Assembly: GCA_024239075.1 (NCBI GenBank)
Contig: JANBVI010000008.1
Location: forward strand, 62,001-126,000
DNA: 64,000 nucleotides
Source of the DNA: Fischerella sp. CENA71
GTDB taxonomy: Bacteria; Cyanobacteriota; Cyanobacteriia; Cyanobacteriales; Nostocaceae
Direction: 5' to 3'
Both the position numbers and the translations under genes were made by a program. The notes beneath the pieces are model-generated. The model saw nothing but the letters and a program-made list of their open reading frames with translations. It ran no database searches and was not told the origin of the DNA. This document shows, piece by piece, positions 1-64,000 of the stretch (position 1 is the first letter of the stretch; the number at the start of each line of letters is the position of its first letter).

Positions 1-340
1 TTCCAAGGAACAAAAGGCAAGCTAATCTTAGCCTGCCCTAAAACCAAATTATCAAATTTATGGGTCTAAATTGCCTATCTTAGTGTAGACTTCACCTACA
101 CTTGTCTACGATTAATTCAGATTCACTGCTTTAATCAGTTTAAAACCACATTCTCTAGTTCTTGAACAGGTTTTGCTGCGTTGCCTTGGTTTAAATATAT
201 ATCTGACCGATATTTACGTTTGAACTAAGGGCAGGCTTTTTTGCCTACCTTATAATGATAAACCTATCAAATTTATAAGTCTGAATTGCCTACCCTTAAT
301 GCAAACATAATATTTATGTGTTGTGTGTCTACCCGTCTAA
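1..340. other. Intergenic region with imperfect direct repeat
   Basis: No gene is visible. Two stretches resemble each other: about 49-86 and about 262-300 share the pattern TATCAAATTTAT..GTCT.AATTGCCTA. Each lies near a GGCA..TGCC type hairpin (16-38 and 230-249). This suggests that a 3' flanking segment was duplicated, perhaps with a tandem gene copy beyond the left edge of the window; that last step is inference. Confidence 0.4.
230..249 (-). terminator. Possible terminator of the S8 protease gene
   Basis: On the minus strand, about 90 bases past the protease stop codon, GGTAGGC and GCCTGCC can pair (one T-G wobble) around a loop of six A. There is no long run of T after it, so this is only a hairpin-type candidate. 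Confidence 0.3.
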
Positions 341-2080
341 TTACAGATTTTCCGCATCAATCAGTCCATAACCCCATTTGGGATCAAAAGTTCCTACATC
401 TTCACCGGGAATAGAACTATTTTGACGTAGCAAATCTTTTACAGCCTCTGGAGTCAGGTTAGGGTCACGTTGCAAGAGCAATGCTACTAAGCCACTCACA
501 AATGGTGTTGCCATACTCGTACCAGCCAATACCACAAACTTGGAATTTACCATCATTGAGCGATCAAAGTTTGCATTGGATGAAAGGGCTGAAACGATCA
601 TTGCTCCAGGGGCTGCGACATCGGGTTTTAGGGCATCATTTCGCAGTGGACCTTCGCTACTGAACTCAGAAATATTATCTAGTTCAAAGCCTACTTTTCG
701 CTGATTACCGTCAATGTCAGTATAGGTGACTTTAGTAGTATAAGAAGCAACCGTTACTGCATTGCTAGCGGCCCCAGGAGAACCAATTTTCATGGTGTCA
801 GAGATGCTTTTACCTGTGAAGAATACTGATGAGGTGTCATCTAAAGTCCACACGTCTAGACGTACGTCATTACCAGAGGTGTTACGTACCCGCAACTGCC
901 AAATTCCACCTGATACAGGTTGGTTAAACCTGTTGTTACCAATACCTCTAATTTGCACAAAGAAGTTGTAGTCACCGTTGGCTGGATCTTGACCTGGAGT
1001 CACAATCTGCACTCGTGCATCTGGCAAGTTATACTCTTTAGCAGGATTGCCGTCAGCAATAATTGGTTGGAAAGGGGTAACAAACCCATTGGGACTGCGT
1101 AGAGAGATTTCCAACTGACTATCACGGGAATACCAACCGTTTAACCAGACAATCCCCACTTGATTGTAGGGAACACTAAAACGCATAGTCCCTAAACGAT
1201 TACTGATAACAGTTGTTTGTCCGTGGATGTTGTCATTACCCTCATTACCCGCAGCACAGCAAACAATCCTTCCTGGTCCAGATTCAGCATCAATAATTTT
1301 GGATAAAGAGTCGCTACCATCATGGGCGTCAGCGTGTCCACCTAAGCTGAGATTCACGACTGCTGGACGTCCCATTTCACTTGCTATTCGGAAAATATAG
1401 CGAACACCATCAGCAATGTGGGCGTCTTGCAAGTCAGTTTTCACAATTACTAATTCTGCTTCTGATGCTACACCACCATAGGTATTATCTAATCCAGAGG
1501 CGATACCTGCAACGTGAGTACCATGACCATCTGTATCTTGAGAAATTGTCAGCTGTGTCCCCGTTAATTCGGCTCCATAACCGCCTTCTTTCACTCCTGG
1601 TCCTGATAGTGTTTGATCCCAAATTCTTAAGATACGTCCTGCAAAAGCGGGGTGTTTTGGATCAATACCACTGTCTACTACACCTATTACTACTCCTTTA
1701 CCAGTCAATCCAGTTTTATTCTTAAACTCTGGTAATTTGACTTTCTCTGGTGCTACATCCATCCGCAACTTTAATTTACGGGATGGCTTGATTCTTTGGA
1801 CGGCAGATTCTTCAGATAAAGCGTCTAAACTATCTATGGGTAAGTAAGCTGTCCTGACAGCACCTGTGTTTTGGTTGATTTCAATACCGTATTGTGATAA
1901 ATAACTCAGGTCTGCTTGTTCATCACAGTAGATAAAAACGACACTACGGGTAGGCTTAATACTTGTTTTTGGGGTGATTATACCAAGCGATCGCTTGTGT
2001 GTGGTTAAAGCTTCTTGTCCTTCTCTTTGATAGTCTTCGTAGGCTAGTAGCAATCCAGGAGAAAGTTTTTCGTGTCTCAT
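341..2080 (-). CDS. Subtilisin-like serine protease (peptidase family S8)
   Basis: A 579-residue protease of the subtilase family, which cuts peptide bonds with an Asp-His-Ser triad. The triad is visible: Asp136 in VVDSGID, His186 in DGHGTHVAG and Ser522 in AGTSMATP, with the oxyanion Asn279 in AAGNEG. About 200 residues between Asn279 and Ser522 form an extra segment, probably a beta-rich domain inserted in the catalytic fold. The first ~110 residues look like a propeptide-type region. I see no signal peptide, so secretion is not supported and an intracellular or non-classically exported enzyme is possible. The substrate is unknown. It stands alone, with about 475 bp of non-coding DNA upstream. 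Confidence 0.93.
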   Translation of the reverse strand: MRHEKLSPGLLLAYEDYQREGQEALTTHKRSLGIITPKTSIKPTRSVVFIYCDEQADLSYLSQYGIEINQNTGAVRTAYLPIDSLDALSEESAVQRIKPSRKLKLRMDVAPEKVKLPEFKNKTGLTGKGVVIGVVDSGIDPKHPAFAGRILRIWDQTLSGPGVKEGGYGAELTGTQLTISQDTDGHGTHVAGIASGLDNTYGGVASEAELVIVKTDLQDAHIADGVRYIFRIASEMGRPAVVNLSLGGHADAHDGSDSLSKIIDAESGPGRIVCCAAGNEGNDNIHGQTTVISNRLGTMRFSVPYNQVGIVWLNGWYSRDSQLEISLRSPNGFVTPFQPIIADGNPAKEYNLPDARVQIVTPGQDPANGDYNFFVQIRGIGNNRFNQPVSGGIWQLRVRNTSGNDVRLDVWTLDDTSSVFFTGKSISDTMKIGSPGAASNAVTVASYTTKVTYTDIDGNQRKVGFELDNISEFSSEGPLRNDALKPDVAAPGAMIVSALSSNANFDRSMMVNSKFVVLAGTSMATPFVSGLVALLLQRDPNLTPEAVKDLLRQNSSIPGEDVGTFDPKWGYGLIDAENL

Positions 2081-2556
2081 GTTTTCCTCAAATTTAGTTT
2101 AATTGCTGCAAGATTCTAGCTTTAGCACCAATTTTCGGCAAGTGATTGTTTTAGCTATCATCTTTGCATGTCAATATAGTTGACTAGTATTAGATGTAAA
2201 AACAATATCAAGTGTTTGGACTCAGCAATGATGAATTATGAAGTATGAGTCAACCTCTAACAGGATTTTGGATTTATTGGTCAGTAAGTAGTAATTATTT
2301 ACTGCCTTATTGCCAAGAATAATTAGTAATTAACAATTAACTACTATCTACAAAACTTCATAACTCATAATTCATCATTCATGATCTCTGGATACAATAC
2401 CTATTTGCCTAATTTCGCAAAAATTTAGCGTAAAAAATAAATAAAGGCTGAAATTTAGTTAAGTGAAGCGGCATTAAATAGAGGAAAACTTAAAAAATAA
2501 AAGGTAAAAGGAAAAATTTTTCCTTTTCCTTTTCCTTATGAATATAGATTCAATGT
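2081..2556. other. Intergenic region with inverted A+T-rich repeat
   Basis: No gene seen. An imperfect inverted repeat is present: a block reading ATGATGAATTATGAAGTATG (about 2227-2248) faces its near reverse complement (CTCATAATTCATCATTCAT, about 2362-2380). Such ATTATGA-type blocks are common dispersed repeats in filamentous cyanobacteria. A second hairpin lies at 2500-2532. Confidence 0.5.
2500..2532 (-). terminator. Hairpin downstream of the deformylase pair
   Basis: An A/G-rich arm (2500-2516) is followed directly by a T/C-rich arm (2517-2532) that pairs along its length except for one bulged T. On the minus strand it sits 25 bases past the stop of the 71-aa gene, the right place to end the deformylase transcript. 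Confidence 0.4.
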
Positions 2557-2772
2557 CTATTTGTTTATATTAGCTTTAGCATCTTTGACTGCGGCTAAGA
2601 AAAATAGTCCTGTTAGAGGAATACTTAAGCCTAAAATAATCGCCGTGGTTTGAGTACCGAGATCAGGCTGTCCGGAGGTAAGCTCAAAAACAGAACCGAC
2701 TGCTGCGATCGCAGTAATGCAAGAACAGGCTAAAAATAAACCACTCTTGGGAGTCATTACATTCACAAGCAT
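2557..2772 (-). CDS. Small two-helix membrane protein
   Basis: A 71-residue protein with two likely membrane helices (about residues 8-30 and 42-62), ending in a short charged tail (KDAKANINK). I do not recognise the family. It starts 6 bases after the stop of the peptide deformylase gene, so the two are almost certainly co-transcribed. Codon use is normal, and the tight spacing and clean hydrophobic pattern argue that it is a real gene. Its function is unknown. Confidence 0.65.
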   Translation of the reverse strand: MLVNVMTPKSGLFLACSCITAIAAVGSVFELTSGQPDLGTQTTAIILGLSIPLTGLFFLAAVKDAKANINK

Positions 2773-2778
2773 ATCCTC

Positions 2779-3342
2779 CTAGACAACTGATTTGACAGCT
2801 TGATAGGAGAAGCCATGCTTGGATAGCTCCTGCGCTAAAGCTAAAGAGTTTTCTACACGATCTACAAATACTACACCATTGAGGTGGTCGATCTCGTGCT
2901 GAATACAGCGTCCTAGTAAATCTGATGCCTTCAGTGTCTTAGGGCGTCCATACTCATCTTTATAGGAGATTTCGATCACTTCGGGACGCTTCACATCCAT
3001 GTAAACTCCTGGAATGCTCAAACATCCTTCTTGAGCAACGCAGATGTCCCCGCTTAACTTTTTAATAGTAGGGTTAATCAAGACCAGTGGGGAGTTAGCC
3101 GCGTTATCTGGTTCCAGATCAATGACTATAATTTGTTTGTGAATTCCGACTTGGGGTGCAGCCAAACCAATACCATCTTGACTATACATGGTTTGTAGCA
3201 TTTCCCGTGCTAGTTTGCGGATTTCTCCATCTACTTTAGTAACGCGCTTTGCCCCTTGACGCAGAACGCGATCGCCAAGGAAATGTAGTTCCAAGGGCGG
3301 ATTTTGTAACTTTTTCTTCTCAACAGCGACTTCCGATGGCAT
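2779..3342 (-). CDS. def: Peptide deformylase
   Basis: Removes the formyl group from the N-terminal methionine of new proteins. All three family motifs are present: GIGLAAPQVG (residues 57-66), EGCLSIPG with the metal ligand Cys107, and QHEIDH with ligands His149 and His153 and catalytic Glu150. At 187 residues the length is usual. The first gene of a two-gene unit with the small membrane protein downstream. Confidence 0.96.
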   Translation of the reverse strand: MPSEVAVEKKKLQNPPLELHFLGDRVLRQGAKRVTKVDGEIRKLAREMLQTMYSQDGIGLAAPQVGIHKQIIVIDLEPDNAANSPLVLINPTIKKLSGDICVAQEGCLSIPGVYMDVKRPEVIEISYKDEYGRPKTLKASDLLGRCIQHEIDHLNGVVFVDRVENSLALAQELSKHGFSYQAVKSVV

Positions 3343-3457
3343 TCTTTTTTAACTCACCTATTATGGATTGGGAATGATTCCGCTTTATTTAATCTTAGCA
3401 ATCTGTGGGGAATGGGGATTGGACATTGCCACTAATCACTAAACTAATGACACATTA

Positions 3458-3539
3458 CTAATGACTATTGTAGAGACACGTAGACGCTCGTAAGAGCGGC
3501 TTCAAGGTAAGAGTATAATCGCGTCTCTACTAATGACTA
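3458..3539. repeat. Small inverted-repeat element (MITE-like)
   Basis: GTAGAGACACG (3470-3480) and CGCGTCTCTAC (3520-3530) pair except at one position. The pair is flanked by the 10-base direct repeat CTAATGACTA at 3458-3467 and 3530-3539. Elements with GTAGAGACGCG ends are common in cyanobacterial genomes. The flanking repeat could be a target duplication, but it also matches the local heptamer repeats, so insertion is not proven. Confidence 0.45.
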
Positions 3540-3589
3540 ATAACTAATAATAGAGTTTGATAATTTTGTATAAACATATAGATTATAGA

Positions 3590-4489
3590 ATGTTGAAAAT
3601 ACTGACTCAACTTGACTATCTGCTTAAAGAAACCTGGATTGGTTTGCAACGTGGTGGCTGGATGAATTGGGCAGCTATCAGTACTGTTACAGTGTTACTA
3701 TTCCTATTTGGTTTAAGTTTACAGAGTTCTTGGCAAGTAGAAAAATTACTTTATCAATTTGGTAGTCAGTTGGAAGTATCTGTTTATCTTGATCCAGGCG
3801 CGCGTGCAGACAACATTGAACCATTGGTATCAAGAATACCAGAGGTTGCAGATATAAAAGTTATTACCAAAGAACAAGCTTGGCATAAGCTAGTTCAAGA
3901 ACTGGGAATTTCTGATATCGAAAGTGCTACTCAGCAGCTAGGTGAAAATCCGCTTGTGGATGAATTGAAAGTCAAAGCCCGTAACTCTGAAGTCGTACCA
4001 AACTTAGCAACACAACTAGCTAAATTAGATGGAGTAGATGCAGTTCAGTATGTGGATGAAGCAGTCAGACGTATTGCTCAGTTGCATCGAGGTTTAAACT
4101 GGGTAACACTAACAATTACTATAATTTTGACCTTAACAGCGATCGCAGTCACTACTACCACTATCAGATTAATAGTCATGGCGCGACGCCAAGAAATTGA
4201 AATTATGCAACTAGTGGGAGCAACTTCCGCTTGGATTTACCTACCGTTTATATTGCAGGGAATTGCTTTTGGTTTGATTGGCGGTGCGATCGCTTGGAGT
4301 TTCATTAGCATTACTCAACAGTTTCTCGGACATTTACTGGCTAACCAACCAGAATTCATCAAATTTCTCACCAACGGTTTACAATTGACTCCATTACAAA
4401 CTTTATTATTGCCCTTGATTCTCCTCAACTTTGGTGCAATTGTAGGATTCATTGGAAGTTTATTTGCTGTACAAAAAGTTAGTCATTAG
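3590..4489 (+). CDS. ftsX: Cell division permease-like protein FtsX
   Basis: Membrane partner of the FtsE ATPase; in bacteria FtsEX acts at the division site and controls cell wall hydrolases. The protein has one N-terminal membrane helix (GGWMNWAAISTVTV...), an extracytoplasmic domain of about 120 residues (ECD), and three C-terminal helices with the FtsX permease motif MARRQEIEIMQLVGA. The ATG at 3590 gives about 299 residues and the usual start MLKIL; an upstream TTG at 3557 would add 11 unlikely residues. No ftsE gene is next to it here. Confidence 0.93.
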   Translation: MLKILTQLDYLLKETWIGLQRGGWMNWAAISTVTVLLFLFGLSLQSSWQVEKLLYQFGSQLEVSVYLDPGARADNIEPLVSRIPEVADIKVITKEQAWHKLVQELGISDIESATQQLGENPLVDELKVKARNSEVVPNLATQLAKLDGVDAVQYVDEAVRRIAQLHRGLNWVTLTITIILTLTAIAVTTTTIRLIVMARRQEIEIMQLVGATSAWIYLPFILQGIAFGLIGGAIAWSFISITQQFLGHLLANQPEFIKFLTNGLQLTPLQTLLLPLILLNFGAIVGFIGSLFAVQKVSH

Positions 4490-4562
4490 TCATTGGTCAA
4501 TTGTCATTTGTCAATGGTCATTGGTCATTAATCACTACCAACCACTAACCAACAACCAAAAA
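4480..4562. repeat. Degenerate heptamer repeat tract
   Basis: Repeated units of the kind GTCATTG/GTCATTA fill the gap between ftsX and the DUF3598 gene and turn into AACCACTAACC units. They begin at the last codons of ftsX. This is a short tandem repeat typical of filamentous cyanobacteria. Confidence 0.6.
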
Positions 4563-5369
4563 ATGAGTCAATGGGAATCTCTACTCAAAAATCTCGGTGA
4601 ATGGCAAGGTTCATTCACTCGTGTATCTCCCCAAGGTGAAATCATCAGTGATACACCCAGTGTTGTATCTCTTGAAGGGTTAAATAATAATCAGACAATT
4701 CGTCAAATTATTCGCTTGGGTGGAGATGAAAAAATCCTAGAATACAGTTCTTTAGGACGGGGTGTGTTGTTCTTTGAAAATGGTGCTTTTTCTCAAGGTA
4801 CGATTCAGCTAGGGCCATTTTCGGAATTTGGAGCAGAATTAGGATTAATTCATGAAAATCGCCGTTTGCGTCTCGTACAACTGTTTGATAAAAATGGTCA
4901 GCTAGATCAATTTACTCTGATCCGCGAACATCTAGCTGGAATCCCAGCTACACAAAGCACTGCTGTAACAGTAGAAGCATTGTTAGGAGAATGGCAAGGT
5001 GAAGCAGTGACAATTTATCCAGATTGGCGATCGCCTGATCGTTACTCTACCAAAATGCAATTACAACTGGATGATTCTGGACATTTAGTGCAAAGTCTCT
5101 CATTTGGCGATCGCACAATTACCTCGACTGCTACAATCAATGGCTCCATTTTTACATTTGCTCAAGACTCACAAAAGCAAGTACAAGTCTTGTTGTTACC
5201 TGATGGTGCTTCCGCCACATCACCCTTAAAAATACAATTCCGCCAACCTTTATTTTTAGAAGTGGGTTGGTTAATTACACCAAATCTCCGTCAACGCATG
5301 ATTCGTAGTTACAACGAGAAAGGGGAATGGGTGAGCCTAACTTTGGTGACAGAAAATCGGGTGAATTGA
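4563..5369 (+). CDS. DUF3598 family protein (lipocalin-like fold)
   Basis: A 268-residue cyanobacterial protein starting MSQWESLLKNLGEWQG. It has two similar halves, each opening with a GEWQG motif (about residues 12-16 and again near 141), which fits a duplicated beta-barrel. From memory, DUF3598 proteins resemble the lipocalin-type phycobilin lyases, but a chromophore role is not shown for this protein. An ORF open from 4452 exists, but the upstream part is encoded by heptamer repeat DNA, so the ATG at 4563 is preferred. Confidence 0.8.
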   Translation: MSQWESLLKNLGEWQGSFTRVSPQGEIISDTPSVVSLEGLNNNQTIRQIIRLGGDEKILEYSSLGRGVLFFENGAFSQGTIQLGPFSEFGAELGLIHENRRLRLVQLFDKNGQLDQFTLIREHLAGIPATQSTAVTVEALLGEWQGEAVTIYPDWRSPDRYSTKMQLQLDDSGHLVQSLSFGDRTITSTATINGSIFTFAQDSQKQVQVLLLPDGASATSPLKIQFRQPLFLEVGWLITPNLRQRMIRSYNEKGEWVSLTLVTENRVN

Positions 5370-5376
5370 GTATAAA

Positions 5377-6312
5377 TTAAGAACGACGGATCAAGCGCCC
5401 AATCCCAGCAGCACACCGCAGAGCCATTTTTTTCTGATTGTATTCCCAGGGTGAGTAAAGTTGCATCGGTGTTTGTGTGTTTTGCCAATAAGCCTTATCT
5501 GTCAATGTTGGAGGTGATCCATTCAAAGCATTTAAAATCAGTTGTTTTCGCCAAGGTTTGATCTGGCTTCCCGACGCATGTGACATGATATCTAGACTCA
5601 CACCACCAAAATCCATTCCCATCGCCCCAACAGTACTAAGTGGTTCACAACTTAACATTAATGCTAAGTTCAAAACACATTGATCGGTTTGGAAATAGGG
5701 ATAACGATTAAAAGCCAAACAAAAATCCTGGAGATTGATGTAACCTGCTTCCTCAAAAGTATGTAATAGTTTTTGCCATAAAAAAAGTATAGATTTCTGA
5801 CTCTGCTTTACACCAATAAAGCCAGAGTTATAGTAGCGATCTAATTCACGTTGGCAAAGGAAACCGTAGCGTTCAGCAAGTTCTTTCCAAGCAAATCGAT
5901 AGGGATGATTGGCAGGCATATAATCATAGGCATCCTCACATAAGGCAATACCACGATTAACCCAATCAATGTAGAAATCCCAGTTACGTTTATTGACAAT
6001 ATCAGGATCAAAATAAAATAATGCTTCAACTTCTGGACAATAATTTTCCCAAAGTTGCAGCATGAAATCAGGTTTGTAATTAGAAAAAAATGTTGAGGTG
6101 GTGAGCTTGATAAAGCGAATTACACAATCTTCAGCGACAGAAAACTCTTGATAACCTTGCTCTTCTTTAAGAGAATTTATCCAAGGTGGTAAAGTTCCAC
6201 GATACCCTACCCACACAACACCGCGAAAACCATGATTATAAAGAGAATTAACTAATACCCCTACGCCGTAGTGATAATCTCGTTCAAATAAAGTACAAAT
6301 ATTTGCAAGCAT
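5377..6312 (-). CDS. Putative glycosyltransferase (GT-A-like)
   Basis: About 311 residues, starting MLANICTLFERDYHYG at the ATG at 6312; a TTG at 6336 would add eight residues. The opening (ICTLFERDYHYGVGVLVNSL) and an acidic FYFDPDIV motif, which could play the metal-binding DxD role, resemble sugar-nucleotide transferases of the GT-A type such as family 8. I cannot name donor or product. It converges with the DUF3598 gene, with only 7 bp between the stops. Confidence 0.55.
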   Translation of the reverse strand: MLANICTLFERDYHYGVGVLVNSLYNHGFRGVVWVGYRGTLPPWINSLKEEQGYQEFSVAEDCVIRFIKLTTSTFFSNYKPDFMLQLWENYCPEVEALFYFDPDIVNKRNWDFYIDWVNRGIALCEDAYDYMPANHPYRFAWKELAERYGFLCQRELDRYYNSGFIGVKQSQKSILFLWQKLLHTFEEAGYINLQDFCLAFNRYPYFQTDQCVLNLALMLSCEPLSTVGAMGMDFGGVSLDIMSHASGSQIKPWRKQLILNALNGSPPTLTDKAYWQNTQTPMQLYSPWEYNQKKMALRCAAGIGRLIRRS

Positions 6313-6652
6313 AAGCAATAAACCCTGAATCGACAAACAACTTTGTTGAGGAGATGAAATTAAAGTAGAATTAACAGTTAACCAAATAATTCATTACAAG
6401 TATTTAAACTGTAAATTAATGGTGATAGAGTAAATTTATACTTGCGTTGGCATGAGAGTATATAAAGTATATACCTTCACAAAAGTATCCACAGCAGATA
6501 CATGTTCCTCATCTGTCTAAAGAAGTAAAAACCTTGAGTTTGTCAAAAATAACAGACATATTTTCTTAGTGCTAAATATTTCTATTCACCACTTATTTTT
6601 CTCCTAAAATTATTGATTATAGTTGTGACAAAAAGATGACACAATTAAATCT
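6313..6652. other. Intergenic region, no gene seen
   Basis: A+T-rich spacer between the aat gene and the putative glycosyltransferase. It must hold the promoter of the glycosyltransferase gene. Nothing else stands out. Confidence 0.4.
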
Positions 6653-7228
6653 CTAAATAATAGAACACTTTCGATATAAAGCTTTATAAAGTAATTCTTG
6701 ATAATCTTGATCACCGACTCTATAAGCCCCAAATCTTTCTAAATGGGGATTCATCATTTGAGCATCAAATAACACAAATTGCCTTTCTCGTAATCTTTCT
6801 ACTAACTTCACCATTGCCACTTTAGAGCCATCAGGAATACGATAAAACATTGATTCGCCAATGAAAGCACCACCAATAACAATCCCTAAAATTCCTCCAG
6901 CAAGTTCATCACCTTGCCAAGTTTCAAAACTATACGCCCAACCTGTTTGGTAAAGTTGCCAATATATATCTTTTAATTCTGATGAGATCCAAGTTAATTC
7001 TCGGTTAGCACAACCTTCGACTACTGATTTAAAGTCGCGGTTCACTGCTACTGTAAAACGATTTTGATTCAGGACACGTCGTAGGGACTTAGGATAACGA
7101 AATTGATCATCTAAAGGAATGAGAGTGCGATCGCGACTTCCATACCAACCTAAGCCATTATCTTCATCAGCCATGAGAAAATAGCCTTGGGCATAGCCTT
7201 GAATGATAGCAGCAGTATCATATTCCAT
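6653..7228 (-). CDS. aat: Leucyl/phenylalanyl-tRNA--protein transferase
   Basis: Transfers Leu or Phe from aminoacyl-tRNA to proteins with N-terminal Arg or Lys, marking them for ClpAP-type degradation (N-degron pathway). Family signatures are visible: [12 protein letters not shown] near the N-terminus, [12 protein letters not shown], the glycine-rich [18 protein letters not shown] and [15 protein letters not shown]. The length of 191 residues is slightly short but usual for cyanobacteria. Confidence 0.93.
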
Positions 7229-7342
7229 AACATTAAAAATAAAAACATCGCCTAGTCACGCTATTAGATGTTAACAGTCATCCTCTGCGTTCCTTAGCGA
7301 TTCCGTTTTAACACTTGGTGCGTTTTAAGATAAATCAAAAAT

Positions 7343-7672
7343 ATGACAGAACCTATTCCACCTATCACCCTACCACCATCCCAAAATCCGGAACTTGAAG
7401 GTAAATGGTTAAAACAGCGCTTACATGGGTGGCTAGACACAGAATTTATCCCAGAAGCAGTTAACCAAAATATAGCCGAACGTGCAGCCCAAATATTTGT
7501 TCGCCAACGGATGGAAGGAGAAAATGACCTTGGTTCTCTGGTAATTGCTATTGTCACAGAGATGCAGGCGTTTGATTTTTCTAAAAGCTTCTATGGAGAG
7601 TTTGCGATCGCCAACGCCGTTAGCGATCTACTCTTAGAAAGTTTAGGAATTGATAAGTGTTGTGGACAGTAG
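7343..7672 (+). CDS. Conserved hypothetical protein, 109 aa
   Basis: A soluble, mostly helical protein beginning with a Pro-rich stretch (MTEPIPPITLPPSQNP) and containing two Trp residues in KWLKQRLHGWLDTEF. I do not recognise a domain. Composition and codon use resemble the neighbours, so it is probably a real cyanobacterial gene. It converges with rpsN, and the space between them is filled by facing heptamer repeats. Confidence 0.65.
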   Translation: MTEPIPPITLPPSQNPELEGKWLKQRLHGWLDTEFIPEAVNQNIAERAAQIFVRQRMEGENDLGSLVIAIVTEMQAFDFSKSFYGEFAIANAVSDLLLESLGIDKCCGQ

Positions 7673-7765
7673 TCATTTGTCATTTGTCATTTGAATAATG
7701 ACTTCATAACAAATCACCAATGATCTTCTGCCAATGACCAATGACCAATGACCAATGACTAATGA
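7673..7765. repeat. Facing heptamer repeat arrays between convergent genes
   Basis: GTCATTT units (7673-7694) face CAATGAC units (7732-7765), which are nearly their reverse complement. The transcript of either gene could fold into a long hairpin here, so the arrays may serve as a two-way terminator. The termination role is inference. Confidence 0.6.
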
Positions 7766-8068
7766 CTACCAACTTGACTTAACGACTCCGGGTAAAAGGC
7801 CCTCGTGCGCCCATTCCCGCAAAACGTTCCGAGATAGTCCAAAATCACGGTACACACCTCTGGAACGACCGGTAGCCCAGCAACGGTTACGACGGCGAGT
7901 GGGTGCGCTGTTGCGGGGTAGCTGTTGAATTCGTCTGTGAATCTCCAGCTTATCCATAGGATCTTCTGTAGTTCTAAACTCTTCTAATAAAGCTTCCCGT
8001 TTAGCCGCATACTTTGCCACTAGTTTAGCGCGCTTTTTCTCGCGCTCAATCATGCTCTTTTTTGCCAT
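7766..8068 (-). CDS. rpsN: 30S ribosomal protein S14
   Basis: Small-subunit protein that contacts 16S rRNA in the head domain. At 100 residues it is the long, zinc-free form: the C-terminal [20 protein letters not shown] block has only one Cys, so the four-Cys zinc site is absent. It stands outside any ribosomal operon, as is usual for rpsN in cyanobacteria. Confidence 0.97.
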
Positions 8069-8131
8069 TGAATCTGTTACTTACTTTTTAAATTAAAAGA
8101 CAGCATTTCTCATTCTATCTGATGAAATTAT

Positions 8132-8815
8132 TTATTGGTTACTTGTTTGTTGTTGGTTTTCCCCTTTCCCTGATAAAGGACATAAATCTGCCAACTCACA
8201 AACCTCACATGCAGGATTACGGGCTTTGCACACAGCACGACCATGATAAATCAACCGAATTGACCAATTTTCCCAATCTGGTTGAGGCAAAAGGCGCATT
8301 AAATCTCGTTCAATATGAATAGGTTCCGTGTGTTCAGTCAAACCTAGACGTTGGCTGAGACGTTTGACATGAGTATCAACTGTGACACCAGCATTAATTC
8401 CAAAAGCATGAGCCAGAACTACATTTGCTGTTTTGCGTGCTACCCCTGGAAGCAACAATAATTGCTCCATCTGCTTTGGTACTTCACCGCCAAATTCGTT
8501 AACAATCATCCGACAGGCAGCTTGAATATTCTTGGCTTTGTTACGGTAAAATCCCGTAGAACGTACTAAATTTTCTAACTCACTCAACTCAGCATTAGCC
8601 AAACTCGGTGCATCTGGAAAACGACCAAATAGTGCTGGCGTCACTAAATTTACTCGCTCATCCGTACACTGGGCGGAAAGAATTGTTGCAACCAGCAGTT
8701 GCACTGGGGTGGAATAGTTTAGAGAACAAGTAGCATCAGGATAAAGACGCTTGAGTCGAACCAATATTTCTAGCGATCGCTGCTTTTTAGAAGACCATTT
8801 ACGTGTGTTGCTCAC
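8132..8815 (-). CDS. nth: Endonuclease III (DNA glycosylase/AP lyase)
   Basis: Removes oxidised pyrimidines from DNA and cuts the abasic site. The helix-hairpin-helix LLPGVARKTAN contains the catalytic Lys128, and the catalytic Asp147 lies in VTVDTHVKRL. The [4Fe-4S] cluster motif C-x6-C-x2-C-x5-C is complete (Cys196, 203, 206, 212). At 227 residues it has a normal length plus a short Gln-rich tail. Confidence 0.96.
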   Translation of the reverse strand: MSNTRKWSSKKQRSLEILVRLKRLYPDATCSLNYSTPVQLLVATILSAQCTDERVNLVTPALFGRFPDAPSLANAELSELENLVRSTGFYRNKAKNIQAACRMIVNEFGGEVPKQMEQLLLLPGVARKTANVVLAHAFGINAGVTVDTHVKRLSQRLGLTEHTEPIHIERDLMRLLPQPDWENWSIRLIYHGRAVCKARNPACEVCELADLCPLSGKGENQQQTSNQ

Positions 8816-8944
8816 TGGATTGAAAATGAGTGTGGCGGTTTAGGGGTGTAGGAGGAGTCAGATTTTAATCCCCTCGTTGTCTGATTTCTCACATGAGCGT
8901 CTAGCTTGAAAAAACGAAAGGGCTAGAAGTGTCAGTCAATATAT

Positions 8945-8967
8945 AGCCCGCAAGTAAACTGCGGGCT
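8945..8967 (-). terminator. Perfect hairpin downstream of the site-2 protease gene
   Basis: AGCCCGCA (8945-8952) and TGCGGGCT (8960-8967) form an exact 8-bp stem with a 7-base loop. It lies 40 bases past the stop of the protease gene on the minus strand. No strong T run follows, so termination is plausible but unproven. Confidence 0.45.
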
Positions 8968-9006
8968 TAGGGGTTTACGGGCTTACTATAGTTACAGGCG
9001 ACTGAA

Positions 9007-10089
9007 TTACTGGAATAGTTTTTGCACCCACTCCAGTTGGGAAGTTTCTTTGACAATGAGAAAAATGCCCAATCCCAGAAGTAGCATTAAACCTGTTTGC
9101 ATCACACCTTCTTGAACACGAGAAGGTAAAGGTTTACCCCGCAATCCTTCAATCACCAGAAAAGCCAGTTGTCCTCCATCCAAAGCTGGTAAAGGCAGAA
9201 TATTGATAATTGCCAAGTTGATGCTAATTAAAGCTCCAAAATAAAACAAACTACCTGTATCATTTTGGGCAATGCTAGCACCAATTTCCACAATTTTGAC
9301 TGGGCCTGCTACTTGACTAGCTGTTTCGCCGAAGTTAGTGATTAATTGCTTAAAACCTTGAAATGTCAATTTCATAATTCGCTGAAATTCAGCAGCACCA
9401 AGGTTAAAAGCTTCTAGCAAATTAGCACGACGTCGTACAACTTTACCGTTGGGGGCAAGTCCAACGCCAATACTACCCCCAGCTGGCTTGGCTTCAGGAG
9501 TGACACTCAAAGACAACTTTTGATCACCACGGGCTATTTCTAGCTGAACTGGCTTACCTGCATTCGTTTTAATGATTTCTCTTAAAGCCTCTATCTGTTG
9601 TAATGAGGTACCAAACTCTTTATTATTAGCAGCTAAGATGACATCTCCTGCTTTGATACCAGCTTGAGTCGCTACATTACTAACTTCTGGGGCTAATTGT
9701 TCGATTAAGACTCCAGGTTGGGTTGCTTGTGAAATACCGACTAAATTTACCTGCGCCACAAGCAGAAAATAGGCAAAAATTAAGTTTGCTATCACTCCTG
9801 CGCTAATGACGATCGCCCGATCTAAAATTGGACGGTTACGCAGCAGGTTAGGGTCATTAGGTGGAATCTCACTATCTGGATCATCGTCAGGAAAACCAAC
9901 AAAACCACCCAATGGAAATGCCCGAACAGCGTATTCCGTTTCCGGGCCTTGGTATTTCCAAATAACTGGCCCAAAGCCCAAAGAAAAGCGGTTGACATGA
10001 ATTCCTTGTGACCTTGCTGCAATGAAATGTCCTAGTTCGTGTACTAGGATCAGAACAGCCAAGACTGCGATCGCCGCTAAAACTGACAT
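9007..10089 (-). CDS. rseP: Site-2 intramembrane metalloprotease, RseP family
   Basis: Zinc protease that cuts within membrane helices, in other bacteria releasing sigma factors from their anti-sigma proteins. The zinc site HELGH is at residues 17-21 in the first helix, one PDZ domain lies in the middle (about 120-200), and the second active-site motif LPALDGG is near residue 300. At 360 residues the length is usual. Sometimes named mmpA or ecfE; the local target is unknown, and no sigma or anti-sigma gene is adjacent. Confidence 0.94.
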   Translation of the reverse strand: MSVLAAIAVLAVLILVHELGHFIAARSQGIHVNRFSLGFGPVIWKYQGPETEYAVRAFPLGGFVGFPDDDPDSEIPPNDPNLLRNRPILDRAIVISAGVIANLIFAYFLLVAQVNLVGISQATQPGVLIEQLAPEVSNVATQAGIKAGDVILAANNKEFGTSLQQIEALREIIKTNAGKPVQLEIARGDQKLSLSVTPEAKPAGGSIGVGLAPNGKVVRRRANLLEAFNLGAAEFQRIMKLTFQGFKQLITNFGETASQVAGPVKIVEIGASIAQNDTGSLFYFGALISINLAIINILPLPALDGGQLAFLVIEGLRGKPLPSRVQEGVMQTGLMLLLGLGIFLIVKETSQLEWVQKLFQ

Positions 10090-10353
10090 AGAGAATTTTT
10101 TTGAACTTACTTAGCTATACTTTTCTTTATTCTAGAATGACTATCACTGTAGCATTGGTCTGCAAGACTGTATATTTTTGGGCTGTTTCGCTAATTCTTT
10201 AGGCGGAGTCATGATTTGAGAACTCCTCAAAGGTATTATATATAGTCAGATTTGACCCGTCTCTAGGCAAAAAAGCAGGGTAATTTTTATCTGTTTCCCT
10301 ATAAGGGTCTAAAACCTCTTGTTCCCTTCTAACTTGAGTTTCTGAAGCTAATT

Positions 10354-11055
10354 ATGCAGGCCTCCCTGGAACAGCTTTCACAGATCATTGTGTTTTTAGG
10401 TTTAGAAAATACAGACAAGGTAAGTTTGCAACCTCACAGCGAGGTACAAGCCTACAGTCAAGGAGAGATTATTCTGCATGAAGGCGATCGCCTGCCCGCC
10501 AAGTTATATGCTGTGGTCAGTGGCTCAATTAAAATTACTAAAACAGCAACTACAGGAAAAGAAACCATCTTGCGGGAACTGAAGACTGGGGAAATTTTCG
10601 CAGCCCCTGCATTACTAGGAAATGGTATTTCACCTGCAACTGTGACCGCTGAATCTGATTGTGTAATTCTCACTCTTCAACGTGATGCTTTACTAAAAGC
10701 CATCCAAAATAATCCTGAAATTGCTTTACGAATGTTGATGATTTTCAACACTCGGATTCAGCAATTGCATGAAACAGTTCATGGATTAGTTTCTGAAAGA
10801 GCAATTGTTCGCCTTGCTAGGTTAATTCAATCTTTTGCTGCTGAATCTGGAACTGAACCCAGTTCACAAGGTAAGACTTTAAAAATCAAGTTATCTTACT
10901 ATCGTATGGCTCGTAGTATTGGTATTACTTACGAAGAATGCGTGCGATTAATTAAAAGGCTTAATTCAGTAGTTACTTATAGCCGAGGTGGCAAAATTAT
11001 GATATTGGATAGTGAAAAATTAGATGCGATCGCGTGTGGAAATATAGAGATATAG
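10354..11055 (+). CDS. Crp/Fnr family transcription regulator
   Basis: A 233-residue DNA-binding regulator. Residues about 25-120 form the cyclic-nucleotide-binding beta-barrel (GEIILHEGD...LYAVVSGSIKI), then a long dimer helix (to about 150), then a C-terminal helix-turn-helix (about 165-225). The arginine and serine of the classical cAMP pocket are not obvious, so the effector is uncertain. About 264 bp separate it from the divergent protease gene, giving room for its own promoter. Confidence 0.9.
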   Translation: MQASLEQLSQIIVFLGLENTDKVSLQPHSEVQAYSQGEIILHEGDRLPAKLYAVVSGSIKITKTATTGKETILRELKTGEIFAAPALLGNGISPATVTAESDCVILTLQRDALLKAIQNNPEIALRMLMIFNTRIQQLHETVHGLVSERAIVRLARLIQSFAAESGTEPSSQGKTLKIKLSYYRMARSIGITYEECVRLIKRLNSVVTYSRGGKIMILDSEKLDAIACGNIEI

Positions 11056-11217
11056 GACTACTATTTGATTTTTGGCAGATGACATAAGCCTGGGAGTATT
11101 TTTATTAAATCATTTGGAAAAACTATATTATTCTTATCTTTACCAACTAATAACAGCACAAATAGCAATCATATGTGATGAAACATTCTACTGATCTTCA
11201 GACCATTGATTAAATTC

Positions 11218-11411
11218 TTATAGCAAACTTTCAGGTAAACTTCTCACCATCTCTACTATAACTGCTGCCAAATCATTTTCAGAAAATTGTTGCGGTAATT
11301 TCTCTGTTACCTCTTCAGAGCGAATACAATTCAAGAAACCTCGAATTAAAACAGGCTCACGACCAATAGCAGTAGTGTAAATTAAAACTTCATTATTAGC
11401 TAAACTGGACT
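11218..11411 (-). pseudogene. Orphan coding segment, 3' fragment of an unidentified gene
   Basis: Minus-strand translation from about 11411 to the TAA at 11218 gives about 63 coherent residues (starting SSLANNEVLIYTTAIGREP, ending VRSLPESLL). The frame stays open up to 11469 but has no start codon in the coding-like part. The 164-aa gene lies just upstream on the same strand, with a hairpin-rich insert between them. The simplest reading is one gene split by an insertion, or the decayed end of a neighbour. I do not recognise the family. Confidence 0.45.
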
Positions 11412-11500
11412 TTAGACTAAGACATGAAAAATGACCTAGCGATACCAGGTAAAATACCTTGAATTTAGTCTAGTTTTGATGTTCCGGCGCATCAAAACTA
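11411..11500. repeat. Compact hairpin-rich element
   Basis: Three nested or adjacent inverted repeats lie within 90 bp. TAGTTTTGATG (11471-11481) pairs perfectly with CATCAAAACTA (11490-11500) around an 8-base loop. AGGTA/TACCT (11447-11459) forms a small hairpin. TAGACTA/TAGTCTA (11413-11419 and 11466-11472) encloses it. This looks like a small non-coding palindromic element lying between two coding segments. Confidence 0.5.
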
Positions 11501-11513
11501 ACTGGTATTTACT

Positions 11514-12008
11514 TCAGCAGGCTGCTAAATTTAATCTATCTTGTTCACGAGATGCGACAACTAGAACTAAACAAAGTGCTGCAACAACTTTTTGCCATTC
11601 TCGCCTGATTTGCTGATCTTCGACACCTGCAAACGCTCCAACTAAACGAGGAACAGCAGATTCTAAAGCTGGTCTAGGAACTGGACGGTGTAACTCAACC
11701 AAACGAATTAGACTTTCTTGATTATTCACAAAACCAATCACCCATTTTGTTGTATGGTCTGGACTATCAGGTACTCGCTTGAGTCCTAACTCACTTTTCA
11801 ACCAGTTGTAAAAAGGCGGTAGTTCCTTAGCTAAAACTTCTCCGGCTGTTGGTAAAGTTTCTTTTAGCAAATTGATATCTAAGCTATCTAATTCTTGTTG
11901 TAATTCAAGTGAATTGAGAATCTCAAGTAGAGATTTAGAGAGAATAACTTCTAATTGAGTAGGGGAAAATTTTAAGTGTTGGTTGAAAGTTGAAAATAAG
12001 GATTGCAT
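11514..12008 (-). CDS. Unrecognised 164-aa protein, possibly truncated
   Basis: A helical soluble protein starting MQSLFSTFNQHLKFSPTQLE. The C-terminal half is conserved-looking (ELHRPVPRPALESAVPRL, then REWQKVVAALCLVLVVASRE). The stop codon falls at the edge of the hairpin-rich element, and an orphan coding segment continues on the other side, so the natural protein may have been about 60 residues longer. No domain recognised and no functional guess made. Confidence 0.55.
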   Translation of the reverse strand: MQSLFSTFNQHLKFSPTQLEVILSKSLLEILNSLELQQELDSLDINLLKETLPTAGEVLAKELPPFYNWLKSELGLKRVPDSPDHTTKWVIGFVNNQESLIRLVELHRPVPRPALESAVPRLVGAFAGVEDQQIRREWQKVVAALCLVLVVASREQDRLNLAAC

Positions 12009-12938
12009 TTGGCAAAACTCCCAAAAATATTATTGATTATTTATCTGTTGATTTTCTGAAAGGGTGAGCATAAAAGTTAAACTTTAATCAGCCTTAGATA
12101 TGCACCTATCAACGAGTTATAAGCTATATCGAAAGCTGTCTCAAACTATTTCTACAAGCTCAAAAAATCACCCACTTTCATAATTTTTCTGTGGCTATTC
12201 GTCCACAGGAACACAAATATTTTGTGACTGCTGCTAGCTAGAACTTTTTGTCTGGAATTACTTTGGAACTTGAGGAGTTGTGTTAGTCATCTCTGTCACC
12301 CTCTGAACTCGTCATACCCTCAATTTGCCAAAAATTTATAATGCTGTCTCTGAGGTAGCTCAAAGAAGAGTCAAACAATGTTGGATTTTGGATTTTCGAG
12401 TAACGCGATCGCTAACACTAAAACCTATGTGAGGCGATAGTTTTATTTTTTTGATGTCACCATGAACTCAGTGACAGTGAAAAAGTTTTCACTCTTATTA
12501 CTAGGGTTTTGCCCTACAAGGAGAACCAAATTCTTAAATTTTGGATAAAGTCGAGTTTACGACGAGTTTAGAGGATGTCTCTACATCATAAGTAAAACTT
12601 ATAAGTATTATTACTTATTTATATCAGTTTTGTATTTCCTTGCTCAGGTTTAAAGGCTATTTTGGAACTTATATGTCATGAAATCATGACTTTTTGTAGC
12701 AACCAAACTTTTTAAATCAATGAATTTGAAATTTTTACTGATAAAAATGCTGAATATATGCTTTAAACATTCTGTTTATTAAATAGAGATTATATCTGAT
12801 AACTCGAATTTAAAATTCCATCTATTGATAGAATTTAGGTATTTTTGAGTTAATTTACTGACAAAGATTAGCTAAAGCAGTAAATACACGGAATCTTTTT
12901 GTTGTGAGGACTTTTGGTTGTAGTTGCTCCGGAGAATT
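12009..12938. other. Gene-poor region with decayed coding traces
   Basis: Over 900 bp without a convincing intact gene. A coding-like plus-strand stretch is noted separately (12098-12241). A perfect palindrome, AGTGAAAA-AG-TTTTCACT, lies at 12476-12493. The last 150 bp should contain the promoter of the HPP gene. Confidence 0.4.
12098..12241 (+). pseudogene. Possible gene remnant, 47 codons without a start
   Basis: This plus-strand frame runs from just after a TAG to the TAG at 12239-12241. It reads as protein of normal composition (for example KITHFHNFSVAIRPQEHKYF) but lacks a plausible start codon. A further short coherent stretch follows in another frame. It could be a decayed gene or chance. 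Confidence 0.25.
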
Positions 12939-13532
12939 ATGAAAGGTTATTTACCCAAAGGACAGATTTTTTCAGCTTATCTAGCCAAAATTAATTATCA
13001 AAATGTTCAAGAGAAATGGAAAAACTACTGCTTTAAAATACGTGGAACTAGGCGTTCATTTTGTTTGCAAATACCCCACCACAGACACATCTTTTGGAGT
13101 TGGTGCGGTAGTTTTATTGGAATAGCAGCAACGGCTTACCTTTCTATAAAAACTAATTCTCCTTTGCTGATGGCTCCCTTTGGTGCTACTAGTGTATTAA
13201 TCTTTGGTATACCGGACAGTCCTTTAGCCCAACCCCGGAATGTAATTGGTGGTAATCTTGTGGCGGCATTAGTTAGCCTGATTATTCTACATCTTTTCGG
13301 TTCAGAACCTTGGGCAATGGGAATGGCAGTAGCTACTGCCATTGGTATGATGCAACTTACTGCAACTTTACATCCTCCTTCGGGAGCAGTTGCATTAGTT
13401 GTGATGATGACGAAAGCATCCTGGCAATTTCTTTTTACTCCTGCCTTAGAAGGTTCAATAATTTTGGTACTCTGTGCTGTCGTATTCAATAATCTGGCAC
13501 ACGAGAGAACATATCCCAAGTATTGGTTTTAA
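12939..13532 (+). CDS. HPP family integral membrane protein
   Basis: About 197 residues with four to five membrane helices in the second two thirds. The family-naming motif is present (TLHPPSGAVAL) as well as LLMAPFGATSVLIFG and SPLAQPRNVIGGN. HPP proteins have been linked to nitrite transport into chloroplasts and cyanobacterial cells; that role is family knowledge and not shown here. The ATG at 12939 has a GGAG ribosome-binding site five bases upstream, so it is preferred over the TTG at 12924. Confidence 0.85.
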   Translation: MKGYLPKGQIFSAYLAKINYQNVQEKWKNYCFKIRGTRRSFCLQIPHHRHIFWSWCGSFIGIAATAYLSIKTNSPLLMAPFGATSVLIFGIPDSPLAQPRNVIGGNLVAALVSLIILHLFGSEPWAMGMAVATAIGMMQLTATLHPPSGAVALVVMMTKASWQFLFTPALEGSIILVLCAVVFNNLAHERTYPKYWF

Positions 13533-13605
13533 CTGTTGGCGTTGCTGAAAACTTCTAATGCATATATTTAGCCTTGCTACGCCACTACCAACCACCAATC
13601 GAAAA

Positions 13606-14886
13606 TCATAAAACTTCCCGTCCCAAATAGGGCTGTAGGACTTCCGGTATTCGCACCGTACCATCTTCTTGTTGATAATTTTCCAAAATAGCTGCCATTG
13701 TTCGTCCTACAGCTAACCCAGAACCATTGAGAGTATGTACTAACTGTGTTCCTTTCTTACCAGCTTCCTTAAAGCGAATATCAGCCCGTCGTGCTTGGAA
13801 ATCCACAAAATTAGAACAGCTGGAAATTTCCCGATATTTCCCAGAAGAAGGAAGCCAAACTTCTAAATCATAGGTTTTGGCAGAATGGAACCCTATATCC
13901 CCAGTGCATAAATTAATGACTCGGTAAGGCAACTTTAAAGCTTGTAAAATAGCTTCTGCATCACCTACTAATTTTTCTAATTCCTCAAAAGAAGTGCTGG
14001 GATGGACAAATTTCACCAATTCTACTTTATTAAATTGGTGTAAGCGAATTAATCCCCGCATATCCCGCCCATAACTCCCAGCTTCACGGCGAAAACAGGG
14101 AGTGTAAGCACAGTGATAAATAGGCAAGTCTTCCGCAGCCAGAATTTCACCGCGATAAAGGTTAGTGACGGGTACTTCTGCGGTGGGGATAAGCCACAAA
14201 TCGTCATCAGCGCATTTAAAACTTTCTTCCGCAAACTTGGGTAGTTGTCCAGTGGCTGTCAGCGAAGCACTATTAACTAAAAACGGAGGAATAACTTCTA
14301 CATACCCTGCTGCTGTTTGGCGATTCAGCATAAACTGAATTAATGCCCTCTCTAGTGCTGCACCAGCTCCAATTAACGTCACAAAACGACTTTGGGCAAT
14401 TTTCACAGCCCGTTCGACGTTGAGAATACCTAGCTTTTCCCCAATTTCCCAGTGCGGGATAATATTCGCGTTTTGCGGAATGTACTCATCACCCCAGCGC
14501 CGTACTTCGACATTTTCCTCTTCATTCTTGCCTATGGGTGTGGTGTCACTAGGTAAATTAGGAAGTGCTAGTACTAGTTCTTGGATTCTGGCAATGATTT
14601 CTTTTTCCTGCGGTTCGAGCTCGCTTAATGTAGCTTTAACAGAGTTACCCTCATCCCGTAAGGCTTGAATTTCTGGAGCTTGAGGATTTGTCCCAGATTT
14701 AATTTTTTGCCCAACCAGCTTACCAATTTCGTTACTACGTGCTTGGAGTTGACTACGCTTACCCTCCAATTCACGTTGTTGTTTATTTAAATCTATTATC
14801 GGCTGAATATCATAGTTACCACCACGAGTATTCAACCTCTCTTGTACAAATTGTGGATTTTCCCGTATTTGCTTAATATCCAGCAC
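13606..14886 (-). CDS. serS: Serine--tRNA ligase
   Basis: Charges tRNA-Ser (and the selenocysteine tRNA, where present). The N-terminal ~110 residues form the tRNA-binding coiled coil. Class II synthetase motif 2 ([18 protein letters not shown]) and motif 3 ([18 protein letters not shown]) are both intact. At 426 residues the length is typical. Converges with the HPP gene. Confidence 0.98.
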
Positions 14887-15132
14887 AGATTTTTCTCAGT
14901 TTTTAGTATAAGAATACAGTCTCATTGAATTCCTGCACCCACGTGTGAAAGCAATTTGCCAAAATTTTGCCCCAGCATTACCGCCAGGGCTATCACACTG
15001 CAATTTATTTTAGGCATTTCTAGGTCAATTTTCCAATAATTATATCGGTTGTACCAATATTTTGATTGTTTTAATACTGCGATCGCTTAACTGTTGATTA
15101 ACTATGGTTGAATTATAAAAATTATATATTTC

Positions 15133-15357
15133 TTAAGATTGCCTTTCTTCTTGGTTTGTTTTGGGTTGGCTGAAACGCTCTTCTTGAGCGCTAGAAGGAG
15201 AAGGTAGCCAATAGGCTAGCACAGTGCTTAAACCACTCCAATACAGTGTTTGATTTTCTTTGGTTTTATCATTGACAAGCTGGAAAGTACAAAGACTAAT
15301 CATTACTGTACTGAAAAGGAACTGTATCCCAAATCTCCAAGTTTGTAATTCTCTCAT
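15133..15357 (-). CDS. Small hypothetical membrane protein, 74 aa
   Basis: One or two likely membrane helices (about residues 9-28 and 40-51) joined by a short polar loop, and a charged, Gln-rich tail (AQEERFSQPKTNQEERQS). No family recognised. Codon use resembles the neighbours; it is probably a real small gene, but this rests on the hydrophobic pattern only. Confidence 0.5.
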   Translation of the reverse strand: MRELQTWRFGIQFLFSTVMISLCTFQLVNDKTKENQTLYWSGLSTVLAYWLPSPSSAQEERFSQPKTNQEERQS

Positions 15358-15566
15358 CGTGTTAGACCTCCAATTTCTAAAATCACCTCATTGACTTAAC
15401 TTGTATCAGTCCCTAGTAGGATGTTTGAGTCAGGAACATGTATTAGTCTCCACAGCCGACAGAGATGATTCCGGAAATGAGTCATTCGATTTTAGATTTT
15501 GGATTGACTCCCGTACCCGTTTTCCCCATTCTCTCTTGTCCCCCCCACTCTCCCCACACTCCTCAC

Positions 15567-16136
15567 CTAGCGAGTAATGCGATTGAGTAGCCAAATTGAT
15601 CCTACAAGTCCAGCGAAGTGAGCAGAGACAGTATTAGTGTTTGCTTGCACCACAAGCATATCTAGACCACTAATAATGCGGTTGGGGTCAAATAATTGTG
15701 TAGTAATTGCTTGGGGAGATATAGACCTTGCAACCAGAGTACCAACGATCGCCTGTGCTCCTAACAGAGTCAAGAGCATTCCGACTAAATTCACTAATAG
15801 TCCTAACCGTAAGACTTGGACTGTTTCTAGTTTGCTAGGGTGATTACTAGGATTAGAAGATAAAAGTTGTCTGCCAATACGGGTGTAGCGGAAAGCTAAA
15901 TATACACCTATACCCAAGGTAACTAGTCCACAAACTGCCAGAAAAACACCAAATCCATTACCTGGGTTATTACTCGGACTACCTGGTCTTTGGCTAAAAA
16001 CACCATATAACAGCACAATAATTGTGGAAACTACGCCTAGTACTAGCTGAATCCAAAAGCTAATCCAACCAACAAGGCGAAAAATTTTGGCAATTTCCTG
16101 ACGGCGAGAGGAAGATGATTGAGAGTCTACTGACAT
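15567..16136 (-). CDS. DUF3611 family membrane protein (Tic21-like)
   Basis: A 189-residue protein with four predicted helices: about 23-46, 63-85, 108-130 and 166-187. The N-terminal RRQEIAKIFRLVGWISFWIQ and the FRYTRIGRQL segment fit DUF3611, a family of cyanobacteria and plants. From memory, the chloroplast envelope protein Tic21/PIC1 belongs to the same group, where import or iron transport has been proposed. No neighbour clarifies the function. Confidence 0.8.
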   Translation of the reverse strand: MSVDSQSSSSRRQEIAKIFRLVGWISFWIQLVLGVVSTIIVLLYGVFSQRPGSPSNNPGNGFGVFLAVCGLVTLGIGVYLAFRYTRIGRQLLSSNPSNHPSKLETVQVLRLGLLVNLVGMLLTLLGAQAIVGTLVARSISPQAITTQLFDPNRIISGLDMLVVQANTNTVSAHFAGLVGSIWLLNRITR

Positions 16137-16849
16137 AGTGATTACCTATGTGCTGGAGGGTTTGATTGATTAATAAATTAACTATGACACTTAATACCAT
16201 TTTGATTGGTAAATGTTGACTGGAGAAGCTTTTGGTTGATCCATCTGTTGCAATCATTGTTCAAACTGGGATATAACCAATAGCTTTTATAGCCTTGTAA
16301 GTATGCCAAGTCTAAAAATTCAGTAGACTATGCAGCCTTGAATGTGTCAAGAGCTGCAAGGGTTGAAAATGATGCATATTACCTTATGCTTGATATTTAA
16401 AGATTTATACTGGTGCGATCGCTGTAAAAAAAGTGTTTATTAAGTTTTACAGAAAAATTTGCAATTAACCTTTAAAATTGCTAAAGCAACAATTTATGCT
16501 TAAACAGTCCTCACACGCTCGGCATCACTTAACACAAAGATAATGGTCAAACCGTTGTCTGTTTGCTCCTCACCACACAGGCTAGAGCTTGAGGCAGAAA
16601 GGAGTGCATTATTTTGCACTTCCAAAGCAGGCACATAAATCAGGCACTGTCACTGGGATTTATTTCTGGTGCTTAAAGTGTCCCTCCCTACGCTTACAAA
16701 CTTGGGTTAATGATTTTATTGTGTGCGCCTTGTCAATCTAGCCTAAGTAGCGTTATATACTTACCCCAGCAGGGAAGTAGCACTATATACTCACAAAAGA
16801 GATTGTAGGCTTAACCCTTGGGCATTGTTTTAGCAATTCTTCACTAACC
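16137..16849. other. Long intergenic region upstream of the PadR gene
   Basis: No gene seen in about 710 bp. It holds the promoters of two divergent genes, a hairpin around 16602-16624 (GGAGTGCA facing TGCACTTCC) and the paired boxes listed separately. Confidence 0.5.
16745..16794 (+). promoter_or_regulatory. Paired 20-bp boxes 30 bp apart, candidate PadR operator
   Basis: AAGTAGCGTTATATACTTAC (16745-16764) and AAGTAGCACTATATACTCAC (16775-16794) match at 17 of 20 positions. Their starts are exactly 30 bp apart, about three helical turns, so both face the same side of the DNA. They end 55 bp upstream of the padR start. PadR proteins usually repress their own gene, so this is a good operator candidate; binding is inferred. 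Confidence 0.5.
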
Positions 16850-17197
16850 ATGAAACTTGAGGATATATATCAATTCTTTGAGAATCCTCCGCCAACTTAC
16901 CTTTGTCAAGAACTAGCAGTTTGTTATATCTTGTACGTTTTATTACAAGGGGAGTCTTACGGAACCGAGTTAATCCAACGCTTAGAAACTGAATATCCCA
17001 ACTATCGCCTTTCGGATACAGTACTTTACAGTGCGATTAAATTTCTCGAAGACAACAAGGCAATCACAGGGTATTGGAAAAAACTCGAAGGACGCGGACG
17101 TCCCCGGCGGATGTACCAAGTTTCTTCCGAGTGGACTCCACACGCGCAAGATTTAGCTCGTCTTTGGCAACAGTATATAAATGGGAGGACAAATTAA
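16850..17197 (+). CDS. PadR family transcription regulator
   Basis: A 115-residue winged-helix protein. The PadR pattern is clear: a helix start (LCQELAVCYILYVLLQGESYG), the recognition helix with DTVLYSAIKFLEDNKAI, and the wing with a GRGRPRRMYQVS motif. It is short, with almost no C-terminal effector domain, as in the PadR-s1-type members. Followed 63 bp later by the CCB2/CCB4-type gene in the same direction, so the two may be co-regulated. Confidence 0.9.
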   Translation: MKLEDIYQFFENPPPTYLCQELAVCYILYVLLQGESYGTELIQRLETEYPNYRLSDTVLYSAIKFLEDNKAITGYWKKLEGRGRPRRMYQVSSEWTPHAQDLARLWQQYINGRTN

Positions 17198-17260
17198 CGA
17201 ATACATTGATAATGAATAATGAATAAGTCCCCTCCAATCAAGCACTAAAAACTCACTATT

Positions 17261-17788
17261 ATGGATACCGCCATTCTGCCATCCACGTTGATGCTTACTT
17301 TGTTATTATCGGTCGGATTATTTTTCTTTATTCGTGCCTCTACTAAAGACCGTACAGAAGTAGCACAACTGGTATCTGAACAAGACGAAGCAACTTTAAT
17401 GTCTCAATTAAGGGAGTATTTTCGAGCTAGGTCTTACCGGGTGGCAGCGGTAGACCCAGAACAAAACCAAGTGATTTTTGAAGGCAATGTTCGTCCCAGT
17501 TGGTTTTTAGCCATATTTTTGACTGTCCTAGCTGCTACTGGTATTCTTTGTCTATCACTGGTTTTGTCACAACTTTTTCCTAGCCGGAGTATTTTTTTTC
17601 TAGGGATGGTATTACTATCGCCCTTAAGCGGAATTTTCTACTGGAAAAAAGCCAGGAAACTTGAGAAGGTGTCGCTGAAGGTAGAAACAACCCCGAGCGA
17701 ACCACCATCCTCAAGTACTATTACTGTTACTGCCCATCGAGATGAACTAATTGAGTTAAAAAAGGCATTAAAGCTAAAATCTAGCTAA
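17261..17788 (+). CDS. Cofactor assembly of complex C subunit B (CCB2/CCB4-like)
   Basis: A 175-residue protein with a first helix at about 7-24, a cytoplasmic or lumenal block (FRARSYRVAAVDPEQNQVIFEG), a helix pair at about 80-126 and a soluble tail. This layout matches the cyanobacterial CCB2/CCB4 family, which in chloroplasts helps attach heme c(i) to cytochrome b6 of the b6f complex. Whether it does the same in this organism is family knowledge only. Probably transcribed with or under control of the adjacent PadR gene. Confidence 0.8.
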   Translation: MDTAILPSTLMLTLLLSVGLFFFIRASTKDRTEVAQLVSEQDEATLMSQLREYFRARSYRVAAVDPEQNQVIFEGNVRPSWFLAIFLTVLAATGILCLSLVLSQLFPSRSIFFLGMVLLSPLSGIFYWKKARKLEKVSLKVETTPSEPPSSSTITVTAHRDELIELKKALKLKSS

Positions 17789-17842
17789 TAAGCGCTAGTT
17801 GCAGTTACCATTTCCAAATCACAAAATCCAGATTTTTGACAC

Positions 17843-17865
17843 TCACCGCCCTATAAGTGCGGTGA
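17843..17865 (-). mobile_element. Right-end hairpin of an IS200/IS605-type element
   Basis: TCACCGC and GCGGTGA form a 7-bp stem around a 9-base loop just past the tnpB stop codon. On the minus strand the context is GAATCACCGC...GCGGTGAGTGTCAA, which resembles the subterminal hairpin and cleavage end of cyanobacterial IS605-group elements. In active elements this region is also the 3' end of the omega (guide) RNA. Confidence 0.55.
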
Positions 17866-17873
17866 TTCTTGCT

Positions 17874-18539
17874 TCACAGGGATTCCAATAAATTTACCCA
17901 CCCTTCGGGAAGGCTTCTGCCTACAGCAAGCATCTTGACCGTATGTCCTACGGCTGCAAGTCCGCGTATCGCGACTACTTGAGCGGATACAACATCTCTA
18001 TCAGTTGTGTATCCGCAATTCGAGCATTTATGAGTACGTTGTGACAATTCTTTTTTACCTGTCTCAATTCCGCAACTTGGGCAAATCTGGGTTGTTTTAC
18101 GTGCATCTACTTTTTGGAAATAGACACCACGCTTAAAACAAGTCTGCTCAAGGATATTGAAAAATTGACCAAACCCTGCATCTAGACAGTGTTTGCCCAG
18201 CATCCCTCTAGATAACCCAACTAAGTTTAAATCTTCAACAAACACCATTCCGGCGTCATTACAGATTTGGTGAGACAGTTTTCTATGCCAATCTTTACGA
18301 CAGTTGGCAACGTACTCATGCAACGAAGCAACTTTCTTTTGTGCTTTATACCAATTGTTCGAGCCTATACGTTTTTTGGAAACACGCTGTTGCAGCAATT
18401 TAAGCTTGCGTTCGGCATCTACAAAAAACCTCGGACGTTTGACTAAAAGCCCATTAGAAGTTGCAACGAAACTTGTTAGACCCACATCTATCCCTACTGC
18501 TTCGCCATGTGGCATTGGCTGTGGTAGGTTAACAAACAT
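17874..18539 (-). pseudogene. tnpB: TnpB (IS605 OrfB), N-terminally truncated
   Basis: RNA-guided nuclease of IS200/IS605 elements, here as a 221-residue fragment; full-length proteins have about 380-400. The RuvC active site is complete: Asp18 (GIDVG), Glu102 (VFVEDLN) and Asp181 (DRDVVSA). The zinc finger is intact (Cys152, 155, 171, 174). What is missing is the N-terminal part that binds DNA and guide RNA. A stop codon lies directly upstream of the first ATG, and no tnpA is present. It is most likely a decayed copy. Confidence 0.85.
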
Positions 18540-19131
18540 TTATTGGAAATCACAGTAACATTTCCTGTACTGACAACAAGCTGTACTTTACAGTGTAGGC
18601 GCGAAAAAAGACAAAATATTTCTGATTAAACATTATTTCCACAAGGATTTAAATCCTCGTGGAAAGCAAGTTATATTTTTTTGACAAAGCGGTTTGGTTA
18701 TTTTACAAAGATTAATTGCTCGTTTGCGTTCTAAGAGCTTTGCATAAGCATACTCTTGTCTGAAAATGGTGCTGGGAAAATGCTAAAGGTCAAGGGTTAA
18801 AGGGACAAAAAGATACATGAATTTATCCTCCCCTTTTCCCTTAACCAAACTAGATAACTAGCTTCTAAGCATGACCATTAACGTCATGTTAATCTTTGCT
18901 AGCGGAAGAGTTATAAATCCCCACTTTTTGTACATCACTTGTTATTCAAATCTCATCCCACAAACACAAATTATCTGACAGGATTCGATTAGCCTTATCC
19001 AGACCGCTAAAGTTGACTGGCAAATTAGCCTAAAATTAAAAAAAAATTAAATTTTTAGATATCTTGAGCATTTTGCCAGTTAATAAATGTCAAAAGCCAC
19101 AATCACAATCTACAAAATCGCCTTGAATCTT
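18540..19131. other. Intergenic region with palindrome, no gene
   Basis: Holds the region where the missing 5' part of tnpB would lie; no clear remnant is readable beyond a short open stretch. A strong palindrome is at 18636-18665. ACTGGCAAA (19016-19024) and TTTGCCAGT (19072-19080) form a 9-bp inverted repeat with a 47-bp spacer, close to the 3' end of the DUF3155 gene. Confidence 0.45.
18636..18665. repeat. 30-bp near-perfect palindrome
   Basis: The left arm TTTCCACAAGGATTT and the right arm AAATCCTCGTGGAAA pair at 14 of 15 positions (one A-C mismatch) with no loop. It lies about 100 bp upstream of the truncated tnpB and may be the left-end hairpin of that element, or an unrelated protein-binding site. 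Confidence 0.55.
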
Positions 19132-19449
19132 TTAGCGAGTAACCAATGCTACCGATTCTTGAACTGTAGAAGGTTCTAATGTTCTCAGACTGGGGAATAG
19201 GAAATGATTTTCTTCTACATACTGAGCACCAAATAAACCCTTTTCAGCCCAAAAATATCGGTCTGTTGTATGTTCATTACGTTTTACGAGCAACAAAGCG
19301 GGTGGCAAGATCCCTTCAGCTTGAATAAATTTTCTGGCTGCTGTCACAGGTTTCTCTTCGCCACTTTCAATGCTATATTGGGGCACATGCTCTAAAATAC
19401 GCCGTCCTTCTTGCCGACGACGGCTTTTCCGCTTTCGTCTCCTTGCCAA
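19132..19449 (-). CDS. DUF3155 family protein
   Basis: A 105-residue cyanobacterial protein with a very basic start (MARRRKRKSRRRQEGRR) followed by a conserved body (TAARKFIQAEGILPPALLLV, TDRYFWAEKGLFGAQYVEEN). The basic leader suggests binding to RNA, DNA or ribosomes, but no function is known to me. A single gene with its own flanking non-coding regions. Confidence 0.82.
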   Translation of the reverse strand: MARRRKRKSRRRQEGRRILEHVPQYSIESGEEKPVTAARKFIQAEGILPPALLLVKRNEHTTDRYFWAEKGLFGAQYVEENHFLFPSLRTLEPSTVQESVALVTR

Positions 19450-19868
19450 CCTTTTTTCCTCCTCTTCAAAGCTACAGATTGTAGTTATAGCTACAAAATC
19501 CGTCGTAATTATAAAAGTTCTAGTTCAAAAGATCAACAGTTTTTAAAGTTTTGATACAAAAAACATAATTTATTTTAAAGTAGATAAATTATTTGGTAAG
19601 TATTTATAAACTGTATTGTTGATTGGTGCTTATTTACCTTTTGACTTGAAAATGGGTGTGGGAGTGTGGAGACGTGATGTTCCTCGCGTCTGAACTATGG
19701 GGTGTAGGAGGAGTCCTATTTTCATGATTGTCGGTGAAATTTTTTCATTGGGTCTGACTTAAGAGCAATGGCATTAGTTGCAAAATATAGTTAAGCTTTG
19801 TTACATATAGAACTCGCACTTTGTCCTCGTAATTTATTTTTATTCCGATTGTGAGGAAGAGCTAAAAA
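19450..19868. other. Intergenic region with small inverted repeat
   Basis: No gene seen. An inverted repeat of the type GAGACGTGA..TCGCGTCT lies at about 19667-19690. Next to it, GGGGTGTAGGAGGAGTC (19699-19715) is an exact copy of 8843-8859. Confidence 0.4.
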
Positions 19869-21182
19869 ATGTTAATGTCTGCCAGTTCGGAGTTTATTGA
19901 TCTGTGTCGAGAGCAAATGGCGTTACTAGTCCAAGGGCTAGGGGCGTCTTTGAGTGTCGTATATCTAACACAAGAATTGGTAGAGGCTCCAACAAATGAA
20001 GCAAAATTAATTCCACTGGTGGTTTATCCGGAGACGGCTGTTGGAGTTCAACGTGCAAATGCTTTAGCATTGCCAAAACTGAATCATAAGTTATTGACAG
20101 CAGCAAAAGATTTTCCTACCCCATTAGATGCTGAGAGCGAAGATAGAACTTCACAAAATGTACAAGAGGAGTATCTATTAAGCGGCGACAAAATCGTTTT
20201 ACCTCTGGTATATCAAGATGTAGTCATGGGGTTACTGGTGACAGCCAGAGAAGACAGGACATGGAATGAACAGGAGCGCGATCGCATAGAAGGTATAGCT
20301 AGAACACTGGCGATCGCCTGTATTTTAGACCAGCGACGTACATGGTTGGAGATGCAGTTGCATCAACAACAAATCCTGCAAGAAAAACAGCAGGATTTAC
20401 TAGATAATCTCTTGCATCAATTTCGTAATCCTCTGACAGCATTGCGAACTTTTGGGAAGCTGCTTCTGAAACGACTGCGGCCAGGAGATGCTAACCGAGA
20501 AGTTGCCGAAAGTATAGTGCGGGAAAGCGATCGCCTACAAGAATTATTAAAGAAATTTGATGAAGTGATTGATTTGGGAGTAGAAAATTTAGCACCTTTA
20601 AAACTACCAGAACAACAAGAAATATTTGTAGAAGCAACAGTAGAAAAAGAACACAAACCACCATTATTACTACCAGGAACAGGAGAAAAAGAAGCAGATT
20701 GCTATATATCTGAGATATTGCAACCCTTGTTAGTTTCAGCGCAAGCAATAGCTCAAGAACGTAACCTACAACTTACAACAAATATTCCATCTCATTTACC
20801 GTTAGTACACGCTAACCGTAAGGCATTAACGGAAGTGTTTAGTAACATCATCGATAATGCTTTAAAATACACTCCTGGGGGCGGCAAGATATTAATAGAA
20901 GCGGGACAACAAAAAGACAATTTGCAAGGAGTTGCAATTACAGACACAGGCCCCGGTATTCCAGTCCAAGATTTGGAACATTTAGGTGAACGCCGTTACC
21001 GGGGTGTACAAGCTCAAACAGAAATTCCTGGAACAGGGTTAGGGATAGCTATTGCTAAACAACTTATAGAACAAATGCAGGGAAAAATTGAAGTCAAAAG
21101 CCCTGCTTTAAACTCAGCTATTACATCACCTCAAACACCAGGAACTACTTTTATTGTGTGGTTGCCAACTGCTAATGGATAG
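19869..21182 (+). CDS. GAF-domain sensor histidine kinase
   Basis: A 437-residue cytoplasmic two-component sensor. An N-terminal GAF-like sensing domain (about 1-155) leads into the dimerisation helix with the phosphorylated His183 in LLHQFRNPLTALRTF. The C-terminal ATPase domain has the N box (NIIDNALKYTPGGGK), the G1 box (ITDTGPGIP) and the G2 box (PGTGLGIAIAKQLI). No membrane helix and no response regulator gene nearby, so it is an orphan kinase. The signal is unknown. Confidence 0.93.
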   Translation: MLMSASSEFIDLCREQMALLVQGLGASLSVVYLTQELVEAPTNEAKLIPLVVYPETAVGVQRANALALPKLNHKLLTAAKDFPTPLDAESEDRTSQNVQEEYLLSGDKIVLPLVYQDVVMGLLVTAREDRTWNEQERDRIEGIARTLAIACILDQRRTWLEMQLHQQQILQEKQQDLLDNLLHQFRNPLTALRTFGKLLLKRLRPGDANREVAESIVRESDRLQELLKKFDEVIDLGVENLAPLKLPEQQEIFVEATVEKEHKPPLLLPGTGEKEADCYISEILQPLLVSAQAIAQERNLQLTTNIPSHLPLVHANRKALTEVFSNIIDNALKYTPGGGKILIEAGQQKDNLQGVAITDTGPGIPVQDLEHLGERRYRGVQAQTEIPGTGLGIAIAKQLIEQMQGKIEVKSPALNSAITSPQTPGTTFIVWLPTANG

Positions 21183-21321
21183 TGGCAGATAACTAACAAC
21201 TAACAACTAACAACTAACTAAGTACTCAAACACAATTAATTACAGAGATTTTTTGCTGTTAATAGTTCCCTCTCTCCACAAATCCATTTAATTTTGTCTA
21301 ACTAATTATTTATCAATAACA

Positions 21322-21348
21322 GAGGGGTTCCCACACAGGAAACCCCTC
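21322..21348. terminator. Hairpin terminator between convergent genes
   Basis: GAGGGGTTCC and GGAAACCCCTC pair with one bulged A around a CACACA loop. It lies between the kinase gene and the convergent exported-protein gene. A tract of ACAACTA heptamers (about 21190-21222) precedes it. Confidence 0.5.
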
Positions 21349-21405
21349 AAATTAGGATCATCAATTTTTAGAATGATGAAAGTCACAATTTAATTTTTGT
21401 TCATT

Positions 21406-22095
21406 TTAGAAGCGGGACAAAACCAAATTAGAGTTGAGAGTAACATCTAAATCTTCTTGTGGGTTAATGACAACAACCTCTACTTCTCTTCTACGTAGCA
21501 AAACACTTGCTAAAGCACCAGCAGCACCACCAGCTACAGGTTCTAGAGTTTCAATTTTTTTGTTACCTGTAAGCAGAGAAATCACAGTAGCAGCACCTGC
21601 GCCAATAGCTGCATCTGTTAGTATCGTACCAGTCTTAGCTCCTTTTTTGATGGTTTCTTTTCTGGTAACTACACGGGAAGTTGCATCAATAGACTGTCTT
21701 CTACCATCACTAAACACTAATTCTTCGGCGACAAACTGAGAACCTTTTACTCCATTGATAGTTCTAGGTTGCAATTTTCCTTCAATTTTGGTTCCCGCAG
21801 GTATGAGAACATTTCGATTTCCGTCTACAACGTTCTGTGCAACTTCCAAGGTTACAGATGTCGTTTCATCAGGAGTGACAACAATTTTATCCTTCTTGAA
21901 AGTAACAGGAATTGTCACTCCTGGGGGAATGGAAACTGTGCTTGACTGACTAATTGGTTGAGTTGGTCTAGTGAAAATGGCTGGTTGTTGTTGTGCAATT
22001 GCAGCAGGAGTAAATAAAGGTACTGTAGCACTTGTTGACATCAGCATTGCCATGAATGCTGTTGTTCCAGATTTCCAATTAAGTAAGCTATTCAT
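21406..22095 (-). CDS. Exported hypothetical protein with Gly-rich hydrophobic segment
   Basis: A 229-residue protein. The N-terminus is a signal peptide (hydrophobic to about residue 33, ending AAIAQQ). A beta-rich middle follows (PPGVTIPVTFKKDKIVV, VLIPAGTKIEGKLQP), then a glycine/alanine-rich stretch (about 160-197, DAAIGAGAATVISLL and PVAGGAAGALASVLL) that looks like a glycine zipper. The middle part recalls the C-terminal beta-barrel of TrbI/VirB10-like proteins, but this is a weak impression. Likely envelope-located; function unknown. Confidence 0.6.
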   Translation of the reverse strand: MNSLLNWKSGTTAFMAMLMSTSATVPLFTPAAIAQQQPAIFTRPTQPISQSSTVSIPPGVTIPVTFKKDKIVVTPDETTSVTLEVAQNVVDGNRNVLIPAGTKIEGKLQPRTINGVKGSQFVAEELVFSDGRRQSIDATSRVVTRKETIKKGAKTGTILTDAAIGAGAATVISLLTGNKKIETLEPVAGGAAGALASVLLRRREVEVVVINPQEDLDVTLNSNLVLSRF

Positions 22096-22302
22096 ATATA
22101 TTCCTTCTTTGTCCTAGTTGAGTGTAATGACGTGATATTACTAAATATTGTTTCTGAGTTATATTCAACCTATCTATTGTTCTATATTAATGGGTGAAAT
22201 TATGCACTGGACGACCAATGACTATTAATTTTCCTCAGTTGATGATTTCAGTATCTGCATAATACTTCGATTCATCAAAAATTTTAATTATTATTCACTA
22301 TT

Positions 22303-22944
22303 TCAGAAAATACTCGCTGCTTTCACATATTCTTCAGGCGTATTAATATCTAGAGTAACTGCTGAGTCATTAAATTCTAGTTTACAAATAAAGGAGTAAA
22401 AATCTTGAATAACTTGACGTAATCCTAAAGTTTCTTCGTGAATATTTTCTAAATGCGATCGCATCTCTTTTGCAAACAACAATGGATGACCTATTTTACT
22501 TTTATAGATTGGTGCAGTAATTAAGGCTGAATGATATTGATGTGCTTGCAGAAGTTGTTGATATACTGATGATTTCCGGGGTTGATCAACAGCAGAAATT
22601 GCTACAATCTCAGCATGATCAGGAATATTTTGTAATCCTGCAAGAATAGAAGTTGTTTTCCCAGCATTTGTATCAGGATTAATCACAACCAAACTCCCAC
22701 AAGGACAATCTGTTTGTCTGTGAATATTGTGTGTACCCAACACTACCACAGGTGTGAAACCAGCTATTAACCACTGTTCTAGCTGATATGTCAATAATGT
22801 TTTTCCTTCACGCCAAGGTAGTGCTGTTTTACAATTACCCATGCGCGTGGAAGTACCCGCAGCAAGAATAATTGCAAATTTTTGGTTATGAATGTTTGCA
22901 TTGACGACTAGGTCAACCAATTTGCGATTTTGGAGCAATTCCAC
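22303..22944 (-). CDS. MobA/MocA-like nucleotidyltransferase
   Basis: A 213-residue enzyme of the NTP transferase family that joins a nucleotide to molybdenum cofactor (CTP for MocA, GTP for MobA). The nucleotide loop is visible at residues 27-36 (LAAGTSTRMG), and the acidic metal site lies in ISAVDQPR. Similarity to MocA, and the XdhC gene 180 bp upstream on the same strand, suggest making the cytosine-dinucleotide cofactor for a xanthine-dehydrogenase-type enzyme. No such enzyme is in the window. Confidence 0.85.
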   Translation of the reverse strand: MELLQNRKLVDLVVNANIHNQKFAIILAAGTSTRMGNCKTALPWREGKTLLTYQLEQWLIAGFTPVVVLGTHNIHRQTDCPCGSLVVINPDTNAGKTTSILAGLQNIPDHAEIVAISAVDQPRKSSVYQQLLQAHQYHSALITAPIYKSKIGHPLLFAKEMRSHLENIHEETLGLRQVIQDFYSFICKLEFNDSAVTLDINTPEEYVKAASIF

Positions 22945-23071
22945 AGATAAATCTACTTGCTTGTACTATAAAAGAATTATCGGTCAATTACCTCTCCATT
23001 AGGGCTAATGATATTACTATTTCCAAAGTTTAAGAAAGCATCAGGATTTTGATTCCGTCAATCCAAAATCG

Positions 23072-23141
23072 TTCGACTGACTTGTACTGAGCCTTGTCGA
23101 AGTAGCGCTCACGACGAAGTCTAAAATCTAAAATCTAAAAT
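23072..23141. repeat. TTCGAC...GTCGAA inverted repeat and TCTAAAA heptamers
   Basis: TTCGAC (23072) and GTCGAA (23096) bracket a CTTGTACTGAGC core, a common dispersed motif in cyanobacteria. It is followed by three TCTAAAA units that run into the last codons of the XdhC gene. Confidence 0.5.
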
Positions 23142-24108
23142 TGTTTGACAGTGACAATCCAGTTCCACCACGTCGCACTTTGATTAATTCAGCACAGATA
23201 CTGACAGCTATTTCCTCTGGTGTGAAAGCACCAATATCTAAACCAATAGGTGCATATATTTGCTGTAACAATTTTGCAGGATAACCTTCATTTTGCAAGA
23301 TTTTATATACAGTATGAACTCGTTTTTTACTGCCAATCATACCGATATATTTAGGTTGGTAATTTAGTATCAACCGTAAAGCTGTTAAATCTTGCAGATA
23401 GCCTCTAGTGACTAAAGCAACATATAAATCAGAAGTGTTATTTAAAATCTTTTGAATAGCAATAATTGGTTCAGCAATTATCATAGCAGCCTCTGGAAAT
23501 CGCTGCTTTGTAGCAAAATCAGGACGATCATCTTGGACAATTATTTGAAAATCGGCTATCTTTGCAATCTGCGTCAAGGGAATAGCTATATGTCCTGCAC
23601 CAATAATTAACAGTTTAGGCGAGGGTGACAAGCATTCAATGAAAGCTTGATCATGCACTATTAATGGTGAATTCAGAGATTGCGTTGTTGTTAAATAGGG
23701 TTTTTGCTCTTGAGCAAAAGGCGTAATTAAGACTGCTGCTTGCTCTAAATTTAAAATTTGTAAAATTTGCTTGACTAATTCAATGGCTTTGCAACCTGAC
23801 CACAACTCTAACCATATCAACATTTTGCCACCGCAAATACCCTGGGTTTGTGAATATGGTGCGCCAGATAAATCAATTTCTACAAATTGCTTTTCCTCTG
23901 TGTGGAATATTTGCAGTGCTTGCTGATAAACTTTAGCTTCACCAGCACCACCACCGATAGTACCAAAGGTTTTACCGTTACTACTGATGAGCATCTTAGC
24001 ACCGATTTCTCTGGGAACAGAACCTTTAGTGCTGACGACAGTAGCTAAGACAACGGAAGTTTGTTGTAAGGTTTCAGCGAGTACTTGATAAAAATGGATG
24101 AGTTCCAA
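23128..24108 (-). CDS. XdhC/CoxI family protein
   Basis: A 326-residue factor that binds molybdenum cofactor and helps load it into xanthine dehydrogenase or CO dehydrogenase-type enzymes. The N-terminal XdhC domain shows STKGSVPREIGAKMLI and TIGGGAGE; the C-terminal Rossmann domain starts at LLIIGAGHIAIPLTQ. Ends in RGGTGLS. Forms a likely unit with the MobA-like gene downstream. Confidence 0.9.
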   Translation of the reverse strand: MELIHFYQVLAETLQQTSVVLATVVSTKGSVPREIGAKMLISSNGKTFGTIGGGAGEAKVYQQALQIFHTEEKQFVEIDLSGAPYSQTQGICGGKMLIWLELWSGCKAIELVKQILQILNLEQAAVLITPFAQEQKPYLTTTQSLNSPLIVHDQAFIECLSPSPKLLIIGAGHIAIPLTQIAKIADFQIIVQDDRPDFATKQRFPEAAMIIAEPIIAIQKILNNTSDLYVALVTRGYLQDLTALRLILNYQPKYIGMIGSKKRVHTVYKILQNEGYPAKLLQQIYAPIGLDIGAFTPEEIAVSICAELIKVRRGGTGLSLSNNFRF

Positions 24109-24518
24109 CCTTGGTTATTGGTTATCAGTGATCAGTTATCGGGTAATTTCCAGTATGTTTACTGTTCAATGTCTATTTTTGACTCATTCAATGAAATCAC
24201 CCGATTGGGTGACTCGGTTGGATGAAGGCGATCACAGTCTAGATTTAGACAATATGAGTGGGTGATGAGAGCAAGTTCACCCAGTGTAGCGCAAAATTTT
24301 AATTGATGCGTGAATTTATCCGGAAGCCTGCCATGAGAGTTTGTAGTTATGTGTGTTCCTAAAGACGAGATATACACAAAAAGCGATATCTCAAATCGAA
24401 AAAAGAAACTTGTAAGAATTTTGCATAAAACTCAAGAACCCAACTGTATATATATATAGGAAACGGTTCAAACTCCAAACCTAAAAAATATAGAATTTCT
24501 AAACTTAAAGGAAAAATC
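24109..24518. other. Intergenic region, promoters of two divergent genes
   Basis: No convincing gene; a 72-codon minus-strand frame looks random. TCACCC-GATT-GGGTGA (24197-24212) is a small perfect hairpin. An alternating TA tract (about 24447-24460) lies some 60 bp before the Mo-nitrogenase-domain gene. Confidence 0.4.
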
Positions 24519-24806
24519 ATGACTAGCTTTACTCAAATTCAAAGAAGAAACGACGTACTATCTCCTGTACGTGAATGGTTAGAATCTATCGATGTTCACA
24601 ACGCTAAATTAGCCCATTATTTATGTAAACTTATTCCTGCACAATGTCCTTTTGAACGTGATGTTATAGTATTTGGTCGGAAGCTGTTCCATATTCCACC
24701 AATGTGTAAACTCAATCCTCTTTATGAAGAAGTTGTTGGTTTGCGTTTCAAAGCACTTTGTTATCTAGCAGATGAATGTGGTGAAGATATTACAGCCTAT
24801 TGCTAA
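24519..24806 (+). CDS. Mo-dependent nitrogenase C-terminal domain protein
   Basis: A 95-residue protein starting MTSFTQIQRRNDVLSPVREW and matching the small cyanobacterial family named after the C-terminus of Mo-dependent nitrogenase. Five Cys are present (LCKLIPAQCPFE, MCKLN, LCYLADECGE region and the final Cys), which could bind metal. Preceded by AAAGGAAAAATC as ribosome-binding region. Its job is not known; it is found in cyanobacteria with and without nitrogenase, as far as I recall. Confidence 0.78.
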   Translation: MTSFTQIQRRNDVLSPVREWLESIDVHNAKLAHYLCKLIPAQCPFERDVIVFGRKLFHIPPMCKLNPLYEEVVGLRFKALCYLADECGEDITAYC

Positions 24807-25315
24807 TAATTCATGTTTAGGTTTAATGACAAGCTGAATTTTATAGCAATGTAGTTAATTTAATTGATATTCTTCACTATTAGCTTTGAGAATATACTTA
24901 ATGAGCATAACATTACCATCAATTTCTAGAGGTTGTTGCCAGTAATAATAAATAAATTGGTTTAGGCAAAACCTCTAGAAAAATTAAAATTTGATTTGTA
25001 TTGATATCAGTAAAATAGTTGCAAATTCACAAAATTTTCAATTGCAATCGCTTCATCCGAATTCTACGCTATATTTATCAATTTTTGCTTAATTTATATC
25101 TTGCATATTAACGTGAGAACTCAGTTTCATAAATTTTATCTGACTATACAGTTGACTCGCCCGCAAGCCTAAAAGTATACTATCAGTCAACAGTGTTCGA
25201 TAATTGCTCACTTTTTATAACCAAGTATTATACAGTTAAAATATAGTTCTTTTGCAACTGGATGTTTTAAAATGGTAGTTATTTTTCGTGTAACTTTTAG
25301 CACCATCTAATCGTA
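24807..25315. other. Intergenic region, possible small remnant
   Basis: About 500 bp, strongly A+T-rich. A minus-strand frame of 39 codons (24855-24974) reads like protein (WQQPLEIDGNVMLIKYILKA) but follows a stop and lacks a good start. Otherwise only promoter space for the ABC transporter gene. Confidence 0.3.
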
Positions 25316-26296
25316 ATGAAGCCAGTTGCAGATACTACTAATTTTCCAGCATATACACAAGAACAGCCGCCAGTGGTTCTCACTTCTGAGTTGCGAAAGG
25401 TTTACCGTACTGGCTTCTTTTTGAATCAAAAAATTATATCCCTTAAAAGTTGTTCTTTAACTGTTTACAAAGGAGAAACCTTTGGGTTACTAGGACAAAA
25501 TGGTGCTGGTAAAACCACGCTGTTAAAATTGTTACTAAATATTATGCGTCCGACTTCTGGACGGGGATTGGTTTTAGGTAAACCATTAGGCGATCGCACA
25601 GTCAAAGAACATATCGGTTATTTACCAGAAAATCCTTATTTTTACGATTATCTTACTGGTTGGGAATTTATACAACTAGTAGCCGGGTTATTTCAAATTC
25701 CTGCAAAGGTACAACGTCAACGCATTCCTCAATTGCTAGAATTAGTGGGTTTATCGCAAGCTGATGCTCGCAACAAGCAAATGCGTCGCTACTCTAAAGG
25801 TATGCTTCAGCGAGTAGGTATGGCACAAGCACTAATTAACGATCCAGAAGTGGTGTTTTTAGATGAACCGATGTCTGGATTAGATCCCGTAGGACGCTTG
25901 CAAATGCGAGAAGCTATCCTATCACTCAAAGCCGCAGGCAAAACAATTTTTTTCAATAGTCATATTTTAAGTGAAGTAGAACAAATTTGCGATCGCATTG
26001 CCATTCTTGCTCAAGGTGAATTGATTTGTTCTGGTTCCCTCAATGAACTCTTGGGAACATACAATACATATCATGTCAAAGGTCAAGGTGGCGATTGGGA
26101 AATTCTGCAAAAATGGATTCCTAATCTAGAATTTGTGTCTCATGGTTATTGGCAAGGCGAATTGCAAGGTGACGCCTATGATTTTCTTGCAAGTCTAAAT
26201 CTCATGGGTGGGCAAATAATTAGTATGAATTTGTCTCGTCTATCTTTAGAAGAGTTTTTCATGCAACAAATTCAAAAATATAAAATAATAGGTTAA
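25316..26296 (+). CDS. ABC transporter ATP-binding protein
   Basis: A 326-residue ATPase of the ABC-2/CcmA-like class that drives export or membrane events. Walker A is at residues 60-68 (GQNGAGKTT), the signature is YSKGMLQRV (about 159-167) and Walker B is VVFLDEP (Asp183, Glu184). About 100 C-terminal residues form an extra domain as in DrrA/Nod-type exporters. No permease gene is adjacent. It lies before a polysaccharide export gene, but the 384-bp gap makes an operon uncertain. Confidence 0.9.
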
Positions 26297-26680
26297 AAAT
26301 CAAGAGTTATCTGATTTGCAATTTTGGATTATTTACCCAACCTCTATTTACCCAATTTGAAGAATGAATGCTGGAGTTTAGGGGCAGGGACTTGTACGAT
26401 TAAATAATTATCGTTAAAATGTCAAAAATCATTAAATTAAAAATTACATTATGCAAAAATACAATTAACTGTTAACTAAATTGATTGTAGTTATTGCCAC
26501 AATTATTTTTATGACAATAAAGTATATCAAAAAGCTAATTGAAATTAGCTTCATTAAAAATTCAAACTCTACATACGATCTCTTTTCTGAAGAACAGGGT
26601 TTTTTCTGAAAATAATATTATTGGGGAACTCGAATATTTAAGTATAGTCAACGATAAACTGATAAGACAGTGCTTTACTC
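26297..26680. other. Intergenic region, no gene seen
   Basis: A+T-rich spacer between the ABC ATPase gene and the polysaccharide export gene. No clear repeat or hairpin noticed beyond promoter-like A+T tracts. Confidence 0.35.
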
Positions 26681-28195
26681 ATGGTATTTCAGGTAAATAT
26701 GCTTAATACAAGTTTGTGGAAAATTTTTAGTCAGCCAGTAGCAGGGTTGCTGTTTTTCACCCTAGCGTTGACAAATTTGTTACCTGCGGTCATGGCTCAG
26801 ACACAGATACCAACTGTGAAACAGTGCCTAGATCAAGAGTTGGCTGACGGTAGAAATACACAAGCTTCGTACTCAGGATATACATTAGGAGGAGGCGATC
26901 GCATCCGTGTTAATGTCTTTGAAGTGGAGGAGTACACTGGTGAGTACACCATTCCTCCTGGTGGAGCAATCAATTTAGCTCTCATTGGCACTGTACCTGT
27001 TCAAGGTTTATCAACAGAGCAGGCTGCTAATGTTATTGAATGTGCTTATAAAACTTACTTGAAGCGTCCGATTATTTCCGTAAATTTGTTATCGCCTCGT
27101 CCGATTAATGTGACTGTGGCTGGAGAAGTATCACGCCCAGGGGCTTACAGTCTGAGTTTGGCAGGAGGTGCGGGTCAAGATCCTGGGGTACAATACCCAA
27201 CTGTGATGTCAGCACTGACAACAGCTCAAGGCGTTACTCAAGCCGCAGACGTCACCAAAGTACAATTACGACGCAAGTTAGGATACGGACCAGAACAAGT
27301 TATTACCCTCGATTTACAGAAATATATCCAAACAGGTACTCTACCTCAAGATGTAACTCTGCGGGATGGCGACACCGTTTTTGTGCCAACAGCAAGTACC
27401 TTGAATTTGGCAGATGCACGTAACTTATCGGCTGCTAGCTTCGCTGCTGATATCACCAAACCCCGCTCAGTAGCAGTAACTGGTGAAGTAAACCGTCCAG
27501 GAACCTATCTTGTCACTCAAGGACAGGCTGAAGGTGCAGGCGCTGGAACAACAACTGGAACTGGTGCGCCGGCTATTTCTGGTCAACCAACTGTGTCACG
27601 AGCAATTCAACTTGCTGGTGGTATCACAACCCAAGCTAATATTCGCGATATCATTATTCGCCGACCAACAAGAACTGGCTCCGAACAACAAATTAAGGTC
27701 AATTTCTGGCAATTACTGCAAGGCGGTGATATCAATCAAGACATCGTTGTCCAAGATGGTGATACAATCGTCATCCCCACTGCCACTGAAGTCAACCCAG
27801 CAGAAGCTACACAACTAGCAAACACCACTCTCTCTCCGTCACGTATGCAAGTCGGTGTGGTAGGAGAAGTCAAAAATCCAGGAAGAGTTGAAGTTCTGCC
27901 TAATAGCTCATTGAATCAAGCTATACTCGCAGCAGGTGGGTTTAATGATGCTAGAGCCAGAAGTTCTATCGTGGATTTGATTCGTCTCAATCCTGACGGT
28001 TCTGTCACCAAGCGTAGTGTGAAAATGGACTTCTCCGCAGGAATTAACGAGAAAACCAACCCCATACTTCGCAACAATGATGTTGTCATTGTTAAGCGTT
28101 CTAATCCTGCTATCGCTGGTGATACTATCGGTGCGATCTTTAATCCTATAGGTACTGTCTTCGGTATTATCAGATCCATATTCACTGGGTTTTAA
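26681..28195 (+). CDS. Polysaccharide export protein with SLBB repeats (Wza-like)
   Basis: A 504-residue outer-membrane-type secretin for polysaccharide. A signal peptide ends near residue 40 (LLPAVMAQ). The poly-export domain follows (YTLGGGDRIRVNVFEVEEY, about 66-140). Three SLBB-type units are visible by their repeated motif: VAGEVSRPGAY, VTGEVNRPGTY and VVGEVKNPGRV. No lipobox Cys at the cleavage site is evident, unlike E. coli Wza. It may serve the hps polysaccharide system 10 kb away or another exopolysaccharide. Confidence 0.9.
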   Translation: MVFQVNMLNTSLWKIFSQPVAGLLFFTLALTNLLPAVMAQTQIPTVKQCLDQELADGRNTQASYSGYTLGGGDRIRVNVFEVEEYTGEYTIPPGGAINLALIGTVPVQGLSTEQAANVIECAYKTYLKRPIISVNLLSPRPINVTVAGEVSRPGAYSLSLAGGAGQDPGVQYPTVMSALTTAQGVTQAADVTKVQLRRKLGYGPEQVITLDLQKYIQTGTLPQDVTLRDGDTVFVPTASTLNLADARNLSAASFAADITKPRSVAVTGEVNRPGTYLVTQGQAEGAGAGTTTGTGAPAISGQPTVSRAIQLAGGITTQANIRDIIIRRPTRTGSEQQIKVNFWQLLQGGDINQDIVVQDGDTIVIPTATEVNPAEATQLANTTLSPSRMQVGVVGEVKNPGRVEVLPNSSLNQAILAAGGFNDARARSSIVDLIRLNPDGSVTKRSVKMDFSAGINEKTNPILRNNDVVIVKRSNPAIAGDTIGAIFNPIGTVFGIIRSIFTGF

Positions 28196-28197
28196 AA

Positions 28198-28327
28198 GTT
28201 ATCAGTTAACAGTAAACAGTTATCAGTTTCATTAGTGCCTAAGTTCCGCATCGATTTCTGGAAAGTTGTGATTACAATTCCAAATTGCTTACCATATACC
28301 TGATAACTGATAACTGATAACTGATAA
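28198..28327. repeat. Facing CTGATAA/TTATCAG heptamer repeats
   Basis: A TTATCAG-type block (28198-28229) just past the stop codon faces four exact CTGATAA units (28300-28327). The two can pair in a transcript and form a long stem, a likely terminator or transcript end. The four units are in perfect register. Confidence 0.65.
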
Positions 28328-28345
28328 CTATAACTAAGTGCTAGT

Positions 28346-30004
28346 ATGCAATTTCAGCTTGGCAAACAGCGACGTTATAAATCCTGGAAACATTCATTAC
28401 TTTGTACCCTAACTCTGGCTTTGAGTTGGGGTACAGCGATCCCTGCAACTTTTGCAGCAGAAACAGTTACTATTCGCTTGGGGCCATTTCAACAGTCAGT
28501 AGCGATCGCGGATTTAGAAAAATTTGCCAAAACTGGAAATCTCCCAGACAATCTGCAAATATTTTCAGCAATACTCACACCCCAAATTAGAGAATTACTG
28601 ACAAAGCGTTTAGAAATCAATCCAGCTGTTGCTGACAAATTCGTTGAAGAATTAAAGCAAAACCCAGCAGGTAAACAATTTATCTCATCTTTGTCAGCTA
28701 TCATACCAGGTAGTAGTGTTGAAAGTCTCCAAGCAACCCTCAATTTAACACTGCGGCAAGTCAATGGTTTGAGTGCGCTGGGTTTTTTACGGGCATACCC
28801 ACAACAAAATGTAACAGTAGACGCTTCTCAAGCAGTTTCTATAGCCTTGGAATTAAACCCGAATTACTGGCAAAGTCAACTTTTTGGAGCCGTATTATCA
28901 CGGCAAGAAACTGCTAAAAATAGCACATTATTACCAACTCACTTTAATCCTGCGACTCCTGGTAAACAAACAGTCCAGCAACAGACCCTTACTTTCCAAG
29001 ACCGACAACGGAATCGTAGTATACCTGTAGATATTTATTGGAGTCATGGCAATGCCCAAAATCCAATGGTTGTAATTTCTCACGGATTTGGAGCAAATCG
29101 TCAATTTTTGAGGTACTTAGCTCATCATCTTGCTTCCTACGGAATTACTGTCGCTGCAATTGAACATCCCGGTAGCAACGTTACTGCTATTAGTAGGGCC
29201 TCAAATCAAGCCAACCTTAAGAGATTATTACCTGCAACTGAATTTATTGACCGACCCAAAGATATCAGCTTTGCACTCAACGAACTAGCAAAATTTAATA
29301 ACCAACCAGGACAGCTACAAGGAAAATTCAATACAAATCAAGTGACTGTGATTGGCCATTCTTTAGGTGGTTATACTGCTTTAGCTTTACTAGGAGCAGA
29401 GGTTGACTTGCAACAATTGCGGCAATTTTGTAACAATTCTTTAGGTATTGGTCAAGCTGCTGGTGATTGGTTACAGTGTGCAGCAGCTTCTTTACCAGAA
29501 CAAAAACTTCAACTCCAAGATGAAAGGGTTAAAAGTGCGATCGCTCTTAATCCTGTGATTGGTAATCTGTTTGATCAAAAAGGGTTATCTAGAGTCAAAA
29601 AACCAGTTCTAATATTAACTGGAACCGAAGATCCTATCACTCCCGCCCTCAAGCATCAAATTACACCCTTTAGCCAATTAGGAGGTGAAAAATATTTACT
29701 CAGTGCTGTTGGTGGTACGCACTTGAGTATTAGCGATCCTACCTATCAGTCCAGTAATACTACTACTATTGTCAAAGAACGACGGGGTGAACAAACTAAA
29801 GCTTTACGTCAGCTGCTACAAGGTGTAAGTTTGGCATTTATCAAACAACAAACGCCAGAAGCTAAAACTTATAAACCGTTTCTGACACCAGCTTATGCTC
29901 AATCTTTTTCTACATCCGATCTAACGTTGAGCCTGGTTTCAGAATTACCAGCAAATCTCAAACCTTGGGTAAAAGGGGATCGGGAATCAGGGATCAGGAA
30001 TTAG
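28346..30004 (+). CDS. DUF1400 alpha/beta hydrolase, exported
   Basis: A 552-residue protein. Signal peptide to about residue 38 (AIPATFAAE). Residues ~39-190 are a DUF1400 domain (VTIRLGPFQQSVAIADLEKF), found with hydrolases in cyanobacteria. The hydrolase part has HGFGANRQ (oxyanion loop), the nucleophile motif GHSLGGYTAL, an Asp in LTGTEDPIT and a late His (GGTHLS). The substrate is not predictable. The last ten codons lie in a heptamer array, so the C-terminus (GDRESGIRN) is encoded by repeat DNA. Confidence 0.85.
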   Translation: MQFQLGKQRRYKSWKHSLLCTLTLALSWGTAIPATFAAETVTIRLGPFQQSVAIADLEKFAKTGNLPDNLQIFSAILTPQIRELLTKRLEINPAVADKFVEELKQNPAGKQFISSLSAIIPGSSVESLQATLNLTLRQVNGLSALGFLRAYPQQNVTVDASQAVSIALELNPNYWQSQLFGAVLSRQETAKNSTLLPTHFNPATPGKQTVQQQTLTFQDRQRNRSIPVDIYWSHGNAQNPMVVISHGFGANRQFLRYLAHHLASYGITVAAIEHPGSNVTAISRASNQANLKRLLPATEFIDRPKDISFALNELAKFNNQPGQLQGKFNTNQVTVIGHSLGGYTALALLGAEVDLQQLRQFCNNSLGIGQAAGDWLQCAAASLPEQKLQLQDERVKSAIALNPVIGNLFDQKGLSRVKKPVLILTGTEDPITPALKHQITPFSQLGGEKYLLSAVGGTHLSISDPTYQSSNTTTIVKERRGEQTKALRQLLQGVSLAFIKQQTPEAKTYKPFLTPAYAQSFSTSDLTLSLVSELPANLKPWVKGDRESGIRN

Positions 30005-30073
30005 GGATTAGGGATCAGGGATTAGGGATTAGGGATTAGGGATTAGGGATTAGGGATTAGGGATCAGGGATCG
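29976..30073. repeat. Telomere-like GGGATTA heptamer array, 14 units
   Basis: Fourteen consecutive 7-base units of the form GGGAT(T/C)A, with a few variants (GGAATCA, GGGATCG), run without any insertion or deletion. The array starts inside the hydrolase gene and supplies its stop codon (TAG at 30002-30004). It belongs to the short tandem repeats of filamentous cyanobacteria. Confidence 0.9.
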
Positions 30074-30386
30074 GGGTGTAAGGATGTAAGGGAAGATTTT
30101 TCCAACACCCCAACACCTCTACACACTAACACTCTACAGCTTGGTCAATTTAATCACAAATTAGCGCTTGCAACTATGGCTGCGAAAGTGCTTTAATAGC
30201 CTTGCTTCTTCCTAGAGGTCTTGTCTGAACCCATTGCTTGTGATATTAACTTATCGAAAGCCTTCGTTCTCTAGCGTCTGGCTTCAGTAGCTATATTCAA
30301 ACTATAAACACAAAAAATTAGAACAGAGTAGAATTAAGTCCTTAAAGTAAAAAGTAAATCCCCTCAAAGCTTAATCAGGAGCATGT
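30074..30386. other. Intergenic region after the heptamer array
   Basis: No gene seen. It contains a C-rich stretch (CAACACCCCAACACC-like) and the upstream region of the SPFH gene, which has an AGGAG ribosome-binding site. Confidence 0.4.
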
Positions 30387-31226
30387 ATGGAACCAATTAT
30401 TGCTATAGTTTTAGTCCTTATAGGCTATGCTTTAGGCTCTGCCAAACTAATTAATGAAGGAAATGAAGCTCTGGTAGAGCGTTTAGGCAAGTATCATCGC
30501 AAACTTGACCCAGGGTTAAACTTTATTATTCCTTTGCTAGATCAAATAGTGATGGAAGATACGAAAAGAGAACAAATCTTAGACATCAAACCGCAAAACA
30601 TTATCACTAAAGATAATATCTCTGTAGAAATTGATGCAGTGATGTTCTGGCATATTCAAGATATCAGAAGAAGTTATTACGAGATCGAAGACTTGCAAAG
30701 CGCTCTGACACAATTGTCTACAACCACTATTAGAGAAATCCTCGCTCAACACACCCTGGAAGAAACTAATGTCTCCCGCAGTGATATAGATAGAGGCATA
30801 CTAGATGCTTTAAATGCAATTACACCAAAATGGGGAGTAGAAGTGATTCGGGTAGATATTCAAAGTATTACCTTACCCGAAAGTGTACGGAAGTCGATGG
30901 AAGAGCAGCGAGCTGCTGAAATTAAAAGTCGTGCTGCGATTTTAGAAGCAGAAGGAGAACGGCAAGCCGCAGTTAAAAAAGCAGAAGGAACTAAGAGATC
31001 GATGGAAATCATTTCGGAAGCCTTACGTAGTGGCTCTGAGAGTAAGGATATTCTGCGGTATCTTGTAGCACAGGATTATATCAACGCCAGCTACAGACTA
31101 GGTGAAAGTGAAAATGCCAAAGTCGTGTTTGTAGACCCTGGGAAATCTGCTGACATGATGGAATTTATTTCTGAGGCAGTGTCCCAAGAAGGAAATAACA
31201 AAAAATCAGAAAATGGTTCTTTATAA
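30387..31226 (+). CDS. SPFH/Band 7 family protein (stomatin-like)
   Basis: A 279-residue membrane-anchored scaffold protein. A single N-terminal helix (about 3-17) is followed by the SPFH domain (LVERLGKYHRKLDPGLNFIIP) and a charged coiled coil rich in Glu/Ala/Lys (about 170-205). A typical slipin/stomatin of normal length. Such proteins form oligomers in the membrane and control proteases or lipid domains; the usual NfeD-type partner gene is not adjacent. Confidence 0.9.
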   Translation: MEPIIAIVLVLIGYALGSAKLINEGNEALVERLGKYHRKLDPGLNFIIPLLDQIVMEDTKREQILDIKPQNIITKDNISVEIDAVMFWHIQDIRRSYYEIEDLQSALTQLSTTTIREILAQHTLEETNVSRSDIDRGILDALNAITPKWGVEVIRVDIQSITLPESVRKSMEEQRAAEIKSRAAILEAEGERQAAVKKAEGTKRSMEIISEALRSGSESKDILRYLVAQDYINASYRLGESENAKVVFVDPGKSADMMEFISEAVSQEGNNKKSENGSL

Positions 31227-31264
31227 GAAAGTCATTTGTCTAATTCTTAACAACCAACAACTAA

Positions 31265-32110
31265 TTACGACTGTCGAAAAATTGCATCTGTAACTAAGCA
31301 AACATCATGCATTTGTTTGACATCGTGAACTCGTAAGATATCAGCTCCTGTAAAAATTGCAGCACAACACGCCGCAGCCGTCCCCCAGACACGGGCTTTC
31401 GGGTCTGGTTGGTCTAAAATGCGACCAATAAAACTTTTGCGCGATGGCCCTACCAAAATAGGGCAATTGAGCTTTTTTAATTCTGGTAAGCGGCGAAAAA
31501 TTTCTAAATTTTGTTCGTAGTTCTTGGCAAAACCAATACCAGGATCAATAATAATTTGTGCTTGATTAATACCCACAGCTATTGCTGCTGCTATTCGTTC
31601 TGATAAAAAATTACAAATTTCACCCATCAAATCTTGATAATCAGTCATTTTTTGCATATCTTGTGGGTTTCCACGGATATGCATTAAAATAACAGGCACA
31701 CCCATTTTTGCTACAGAGGATAACATTTCTGGGTCAAATATGCCTCCAGAGATGTCATTAACTATATCAGCGCCTGCTTTGATCGCAGCGATCGCCACTG
31801 CGGAACGTGTGGTATCTATAGAAATTGGTACGGAAATCTCTGGACGTAATACCTGCAATACGGGTAAAATACGATCAAGTTCTTCAGCAATTGATATTTG
31901 CTCGGCTCCTGGTCGAGTTGATTGACCTCCAAGATCAATAATATCTGCTCCAGCGGCTTGGAGTGCTTGCGCTTGTGTCAAAGCAGTAGTGATCGCATTA
32001 AATTCGCCTCCATCACTAAAACTGTCAGGGGTGACATTTAAAACGCCCATCAAATAAGTCCGGCGTCCCCATTCAAAATAGCGATCGCGAATCATCAAGT
32101 TGCTTGTCAT
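31265..32110 (-). CDS. folP: Dihydropteroate synthase
   Basis: Joins p-aminobenzoate to dihydropterin pyrophosphate in folate synthesis; the target of sulfonamides. Family motifs: MGVLNVTPDSFSDGG near residue 21, DLGGQSTRPGAE, and GPSRKSFIGRI near residue 222. At 281 residues it has the usual length. Lies 43 bp downstream of tpiA on the same strand with a hairpin between. Confidence 0.97.
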   Translation of the reverse strand: MTSNLMIRDRYFEWGRRTYLMGVLNVTPDSFSDGGEFNAITTALTQAQALQAAGADIIDLGGQSTRPGAEQISIAEELDRILPVLQVLRPEISVPISIDTTRSAVAIAAIKAGADIVNDISGGIFDPEMLSSVAKMGVPVILMHIRGNPQDMQKMTDYQDLMGEICNFLSERIAAAIAVGINQAQIIIDPGIGFAKNYEQNLEIFRRLPELKKLNCPILVGPSRKSFIGRILDQPDPKARVWGTAAACCAAIFTGADILRVHDVKQMHDVCLVTDAIFRQS

Positions 32111-32121
32111 TTATACAGGGT

Positions 32122-32140
32122 AGGTGGGCATTGCCCACCT
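32122..32140. repeat. AGGTGGGC-ATT-GCCCACCT hairpin
   Basis: An exact 8-bp stem with a 3-base loop between tpiA and folP. The core GGGCATTGCCC recurs at about 42962-42972. It could attenuate or end the tpiA transcript before folP, or be a dispersed palindromic element. Confidence 0.6.
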
Positions 32141-32153
32141 CATTAGTTGTAAT

Positions 32154-32879
32154 TCACTTATAATTCACAATTCGGGCAAAACTTGGAGGTTCTAAACTTG
32201 CTCCTCCCACCAACACACCATCAATTTCCGGCTGGGCCATAATTTCATCAATATTATTCGGTTTGACTGAACCGCCATACTGAATTGGGACATCAGGATT
32301 TTTTAATTGCTTACGAATAACACCGATGACGCGATTGGCTTCATTGGTTTCACAGGTATCACCAGTACCAATTGCCCAAATCGGTTCGTAAGCAATCACT
32401 AAATTTGTCTGATCAACATTCACTAGACCTTTTTCTAGCTGGCTGATAATTAGCGATTCTGTTTCCCCCGCATCTCGTTGTTGCTTTGTTTCGCCTACAC
32501 ATAAAATCGGGGTTAAACCATTTCTTTGAGCAGCTTTGAGGCGTAAATTGACGGTTTCATCCGTCTCCCCAAAATACTGCCGTCGTTCACTATGACCGAC
32601 AATTACATAGCGTATTCCTATTTCTTGTAACATCGGCCCGGAAATTTCACCCGTATAGGCACCACTTTCTTCCCAATGAACATTTTGCGCCCCCAGTTGT
32701 ACACGGCTACCATGTAAACTCTTAGATAAAAGATTTAAATCAGTGAAGGGGACACACAATACCACTTCTCTGCCTTGGGGAGTTTCTTCTAAGGCAGGCA
32801 GAAATCCTTGTAAAAACTCTTGGGATTCTGCCTGAGTTTTGTACATTTTCCAGTTTCCGGCAATTACTATTTTCCGCAC
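32154..32879 (-). CDS. tpiA: Triosephosphate isomerase
   Basis: Interconverts dihydroxyacetone phosphate and glyceraldehyde 3-phosphate in glycolysis and the Calvin cycle. Catalytic Lys is in AGNWKMYKT, His in [10 protein letters not shown] and Glu in [11 protein letters not shown]. The GTG at 32879 gives the normal start ([11 protein letters not shown]) and 241 residues; the upstream ATG at 32924 would add 15 residues not usual for the family. Confidence 0.96.
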
Positions 32880-33010
32880 AGGTGATTTCGTCAAGCTCAA
32901 AACAATACACAATGCAATCTTCACTCTAGAACATTTTGGGTAACAAAGGCTCTAGTTAATTCTTTAAAAAGCAACTTAACTGCTCTAACGCAAGTGCGCG
33001 ATCGCTCGTT

Positions 33011-33130
33011 GTGTTGATCCTACTTATTGGGTCGGTGGCTCTAGCACTACATAATGAAAACTTTCGCCCTATTTTTGGCGATCTGGCTAAGGTCGCTATT
33101 GGTGGTTACTTAGGTCAATTAATACCATAG
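33011..33130 (+). CDS. Small membrane protein or remnant, about 39 aa
   Basis: A short plus-strand frame with a GTG start at 33011 and stop TAG at 33128-33130. It reads as a hydrophobic helix (LILLIGSVALAL) followed by a conserved-looking end (NFRPIFGDLAKVAIGGYLGQ, then LIP). The pattern of one helix plus a GGYLGQ(L/I)IP end recalls small cyanobacterial membrane proteins, from memory. Start uncertain; the frame is open about 17 codons further upstream. It may be a small gene or the end of a longer lost one. Confidence 0.45.
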   Translation: MLILLIGSVALALHNENFRPIFGDLAKVAIGGYLGQLIP

Positions 33131-33403
33131 TCCAAGTAAGTGGGGATTCACTATACCGTACTCAATTGCAAACCCCCTATAAATTACTTGATTTCCCTGA
33201 TGTTTGTTACGGAATTGAACCGTTACTATTAGCGAGTATTACTAAACATAAATTTTACCAATTTATAGTATTTTATTCTAACATTTTAATCAGTTTGTCT
33301 TTCCCTCAATTTATCTTATAAAAGAATATATTTTTGGTAGTAATTTACTTTTTGATATCTAAAAATATTTATTAATTTTAGTTCATAAATGCTAATTTAA
33401 TTT
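33131..33403. other. Intergenic region, no gene seen
   Basis: Strongly A+T-rich upstream region of the radical SAM gene with no clear site recognised. Confidence 0.35.
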
Positions 33404-34480
33404 ATGCTGAACAAAATCAAAAGTTTAACACCTCAGAGCTTTAAGCGTTTACTGAAGTCTAAAATCGAATATTTACTGGATGTAATTGTCACTGAGTACT
33501 ATTTCCGTTTCAGAAAACATCAAACTCAGAAAGAATTAAAATTAATTCGTAAAATTCCCAGAAATCTTCATATCGAAGCTACTAATATTTGTAATGCAAA
33601 ATGCACCTTTTGTGCTTATCCAAAAATGGAAAGAAAGAAGGAATTAATGCTTATGGAAGAGTTCCGAAAAATTGTAGATCAGTACGTGAACATGGGTGGT
33701 AAATATGTATCTTTAACACCAATTGTTGGCGATCCTTTTGTTGATCGCTATCTTTTTGACAGACTAGATTATCTCAATCAACGCTCAGAAATTAGAGGAT
33801 TTTACTTCTATACAAATGCAATTTTGATGAAGCCAGAAGTGAGTGAAAAGCTTCTTGCCTATGGTGAAAAACTAAATATTTATGTTTCTTGGGGTGGGTT
33901 TGATCGAGAGACTTACAAAGCAATCATGGGTGTTGATAGATTTGATGTTGTTCGCCACAACATAGAAGCATTTGTTGAGGCTAAGTTGAAGTTAGGTTCC
34001 TCTACTGCTTTAACTATCGCACTACGTTGTCCATCGATAAAATGGCATGGTGAACTATGGGAAAAGTTTAATCAATGGAAAAAAGAAAAAATAATTAACA
34101 TTCAATTTATCAATGCTTATGATAGCTGGTCTGGCAAGGTAAAAGATGAAAAATTGAAGCAAGTAGGTTTAGAACCAGTAATTAAACCCTATAAGCGTGG
34201 TGCTTGTGAATTGCTATACATGAAGCCAATTATCCTTGCTAATAGTAAAGTGAATGCTTGTGCCTGTCGTGATGTCGAAGCAGAATTAATTGTAGGCGAT
34301 CTTAAAGAATCTACACTACCTGAAATATGGGCAGGTAACGGAATAGAGGAACTCATTAATCGTCAGGAAAGTGGTGATTTTCCTGATGTTTGTAAGCGTT
34401 GTACTTGGTATGTCAGTGTTTATAACTACCGTAAAAGAAACTCCCGTATTTCTACGATGCAGCATTGGAGTGAAGATTAG
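33404..34480 (+). CDS. Radical SAM protein with SPASM domain
   Basis: A 358-residue enzyme. The radical SAM cluster motif C-x3-C-x2-C is at Cys63, Cys67 and Cys70 (TNICNAKCTFC). The C-terminal part has further Cys (ACELLY, NACACRD, DVCKRCTWY) as in SPASM domains, which hold an extra iron-sulfur cluster. Relatives modify peptides, proteins or sugars. No small precursor peptide or other pathway gene is adjacent, so the substrate is unknown. The first 50 residues are basic and helical. Confidence 0.88.
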   Translation: MLNKIKSLTPQSFKRLLKSKIEYLLDVIVTEYYFRFRKHQTQKELKLIRKIPRNLHIEATNICNAKCTFCAYPKMERKKELMLMEEFRKIVDQYVNMGGKYVSLTPIVGDPFVDRYLFDRLDYLNQRSEIRGFYFYTNAILMKPEVSEKLLAYGEKLNIYVSWGGFDRETYKAIMGVDRFDVVRHNIEAFVEAKLKLGSSTALTIALRCPSIKWHGELWEKFNQWKKEKIINIQFINAYDSWSGKVKDEKLKQVGLEPVIKPYKRGACELLYMKPIILANSKVNACACRDVEAELIVGDLKESTLPEIWAGNGIEELINRQESGDFPDVCKRCTWYVSVYNYRKRNSRISTMQHWSED

Positions 34481-34694
34481 AGGTAATTAATTAATCTTCT
34501 TCTGATAGTACGGAAATCCGAATTGTCTTTTGGGGGCAAACAATCCTGGATAATAAGAGCGATCGCCTTAAGTATAGCTTTAAAATTCTACTTGGTATAA
34601 TGTCCTATTGCTTTTGGTCTTACCCTGGAAGCAAAAGACTAGGGTATGTTTGCCACATTCAATACTCACATATTTGTACTGAAAAACATCAATT

Positions 34695-36677
34695 ATGCTA
34701 GAACAAGGAACCATCAGTATTCATACTGAAAATATTTTCCCGATAATCAAGAAATCTCTTTACTCAGATCACCAAATATTCTTGCGGGAACTTGTATCCA
34801 ACGCCGTTGATGCTATCCAAAAGCTAAACATGGTATCCCGTGCTGGAGAATACTCTGGCGAGATCGGTGAACCGGAAATTCAGATTGCTATAGACAAAAA
34901 TAATAAAACCCTCTCTATCACCGACAATGGTATCGGGATGACAGCAGATGAGGTGAAAAAGTATATCAATCAGGTTGCTTTTTCTAGCGCCGAAGAATTT
35001 ATTCACAAGTATAAAAGCACATCCGACCAGCCTATTATCGGTCACTTTGGTCTAGGCTTTTACTCTTCCTTCATGGTGGCACAAAAAGTCGAGATCGATA
35101 CTCTATCTTACAAAGAAGGGGCGCAGGCTGTTCACTGGAGTTGTGATGGCTCACCAGAGTTTACTTTAGAGGAATCGTCTCGTACAACTCGTGGAACGAC
35201 AATTACTCTCCATTTAATGGAGGAAGAACTAGATTATTTAGAATCAGCACGCATCAAAAATCTGATCAAAACTTACTGCGATTTTATGCCAGTGCCAATT
35301 AAACTGGATGGCGAGGTGTTAAATCGGCAGAAAGCACCCTGGCGTGAGTCTCCCAGTAACTTAAATCAGGAAGACTATATAGAGTTTTATCGCTATCTCT
35401 ATCCTTTCCAAGAAGAACCCCTGCTATGGGTGCATTTGAATACAGATTATCCTTTTATCATCAACGGAATTCTGTATTTTCCAAAGCTAAGACCGGATGT
35501 TGATGTCACCAAAGGACAGATTAAGTTATTCTGCAATCAAGTTTTTGTCAGCGATCATTGCGAAGAAATTATTCCGCAATTTCTTTTGCCAATGCGGGGT
35601 GTAATTGATAGTAGTGATATTCCTCTGAATGTATCACGCAGTGCTTTGCAGACCGATCGCACTGTTAAAAAAATCGGTGATTACATCGCCAAAAAAGTAG
35701 GCGATCGCCTCAAAGAACTTTACCGCGACAGTCGCGATCAATATATTAGCGCTTGGAAAGACCTTGGCACTTTCGTGAAATTCGGGGTGATGAACGATGA
35801 AAAGTTCAAAAAGCAAGTCGAAGATATCTTAATTTTCCGTAGTACAGCCAAGCAATCTCACCAAACTGCTTCCGAAACCCCAGCAGTACAAGTACAATCC
35901 GAAGGGGAAGATGCTTGGCAAGATGTTACTCCCAGTCCAAGTACATCCTCTGAAGGTGATTCTTACACAACCATAAAAGAATATTTGGAACGCAACAAAG
36001 AACGCCACGAAAACCGCGTTTTCTACTGCACCGACGAAGCAACACAAGCCACCTATGTCGAACTTCACAAAAAACAAGGGTTAGAAGTCCTGTTTATGGA
36101 CTCCTTCATCGACACCCACTTTATTAACTTTCTCGAACGCGAATTCCAAGATGTTAAGTTTACACGGGTAGACTCTGATTTAGATCAGACTCTCTTAGAT
36201 AAAGATCAGGCCACAGAAATAGTAGATCCTAAAACCAATAAAACTCGTGGCGAGGTCATCAAAGAGTTATTTGAGAAAGCGCTCAACAAACCGAAATTAA
36301 ATATCCGCACCGAAGCATTAAAATCAGATAATCCCCAAAGTACACCTCCTGCAATGGTATTATTACCAGAAATTTTGCGTCGCTTCCGGGAAATGAATGC
36401 ACTCATGCAGCAGCAAATGGCAGAATTCCCAGAAGAGCATATTTTACTGGTAAATACTAGCCACCCCTTGATTCAACATTTGGCGACCCTCAGTCAAAGT
36501 AGTATTATTCAGGGTGAAGGCGAATCACCCACAGGTAAATTAGTCAACATGATTTGCCAACATATCTATGATTTAGCGCTCATGTCTCAAAAAGGTTTTG
36601 ACGCTGAAGGAATGAAAAGCTTTGTTGAACGTTCTAATGATGTTTTAACTAAGTTGACAGAACAAGCTGCTAAATAA
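34695..36677 (+). CDS. htpG: Molecular chaperone HtpG (Hsp90)
   Basis: ATP-driven chaperone, important for heat, light and cold tolerance in cyanobacteria. The N-terminal ATP site is clear: ELVSNAVDAIQKL, ITDNGIGMTADE and GHFGLGFYSSFMV. The middle and C-terminal dimer domains are complete at 660 residues. A linker rich in Ser, Thr and acidic residues (about 395-425) is longer than in E. coli. I see no CIRCE element upstream, so control by HrcA is not supported. Confidence 0.97.
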   Translation: MLEQGTISIHTENIFPIIKKSLYSDHQIFLRELVSNAVDAIQKLNMVSRAGEYSGEIGEPEIQIAIDKNNKTLSITDNGIGMTADEVKKYINQVAFSSAEEFIHKYKSTSDQPIIGHFGLGFYSSFMVAQKVEIDTLSYKEGAQAVHWSCDGSPEFTLEESSRTTRGTTITLHLMEEELDYLESARIKNLIKTYCDFMPVPIKLDGEVLNRQKAPWRESPSNLNQEDYIEFYRYLYPFQEEPLLWVHLNTDYPFIINGILYFPKLRPDVDVTKGQIKLFCNQVFVSDHCEEIIPQFLLPMRGVIDSSDIPLNVSRSALQTDRTVKKIGDYIAKKVGDRLKELYRDSRDQYISAWKDLGTFVKFGVMNDEKFKKQVEDILIFRSTAKQSHQTASETPAVQVQSEGEDAWQDVTPSPSTSSEGDSYTTIKEYLERNKERHENRVFYCTDEATQATYVELHKKQGLEVLFMDSFIDTHFINFLEREFQDVKFTRVDSDLDQTLLDKDQATEIVDPKTNKTRGEVIKELFEKALNKPKLNIRTEALKSDNPQSTPPAMVLLPEILRRFREMNALMQQQMAEFPEEHILLVNTSHPLIQHLATLSQSSIIQGEGESPTGKLVNMICQHIYDLALMSQKGFDAEGMKSFVERSNDVLTKLTEQAAK

Positions 36678-36815
36678 CTTGTATAAGAAATGGAGACAGG
36701 GTAAAGGGGAAAGGTAAAAGAGAAAAATACTCACAAATACCTTTTCCCCATCTCTTCTACCCGCAAGCAGCTATACAATAGAAGATTGTGTTCAAAATAA
36801 ATCGGAGATTCTCCT

Positions 36816-37052
36816 ATGTCCCGTCGCTGTGATTTAACCGGCAAAACAGCCAACAACGGCTTTACAATTTCCCACTCCCACCGTCGCACTAAACGAGTTC
36901 AGCACGTCAACCTGCAAACCAAGCGCGTTTGGTGGCCTCAAGGTAATCGTTGGGTGAAACTCAAATTGTCTACCAAAGCGATCAAAACCTTAGAGAAAAA
37001 AGGTTTAGCAGCTATGGCTAAAGAAGCAGGGATTAACCTTAACCATTACTAA
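36816..37052 (+). CDS. rpmB: 50S ribosomal protein L28
   Basis: A 78-residue large-subunit protein with the usual start [16 protein letters not shown] and the motif [17 protein letters not shown] ribosome-binding site (CGGAG) lies just upstream. Followed by several hairpins including a strong terminator. Confidence 0.97.
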
Positions 37053-37583
37053 TAGTGAGTGTCACTTCCCAGTCTGTGGCTGGGATTCATTCCTATAAGT
37101 GAGGTATGACCTCACTTAATATATCTTTGTAATTAAAGAAAAACTAACACAAATAAAAATAAGTATATTTTTTAAAAGCCTTCCCTAAATGGGAAGGCTT
37201 TTAAGTATTCAATATTATTTTTCGATTGAGTGATAAGTTTTCCATAAATACTGGGTAGTATAAGCTTACTTCACTAACAATATTTTACTTAAGTTACCTC
37301 CAGAAAAAACACATTGAATTGATGTGAACTTACTGCGTAGTTACTTTTTGTTGGCATAAATTAAATAACTCTGACAAAACAGAATTTTCAAAAAATCAAA
37401 ATATATGAGCAATTATATAACTTGACAAAGTCATTATTATAGTACTTGTAATGAATTATTCCTAATTTAAATACGGGGAATTTTTACCCAAATAATATCC
37501 ATAATATCGCCTGTGATTTTAATCAATATTTCAAAAAATAAAAAATATAAATATTGAGCAAACTACTTTATATAAAAGCAGCC
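37053..37583. other. Intergenic region with hairpins and the hpsA leader
   Basis: Besides the terminator at 37174-37202 there is an exact 10-bp hairpin with a 3-base loop (37096-37118, TAAGTGAGGT facing ACCTCACTTA) and two weaker ones before it. The remaining 380 bp should hold the hpsA promoter; hormogonium sigma-factor sites are not identifiable by eye. Confidence 0.5.
37174..37202 (+). terminator. Strong intrinsic terminator after rpmB
   Basis: AAAAGCCTTCCC (37174-37185) and GGGAAGGCTTTT (37191-37202) form a perfect 12-bp stem with a 5-base loop; the flanking A and T runs allow it to work in both directions. Confidence 0.85.
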
Positions 37584-40500
37584 ATGTCTATAAAACGTCA
37601 GCTAGTCAAAACAATTAAAAAAAATTCCAAAAAACTCAGAAACATTTATTTACTTAAAATAAAAAAAATAATTATTCGACTATTACAAAATCTTTCACTG
37701 ATCAGAAGAAAACGAGGTACAGTGAATGCTGGTTTTGTACTGCCAACAGTGGCAATGGTATCAATAGTGGTTATTCTCCTGGCCACTGCAATTATGTTCC
37801 GGTCATTTGATCGTGCTAAAAACGCCAGCAATGTCCGTGTCAATGAAGCTGTTTTGAGTGCTGCAACTCCAGCAATTGATAGAGGTAGAGCTAAACTCAA
37901 TAAGCTATTTCAAGATAAACGACTACCACGGGCTACACCGACAGATGCAGCACTATACACTGTTCTGAAAGATAAATTAAACGAATATACCTTTGGTGAC
38001 GAAACACCACTAAAGCTCACATATAAATATAAAGATAAAAATAATCAGGAGATCACAGATACCTTAGAAACGGCCTGGCGATTTCCCATTGATACCGATA
38101 ACAACGGAAAATTTGATAGCTACACATTGTATGGAATTTACTTTAAAACTCCTCCAGTAAGTAGTGATAATAAATATAGCCGTGCCAGAAATCCTTTAGA
38201 AGCCAGAACTCCACCAATGGCACAAGGTACTTTGGATACAAATTGTGGTGCTAATACGAGTGCCGTTTTAGTAGGTAATACGGGTTGGATTAAACAAAAT
38301 AATGAGTTAAAGAAATCTTTTTTTGTTTATACTGCCACAGTACCAATTACATCCGATCCACAAAAAGATAGCACTATTGCTACAGCAGATCAAAATAAAT
38401 ACGAGCAGTACAAAGGCAATAAAGGTTTTGCAGCTGTAGAGTATCAACAAGACCGGGTACAAATACCACCCAATAACTATGCTGTTGTTTACGAAGATGA
38501 TATAGCACTTACTCCCGGTCCAAATTTTAATTTAAATGGGTCGGTTTTTACTAATAGCAACTTACTCACTGCTGGAGTTAATGGTGGACAGATCCAGTTT
38601 TATCAAGTTAGTGCTAAAGCGTCTTGTTTCTATGAAGCTAAAAACGCCAAAATTATAGTAGGTGGTAATCTAGCACTTGGTGGATTCACTTCTGCCGATC
38701 ATTCAACAAATAAAACCCCTAAAGTTGATTTATTCAAAGGTAAAACTGCTAATGTTGACAGTAAAGATTGGGTCAGGTCAGTCAATAGTAGCAATAGTCC
38801 TAGAGACACAGCATATAACAATCTAGCTTATGTGAGTCGCATTAATAGGCTGGTTGCTGCTCAAATGGTTAACAGTTCAAATAGTGACCCATCGGAAGTA
38901 AAAGACGGTATTGAAAAGAAAAAGAAAAGCTTAGGCTTATCAAGTTTCACAACAGCGGAAGAAGATAAAATTCGCCGTCAACAACTGGAAACTTATTTCA
39001 GGAAACGTACTCGTCGTGTTCCTTTTGCAGAAGTTGGATTTAATGTTACAGACGCAGATCCTACCCCATTGTTGCAAGGTAGTGGTGATACTCTACGTGC
39101 TAATGATCAGTGGATTTATCCCACAGATCCGACCGATGGCAAAACAGGTACTAATTACACTAAACTATCACTTAATATCAGTAGTACATCCTTAGAACCA
39201 AAGGCCACAGAGCCGAAAGAACTCAAAAAAGATGGTGGAAAAGAAGCAGAATTAGGTGACAGGGTTCTAGTTGGTAACAACCTGCCTGAACTTTGGTGGG
39301 ATAAGACTAAAAATCAGTTTGTAGGATCGGGTATTGAGGATACCCAACAAATTAGTGGCATTAAATGGGATAAGCCAACTGATACAACAGAAATTCGCAC
39401 ACGACGTTCTTTAGTGCAAACATTAGCTGATGTAGGATCTACAGAAAGAGATGGTGAATGGGAATTAGACGCAGCGAGAGTACCAGGAGACCCCACAGAA
39501 CCTGTTGGTGGTTTGCGTGTCGTAACTGGTGCAGGTATTTATTTCAACCAGGGTGGCACTCCTGGTAGTTTTGATAAAACTGTCACAACAATTTGGCCGG
39601 ATACAATGCCAGTGCCAGCTACAGCACCAGCTAAAAAAACTATCACACCATATTGGATGTATTCTTATATGGGTACTGGAGGTATTTTCAATAACATAGC
39701 ATCCCTAACATATACATGGCCTGAGATTGCTGATGACCCAATCACTACAACAGTAGATGAATCTAAGACTCCATATCTGCAAATGCGGGCTACGGCAGTT
39801 TATCACTACAAATCTACTAATTACGACCCTCAAAATCCAAAACCCATAGCGTGTGTAAGTAGTTTTTATGTTCCGACTAACAGCAATACAGCCAAGAACA
39901 TAAACACACTACCCGATGCTAAAGATAAGGATGGTAACTTTATTATTCAGGAAGATGCTAATGGTAAATCCAACAATGGTATAGTTTACCCCGCACCTAC
40001 CAAGACTGTCACTGATTATTCGACAGTGCTAACGTACCAGTCTCAATTAAAGTATCCAAATGGACGTTTGATAGATGATGGACTACTGGCAAGAGCATTA
40101 GCAAAAACAGCAGCAAATCGTACTATTTCAGAGCAGTCTGCTATTGATGCTCAGATTTGCGCTCTGCAAATTAAATATGATTCAACTTTTCAACCTGTAA
40201 CTAGCAGTCCTGTCATTCCTCATGGTGCAATTAGGGAAATAACTTTATTGGATTCTAGGGAAGTTAAGCAAAATAGCATTAGCAGCACTCCACCATCTCA
40301 AACCTACGATCTTCCCATCAGAGACAGACAACCCCTAGAAATTCGCAGTACTGTTCTAGACCTAGACCTACTCCGCAAAACAACTATTGGTAATGCCACC
40401 CCATCCCAAGAATACTTATTACCCAATAGCGGTCTTATCTATGCAACTCGTGATGGCGCTTTGCCAGATGCCAGTGGAGGTAGTACAGAAGCAGCAAAGC

Positions 40501-42155
40501 TAGTCAGTCCTGTGGACTATAGACTTGACCCTACTCGTCGTCCTAACGCCATTATGCTAGTCAATGGTGATAAGCTTTGGCGGACAGAAACTTACCGTGA
40601 TGTAGAGAAAGGATTGATTTTAGCTACCAATTTGCCTGTGTATATTAAGGGTAACTTTAATAGACACACCAAAGAGGAATTTGAACAACAACTAAACGAT
40701 GACTGGAGTCAGAATTTCTACTCTCGTTCTACACTGGATAAAAACTTTGCCTGTCGTAAAGGTGATCCAAGATTAGTAGATTGTACCACTGGTGATGAAT
40801 GGCGACCTGCCACTGTCATAGCAGATGCTGTTACCTTACTTTCTGGAACTTTTAAAGAGGGATACCGTGACGAGGGTGACTATGACTGGAGTCAAAACAA
40901 CCTAGCCTCAGTACCGACTGGTTTCTCAAAATACAATAACTTTGTCACCAATGCTAAATGGTATGACGACACGGGCAAACCCAACTATTTCAGTTCTTAC
41001 TTAAATAACTTTGTTACACCTGTTCTTTTAAGGACGGTACCAGGTGCATATTTGACAGAAGTTTGTCCTGTAACCAATGGAAAAGGAAGCATAGTAACAG
41101 GAAACAACACAACACAAGTAGATGCACAAGTATTCTGTAGTGATCCCAAAAACTGGACTATTCAGACATCCTGTAGTGTTAACGGTGGAGGTAATACTTA
41201 TCTCAATGACAAAATTGTAGGTAAAAATGGAGATCCTAGTAACAGTAGGATTAAAACCGGATATATTTTTGATGATCCAGAAAGCTTTGGAGAAGAAAAT
41301 AATAAAGGGCCAAAATGTTTCGATGATAATGCTCCCCGCCGAATAGCCTTTGTTAGAGATTTAATTACAGGAAACATAACCTCACCACTTCAAGTCCTTG
41401 GTGTTGATAAAAGTGGGAAAGTCCAAATATTCGATTTTGGAACATCAAAATCAAAAGTTGGCACAGAACTGATGGCTCCACCTAACGGCGTAACTATGCC
41501 TTGGTTACAGCCAACTGTAACTCTTGGCAATATCACGGCACTTACACCGATATTACAACTCAGACAACCCTTTGCTACTCCTTCTAACCCAGATAACAAT
41601 AGCACTGTTTCAGGAAGCAAAGACAATAGAAAATGGTTACAAGAAGCTACTGATACTACTTTCAACTTAATTATAGTTGCAGGAGATAGCCCAGCTCGTT
41701 CTGATGGAGATAGTTCTGAAGATAACGGTGGTCTGCATAATTTTGTCCGCTTTATGGAAAATTGGCAACCAGCAAGTGGTAATTCAAAAGCCAGAATTAG
41801 CGGAGCTTTCATGCAGGTGAAAAAGAGTGCTTACGCTACAGGTCCATATACTACAGCTTTCTCCGATGGAACCAATAATGAACTCAAATATGCCATTGAG
41901 ATAAGTAGCGGTAGAGGTACTGGTTACCTTCCTCCTACAAGACAATGGGGTTATGATGTAGCACTGCTGTCTCAAGCTCCTGACTTGTTTGCCAACAAAC
42001 TGATACTAACACCACCTGATTTACCAGATGAATATTTCCGCGAAGTTGGTCGAGATGACAAATGGGTAGAGACATTGTTATGTGCTAAAAATGGCGCTGA
42101 CAATACTAAATTTGCCATAGATCAAGATCAGCGTCCTTCAACGTGCAAATCATAA
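37584..42155 (+). CDS. hpsA: Hormogonium polysaccharide biosynthesis protein HpsA
   Basis: A very large exported protein (about 1,523 residues from the ATG at 37584; the TTG at 37554 would add ten) needed in Nostoc for the polysaccharide that supports gliding. It begins with a long basic leader and then a pilin-like helix (AGFVLPTVAMVSIVVILLAT), where the residue that is normally Glu5 is Thr. The rest is a Thr/Asp/Asn-rich beta-type region with scattered Cys. First gene of the hps block. Identification rests on size, architecture and neighbours. Confidence 0.88.
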   Translation: MSIKRQLVKTIKKNSKKLRNIYLLKIKKIIIRLLQNLSLIRRKRGTVNAGFVLPTVAMVSIVVILLATAIMFRSFDRAKNASNVRVNEAVLSAATPAIDRGRAKLNKLFQDKRLPRATPTDAALYTVLKDKLNEYTFGDETPLKLTYKYKDKNNQEITDTLETAWRFPIDTDNNGKFDSYTLYGIYFKTPPVSSDNKYSRARNPLEARTPPMAQGTLDTNCGANTSAVLVGNTGWIKQNNELKKSFFVYTATVPITSDPQKDSTIATADQNKYEQYKGNKGFAAVEYQQDRVQIPPNNYAVVYEDDIALTPGPNFNLNGSVFTNSNLLTAGVNGGQIQFYQVSAKASCFYEAKNAKIIVGGNLALGGFTSADHSTNKTPKVDLFKGKTANVDSKDWVRSVNSSNSPRDTAYNNLAYVSRINRLVAAQMVNSSNSDPSEVKDGIEKKKKSLGLSSFTTAEEDKIRRQQLETYFRKRTRRVPFAEVGFNVTDADPTPLLQGSGDTLRANDQWIYPTDPTDGKTGTNYTKLSLNISSTSLEPKATEPKELKKDGGKEAELGDRVLVGNNLPELWWDKTKNQFVGSGIEDTQQISGIKWDKPTDTTEIRTRRSLVQTLADVGSTERDGEWELDAARVPGDPTEPVGGLRVVTGAGIYFNQGGTPGSFDKTVTTIWPDTMPVPATAPAKKTITPYWMYSYMGTGGIFNNIASLTYTWPEIADDPITTTVDESKTPYLQMRATAVYHYKSTNYDPQNPKPIACVSSFYVPTNSNTAKNINTLPDAKDKDGNFIIQEDANGKSNNGIVYPAPTKTVTDYSTVLTYQSQLKYPNGRLIDDGLLARALAKTAANRTISEQSAIDAQICALQIKYDSTFQPVTSSPVIPHGAIREITLLDSREVKQNSISSTPPSQTYDLPIRDRQPLEIRSTVLDLDLLRKTTIGNATPSQEYLLPNSGLIYATRDGALPDASGGSTEAAKLVSPVDYRLDPTRRPNAIMLVNGDKLWRTETYRDVEKGLILATNLPVYIKGNFNRHTKEEFEQQLNDDWSQNFYSRSTLDKNFACRKGDPRLVDCTTGDEWRPATVIADAVTLLSGTFKEGYRDEGDYDWSQNNLASVPTGFSKYNNFVTNAKWYDDTGKPNYFSSYLNNFVTPVLLRTVPGAYLTEVCPVTNGKGSIVTGNNTTQVDAQVFCSDPKNWTIQTSCSVNGGGNTYLNDKIVGKNGDPSNSRIKTGYIFDDPESFGEENNKGPKCFDDNAPRRIAFVRDLITGNITSPLQVLGVDKSGKVQIFDFGTSKSKVGTELMAPPNGVTMPWLQPTVTLGNITALTPILQLRQPFATPSNPDNNSTVSGSKDNRKWLQEATDTTFNLIIVAGDSPARSDGDSSEDNGGLHNFVRFMENWQPASGNSKARISGAFMQVKKSAYATGPYTTAFSDGTNNELKYAIEISSGRGTGYLPPTRQWGYDVALLSQAPDLFANKLILTPPDLPDEYFREVGRDDKWVETLLCAKNGADNTKFAIDQDQRPSTCKS

Positions 42156-42178
42156 AACTGAGAAGCTGGTGATAAGTC

Positions 42179-42919
42179 ATGATGAAACACAAACCACAGC
42201 AAAAAACTTCATCTTCCAGTGATTCTGGTTTTACGATTATTGAATCACTTTTAGCGATAGTTTTAGTTGCCATTTTATTGGCAGTTATATCCCCTGTCCT
42301 TGTCATGTCAACAGCTATCCGTGTCCAATCTCGACGGATAGAAAAAGCAACTCAGGCTGCAAATACATTCATTGATGGTGTTAGAACCGGCTCAATTAAA
42401 CCACCAGGTGAATACAATAACAACAACAAAATTATATTAGACCCAGCAACCGCAGATAAGCCTAGAAGCCTGGAAGATAATTTACTTAGTCTCACACAAA
42501 TGCCAATTCCTAGTACAAAAGATGATAATGATTTGTATCTGTTTAAAAAAGATGGCACCATTTGTCATACCAGTGAGACAGGTTGTACAAAAAACTCAGA
42601 TAGCCCGTTTGAGGAATTTTACATTCAAGCTCGTCAAATTATAGTGAAAAATAGTACAGCGATCGACGGTTATCGTCTAGGAATTCGAGTTTATCGGTCA
42701 GATGTTGATTTTAATAAACCTCTCCTAGCTAGTACAAAAGACAGTTCAGGAAATAGCACTAAACAAACAGCCTCAACTTTTAGTGCAAGTATAGGTAACA
42801 AGCAAGCACCAGCAATAGAAAGAACAGTGGATATTGGCAATATTACCACTACATTTCAGGCTTTATGTAAGCGTCTTGGTCTAGTACCTGACAAGAATGG
42901 AAACCAAAATTGTCAATAA
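42179..42919 (+). CDS. hpsB: Pseudopilin HpsB
   Basis: A 246-residue type IV pilin-like protein. The prepilin cleavage site G|FTIIESLLAIVLVAILLAV is at about residues 18-38, with Glu5 present. Starts 23 bp after hpsA in the same direction. In Nostoc punctiforme the HpsB-D pseudopilins are thought to form part of a secretion device for hormogonium polysaccharide. Confidence 0.85.
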   Translation: MMKHKPQQKTSSSSDSGFTIIESLLAIVLVAILLAVISPVLVMSTAIRVQSRRIEKATQAANTFIDGVRTGSIKPPGEYNNNNKIILDPATADKPRSLEDNLLSLTQMPIPSTKDDNDLYLFKKDGTICHTSETGCTKNSDSPFEEFYIQARQIIVKNSTAIDGYRLGIRVYRSDVDFNKPLLASTKDSSGNSTKQTASTFSASIGNKQAPAIERTVDIGNITTTFQALCKRLGLVPDKNGNQNCQ

Positions 42920-43240
42920 TTAGCCAGAGTAATATCTTGCACTATTGTCAATCACTGTAGGGTGGGCATTGCCCAGAAAGTAAAAATAAGGTTTTGAGTC
43001 AACACGAAACATTGTCCATCTTACAAAAATTGCAATACAGAAACTCGTACAAGATGTGAACAAACATAATTAACAGTCAAATAAAAAGCTTGTTTTTGGT
43101 TAAGGATTTATCCCTTCTGCTAATGATTTTTATAATTAAAATCTTTACTAAAATCTTTATGTTAATTTATTTCTCCTAGTTAAAACATTGGAAAAACTGA
43201 CAATTTGCAAGCGGTGTATCTTCAATAAAAGGATAAATTT
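42920..43240. other. Intergenic region inside the hps locus
   Basis: No gene seen. GGGTGGGCATTGCCC at about 42960-42974 repeats the core of the hairpin at 32122-32140. The rest is A+T-rich and may hold an internal promoter for hpsC. Confidence 0.4.
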
Positions 43241-44209
43241 ATGATGATGAAGACACTCCAATTTATACTTAGGAGCCAAATTAAAAGCTCCAAAGTTATT
43301 TATAAATCTGGTGGTTTTACTCTCATTGAATTGTTAGTAGCTTTGTTGATCGCTTTTTTAATCATCACACCATTATTAGGCTTCATGATTAATGTGATAA
43401 GTACAGAGAGACAGGAGCAAGCTAAAGCCAATTCTGAGCAAGAAATCCAAGCTGCACTCAATTACATTTCTCGTGATTTACAACAGGCAGTGTATATCTA
43501 TGATGCTGCCGGTATTGAAGCAATAAAATCTCAATTGCGTTACCCAAATGATACAGAGAAGCTGCCCTTACTAGTTTTTTGGAAACGAGAATTAGTTAAT
43601 AATGTAATCGCAGCAGCCGATAATTCAAAAGATGATATTTTTGTTTACTCATTAGTTGCTTACTATTTAATTAAAGATAGTAATACTACTTGGTCAAAAG
43701 CTGCTCGCATCGCTAGATGGCAAATTAAAGATGGTGTGAGAACTACAAGTGGTGGTGTAGATTGTACAGGATATACTGGCAAGTATGTCAATGCTGATAA
43801 CTGTCCCAGTCCAGGTTTTGCTCCTTTTGCAGACCAGTTTGATGAGGCTGACAGTTTAGAGCAAGGGATGAACAAATGGAAAAAAGCGTCTGGAACTTAT
43901 AATACTGATGCTACAGTCTTGATTGACTATGTTGATCAAAGTACTGATTCACCGCGACCAGATGCAGCTTGCCCTCCTAACTCGACAACGCCTGTAATTA
44001 CATGGTCAAAAATATCACCAACCAACAATATAACAGGATTTTATGTTTGTGTAGATAGAGCTAACACAACAGCACAGATATTTATCCGAGGTAATGCACT
44101 GGCTCGTCTCGACAGCGATACCAACACAATCAAATACAATGCTGGTAAAAAAACTTATTTCCCCGCAACAAGTGTAAGAGTTCAAGGACGGGGATATTTA
44201 TTTAGGTAA
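43241..44209 (+). CDS. hpsC: Pseudopilin HpsC (PilW-like)
   Basis: A 322-residue pilin-like protein with cleavage site G|FTLIELLVALLIAFLI at about residues 25-40 and a helix continuing to about 50, then a large soluble head with Cys residues. Size and position fit PilW-type minor pilins and HpsC. Follows hpsB by about 320 bp and precedes hpsD by 25 bp. Confidence 0.83.
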   Translation: MMMKTLQFILRSQIKSSKVIYKSGGFTLIELLVALLIAFLIITPLLGFMINVISTERQEQAKANSEQEIQAALNYISRDLQQAVYIYDAAGIEAIKSQLRYPNDTEKLPLLVFWKRELVNNVIAAADNSKDDIFVYSLVAYYLIKDSNTTWSKAARIARWQIKDGVRTTSGGVDCTGYTGKYVNADNCPSPGFAPFADQFDEADSLEQGMNKWKKASGTYNTDATVLIDYVDQSTDSPRPDAACPPNSTTPVITWSKISPTNNITGFYVCVDRANTTAQIFIRGNALARLDSDTNTIKYNAGKKTYFPATSVRVQGRGYLFR

Positions 44210-44234
44210 ATGCTTTAAATACAGGGGGCAACCA

Positions 44235-44912
44235 ATGGCTGCTGATTACATAATAGAAAAGCTGAATGTCAAGTTATTACAGTTTCACAACAGGAATGCA
44301 AAAAGTAAATTACGAGGTTTAGCATCTGAATACAATCAGCACGATGCTGGTTTTAGTTTGCTAGAAGTCCTAGTAGTGATAGTAATGATAGGAGTTTTAT
44401 CAGCGATCGCAATTCCTAGCTGGCTTACTTTTGTAAAACGACAGCAGATTAATAAGGCTAATGATGCTGTTTTCGCAGCCTTACAAGATGCACAACAAGA
44501 AGCTAAAAAGAAAAAAGTTAGCTACAGCGTCAGTATTAGAACTGACAACAATACTCCTCAAATAGCAATTTATCAAGGCTCAACTCCAACAAACTGGCTT
44601 GATTTAGGGAGAGATTTAGGAATTAAACCAAAACAAATCATACTTGGTACAAATCTGAGCAACGTTAATACGAACGGTGGTTCTGTCACATACGCTTCCG
44701 CCTTTGATACCAATGCACCACAAACTATTACTTTTGACTATATGGGTATTTTGGCATCTAAAACTAATAATAATGCTCCTGATACAGGTTTAAAAGTTAT
44801 AGTAGCCATACCACAAGTAGGAAATAATAGTGTTAGTCAGGTAAAGCGATGTGTGATTGTAGAAACTCTGATTGGGGGAATGCGGACAGCTAAAGATACA
44901 TCATGCACTTAA
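44235..44912 (+). CDS. hpsD: Pseudopilin HpsD (FimT/GspH-like)
   Basis: A 225-residue protein with an unusually long leader (about 38 residues) before the cleavage site G|FSLLEVLVVIVMIGVL, then IAIPSWLTFVKRQQINKA as in FimT-type minor pilins. The Cys pair near the end (KRCVIVETLIGG..KDTSC) is shared with the later pseudopilin at 48145. A GGGGG ribosome-binding site precedes the ATG. Confidence 0.75.
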   Translation: MAADYIIEKLNVKLLQFHNRNAKSKLRGLASEYNQHDAGFSLLEVLVVIVMIGVLSAIAIPSWLTFVKRQQINKANDAVFAALQDAQQEAKKKKVSYSVSIRTDNNTPQIAIYQGSTPTNWLDLGRDLGIKPKQIILGTNLSNVNTNGGSVTYASAFDTNAPQTITFDYMGILASKTNNNAPDTGLKVIVAIPQVGNNSVSQVKRCVIVETLIGGMRTAKDTSCT

Positions 44913-45135
44913 ATAAATTTTGTCCGTGAACAGACATTAGCAAAAATTCCATAAAAATACGGTACAGAAAACTACACCTAAAGAGCAAAATTATAAAAAC
45001 GGGTGCAGTTTTTTTATTTGATATATTACTAATTTTTAAGCAAAAGGCTAGGCACATAGTATATCTTTGAATACTTAATATCGACTGGACATCCTCGGAC
45101 AGCTACTTTATTTATATAAGTAAAATTTTTACACT

Positions 45136-46101
45136 ATGACTCAGAGTATTGACTTGACTGTAGCGATACCAACATATAACGGTGCTAATCGTTTACCTGA
45201 ACTATTAGAACGGCTAAGAAATCAACTTGAGACTGAAAATATTTCTTGGGAGATTATTGTTGTAGATAATAACAGTAATGATGGTACAGCCAAACTTATT
45301 AAAGATTATAAAAAAAATTGGCGGTGTTCTTATCCTTTAAAATACTGCTTTGAGCCTAAACAGGGAGCAGCTTACGCACGAAAAAAAGCAGTTACTGAAG
45401 CAAAAGGCGAAATAATTGGGTTTTTAGATGATGACAATTATCCATTATCAAACTGGGTAGCCGCAGCTTATAGTTTTGCCAAAAAACATCCCAAAGCAGG
45501 AGCTTATGGAAGTCAAATTCATCCTGAGTGGGAAGTAAAACCACCAGAAAACTTTCAAAGAATAGCCCCATTTTTAGCAATTACAGAGCGAGGAGATTTA
45601 CCTCTGCTGTATGCACCTAATAAAAAATTACTACCCCCTTCTGCTGGACTCGTTATTCGTCGAATAGCTTGGTTAGAAAGTGTACCTAATCAGCCTATTT
45701 TAACTGGTAGAGTTACTGGCAATATGCTTACCAGTGAAGATTTAGAAATGTTGTTGTATATCCAAAAAAGAGGATGGGAAATTTGGTATAACCCAGAAAT
45801 GGAAATCTACCACAGAATCACAAGCCACCGTTTAGAAAAAAACTATTTAATACCCTTTTTTCAAGGTATTGGACTTAGCCGTTATGTTACACGAATGTTG
45901 AATGTCAAACCTTGGTATAAACCGATTGTTTTCTTAGCTTATATTATCAATGATTTGCGTAAAATTTTCTTGCATATACTTACACATGGAAATAAGTTAC
46001 AAAGTGATTTAGTTGCTGTTTGTGAAATGCAATTATTTTTCAGCAGTTTAATTAGTCCATTTTATCTGTGGATAAATGGATATTTAAAAGCAAATAAATA
46101 A
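45136..46101 (+). CDS. hpsE: Family-2 glycosyltransferase, HpsE-like
   Basis: A 321-residue sugar transferase. The GT-A fold start is TVAIPTYNGANRLPELLERL, the nucleotide Asp lies in VVDNNSNDGTA and the metal-binding acidic motif in GFLDDDNYPLSNW. One or two hydrophobic helices near the C-terminus may hold it at the membrane. It is closely similar to the next gene, which suggests tandem duplication. Assigned to HpsE by order in the locus. Confidence 0.75.
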   Translation: MTQSIDLTVAIPTYNGANRLPELLERLRNQLETENISWEIIVVDNNSNDGTAKLIKDYKKNWRCSYPLKYCFEPKQGAAYARKKAVTEAKGEIIGFLDDDNYPLSNWVAAAYSFAKKHPKAGAYGSQIHPEWEVKPPENFQRIAPFLAITERGDLPLLYAPNKKLLPPSAGLVIRRIAWLESVPNQPILTGRVTGNMLTSEDLEMLLYIQKRGWEIWYNPEMEIYHRITSHRLEKNYLIPFFQGIGLSRYVTRMLNVKPWYKPIVFLAYIINDLRKIFLHILTHGNKLQSDLVAVCEMQLFFSSLISPFYLWINGYLKANK

Positions 46102-46107
46102 AATTAT

Positions 46108-47094
46108 ATGAATAATTTATTAACGAACAAAGTAGACTTCACCGTAGCTATCCCTACATATAATGGTGAAAAACGTTTACCTAATGTTTTAGAACATCTT
46201 TTAAACCAGACAGGAGTAGAAAACCTCAACTGGGAAATTATTATTGTAGATAATAATAGTTCAGATCAAACAGCCGAGGTAATCAGTCATTATCAAAATA
46301 ACTATAATGGAAAGTTTACCATCAAGTATTTTCAAGAAAAAGAACAGGGAATCGCTTTTGCACGACAGAGGGCTGTGACTGAAGCTAAAGGAGATTTTAT
46401 TGCTTTTTTAGATGATGATAATCTGCCTGCAAATGATTGGATTTTACAGTCTTATAAATTTGGTCAAAAGTATCCTCATGCAGGTGCTTGGAGTGGGAAA
46501 ATTCACGGTAGTTTTGAAGTCAATCCACCAGAAAATTTTAAAAAAATTCAGACTTTTCTAGCTATTAGAGAACATGGAGAAGAAGCACATTTATTTGATG
46601 CAAATACTTTAAGACTTCCTCCCGGTGCTGCACTTGTTGTTCGTAAACAAGCTTGGTGCGAAAGTGTCCCAAAAAAATTAATTTTTAAAGGGAGACTAGG
46701 AAAATTTATGATTAGTGGTGATGACACAGAAGTACTGTTGTATATACACAAAGCAGGTTGGCAAATTTGGTATAACCCTGCAATGCATGTTGTTCATCAA
46801 ATACCAAGTTGGCGACTTGAAAGAGATTACTTACTAAATCTAGCTTTTGGATGTGGCTTATGTATTTTTCACCTACGTTTAATAAATAGTAAATGTTGGG
46901 AAATGCCAATAGTTTTTATGAAAACTATTGTAGGAAATTTACGTAGAATTTTACACCACGTCTATATGTATAGAGGGAAAATAAAAAGTGATATTATAGT
47001 TGTTTTTGAAATTAGGTTTTACTTTGCTAGTATGCTAAGTCCTTTTTATTTTATTAAATGTTTTTCAGAGAAATATAATAATAATAAACAATAA
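46108..47094 (+). CDS. Family-2 glycosyltransferase, paralog of HpsE
   Basis: A 328-residue transferase with the same landmarks as its neighbour: TVAIPTYNGEKRLPNVLEHL, IVDNNSSDQTAE, AFLDDDNLPANDW, and a shared IWYNPAMHVVHQIPSWRLE block. It starts 6 bp after the previous stop, so they are co-transcribed. Corresponds to the hpsF position of the Nostoc locus, but I do not assign the name. Confidence 0.8.
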   Translation: MNNLLTNKVDFTVAIPTYNGEKRLPNVLEHLLNQTGVENLNWEIIIVDNNSSDQTAEVISHYQNNYNGKFTIKYFQEKEQGIAFARQRAVTEAKGDFIAFLDDDNLPANDWILQSYKFGQKYPHAGAWSGKIHGSFEVNPPENFKKIQTFLAIREHGEEAHLFDANTLRLPPGAALVVRKQAWCESVPKKLIFKGRLGKFMISGDDTEVLLYIHKAGWQIWYNPAMHVVHQIPSWRLERDYLLNLAFGCGLCIFHLRLINSKCWEMPIVFMKTIVGNLRRILHHVYMYRGKIKSDIIVVFEIRFYFASMLSPFYFIKCFSEKYNNNKQ

Positions 47095-47112
47095 ATATAT
47101 AAGATTAGTTAC

Positions 47113-48072
47113 ATGAATCAAATTAAACCAAAAATTTCTATTGTTATACCAGTATATAACAGCGAAAAAACAATTAAAGACACTATAAAATCTGTTTTAA
47201 AACAAACATGGAACGATTTTGAGTTAATTATTATTAACGACGGTTCTAACGACTCAACATTAGAAGTGATTTCACAATTTAAAGATCCTAGAATAAAAGT
47301 ATTTTCATTTGAAAATGCTGGTGGTAACGTTAGTCGTAATCGTGGGCTTAACCGAGCAACTGGAGAATTTGTGAGTTTTTTGGATGCAGATGATATTTGG
47401 ACATCTGATAAACTTGAAAGCCAATTCCATGCTTTACAAGCAAATCCCGAAGCAATAGTGGCTTATAGTTGGACTGATTATATAGATGAACAAGGAAAAT
47501 TGCTATTTCCCGGTACACATATTACTGCTAATGGAAATGTTTATGAACAGCTAGTAGTAAGTAATTTTTTGGAGAATGGCTCTAATCCATTAATTCGTAG
47601 AGAAGCCCTAGTTCAATTAGATGGATTTGATGAAGAGTTAACTGCTGCTCAAGATTGGGATATGTGGCTCAGATTAGCCAAAAAGTTTGATTTTATAGCT
47701 GTTGCACGTGTACAAATACTATACAGAGTTAGTGCGAATTCTTTATCTACAAATCTTGCAAGACAAGAAAAAGCAAGCTTAGAAGTGCTTGGTAAAGTTT
47801 GCCTTACAAATACACACAACCTCAATTATCTTAAAAATAAAAGTCTGGCAAATCTCTATAAATATCTTACATGTAAAGCTCTACAACAACCTTTCAATAG
47901 AAAAAAGGGTTTAGCAGCAGCTAGATTATTATGGAAATATATCTTTTATGATTCTTCAAGATTTAACCATATTAATTTAATATTAAGACTTTCACTAAAA
48001 ATAGTCTTGATTGTAATCTTACCCTGTACTTTATCCACAGCATTATTAGCACGTATGAAGAGTAATAATTAG
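47113..48072 (+). CDS. Family-2 glycosyltransferase
   Basis: A 319-residue transferase of a different subgroup from the two before it: KISIVIPVYNSEKTIKDTIK, IINDGSNDST, FLDADDIWTSDKLE, and the acceptor-side AAQDWDMWLRLAKKF. A C-terminal hydrophobic helix (about 292-312) is likely. Starts 18 bp after the preceding gene. May match the hpsG position. Confidence 0.85.
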   Translation: MNQIKPKISIVIPVYNSEKTIKDTIKSVLKQTWNDFELIIINDGSNDSTLEVISQFKDPRIKVFSFENAGGNVSRNRGLNRATGEFVSFLDADDIWTSDKLESQFHALQANPEAIVAYSWTDYIDEQGKLLFPGTHITANGNVYEQLVVSNFLENGSNPLIRREALVQLDGFDEELTAAQDWDMWLRLAKKFDFIAVARVQILYRVSANSLSTNLARQEKASLEVLGKVCLTNTHNLNYLKNKSLANLYKYLTCKALQQPFNRKKGLAAARLLWKYIFYDSSRFNHINLILRLSLKIVLIVILPCTLSTALLARMKSNN

Positions 48073-48144
48073 AAAATATACATTAAAGGTATACACATAA
48101 ATCATCCGGACATTTGAAAAACTCCTAGAAAATAAAAATTAAGA

Positions 48145-48717
48145 ATGAATATTATAGGTGCTTTTTCTATGTCTAAATTAATAGATAATAAGTGTATTAA
48201 GAATGATTCTATTAGTGGCTTTACAGTACTGGAAAATATAGTAATTATTCTAATAATTGGTATATTGGCTGCGATCGCATTACCTAATTGGCTAGCTTTT
48301 GTTGATGTTCAACGTCTCAATGCTGCTCAAAGTGAAATTTACCAAGCCATGCGCCAAGCTCAAAGGGAAGCTAGAAGAGAAAAATTGACTTGGCAATTCA
48401 GCTTGAATGAACAAAATGGTATTGTTCAGTGGGCAACCCATCGTGCCGATGTCAGTGTCAGTAATGCTATGTGGAATAAGCTGAATGCAAATGTGCGTCT
48501 AGATAGGGAAACAACTTTGCAACAAGCCAATGGCGTTAGGCAAATTCAGTTTGACTATGAGGGAAATGTTAATAGACCACCATTAGGACGAATCACATTA
48601 TCTAGTAGATATGGCGGTAAAGCAAAGCGTTGTGTGTATGTTTCGACAATTTTAGGAGCTATACGAATAGCCAAAGAACGTCCGCGAGCAGACGAAAACG
48701 ACAAGTATTGCTATTAA
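48145..48717 (+). CDS. Additional FimT-like pseudopilin
   Basis: A 190-residue pilin-like protein with cleavage site G|FTVLENIVIILIIGILAA and the FimT pattern IALPNWLAFVDVQRLNAAQ. It strongly resembles the HpsD-like protein (QAQREARREKLTW versus DAQQEAKKKKVSY; CVYVSTILGAIR versus CVIVETLIGGMR). It lies after the glycosyltransferases, outside the hpsA-D group, so it looks like a duplicate within the locus. Confidence 0.8.
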   Translation: MNIIGAFSMSKLIDNKCIKNDSISGFTVLENIVIILIIGILAAIALPNWLAFVDVQRLNAAQSEIYQAMRQAQREARREKLTWQFSLNEQNGIVQWATHRADVSVSNAMWNKLNANVRLDRETTLQQANGVRQIQFDYEGNVNRPPLGRITLSSRYGGKAKRCVYVSTILGAIRIAKERPRADENDKYCY

Positions 48718-48748
48718 GATATTCTTGGTTGAATTCAAAAATTATCGC

Positions 48749-49408
48749 GTGCTGAAATCATCTACAATTGCCAAGCAGCACTTAATTATTTTCACTCGCT
48801 ACCCAGAACCAGGTTTGACAAAAACTCGGCTGATACCTGCTTTGGGAACTGGAGGTGCTGCACATCTTCAGCGCCAGATGACTGAGTATACTCTATTGAA
48901 AGTTCGAGAATTGCAAAAAGCGATCGCCATCTCCATTGAAGTACGCTTTACTGGTGGAAATTTTGAATTAATGCAAAGTTGGTTGGGGACTGATTTGATT
49001 TATCAATCTCAAGGTGAAGGAGATTTAGGAAAACGGATGGAGCGATCGCTCGAATATGCTTTTAGTGCAGGCGCACACCAAGTACTAATTATTGGCACTG
49101 ATTGCCCCGACGTCAATATCCAGATTCTTGCCAAAGCTTTTACAAATCTCCAACACTGTGACATAGTACTTGGCCCAGCAGTGGATGGTGGTTATTATTT
49201 AATCGGTTTACAGCGTCTTTTTCCAGAATTATTCGCTGATATCAACTGGGGAACTTCCCAAGTCTTGCAACAAACTGTGGCTATTTGCCATCAACTTAAT
49301 TTATCAATAGATTACTTACCCACTTTAGCTGATGTTGACCGTCCAGAGGATTTGCCTATTTGGGAAAAAATAGTTTTCAACCTAAAAAATACTCCAGCTT
49401 TTCAATAG
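48749..49408 (+). CDS. TIGR04282 family glycosyltransferase
   Basis: About 219 residues. Family signatures are HLIIFTRYPEPGLTKTRLIP at the start, GTDCPD and LGPAVDGGYYLIGL, and a final LADVDRPEDLP. The family was named for arsenosugar biosynthesis, but related genes occur in sugar clusters, and the hps context suggests a role in polysaccharide or glycolipid synthesis. No ATG is available; the GTG at 48749 or the TTG at 48725 may be the start. Confidence 0.82.
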   Translation: MLKSSTIAKQHLIIFTRYPEPGLTKTRLIPALGTGGAAHLQRQMTEYTLLKVRELQKAIAISIEVRFTGGNFELMQSWLGTDLIYQSQGEGDLGKRMERSLEYAFSAGAHQVLIIGTDCPDVNIQILAKAFTNLQHCDIVLGPAVDGGYYLIGLQRLFPELFADINWGTSQVLQQTVAICHQLNLSIDYLPTLADVDRPEDLPIWEKIVFNLKNTPAFQ

Positions 49409-49486
49409 TTGCTCTGTTATAGGGAACAATATCTAAGTAACTTGACATAAAATAGTCAGTCATTCTTTATTGCTTCAAGATGAATT

Positions 49487-50326
49487 ATGAATAACAATTT
49501 TGCTGCGGTCACTGCTGCTCGTACACTTAAGGTGGTTGGGATAGTATTAATTTTGTCTTTTTTACTTGACTTTGTGATTCTGCTGTTTCCCTTCCAGCCC
49601 ACAAATCGTCTTTGGCAAATTGATTTAGCAACAAATTTAGTTGATCGAGGAATTGTACCTTTAGTAGGATTAGCCATGCTCTTTGCTGGCTATTGGGCTG
49701 ACATTACTGAAGATGGCCGTCCATCTGGAATAGACTTGAGATTCCCAGCGTTAGTACTAGCTAGTCTTTTAGGTTTGATATTCTTGGTAATTTTTCCACT
49801 GCACCTAAACAATGTACGTCAAGCTAGCGTGCAACAGGTAGATCAAATTAATAAACAAGCAGATCAGGCAGAAAATCAACTGCAAAGTCAACTATCACAG
49901 GTACAAGCTCAGTTAAATAACGAACAAATCAAAAATGAGTTAGACAAGCAAAAAGCTCAAGTGAAAGCTCAATTAACAGAAATACTCAAAGATGAGCAGA
50001 AGTACAAACAAGCACTTGAAAGTCCCAATGTTCCCCCACCTGTGAAGGAAGTACTACAAAAAGCCAAACAGAATCCTCAAGAGCTTGATAAATTTATCGC
50101 CCAACAAAGTGATCCGCAGCAAGTTGCAACTCAACGACTCAACCAAATTCGTCAGAGTAAGGAAGATGCTGAAAAACAAGCTAAAGAAAGAGCTTGGAAG
50201 TCTGGAATGCGAATTGGTATGAACAGCTTATTGCTGTCTATCGGATACATTATTATCGGCTGGACAGGTTTAAGAGGTATGCTTTCAACCCAAAGTAATG
50301 GTATACGCAAAGCAACTGCACGCTAG
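49487..50326 (+). CDS. HpsJ-like membrane protein
   Basis: A 279-residue protein with three N-terminal helices (about 13-36, 52-68, 83-104), a long charged coiled coil rich in Gln/Lys (about 110-240) and a final helix (about 245-262). This build matches the HpsJ family of hormogonium polysaccharide proteins. It may be a scaffold in the secretion machine; that is inference. Lies in line with the hps genes. Confidence 0.75.
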   Translation: MNNNFAAVTAARTLKVVGIVLILSFLLDFVILLFPFQPTNRLWQIDLATNLVDRGIVPLVGLAMLFAGYWADITEDGRPSGIDLRFPALVLASLLGLIFLVIFPLHLNNVRQASVQQVDQINKQADQAENQLQSQLSQVQAQLNNEQIKNELDKQKAQVKAQLTEILKDEQKYKQALESPNVPPPVKEVLQKAKQNPQELDKFIAQQSDPQQVATQRLNQIRQSKEDAEKQAKERAWKSGMRIGMNSLLLSIGYIIIGWTGLRGMLSTQSNGIRKATAR

Positions 50327-50408
50327 TCACTTAGAGGATTGGGGTGTGGGGGGCGTAGGGAGAACAAATAGTAACAAATGACAATTGACAATTGACCAAA
50401 CGTTTCAA

Positions 50409-51257
50409 ATGTTCTCAATCTATATATTGACTCATAACGAAGAACTAGATATTGCAGCTTGTATTGAGTCCGCAATGATATCAGATGACATTATTGTTGT
50501 GGACTCATGCAGTAGCGATCGCACTGTGGAAATTGCCAGCCGCTATCCTGTTAATGTTGTGCAACATGCTTTTGAAAGCCACGGTCGTCAACGTACTTGG
50601 ATGCTAGAAAATATACCTCCTAAATACGAATGGGTGTATATTTTAGAGGCTGACGAGCGCATGACACCAGAACTATTTGCTGAATGCAATCAAGCACTCC
50701 AGAATCCAAGTTACATTGGCTACTATGTTGCCGAACGTGTCATGTTCATGAATACCTGGATTCGTCGCAGTACCCAATATCCTCGTTACCAAATGCGGCT
50801 TTTCCGTCACGGTAAAGTTTGGTTTACAGATTATGGACATACAGAAAGAGAAGTTTGTAACGGAGCCACAAGCTTTTTAAAGGAAACCTATCCCCACTAT
50901 ACTTGCAGCAAAGGCTTAAGCCGTTGGATTGAAAAGCACAATCGTTATTCCACTGATGAAGCCAAAGAAACGCTCCATCAACTAGAAAATGGAAAAATTC
51001 GCTGGTGGGATTTATTTTTTGGTCAGTCAGAAGTTGAACGCCGTCGCGCCCTCAAAGATTTATCTTTGCGTCTACCCGCAAGACCCCTGCTACGTTTTAT
51101 CTATATGTATTTTCTCTTAGGTGGTTGCTTGGATGGACGTGCTGGCTTGGCATGGTGTTCTTTACAAACATTTTATGAGTATCTAATTTTACTCAAAATC
51201 TGGGAAATGAAGCATATGCCTAAACCGAGTCCAGACACTCAATCTCCTGTCATTTAA
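50409..51257 (+). CDS. Family-2 glycosyltransferase (WaaE/KdtX-like)
   Basis: About 282 residues from the ATG at 50409. Landmarks are FSIYILTHNEELDIAACIES, IIVVDSCSSDRT, ILEADERM and QMRLFRHGKVWF, as in the LPS-core glucosyltransferase-like group of family 2. Another hps-type transferase (for example HpsI) is possible but not assigned. A TTG at 50385 would add eight residues. Confidence 0.85.
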   Translation: MFSIYILTHNEELDIAACIESAMISDDIIVVDSCSSDRTVEIASRYPVNVVQHAFESHGRQRTWMLENIPPKYEWVYILEADERMTPELFAECNQALQNPSYIGYYVAERVMFMNTWIRRSTQYPRYQMRLFRHGKVWFTDYGHTEREVCNGATSFLKETYPHYTCSKGLSRWIEKHNRYSTDEAKETLHQLENGKIRWWDLFFGQSEVERRRALKDLSLRLPARPLLRFIYMYFLLGGCLDGRAGLAWCSLQTFYEYLILLKIWEMKHMPKPSPDTQSPVI

Positions 51258-51735
51258 TTAGTTGTTAGTTCTTAGTTGTTAACCATGCCCCATGCCCATA
51301 CTTCCCTCAAGAATTGTGTTAAGTTAAGATAAGTTATAAGAACTAATATTTTATAAATAAATTTTTGAGAACAATCAGCAGTGCGACTATGAGATTAATT
51401 CGCTAAAAAAGTCAATCATTAAGACTCACTATAAAATACTTTATAGACTACTTTATAGAATTAATGACCAGCTTAGGATTGCGCGCGGTAGTATTAGAGA
51501 TAACCTTAAAACTTGCAACAATCATTTACAAGTTTTAAAAAGTAAAGTAATGCTCTGTTGAGACTATCCAACTGACATCACGGTTGGTAGAGGTCTACAT
51601 ACTCTGTGTGGCTATGAGGAACTGCAAACCAATCAACTTGGTAAGTTAATCTAACGAGCATCTTCTACATACACTCTATTATCCTTCATCCTTTTTGGCT
51701 GAGGTCTATCTTAGCTATTTGATCAAACTGCTGTT
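51258..51735. other. Structured leader region before the DUF502 gene
   Basis: No convincing gene. Near the left end there are TTAGTTG heptamers (about 51259-51285). Inverted repeats include CTATAAA..TTTATAG (around 51430-51446), the perfect pair TTAAAACTTG / CAAGTTTTAA (51506-51515 and 51529-51538) and a CCAAC / GTTGG hairpin (about 51569-51587). Confidence 0.45.
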
Positions 51736-52509
51736 ATGAATATTGATAACAGAAATTCCACAAGCTTAAAAAAGGAGAATCACGCTTTGGTAATTGATCG
51801 CTGGAAGCAGGACTTAAAAAATGACCTGATTGCTGGTTTGTTGGTAGTGATTCCTCTAGCAACTACCATTTGGCTGACGATTACCATTGCTAGTTGGGTA
51901 ATTAACTTTCTCACTCGTATTCCCAACAAATTAAATCCCTTTGACGGACTGCATCCCATTTTAGTGAATGTACTAAATTTATTAGTGGGACTAATGGTAC
52001 CACTACTAAGTATTCTCCTGATTGGCTTGATGGCTAGGAATATTGTGGGGCGGTGGTTACTAGATTTTGGTGAGCGAGTTTTACAAGCGATCCCCTTAGC
52101 TGGACAAGTATATAAAACCCTCAAGCAACTTTTGGAGACAATACTCAAAGATACCAATGGCAAATTTCGCCGTGTAATATTGGTAGAGTATCCGCGTCAG
52201 GGAATTTGGGCGATCGCTTTCGTTACTGGCATCGTCAGCAGCGATATCCAAGCTCACATGTCTCGTCCTATGCTGAGTATTTTTATTCCCACAACGCCTA
52301 ATCCTACAACTGGATGGTATGCTGTAGTTTCTGAAGATGAGGTAGTCAACCTGTCGATGTCGATAGAAGACGCCTTTAAAATCATTGTTTCTGGCGGTAT
52401 TGTTGCTCCTAACACTTCCCTACCTCCTGTAATTATTACCAAAGACCGCAAATTAGAAGTATCACCTCTAGAAGCAAAACGGCAGGTTTTTCCTCTCGAA
52501 GACACTTAA
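51736..52509 (+). CDS. DUF502 family membrane protein
   Basis: A 257-residue protein. Two N-terminal helices (about 32-60 and 75-103) are followed by a soluble beta-rich part with conserved blocks: IPLAGQVYKTLKQLLE, VEYPRQGIWAIAFVTG and FIPTTPNPTTGWY. These are hallmark segments of DUF502 (COG2928). Function unknown; widespread in bacteria and plants. It lies upstream of nusB with about 100 bp between. Confidence 0.88.
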   Translation: MNIDNRNSTSLKKENHALVIDRWKQDLKNDLIAGLLVVIPLATTIWLTITIASWVINFLTRIPNKLNPFDGLHPILVNVLNLLVGLMVPLLSILLIGLMARNIVGRWLLDFGERVLQAIPLAGQVYKTLKQLLETILKDTNGKFRRVILVEYPRQGIWAIAFVTGIVSSDIQAHMSRPMLSIFIPTTPNPTTGWYAVVSEDEVVNLSMSIEDAFKIIVSGGIVAPNTSLPPVIITKDRKLEVSPLEAKRQVFPLEDT

Positions 52510-52611
52510 AGTTGTGAATGTAAATTAACGAGTAACTACTACTGATATACTGTTAACTCCATTGATATTCATCTGACAGAATACTCCTCATACATTTTTA
52601 TTTAACTTAAT

Positions 52612-53244
52612 ATGCAAACCAGAAAACCCCGTCAAATTGCCCGTGAATTGGCACTTCTGAGCCTTTCTCAGCTTCCAGCCAATCCCAAAAAACTAACTGA
52701 AGACCAATTACCTAAGTTGGTGTTAGCAGCAGTGCGTACCTTGCGCTCAGAAGTGCAAGATACTCTGGATAATGCAGTTGGCGAACTCCAACGCAGTAAC
52801 GATCGCATCCTCAGTAGCGAAACTCGCACGAGTGACCTCAATATTGCCAGAACAATGCTGAAAGAGGCAATCACCTCTACTCAAACAGCTATTAACCAGT
52901 TGAGTGCAGCTGTTGAGTTTCCAGAATTAATTCAGTTAGCAAATCAAGACAAAGAAGTTGGTAGATACGCGATTGAAATAGTGAGAACAATCGATGAAGA
53001 ACGTAAAAATATAGACCAGCAAATTAGCCTAGCCTTAGTAGATTGGCAAGTCACTCGTCTTGCTCAAATTGATCGTGATATTTTACGAATTGCTGTAGCC
53101 GAAATCATGTATCTGGGAGTTCCCAATAGTGTCGCGATCGATGAAGCTGTAGAACTAGCGAAACGCTACAGTGGAGATGAAGGTCATCGATTTATTAACG
53201 GAGTTCTCCGTCGAGTTACACAACAGCAAAAACAGCCTGTCTAG
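52612..53244 (+). CDS. nusB: Transcription antitermination factor NusB
   Basis: An all-helical 210-residue protein that binds boxA RNA with ribosomal protein S10 and keeps RNA polymerase elongating through rRNA operons. The start [15 protein letters not shown] and the C-terminal block [31 protein letters not shown] are typical. It is longer than E. coli NusB by an insertion in the middle, as usual in cyanobacteria. Directly upstream of ftsY, likely linked. Confidence 0.95.
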
Positions 53245-53297
53245 AAATAGTAGGATTTGGGAGGTGGGAAGAGGGGACAAGGGGAGCCACTACGTTG

Positions 53298-53312
53298 CGC
53301 GGGTTTCCCGCG
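53298..53312. repeat. CGCGGG-TTT-CCCGCG hairpin between nusB and ftsY
   Basis: A perfect 6-bp G+C stem with a 3-base loop, inside a larger imperfect inverted repeat (about 53288-53324). The surrounding G-rich tract (GGGGACAAGGGGAG-like units) is unlike the A+T-rich genome around it. Possibly a dispersed element or an attenuator ahead of ftsY. Confidence 0.5.
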
Positions 53313-53390
53313 TTGTAGCACGTGGCGTGGACAGGGGAGACAAGGGAGAAAACTAACCAATAACTACTAACCACCAACGACTAAATAAAA

Positions 53391-55049
53391 ATGGCTTTTA
53401 ACTGGTTCCGTCGTCAACATAACGATTCTTCTGATACTTCATCCCCAGAAAAAGAAGCAGAAACTTCTGCTGTCTCAACACCATCTCCTACAGAATCAGC
53501 CACAGAGTCTACAACAGAAGTTGAACAACCTGTGGCGACAGATTTACTTGCATTTGCAAAAGCTGCTTATAAAAATATCCAGCAAAAGCAACAATCTCAG
53601 ACAGTAGAAACTCTGTCTACTGAGGAAACAACCGAAACAACTGAGATTACACCAGAAACGCCAACATCAGAAACCCCAGCACTAGAAGAAAGTGTCGAAA
53701 CTGTTGCTGAAGTTAGCGAAGCAACAACAGAAGCACCAAAAGAAAGTGTCGAAACTGTTGCTGAAATTAGCGAAGCCACTACAGAACCAGCACAAGAAGT
53801 TACTCCTCCAACGTCAGTTACCACCTTAGAAGAAAACTCAGAAAATACATCAACTGAAGTTGTAACACCAAAACAAGAACCTGCTAGTCTATCCTTACTA
53901 GCAAAGGCAGCAGCAGAACGACAAGCAAAACAGGAACGTTTAATCGCAACTGCAATAGAAGTCACAGAACTCGAAGAAGTACAACCAGTGACATCTGCTG
54001 CGACTACGACTCCAGAAACAGTCGAAGCTATTACTGGATTGGAGTTTGATGAAGGATTTTTATGGTCAACAGAAGTACTAGCAGCACAGGGGAGACGGGC
54101 GGAAGACGTTTCGATTGAAGAAATTACCTGGCTCAAAAGGCTAAGGCAGGGTTTAGATAAAACCCGTCGTAATATTGTTAACCAACTCAAAGCCATTGTT
54201 GGTCAAGGACCCCTTAACCAAGCTGGAGTCGCAGAAATTGAGGCATTATTATTGCAGGCAGATGTGGGTGTAGAAGCCACAGATTACATCATCACTGCCT
54301 TGCAGAACAAACTGCGCGAAGAAGCTTTACCACCAGAAGAGGCGATCGCCTACCTCAAACAAATCCTCCGGGATATGTTGGATCGACCAATTCAAAAATC
54401 CCAAAAGCTGTTTTTTGCGCCAGAAAAAGATTCTTTTAATATTTGGTTGATTACAGGGGTCAATGGCGCTGGTAAAACTACGACTATCGGTAAAATTGCC
54501 CACTTGGCTCAAAAATCTGGCTATCAATGCTTGATTGGGGCTGCTGATACTTTTCGTGCTGCTGCTGTGCAACAAGTCAAGGTTTGGGGCGATCGCAGTG
54601 GTGTAGAAGTTATTGCCAATCCTGGTAAGAATACTGACCCGGCTGCTGTTGTGTTTGATGCGATCGATGCAGCAACAGCACGACAAACCGAATTACTTTT
54701 GGTAGACACCGCAGGTAGACTACAAAATAAAAAGAACTTAATGGAGGAACTCAGCAAAATCCGTCGGATTATTAATAAAAAAGCACCCAACGCCAAAATA
54801 GAATCTTTACTAGTATTAGATGCAACTTTAGGTCAAAATGGATTGCGTCAAGCTGAAGTTTTCTCGGAAGCAGCAGAACTCACTGGTGTAGTTTTGACAA
54901 AACTGGATAGCACCGCTAAGGGGGGTGTAGCTTTGGCTGTAGTACAGCAGTTGGGTTTACCAATTCGCTTTATCGGTGCAGGTGAAGGTATTGAAGATTT
55001 ACGTCCTTTTTCTAGCTATGAATTTGTAGAAGCACTTTTGAGTGGCTAG
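53391..55049 (+). CDS. ftsY: Signal recognition particle receptor FtsY
   Basis: GTPase that brings SRP and ribosomes to the membrane. The C-terminal ~310 residues are the NG domain, with GVNGAGKTTTIGK (P loop), DTFRAAAVQQ, DTAGRLQNKKNLMEEL and TKLDSTAKGG. The N-terminal ~220 residues form a Thr/Glu/Val-rich acidic A domain with an internal near-repeat (ESVETVAEVSEATTE then ESVETVAEISEATTE). Complete at 552 residues. Confidence 0.96.
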   Translation: MAFNWFRRQHNDSSDTSSPEKEAETSAVSTPSPTESATESTTEVEQPVATDLLAFAKAAYKNIQQKQQSQTVETLSTEETTETTEITPETPTSETPALEESVETVAEVSEATTEAPKESVETVAEISEATTEPAQEVTPPTSVTTLEENSENTSTEVVTPKQEPASLSLLAKAAAERQAKQERLIATAIEVTELEEVQPVTSAATTTPETVEAITGLEFDEGFLWSTEVLAAQGRRAEDVSIEEITWLKRLRQGLDKTRRNIVNQLKAIVGQGPLNQAGVAEIEALLLQADVGVEATDYIITALQNKLREEALPPEEAIAYLKQILRDMLDRPIQKSQKLFFAPEKDSFNIWLITGVNGAGKTTTIGKIAHLAQKSGYQCLIGAADTFRAAAVQQVKVWGDRSGVEVIANPGKNTDPAAVVFDAIDAATARQTELLLVDTAGRLQNKKNLMEELSKIRRIINKKAPNAKIESLLVLDATLGQNGLRQAEVFSEAAELTGVVLTKLDSTAKGGVALAVVQQLGLPIRFIGAGEGIEDLRPFSSYEFVEALLSG

Positions 55050-55863
55050 TAGCTAGGTTAAAACTGAAGGGGTAAGGGATAAATTATCCGCCCCCTTGCT
55101 CAATACAGTTCAGTTAATCGATATCAATCTAAAATTTAACTCAAACCAGCAAGTTTTTGATAACGCGTGGAAAACCTCTGCTAGAATTGCAACTTAATAC
55201 TTGACTTTTAACAACCCTTTGTATGGTTGTTAAATTTTATTGCATAATAGTTAGCTGATTTAAGTTAATGTAAAAATCTGTTTCCTTGCTTTCCTAAGAC
55301 TGCTCTTTAATTGATCACAAAATATCGCCTGGAGGTAATTTCCAAAATATCAAGTTAATAGCTACATATTAACATTATTTTTAATGTAATGGAGAAAAAT
55401 AGTGAGTTATGATTTTTTGTGAGTCTTTCTTATAACTTCTAATCGTATGTTGAAAAACTTGGAGAACATATTAAGCTGTATAAGTTCAACATGGTTAAGA
55501 CCTGACATGAATTTTATCAGTCAGTGCTAAGATTAACAGCTAAAAGTTTGTGTATATCCCAATGAATTTATCTATCTTAAGGTATATGAATTAACCATAA
55601 AGTTATGAAATAATTCATTATTTTCTAATACTTAGTAAAAATGGCTGCTCATAAAGGATCGGTTTTAAACTAAAAAATATGCCTTAAAACACTTATATAT
55701 TAATGAAAAAATCACATAAAAAATGAAATACTTATAAAACTCACACTTACGTCTTTCTACTCTTGCTAAACTGACGAATCTTATCTAAATATGGTTTAGC
55801 GATTCTGAGGCTAGCTCATTTATTTAGTAATCTCAAATTGCTTACTGAAGTTAAATAATACCT
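55050..55863. other. Long intergenic region between ftsY and the phosphatase gene
   Basis: About 810 bp, A+T-rich, with the ftsY terminator near its left end. No gene or RNA is recognised in the rest. It is long enough for a small RNA, but nothing in it supports one. Confidence 0.4.
55207..55238 (+). terminator. Intrinsic terminator downstream of ftsY
   Basis: TTTAACAACC (55207-55216) and GGTTGTTAAA (55225-55234) form a perfect 10-bp stem with an 8-base loop, followed by TTTT. It lies about 160 bp after the ftsY stop. Confidence 0.7.
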
Positions 55864-57261
55864 GTGCCTGTGCCTAAACTGCCCTCCGAACCTACCGACA
55901 GTAATACTAGTGCCGCAACAGATGTTACTCCAGTTGTGGCGCTCAAAGAACTCGTGGCAAGGCTGCACCGAGAGCAGAATAAAATCCAAGATTTACTTAG
56001 TTCTTTGGGATTTGCTCTGAGAAGCTTCAACAACTTAAACCAGTTTTTGGAGTTAATACCGCTCATGGCCACAAGAGTAACAGACGCAGATGGTAGCGCC
56101 CTGTTTCTCTACAAACCAAATGGTCAAGTAAGGCTAGAACAGCTACACTGGCAGGACAGTCACCAAAGAAAAAATATTCGTAAGGCATTAGAGACGGTAA
56201 GTAGTCAAATTACACATCAGCAACATGCTTCTGGGCTAGCAACTACAACCAGTATTTTAGATGCCCAGATGCATTATCATCTCGGGCCAGATGTACAAAT
56301 TTTTGGTACGGCAATTCTAGTCAAGCATGTAGAAAGGGGATGGCTGTATGTTTTGAGCCGCGATCCTGAATACGGATGGACAGAAACCAGACAAAAATTA
56401 GTTAGGCTAGTGGCAGATCAAACCGCAGTTGCCATTGAAAACGATGAACTGGCTGTAGAACTAAGGAAAAAAGAACGCCTAGATCAAGAATTAGAAATTG
56501 GTGCTGAAATTCAACGGCGACTTTTACCACGTCAATGTCCCAGTATTCCGGGAGTAACTCTAGCTGCGCGCTGTAAACCAGCCAATCGTGTAGGTGGTGA
56601 TTACTACGATTTTGTCCCTACGAATCACAACTTAATTTTACCGCCCAATGCTAAAGAAACTTTGGAATCTGTTCGTTGGGCTTTAGTGATCGGTGATGTG
56701 ATGGGAAAAGGAGTCCCCGCAGGTTTAATTATGACTATGATGCGGGGAATGCTAAGGGGTGAGGTGCTACACAGTAACACCCCAGCACAAATTTTGCAAA
56801 ACTTAAACCGAGTCATGTATGCGGATTTAGAAAATTCTAATCGCTTCGTCACCTTGTTTTATTCAGAATATGACCCGAAAAACCAGATGTTATCCTACAG
56901 CAACGCCGCACATAATCCTCCGATGTGGTGGCACGCTAGTACGAAAACAGTGACACGTTTAGATACTCTGGGGATGTTGATTGGTTTAGATGCTAACAGC
57001 CAATACGAAGACGGTCAAGCACGCTTAGAGCCAGGAGATACAATTATTTACTATACAGATGGACTGACTGATGCAGCAGCCGCCAGTGGCGATCGCTTTG
57101 ATGAAGAAAATCTCGTCAATGAATTCAGCCTTGCTTGTAGGTATTGCAATGGTCCAGAAGAAATACTAGATTACCTATTTGAGCGAGTACAACAATTCAT
57201 CGGTGCTGAAAAACAGAACACCGATGATATGACGTTGGTGGTTTTGCAAGTTAGTAACTAG
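55864..57261 (+). CDS. GAF-PP2C (RsbU/SpoIIE-type) Ser/Thr phosphatase
   Basis: A 465-residue regulator. A coiled N-terminus is followed by a GAF domain (about 60-205) and a PP2C/SpoIIE phosphatase domain: GAEIQRRLLP, RVGGDYYDF, IGDVMGKGVPAGLIM, YYTDGLTDAAA and TDDMTLVVL hold the metal-binding Asp residues. Such enzymes dephosphorylate anti-sigma-factor antagonists. No ATG fits; the start is GTG at 55864 or the next GTG at 55870. The partner switch proteins are not adjacent. Confidence 0.92.
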   Translation: MPVPKLPSEPTDSNTSAATDVTPVVALKELVARLHREQNKIQDLLSSLGFALRSFNNLNQFLELIPLMATRVTDADGSALFLYKPNGQVRLEQLHWQDSHQRKNIRKALETVSSQITHQQHASGLATTTSILDAQMHYHLGPDVQIFGTAILVKHVERGWLYVLSRDPEYGWTETRQKLVRLVADQTAVAIENDELAVELRKKERLDQELEIGAEIQRRLLPRQCPSIPGVTLAARCKPANRVGGDYYDFVPTNHNLILPPNAKETLESVRWALVIGDVMGKGVPAGLIMTMMRGMLRGEVLHSNTPAQILQNLNRVMYADLENSNRFVTLFYSEYDPKNQMLSYSNAAHNPPMWWHASTKTVTRLDTLGMLIGLDANSQYEDGQARLEPGDTIIYYTDGLTDAAAASGDRFDEENLVNEFSLACRYCNGPEEILDYLFERVQQFIGAEKQNTDDMTLVVLQVSN

Positions 57262-57306
57262 TTTTTTGTTGTTTTATGTTGGAACTACCAACAGACTCTA
57301 CATCAG

Positions 57307-58341
57307 TTAAAACAACGCCGTCCACCCTTCTTGTTGAGTATCTTTTTTAGTGTAGGAAACACCGTCAACTTTGATACCTTCTTGATTGAGGAGAGATAGA
57401 GTTCCACCTTGGTTAGACAACTGCACATCTTTTCCACTCAAAGGTACTCTGACTACTGCACCAGGTTCAATGTTGAAGCCCTCTAAACTGGCTTTTTGTT
57501 TGATTTGGTTGACGATCGCCCAGCCTGTCAAATCTACTTTGTTTGGTGAAGAATTAATTAAAGTGATTGACTCTTTGCCGACATCTTCTCCACTCGGATT
57601 AAGTAGGGCAGCAATAATTCTTACCTGTGGGTTCACTGCTGGGGTATCTGGGATTTTTGGTTCAGATCCCACATTCTTATCGATGGGATTACCAGTGTTG
57701 TCATCTGTATGGAATGACTGAGACTGGAATGCAAAAAAGGCAGCAACCCAATAATCTTGAGGTGCAGATTTATAGTGAATTAATAACCCTCCATCCTGAT
57801 AAATTCCATTATCTTTTTGAAACTTTCCACTGCTGCCTTGGTTCATGTGTATGTCATGAACGCCTCTACCTGGTTTAAAATGAAATATCTTATCAGCTTT
57901 TTCTTCTGGTCCCCAAGGTTCCCCAAAGACATAGATTTCAGCTTTAGTTGCAATTGCCCTTTGAATGTATAAGTCAATAAATTCATTGAGGTCGTTGTTT
58001 TCTCCAGGAACACTATAGGGCAAAGCTTTCATCTCATTGACTTTAAACAAATTGCCTCGAATGTAATCTAAGGCAATTCCTCCAGCTTGTCTTTGAGAAA
58101 CTTCAATTTTGTTAAACCCAAAATTTAATGTTTTCAGCTTTTGGGTGATGTAGTGTTCAAAATTATTGTCAATCAAGTACAACAAATCATAGGGTTTCTG
58201 GACTGACCTAACATTAATTGCTATACGATAATCAAAATTACCGTCGTTGACATGTACTTGATAGTGTGGAGAATCGTCATCTAGTTCCATTATGCCAGCG
58301 ATCGCATGACACTTTAATACACCGTAATCTTTCAAGCCCAT
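57307..58341 (-). CDS. DUF2278 protein with C-terminal lamin-tail domain
   Basis: A 344-residue protein. Residues 1-220 match DUF2278 (YukJ-like): LKDYGVLKC, YRIAINVRSVQKPYDLLYLI, LDYIRGNLF, GVHDIHMNQGSSG and DGGLLIHYK. The last ~100 residues (NPSGEDVGKESITLINSSPN, DLTGWAIVNQ) fit a lamin-tail beta-sandwich, a domain often found on secreted or DNA-handling proteins. No signal peptide. Function unknown. It precedes the kinase-like gene on the map and shares its strand. Confidence 0.82.
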   Translation of the reverse strand: MGLKDYGVLKCHAIAGIMELDDDSPHYQVHVNDGNFDYRIAINVRSVQKPYDLLYLIDNNFEHYITQKLKTLNFGFNKIEVSQRQAGGIALDYIRGNLFKVNEMKALPYSVPGENNDLNEFIDLYIQRAIATKAEIYVFGEPWGPEEKADKIFHFKPGRGVHDIHMNQGSSGKFQKDNGIYQDGGLLIHYKSAPQDYWVAAFFAFQSQSFHTDDNTGNPIDKNVGSEPKIPDTPAVNPQVRIIAALLNPSGEDVGKESITLINSSPNKVDLTGWAIVNQIKQKASLEGFNIEPGAVVRVPLSGKDVQLSNQGGTLSLLNQEGIKVDGVSYTKKDTQQEGWTALF

Positions 58342-58633
58342 AAATAATTTCCTTGTAATGAAAATGACTAGAACTATTTTAGTTACTTAAGCTAATGCTC
58401 GCCAATCAAGGTAAAAATCAGGTTAAGAATAGAGTTAGCTATTCAAACTAATGTTTTAAGTATTACTTTCATTTTCTAGATAAACTGAGTTTTTAATTAT
58501 TTATTTAGTATATTTATTTACATAGGTTGCTTGATGCTATCGATTGGGCGCTCAAGAATTGTTGCGCCATTTCGGTGAACTCAGAAACTAAAACCAACAA
58601 CCTCTTAACGACTACAGCGGCAAATGACAACAA

Positions 58634-59767
58634 CTATCCACCTTGGGATTCAGCACCAGGAAGAAACCCCGTCTCTTTAAGCAGTAGCTGTAGTCTCACA
58701 TGAGGAAGTTTCGTGTCTTTTTTGTTATTTCTCCATATATCAAGATAGAAGTTTCGCATCAGCGCAATGACGCTGCGGTACTTCACGATGCTGGCAACAT
58801 AGAATTCATCTAGCTTCATGATCCCGTCAGCATGTATCTGCTCGATGTTGTCGAGTAATAGAGACACCTGTTCATAATTTTGTAAGCCTTCTTTTATGCC
58901 ATATTTTTCCATTATTTTGCGTTTATCGTTCTCCGAACATGAATCATACGATGATCGAATCAGGTGGCTAAGATTCCGCAGGATTTCTCCGTAGTCGTAA
59001 AATGTGTTCTCTTCAAAGAAAGATTCTTCATCCTTCGTCAACATAAAACTTTTGTCAAGTGCCAAACCAAAATCGGTTAAATAGATTTGCTCGCCATCGG
59101 TGAGAACGTTGCGAAAATGTGCGTCGAAGTGGATGATCTCCTTTGTCCTCAAAAAGGCAATCGTCGTACGCAAGTCATCCAAAGGTTTCTGGAGTTTGTT
59201 GGGGTTTCCCCGCAGCCATGTTTCTAGAACATGTGGTATGTACTCTAGGAACAGAACTAACTCATGGTTGGCGTTCGCTCTATCTAACATATAATTGCCG
59301 ACGTTCGCACTATTTCCCCAGTACTCTACAAAGCCTTTTAGACGCTCCCTATCGACGTCCACACGCTGCCCAGAGAACGGAATAATCCGATAATGGTACA
59401 TCAGTGGGAAGGTAGCGATCGCGCCCTCCAATACCCAGTTAGTAGTCTTGATATGTGTCACGAGTTCACGGAAGACCCCTAAACCAGCGACTCCTAAACC
59501 AGCGGAACCGAGTCCATAATTAAAGTAAGTCGGCAGATCATAGAGATTTTTAGTAGAGAACAAGTTGTCATATTCGATGTTTGTGACTGGAATGCGTTTC
59601 ACAAAGACTTTGGATTGTCCAAGAACTATGGTGTGAGTTAGTCCCCAACCCAAACTTGAGTCATTATCGTCAAACAGAAAACGCAATTGTGCATTATCCA
59701 ACTGAGCAATTTGTGAACTGAGCTTGAAGTATTTTTTCCTTCTAAGTTCTATATGGTTCTTATCCAT
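58634..59767 (-). CDS. Divergent protein-kinase-like protein
   Basis: A 377-residue protein without a recognised name. It carries kinase-type motifs in the correct order: a candidate ATP-binding Lys57 (KVFVKRIPV), the catalytic loop HFDAHFRN (Asp215, Asn220) and the metal-binding DFG at 232-234 (YLTDFGLALD). The glycine loop is not clear. The catalytic loop with His-x-Asp-x-x-x-x-Asn is as in real kinases, so activity is plausible. A Gly-rich run (LGSAGLGVAGLGV, 87-99) may replace part of the N-lobe. It lies 290 bp upstream of the DUF2278 gene on the same strand. Confidence 0.65.
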   Translation of the reverse strand: MDKNHIELRRKKYFKLSSQIAQLDNAQLRFLFDDNDSSLGWGLTHTIVLGQSKVFVKRIPVTNIEYDNLFSTKNLYDLPTYFNYGLGSAGLGVAGLGVFRELVTHIKTTNWVLEGAIATFPLMYHYRIIPFSGQRVDVDRERLKGFVEYWGNSANVGNYMLDRANANHELVLFLEYIPHVLETWLRGNPNKLQKPLDDLRTTIAFLRTKEIIHFDAHFRNVLTDGEQIYLTDFGLALDKSFMLTKDEESFFEENTFYDYGEILRNLSHLIRSSYDSCSENDKRKIMEKYGIKEGLQNYEQVSLLLDNIEQIHADGIMKLDEFYVASIVKYRSVIALMRNFYLDIWRNNKKDTKLPHVRLQLLLKETGFLPGAESQGG

Positions 59768-59835
59768 TTTCTCCTATCCAGCCACATCATGAGAAACCAC
59801 GTGATGACTCATTAGCATCTGAGGTTTTCAATTGT

Positions 59836-59944
59836 GCGATCGCTTACAGGTAGTTTGCTAATATCTGGACTTGATGATGAGCGATCGCACATTGCTGTGA
59901 TCGTAAGCTTTAGCCTAATTTTAGTAAACTCTCAGCAATTAAGA
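59836..59944 (+). repeat. Dispersed direct repeat, copy A
   Basis: Begins GCGATCGCTTACAGGTAGTT and ends near CTCTCAGCAATTAAG. It matches copy D (61321-61428) over its whole length of about 108 bp with scattered substitutions. Lies just right (upstream) of the kinase-like gene and left of the first toxin-antitoxin module. Confidence 0.75.
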
Positions 59945-60027
59945 ACAAAAGTCAGCCATCGCAAATCACTTATCAAACTCAACCGATAACCTCAATACGG
60001 TCGGCTGCACCAGGTTGTTAGATATTG

Positions 60028-60288
60028 CTACAATTTGCTGATTAGCTTGTCGTACTCTGCATGAGTTCCAATCCAAAACCAAGAAATACCATCTTCAACT
60101 TCAACACCTAAAGCCCGATAATCTAGCCCTGCGCGAACTGACCAATACTTGTTACCAATCTTTTTGAAGTGCAACGATGGATGAGATGGATCGGCTTTAA
60201 GCAACTCATAGTATTGATCAGCAGTTTGCTGTACGTTTTCGGGTAGGGTGTTGTAGCATTTCCAAAATCGTTGTGTCGTGTAGTGCAT
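60028..60288 (-). CDS. RelE/ParE-type toxin
   Basis: An 86-residue toxin of the RelE/ParE superfamily: small, basic, one domain, with the typical end FKKIGNKYWSVRAGLDYRAL and FWIGTHAEYDKL. Members cut mRNA at the ribosome or poison gyrase; which applies is not clear. The ATG at 60288 overlaps the antitoxin stop (TAATG), so this start is chosen over the upstream one at 60303. Second gene of its module. Confidence 0.82.
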   Translation of the reverse strand: MHYTTQRFWKCYNTLPENVQQTADQYYELLKADPSHPSLHFKKIGNKYWSVRAGLDYRALGVEVEDGISWFWIGTHAEYDKLISKL

Positions 60289-60488
60289 TAAATTTTTCGA
60301 CACTGTCCTGACTCGAATTCAGCGATCGCTTCTTGAGCTAAGGCTTCTAACTTACCATCTGCAATGTCTTGCTCTAGTTGCTCATCCCAACGTTGATAAT
60401 CCAAGTCAAAAAACCACTGCCTTAGACGCTCGAAGTCCTGTGATGGAAGTGTTAGAATTGCGGCTTCAATTTGTTCTAGGGTTGACAT
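60288..60488 (-). CDS. Antitoxin of the RelE/ParE-type module
   Basis: A 66-residue acidic protein (STLEQIEAAILTLPSQDFERL...EQDIADGKLEALAQEAI). The small size, acidic charge and TAATG overlap with the toxin gene fit the antitoxin role; the same pattern is common in cyanobacterial addiction modules. It should bind and neutralise the toxin and repress the pair. Confidence 0.8.
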   Translation of the reverse strand: MSTLEQIEAAILTLPSQDFERLRQWFFDLDYQRWDEQLEQDIADGKLEALAQEAIAEFESGQCRKI

Positions 60489-60536
60489 ATCAATAATTTA
60501 CATGTTTGCTTCTTGAGCAAATTATAGCTTTGCTGG

Positions 60537-60610
60537 ATAACCTTACAGTTTCAAAGGCGATCGCTTACAGGCATTTTGCTAGTATCTGGACTTGTTTTAT
60601 AGGTGATCGC
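60537..60610 (+). repeat. Dispersed direct repeat, copy B
   Basis: Includes the longer left part ATAACCTTACAGTTTCAAAG followed by GCGATCGCTTACAGGCATTT and ending near GGTGATCGCAT. Shares the left part with copy D (61301 on). It lies directly upstream of the first module's antitoxin gene and may overlap its promoter region. Confidence 0.7.
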
Positions 60611-60644
60611 ATCCTGTTCACTAAGACTTGAGGGTCTCAATCGG

Positions 60645-60708
60645 GCGATCGGTTATAGGTATTTTGCTAGTATGTGAATTTGTTTATGAGGGATCACGCA
60701 TTGTATGA
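60645..60708 (+). repeat. Dispersed direct repeat, copy C
   Basis: Short copy, GCGATCGGTTATAGGTATTT to GGGATCACGCATTGTATGA. In the middle (TTTTGCTAGTATGTGAATTT) it is closer to copy D than to copy B. Lies between copy B and the HicB gene. Confidence 0.7.
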
Positions 60709-60729
60709 TACTGCACCTCACAACAATAA

Positions 60730-60948
60730 TCAGGCAATTTGAAGCGTACTTGGGTTAGGAATAGATTCACCTTCTGTTTGCCAAGCTTCTAAGTACATTT
60801 CAATTACTTCCTCGCCATTACGTATTGCTTCCTCACGAGTTTTGCCATGAGTGCAAGGCATAACAACTCGATCAGCAAACTCTGGAATTGTAACCAGGAA
60901 AAGCTGATCTTCGTCAGACCATTGAATAATCATGCTATATCGGCTCAT
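60730..60948 (-). CDS. hicB: HicB family antitoxin
   Basis: A 72-residue protein with the HicB partial RNase H-like fold: SMIIQWSDEDQLFLVTIPEF and GKTREEAIRNGEEVIEMYLEAW. It should block the HicA toxin. It overlaps the hicA gene by 4 bases (ATGA), so the two are translated together. The C-terminal DNA-binding part of longer HicB proteins is absent, so autoregulation is doubtful. Confidence 0.88.
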   Translation of the reverse strand: MSRYSMIIQWSDEDQLFLVTIPEFADRVVMPCTHGKTREEAIRNGEEVIEMYLEAWQTEGESIPNPSTLQIA

Positions 60949-61169
60949 GAATCGTCGTTCTCCCTTAGCTCTTCAAGTGCAGTAAGTAATTTTGCTACCT
61001 GTTTTTCCAGATAAATTGGTACATCATCGCCATCCTTACCTGGGATTGTCAGTGTTTTTCTGAGCAGAGGATGTCGCCAACGCTCATGGCTACCTTTACC
61101 GCGCTTGGGCAAATAAACAAAACCCTGGCGCTCAATCTCAGCTTTCAACTCTCGAATTTTCCTGGGCAT
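60945..61169 (-). CDS. hicA: HicA family toxin (mRNA interferase)
   Basis: A 74-residue toxin with a double-stranded-RNA-binding-like fold that cleaves mRNA. The active-site His28 is visible in KGSHERWRHP, followed by LTIPGKDGDDVPIYLEKQVAKLL. First gene of the hicAB pair, in the usual toxin-first order. Confidence 0.9.
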   Translation of the reverse strand: MPRKIRELKAEIERQGFVYLPKRGKGSHERWRHPLLRKTLTIPGKDGDDVPIYLEKQVAKLLTALEELRENDDS

Positions 61170-61548
61170 GGATGTTATCTTAATTTTCTGGCTATTTTCT
61201 CACTTTCTCATCTTCTGAGATTGCCATATTGTTGATAACTGTTTTAATTTTACTGGCTACCAAGCGATCGCTCTGCACCCTCACAATTATCCTGTAACCG
61301 ATAACCTCACAGTTTCAAAGGCGATCGCTTACAGGTATTTTACTAGTATGTGAATTTGTTTATGAGCGATCACGCATTGCTGCGATGGTAAGCTTTAGCC
61401 TAATTTTGGTAAGCTCTCGGTAATTAACGACCAAGCTCACCGAAGCCGTCTTTTGGAGAATTGGTATTACAAGCTTGTAGTAACGACTTTAGTTGTTGCT
61501 TTCAAAAAAGAGGACTAAAGTCCTTACTACGAACTGAAAATTGAGAAT
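61170..61548. other. Intergenic region between tex and hicA
   Basis: Contains repeat copy D and, at 61460-61530, a TTGTAGTAACGACTTTAGT block facing ACTAAAGTCCTTACTACGA, an inverted repeat of a type common in cyanobacterial spacers. No gene seen. Confidence 0.5.
61298..61428 (+). repeat. Dispersed direct repeat, copy D
   Basis: The longest copy. Left extension CCGATAACCTCACAGTTTC (61298-61320 region), then a core from 61321 to about 61428 almost identical in plan to copy A (GTAAGCTTTAGCCTAATTTT shared exactly). Lies upstream of hicA, between it and the tex gene. Confidence 0.75.
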
Positions 61549-63708
61549 CTACTGCTTCACACCCTTCATCGACAAACTAATCCGCTTCAATTTCTCATTC
61601 ACTTCCATCACTCGCACTTTCACAACTTGTCCCACCTTGACGATTTTCTTGGGATCATCGACAAATCTGTCAGCAAGTTGAGAAATATGCACCAAACCAT
61701 CCTGGTGAACACCAATATCTACAAAAGCACCAAAATTCGCCACATTTGTCACAATACCTTCTAATTCCATCCCTTCTTTCAAATCAGAAATTTCTTTAAT
61801 TCCCTCTTGGAAAGTGGCATACTTAAACTCGGCACGGGGATCTCTGCCTGGTTTTTCTAGTTCTTTGAGGATGTCGCGTAGGGTGGGTTCACCAACGGTT
61901 TCGGTGACGTACTTTTTCAGGTTGGCTTTGTTGAGTTTTTCGGCAATTTCGGTAACTTTTTGTAGGTTTACACCTAAATCATGAGCGATCGCTTCCACTA
62001 CTGCATAACTTTCTGGATGCACTGCGGTATTATCCAACGGGTTTTTACCATTACGAATCCGTAGAAATCCTGCTGCTTGTTCAAACGCCTTTGGTCCTAA
62101 CTTGGGAACTTTCAGCAGTTCCCGACGATTTTTAAAGGCTCCGTTTTGGTTACGATAGGTGACAATGTTATTAGCAACCGTAGGTGAAATTCCGGAGACA
62201 AAAGTCAAAAGTTCTTTGGAAGCAGTATTCAAATCTACGCCGACGTAGTTAACACAACTTTCAACTGTTTCGTCTAGTTTCTTTTTCAGCAATTTCTGAT
62301 CTACATCGTGTTGATATTGTCCCACGCCAATAGATTTCGGGTCTATCTTCACTAGTTCTGCAAGTGGATCTTGCAAGCGGCGACCGATACTAATTGCCCC
62401 ACGCACGGTAACATCTAAATCGGGGAATTCTTGAGCTGCAACTTTGCTAGCACTATATATAGATGCACCAGATTCGTTGACTATAACTTTGATTGGTTTG
62501 CGTTCCAAACTTTGCAATACTTGGGCGACAAACTCATCTGTCTCGCGAGAAGCTGTACCATTACCAATAGCGATTAACTCTATCTTGTATTTTTCAATCA
62601 GATTTTTGAGTGTTTGTGCAGCTTTGAGGCGCTGTTCGGCTGCTTGGTGGGGAAATACTGCTTGATATTCCAAGAATTTCCCAGTTTCATCCATTATGGC
62701 AACTTTACACCCAGTTCTAAAACCCGGATCAATCGCCATTGTTGGTTTCATCCCCGCAGGTGCAGACAAGAGCAACTCCCGCAAGTTTGCTTCAAATGTC
62801 TTGATCGACTCAACATCGGCGTATAATTTCTTCTCAGAAATTACCTCGCTAATCAAAGAAGTTTTCATCAGACGATTGAATGCATCTTTGAGCATTTCCT
62901 GATAAAAATTGCGGACAGGACGATGTTTGGTGCGAATTTCCTGGGATTCTAAATAGGAAAGCACCACATCTTCATCAAAGCTAATCCCAAAACTCAATAT
63001 TTCCTCATTTTCACCGCGACATAGTGCCAGGAGATTGTGGGGTGCAATATTCTTAACTTTAATCTGATAGTTGCGGTACATCTCAAACTTAGTTGTACCT
63101 TCAGGATGTTCATCTTTGATCCACGAGGCAAATATTCCTTCTTCTAGCAAATATTCACGCAGATATGCGCGTAATTCGGCTTTTTCTGCTACTTCCTCAG
63201 CTAGGATATCAGAAGCACCTCTGAGCGCTTCTTCTGGTGTTTTCACTCCCTTTTCTTCAGAAACATACTTTGCTGCTGCTTCTTCCAAAGATGTGGGTGC
63301 GGTGTTTTTGGTATTTAGCGATTTGATCAATTCAGCTAGCGGTTCTAGTCCTTTTTCTCTAGCGACAGTGGCGCGGGTGCGGCGTTTGGGACGGAAAGGT
63401 AAATATAAATCCTCCAGTTCCGTTTTTTGTAAACAAGCTTCGATTTTCGCTTTGAGTTCGTCTGTCAGTTTACCTTGTTCAGCGATCGCATTCAAAATTG
63501 CCGATTTTCGTTCTTCTAGTTCGCTTAAGTAGGTATGTCTATCTGCTAAATCGCGCAGCTGGACTTCATTCATTTCCCCAGTGCGTTCTTTACGGTAACG
63601 TGCAATGAAGGGAATTGTTGCACCCTCCGCCAGTAGTTCCAGCGCATTTTGCACCTGATAGGCTTTGAGGTTGAGTTCAGTTGCCAGTAGTTGAGGAATG
63701 TTCAGCAT
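61549..63708 (-). CDS. tex: RNA-binding protein Tex (S1 domain)
   Basis: A 719-residue nucleic-acid-binding protein related to eukaryotic Spt6. The N-terminal helical part starts MLNIPQLLATELNLKAYQV, with FIARYRKERTGEMNEVQLRD as signature. A YqgF-like RNase H fold (TMAIDPGFRTGCKVAIMD) follows, then a helix-hairpin-helix pair (NYVGVDLNTASKELLTFVSG) and a C-terminal S1 domain (GMELEGIVTNVANFGAFVDI). Complete. It is thought to influence transcription, but its exact role is not settled. Confidence 0.95.
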   Translation of the reverse strand: MLNIPQLLATELNLKAYQVQNALELLAEGATIPFIARYRKERTGEMNEVQLRDLADRHTYLSELEERKSAILNAIAEQGKLTDELKAKIEACLQKTELEDLYLPFRPKRRTRATVAREKGLEPLAELIKSLNTKNTAPTSLEEAAAKYVSEEKGVKTPEEALRGASDILAEEVAEKAELRAYLREYLLEEGIFASWIKDEHPEGTTKFEMYRNYQIKVKNIAPHNLLALCRGENEEILSFGISFDEDVVLSYLESQEIRTKHRPVRNFYQEMLKDAFNRLMKTSLISEVISEKKLYADVESIKTFEANLRELLLSAPAGMKPTMAIDPGFRTGCKVAIMDETGKFLEYQAVFPHQAAEQRLKAAQTLKNLIEKYKIELIAIGNGTASRETDEFVAQVLQSLERKPIKVIVNESGASIYSASKVAAQEFPDLDVTVRGAISIGRRLQDPLAELVKIDPKSIGVGQYQHDVDQKLLKKKLDETVESCVNYVGVDLNTASKELLTFVSGISPTVANNIVTYRNQNGAFKNRRELLKVPKLGPKAFEQAAGFLRIRNGKNPLDNTAVHPESYAVVEAIAHDLGVNLQKVTEIAEKLNKANLKKYVTETVGEPTLRDILKELEKPGRDPRAEFKYATFQEGIKEISDLKEGMELEGIVTNVANFGAFVDIGVHQDGLVHISQLADRFVDDPKKIVKVGQVVKVRVMEVNEKLKRISLSMKGVKQ

Positions 63709-63960
63709 TGGGTGTCAGTCAGAAAAGCTACTCAATCAAGGTAATACCTTAGATAGCTTTGATGATGCAAGCGTATGATGGTAATATCATATATTAGAGT
63801 TTTTTGTAATTACTGTTAATGGTGTTGTTGTTTATTAGTAGCACATTGTGGCTTAAGAAAAAGCGTGAATGTATAATTACTACACGTCTTTAAACAATAG
63901 CCCCAAGATTCAAATACCAACAATTTAGCGCTTCTGGTTTAGTTCAGAGGTGAAAGAAAG

Positions 63961-64000
63961 ATGACTTTGTTGTTTGTGATCCCACTTTTTACTGGTCTAG
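63961..64000 (+). CDS. Possible start of a gene running off the window
   Basis: An ATG at 63961 with GAGGTGAAAGAAAG just upstream opens a frame (MTLLFVIPLFTGL) that continues to the window edge. It is only 13 codons, so it may be chance. Confidence 0.25.
   Translation, partial: MTLLFVIPLFTGL

Follow-up and report, generated by a model that had tools for sequence, protein, structure and literature searches.

The 3' flank of the tex gene in Fischerella sp. CENA71 is probably an old integron cassette site, which now holds a decayed array without an integrase that has since been remodelled through direct repeats and HIP1 palindromes. The stretch analysed here (the window, 64,000 nucleotides) belongs to a genome of 7.47 Mb in 95 contigs (G000). 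Near its end, a kinase-like gene, repeat copy A, a ParE pair, copies B and C, a HicBA pair, copy D and a gene that we take to be tex follow one another in this order (Table 1). Two toxin-antitoxin modules among four copies of a repeat had already been described in the first-pass annotation, and the order of modules and copies given there agrees with the open reading frames and the Pfam matches. Pfam assigns a ParE-like toxin, which stands next to its partner, as well as HicB and HicA. Both pairs belong to named families, and judged by sequence they are putative toxin-antitoxin systems; the 66-aa ParE partner has no Pfam match. The kinase-like gene has homologues at 46 loci, 42 of them outside the genus and without tex in the DNA examined, and it is therefore a border of the array within the genus only.

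Table 1. Features of the tex flank in the window, and one site of a related array (last line). R2 is the attC covariance model; its E-values are rough.
Feature	Position	Strand	Remarks
Kinase-like gene, 377 aa	58634..59767	-	PF00069 below cut-off; bounds the array on its far side within the genus
Repeat copy A, long form	59836..59943	+	HIP1-bounded core 59836-59888; right end is the attC R' box, 59937-59943
Decayed attC site behind ParE	59937..60023	-	R2 34.3 bits, E 2.2e-6 in the window
ParE-like toxin, 91 aa	60028..60303	-	PF24732 above cut-off
ParE partner, 66 aa	60288..60488	-	putative antitoxin, by position only
Repeat copy B, plus a portion of the left block of D	60536..60615	+	
Repeat copy C, short form	60644..60703	+	on the 3' side of hicB
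HicB antitoxin, 72 aa	60730..60948	-	PF15919 above cut-off
HicA toxin, 74 aa	60945..61169	-	PF07927 above cut-off
Left block of D	61225..61330	+	complete or partial at B and in four other arrays (G003, G140, G075 and G086)
Repeat copy D, long form	61320..61428	+	right end, 61422-61428, is GTTAATT on the - strand
tex gene, 719 aa	61549..63708	-	3' flank is the hotspot
attC site behind parE in G075	L160:7328-7414		R2 28.5 bits

The four repeat cores share one orientation and lie at about 59835-59894, 60556-60615, 60644-60703 and 61320-61379. With copy D (61300-61440) as the query, a search of its own genome returns copy A at an E-value of 2e-28, copy C at 3e-19 and copy B at 1.4e-17, which excludes chance as the source of the four same-direction copies noted in the first-pass annotation; the next match is partial (C28:17111, E 1e-9). 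The agreement of A and D over about 108 bp was likewise read correctly. BLAST aligns 107 nt at 85% identity (59836-59942 with 61321-61427), and an ungapped pairing, which runs 11 nt beyond this alignment, gives 119 nt at 82%. Two of the starting points assigned to the copies, 60537 and 61298, turn out to lie in left extensions and not in the cores; the extension common to B and D (60536-60597 and 61300-61361) is 90% identical. The core of copy A measures 53 bp and has a HIP1 palindrome (GCGATCGC) at each end, and the other copies have HIP1 or near variants of it at the core borders. The first-pass annotation mentions neither these borders nor the attC-type box at which the long form ends.

The repeat is confined to one place. 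A sequence-only model of its core (R1), built from 12 copies of the genus, was run against 218 genomes of the family and finds 19 copies (E<=1e-6) in eight of them: the 12 training copies and seven independent ones, two each in G140 and G086 and three in G075. None of the 19 is farther than 7 kb downstream of tex, and of 66 tex flanks covered by a second scan, the same eight contain the repeat. Weaker R1 matches in 120 genomes are presumed to be HIP1 noise, with the exception of weak extra copies in the arrays of G075 and G086. A random scatter of copies across the genome, which the first-pass annotation had named as evidence against a link to gene modules, is thus not seen. A partial repeat occurs at a second locus (L045, L046, L047), upstream of a presumably glycogen-phosphorylase-like gene, in the window's genome, Fischerella sp. 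PCC 9431 (G004) and Fischerella muscicola PCC 73103 (G002). Among these three, it is adjoined by a HicBA pair in F. muscicola alone. The pair replaces about 75 bp there, and a stretch like the end of hicB can be seen by eye in the other two.

The gene content between the repeats changes from genome to genome. At this one site, the repeat accompanies different modules both in the genus and in two further genera: ParE-like, PIN, YafQ-like, HigBA-like and DUF433/DUF5615 pairs (the last of which we take to be a toxin-antitoxin pair) and two types of HicAB replace one another, and some of them are truncated. The comparison within the genus included, besides the two Fischerella genomes just named, Westiellopsis prolifica IICB1 (G003) and Pelatocladus maniniholoensis HA4357-MV3 (G001). 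P. maniniholoensis has the second HicAB type, a HicB remnant and a PIN pair. In F. muscicola, a ParE pair is accompanied by DUF433 with a truncated DUF5615 gene and by two further genes, one L-PSP (RidA-like) and one GNAT-like. W. prolifica has a TIR protein and a HicAB pair in which HicA is truncated, and PCC 9431 has DUF433/DUF5615 and a methyltransferase. The array of G075 is composed of a PIN pair, Uma2, a ParE pair, a toxin-like gene just below the YafQ cut-off and a Gp49/HTH pair, presumably of the HigBA-like kind. HicAB and two genes that we would name GNAT-like and SDR-like are found in G140, and a HicB fragment, a YafQ-like gene fragment and a CN-hydrolase gene in G086. Of the 21 modules or remnants counted in the seven arrays other than that of G086, 18 are co-directional with tex. 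Directly behind tex, G075 also has a small DUF6888/DUF6887 pair (L160:9858-10258), of which whole or partial copies are present in G140, G086, G091 and F. muscicola.

One site that carries varying and partly truncated modules with the same repeat supports the proposal, made at the outset, that the repeat is the footprint of a cassette that gains and loses modules. Further copies do flank other small gene pairs, a point that the first-pass annotation had proposed to check; the repeat also flanks genes of other kinds, namely the methyltransferase, Uma2 and the genes taken to be SDR and GNAT. None of the arrays compared, among which there are no strain-level pairs, shows a clean, empty site with one repeat next to an occupied one.

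The connection to integrons comes from attC sites. A covariance model (R2, with a short calibration and rough E-values) was built from 13 sites of the family, aligned in cassette orientation, which lie at integrase loci or in the G142 and G091 tex flanks; neither the window nor any repeat-bearing flank contributed a site, and two come from another locus of F. muscicola. In the stem of this alignment, 89.1% of the cells pair (70.4% after shuffling), the number of cells with changes on both sides is 41 (15.8) and covariation scores 0.480 (0.136+-0.028), values that 0 of 500 shuffles reached in each case, although part of the signal is expected because the stem was read off the same sequences. 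Sliding the partner by 1-3 columns lowers the covariation score to at most 0.175. The remaining two of the five pair measures are unremarkable: neither the pairs changed on both sides (9 vs 7.9) nor the further pair types (18 vs 15.6) stand out from the shuffles.

The R2 match in the window starts at the fifth base past the stop codon of ParE and has CTTAATT on the - strand as its R' box. The last six bases of the 107-nt alignment of A and D, TTAATT, are those that follow the crossover point in a box of this kind. A TTAAT box at a similar distance from the core is found in 5 of the 19 repeat copies (A, D, G075 7209, G140 2045 and G004b), three of which (A and the copies of G075 and G140) lie at attC matches. 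In copy D, GTTAATT (61428-61422) is an R'-type box whose other half was not recognised. The window site folds no better than its shuffles (z -0.56, other strand -1.22), and its E-value, scaled by length to the whole genome, is about 3e-4 and thus above the limit of 1e-4 used in the genome-wide scan, by which the genome has at least three attC-type sites. The next-best match in the window (18398-18481, 17.5 bits, E 0.043) was taken as chance. It is a weak one and overlaps a transposase-like open reading frame (17874-18539), presumably of TnpB type.

The position behind ParE recurs elsewhere. Of 30 ParE loci listed, ten were given to R2, and in four of the ten an attC site directly follows parE (the window, G075 at the same locus, G094 and G006); G094 and G006 have a second site 0.5-0.9 kb before parE. 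The attC site behind ParE, together with the attC sites and the integrase piece in the flanks of relatives described below, identifies the ParE pair as an integron cassette. For hicAB, cassette status was considered and is unsupported, since R2 finds no site behind the HicAB pair of the window and the homologous loci are similar in this respect. Among 20 loci with hicA homologues, R2 finds attC at E<1e-3 in two, the locus of the window itself and L141, in which the site is situated about 650 bp upstream. At ten loci of other genomes, the hicAB homologues share the operon only, and the repeat is absent. Half attC sites were noted by eye in three relatives: behind the HicAB pair in P. maniniholoensis, behind Uma2 in G075 and behind the L-PSP gene in F. 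muscicola, the last of these sites also being a weak R2 match (19.4 bits, E 0.034).

Five of the eight repeat-bearing genomes have attC at E<1e-3 in the tex flank: the window's genome, F. muscicola (53.4 bits), G140 (64.1), G086 (42.5 and 39.5) and G075. Folding is better than in shuffles for the sites of F. muscicola (z -4.5) and G140 (z -3.3), and not better for the G075 site (z -0.7). The tex flanks of P. maniniholoensis, W. prolifica and PCC 9431 have no R2 match at E<=5, and that of G011 has none at E<1e-3; among other tex flanks, 1 of 55 contains attC. Four sites are present in the tex flank of G142 (three of them training sites) and two in that of G091 (one of them a training site), both flanks in which the search with TIGR02249 revealed no integrase. 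Two simpler scans have been superseded by R2. The strict R-box scan gave one match in 12 integrase loci and none in 66 tex flanks, for which shuffled flanks gave a mean of 1.4. The relaxed scan gave 32 matches at integrase loci against 10.3 after shuffling and 57 against 32.7 in tex flanks, a modest excess, with good-looking sites in the flanks of G142, G091, G140 and F. muscicola.

Across the family, R2 detects attC-type sites at E<=1e-4 in at least 136 of 202 genomes, many of them on different contigs; these counts are lower bounds, because at most 22 candidates were scored per genome and the filters were strict. Single genomes have up to at least 21 sites, and some genomes without an integrase match that reaches E 1e-20 have sites as well (G005, for instance, at least 15). 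The integron integrase model TIGR02249 scores above its cut-off in 9 of 210 genomes, two of which show internal stops; at E<=1e-20 it matches in 43 of 210, for the most part only over a fragment. One such piece, 47 positions of the IntI C-terminus, lies in the tex flank of G140 (C180:56133-56273). The window's genome has integrase matches below the cut-off only, none of them at the tex locus, and the best is a partial piece on contig C1. Partial integron-integrase genes of the genus were noted at L241 (G000:C1:3597-3899), L242 (G002:C214:38965-39465) and L243 (G001:C38:14211-14351), and two attC sites follow the one at L242. With regard to an attI site, similar-looking stretches were seen by eye in G140, G142 and G011.

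That ordinary recombination remodelled the array at a later stage is suggested by joints at HIP1. In F. muscicola, a 45-bp piece that matches the second hicB gene of P. maniniholoensis (96% identity) joins the repeat at GCGATCGC. In G075, a 125-bp piece with 79% identity to its own tex stops at the HIP1 site of tex and continues as the repeat. Over eight arrays, 64 of 234 ends of local alignments fall within 10 bp of HIP1, against 17.2 expected, an excess that is overstated because one HIP1-bounded repeat is counted many times. Two strong copies and one weak copy in G075 (L160:5662-5733, 7209-7287 and 8058-8138) have, by eye, similar insertions of about 22 bp at one place, which indicates that copies were copied inside arrays; we take the insertions to resemble the very small repeats of cyanobacteria.

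It is unlikely that the locus is simply an island shaped by ordinary recombination, with repeats made by local duplication, toxin-antitoxin modules gained and lost through RecA and HIP1 recombination, and attC sites as incidental leftovers of a few cassettes. Such an origin would agree with the confinement of the repeats to one locus, the insertions common to the three G075 copies, the HIP1 joints, the HicAB pair of the window without attC, and the three flanks of the genus in which attC is absent. It does not account for attC in the tex flanks of several relatives, two of them well folded, for attC behind parE in four of the ten loci given to the model, or for the R' box that starts the long repeat in five copies.

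Two other readings had been put forward in the first-pass annotation, and neither is supported. A non-autonomous transposable element that carries or flanks toxin-antitoxin genes is hardly credible, because 19 copies at a single locus in 8 of 218 genomes leave no dispersed ones; copy A has 12-bp inverted ends (TGTGCGATCGCT and AGCGATCGCACA) as such an element might, but the common HIP1 palindrome sits in them. We also consider it very improbable that the repeat serves the modules as common promoter or operator DNA or, a further option, as a structured RNA. Copies B and D do lie 5' of the antitoxin and hicA genes, but A and C lie 3' of the modules, promoter-like patterns number 2 against 3.9 expected, and hicAB homologues elsewhere lack the repeat. 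As for an RNA, none of 16 predicted pairs is changed on both sides, and the repeats have no Rfam match at E<=1.

The preferred reading, a former integron array, would imply the following history. An integron integrase would have placed small cassettes, many of them toxin-antitoxin pairs, in series and mostly in one direction. The integrase would then have been lost from the array of the window, and the one attC site that can still be recognised would have decayed. The long form of the repeat would be the DNA directly behind the attC crossover point and would for this reason mark the joints between cassettes. Once the integrase was gone, modules would have been trimmed, fused and dropped by ordinary recombination, both from one repeat copy to another and at HIP1 palindromes. 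We infer this order of events, and the repeats and HIP1 would be the cause of the module losses. The other modules probably also are, or were, integron cassettes. Originally, the long repeat may have been the flank of a target site, the leader of a lost cassette, or a cassette without a gene; gene-less cassettes with promoter activity in Vibrionaceae are the subject of PMC11014356.

The array resembles integron arrays and CALIN in its attC-type sites with a covarying stem, its small and toxin-antitoxin cassettes, their mostly uniform direction, and the lack of an integrase at the site. It differs from them in that the window has a single full and decayed attC site, in that a repeat of about 108 bp behind the crossover recurs through the array, and in that joints lie at HIP1. 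In a complete integron, an integrase gene would stand at the array, and the window has none there. A CALIN, according to the default described for IntegronFinder 2 (PMC9024848), has two or more attC sites without an integrase, and the window has one attC site and one R'-type box. The portion of PMC8618304 considered here lists toxin-antitoxin systems among common integron cassettes, Cyanobacteria among the phyla with integrons, and integrase loss as one route to CALIN.

Pdif modules, in which Xer sites surround toxin-antitoxin and resistance genes, are similar in placing small toxin-antitoxin modules between short recombination sites, but the repeat discussed here is longer and runs in one direction. 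A parallel in a cyanobacterium is the ParE/ParD-like module of Microcystis MaOC1 (PMC7935541), likewise a toxin-antitoxin pair between same-direction repeats. It differs in having two identical 152-bp repeats, another inverted repeat and one module, and the part of that paper drawn on here does not mention an array or attC. Joints at GCGATCGC are shared with HIP1-associated recombination (Elhai 2015, PMC4390886), for which the sections of that article used here cite evidence of a role of HIP1 in site-specific or illegitimate recombination and state that none exists for a role in homologous recombination; in contrast to what they describe, the joints of the kind reported here are seen between natural relatives in a toxin-antitoxin array. 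Among the literature matches listed, which include no preprints and few subscription papers, there is no account of an integron-linked repeat or of a scattered attC system in filamentous cyanobacteria.

The findings link a repeat that had no explanation to the biology of integrons in cyanobacteria. At a single locus, attC sites range from well-kept to decayed, a series in which it can be asked how integrons die, whether toxin-antitoxin cassettes persist longer than the integrase, and whether recombination in nature takes place at HIP1 palindromes. On a wider and more tentative view, which we regard as possible rather than probable, the family would have a scattered integron system, with attC in most genomes and few full-score integrases. 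At the tex flank, DNA behind the crossover would have been copied along the array after the integrase was lost and would serve, together with HIP1, as a recombination substrate, so that the toxin-antitoxin array may shuffle without an integrase. With attC-type sites in most of the genomes scanned and an integrase above the cut-off in so few, the question of scattered cassettes can be tested directly in this family.
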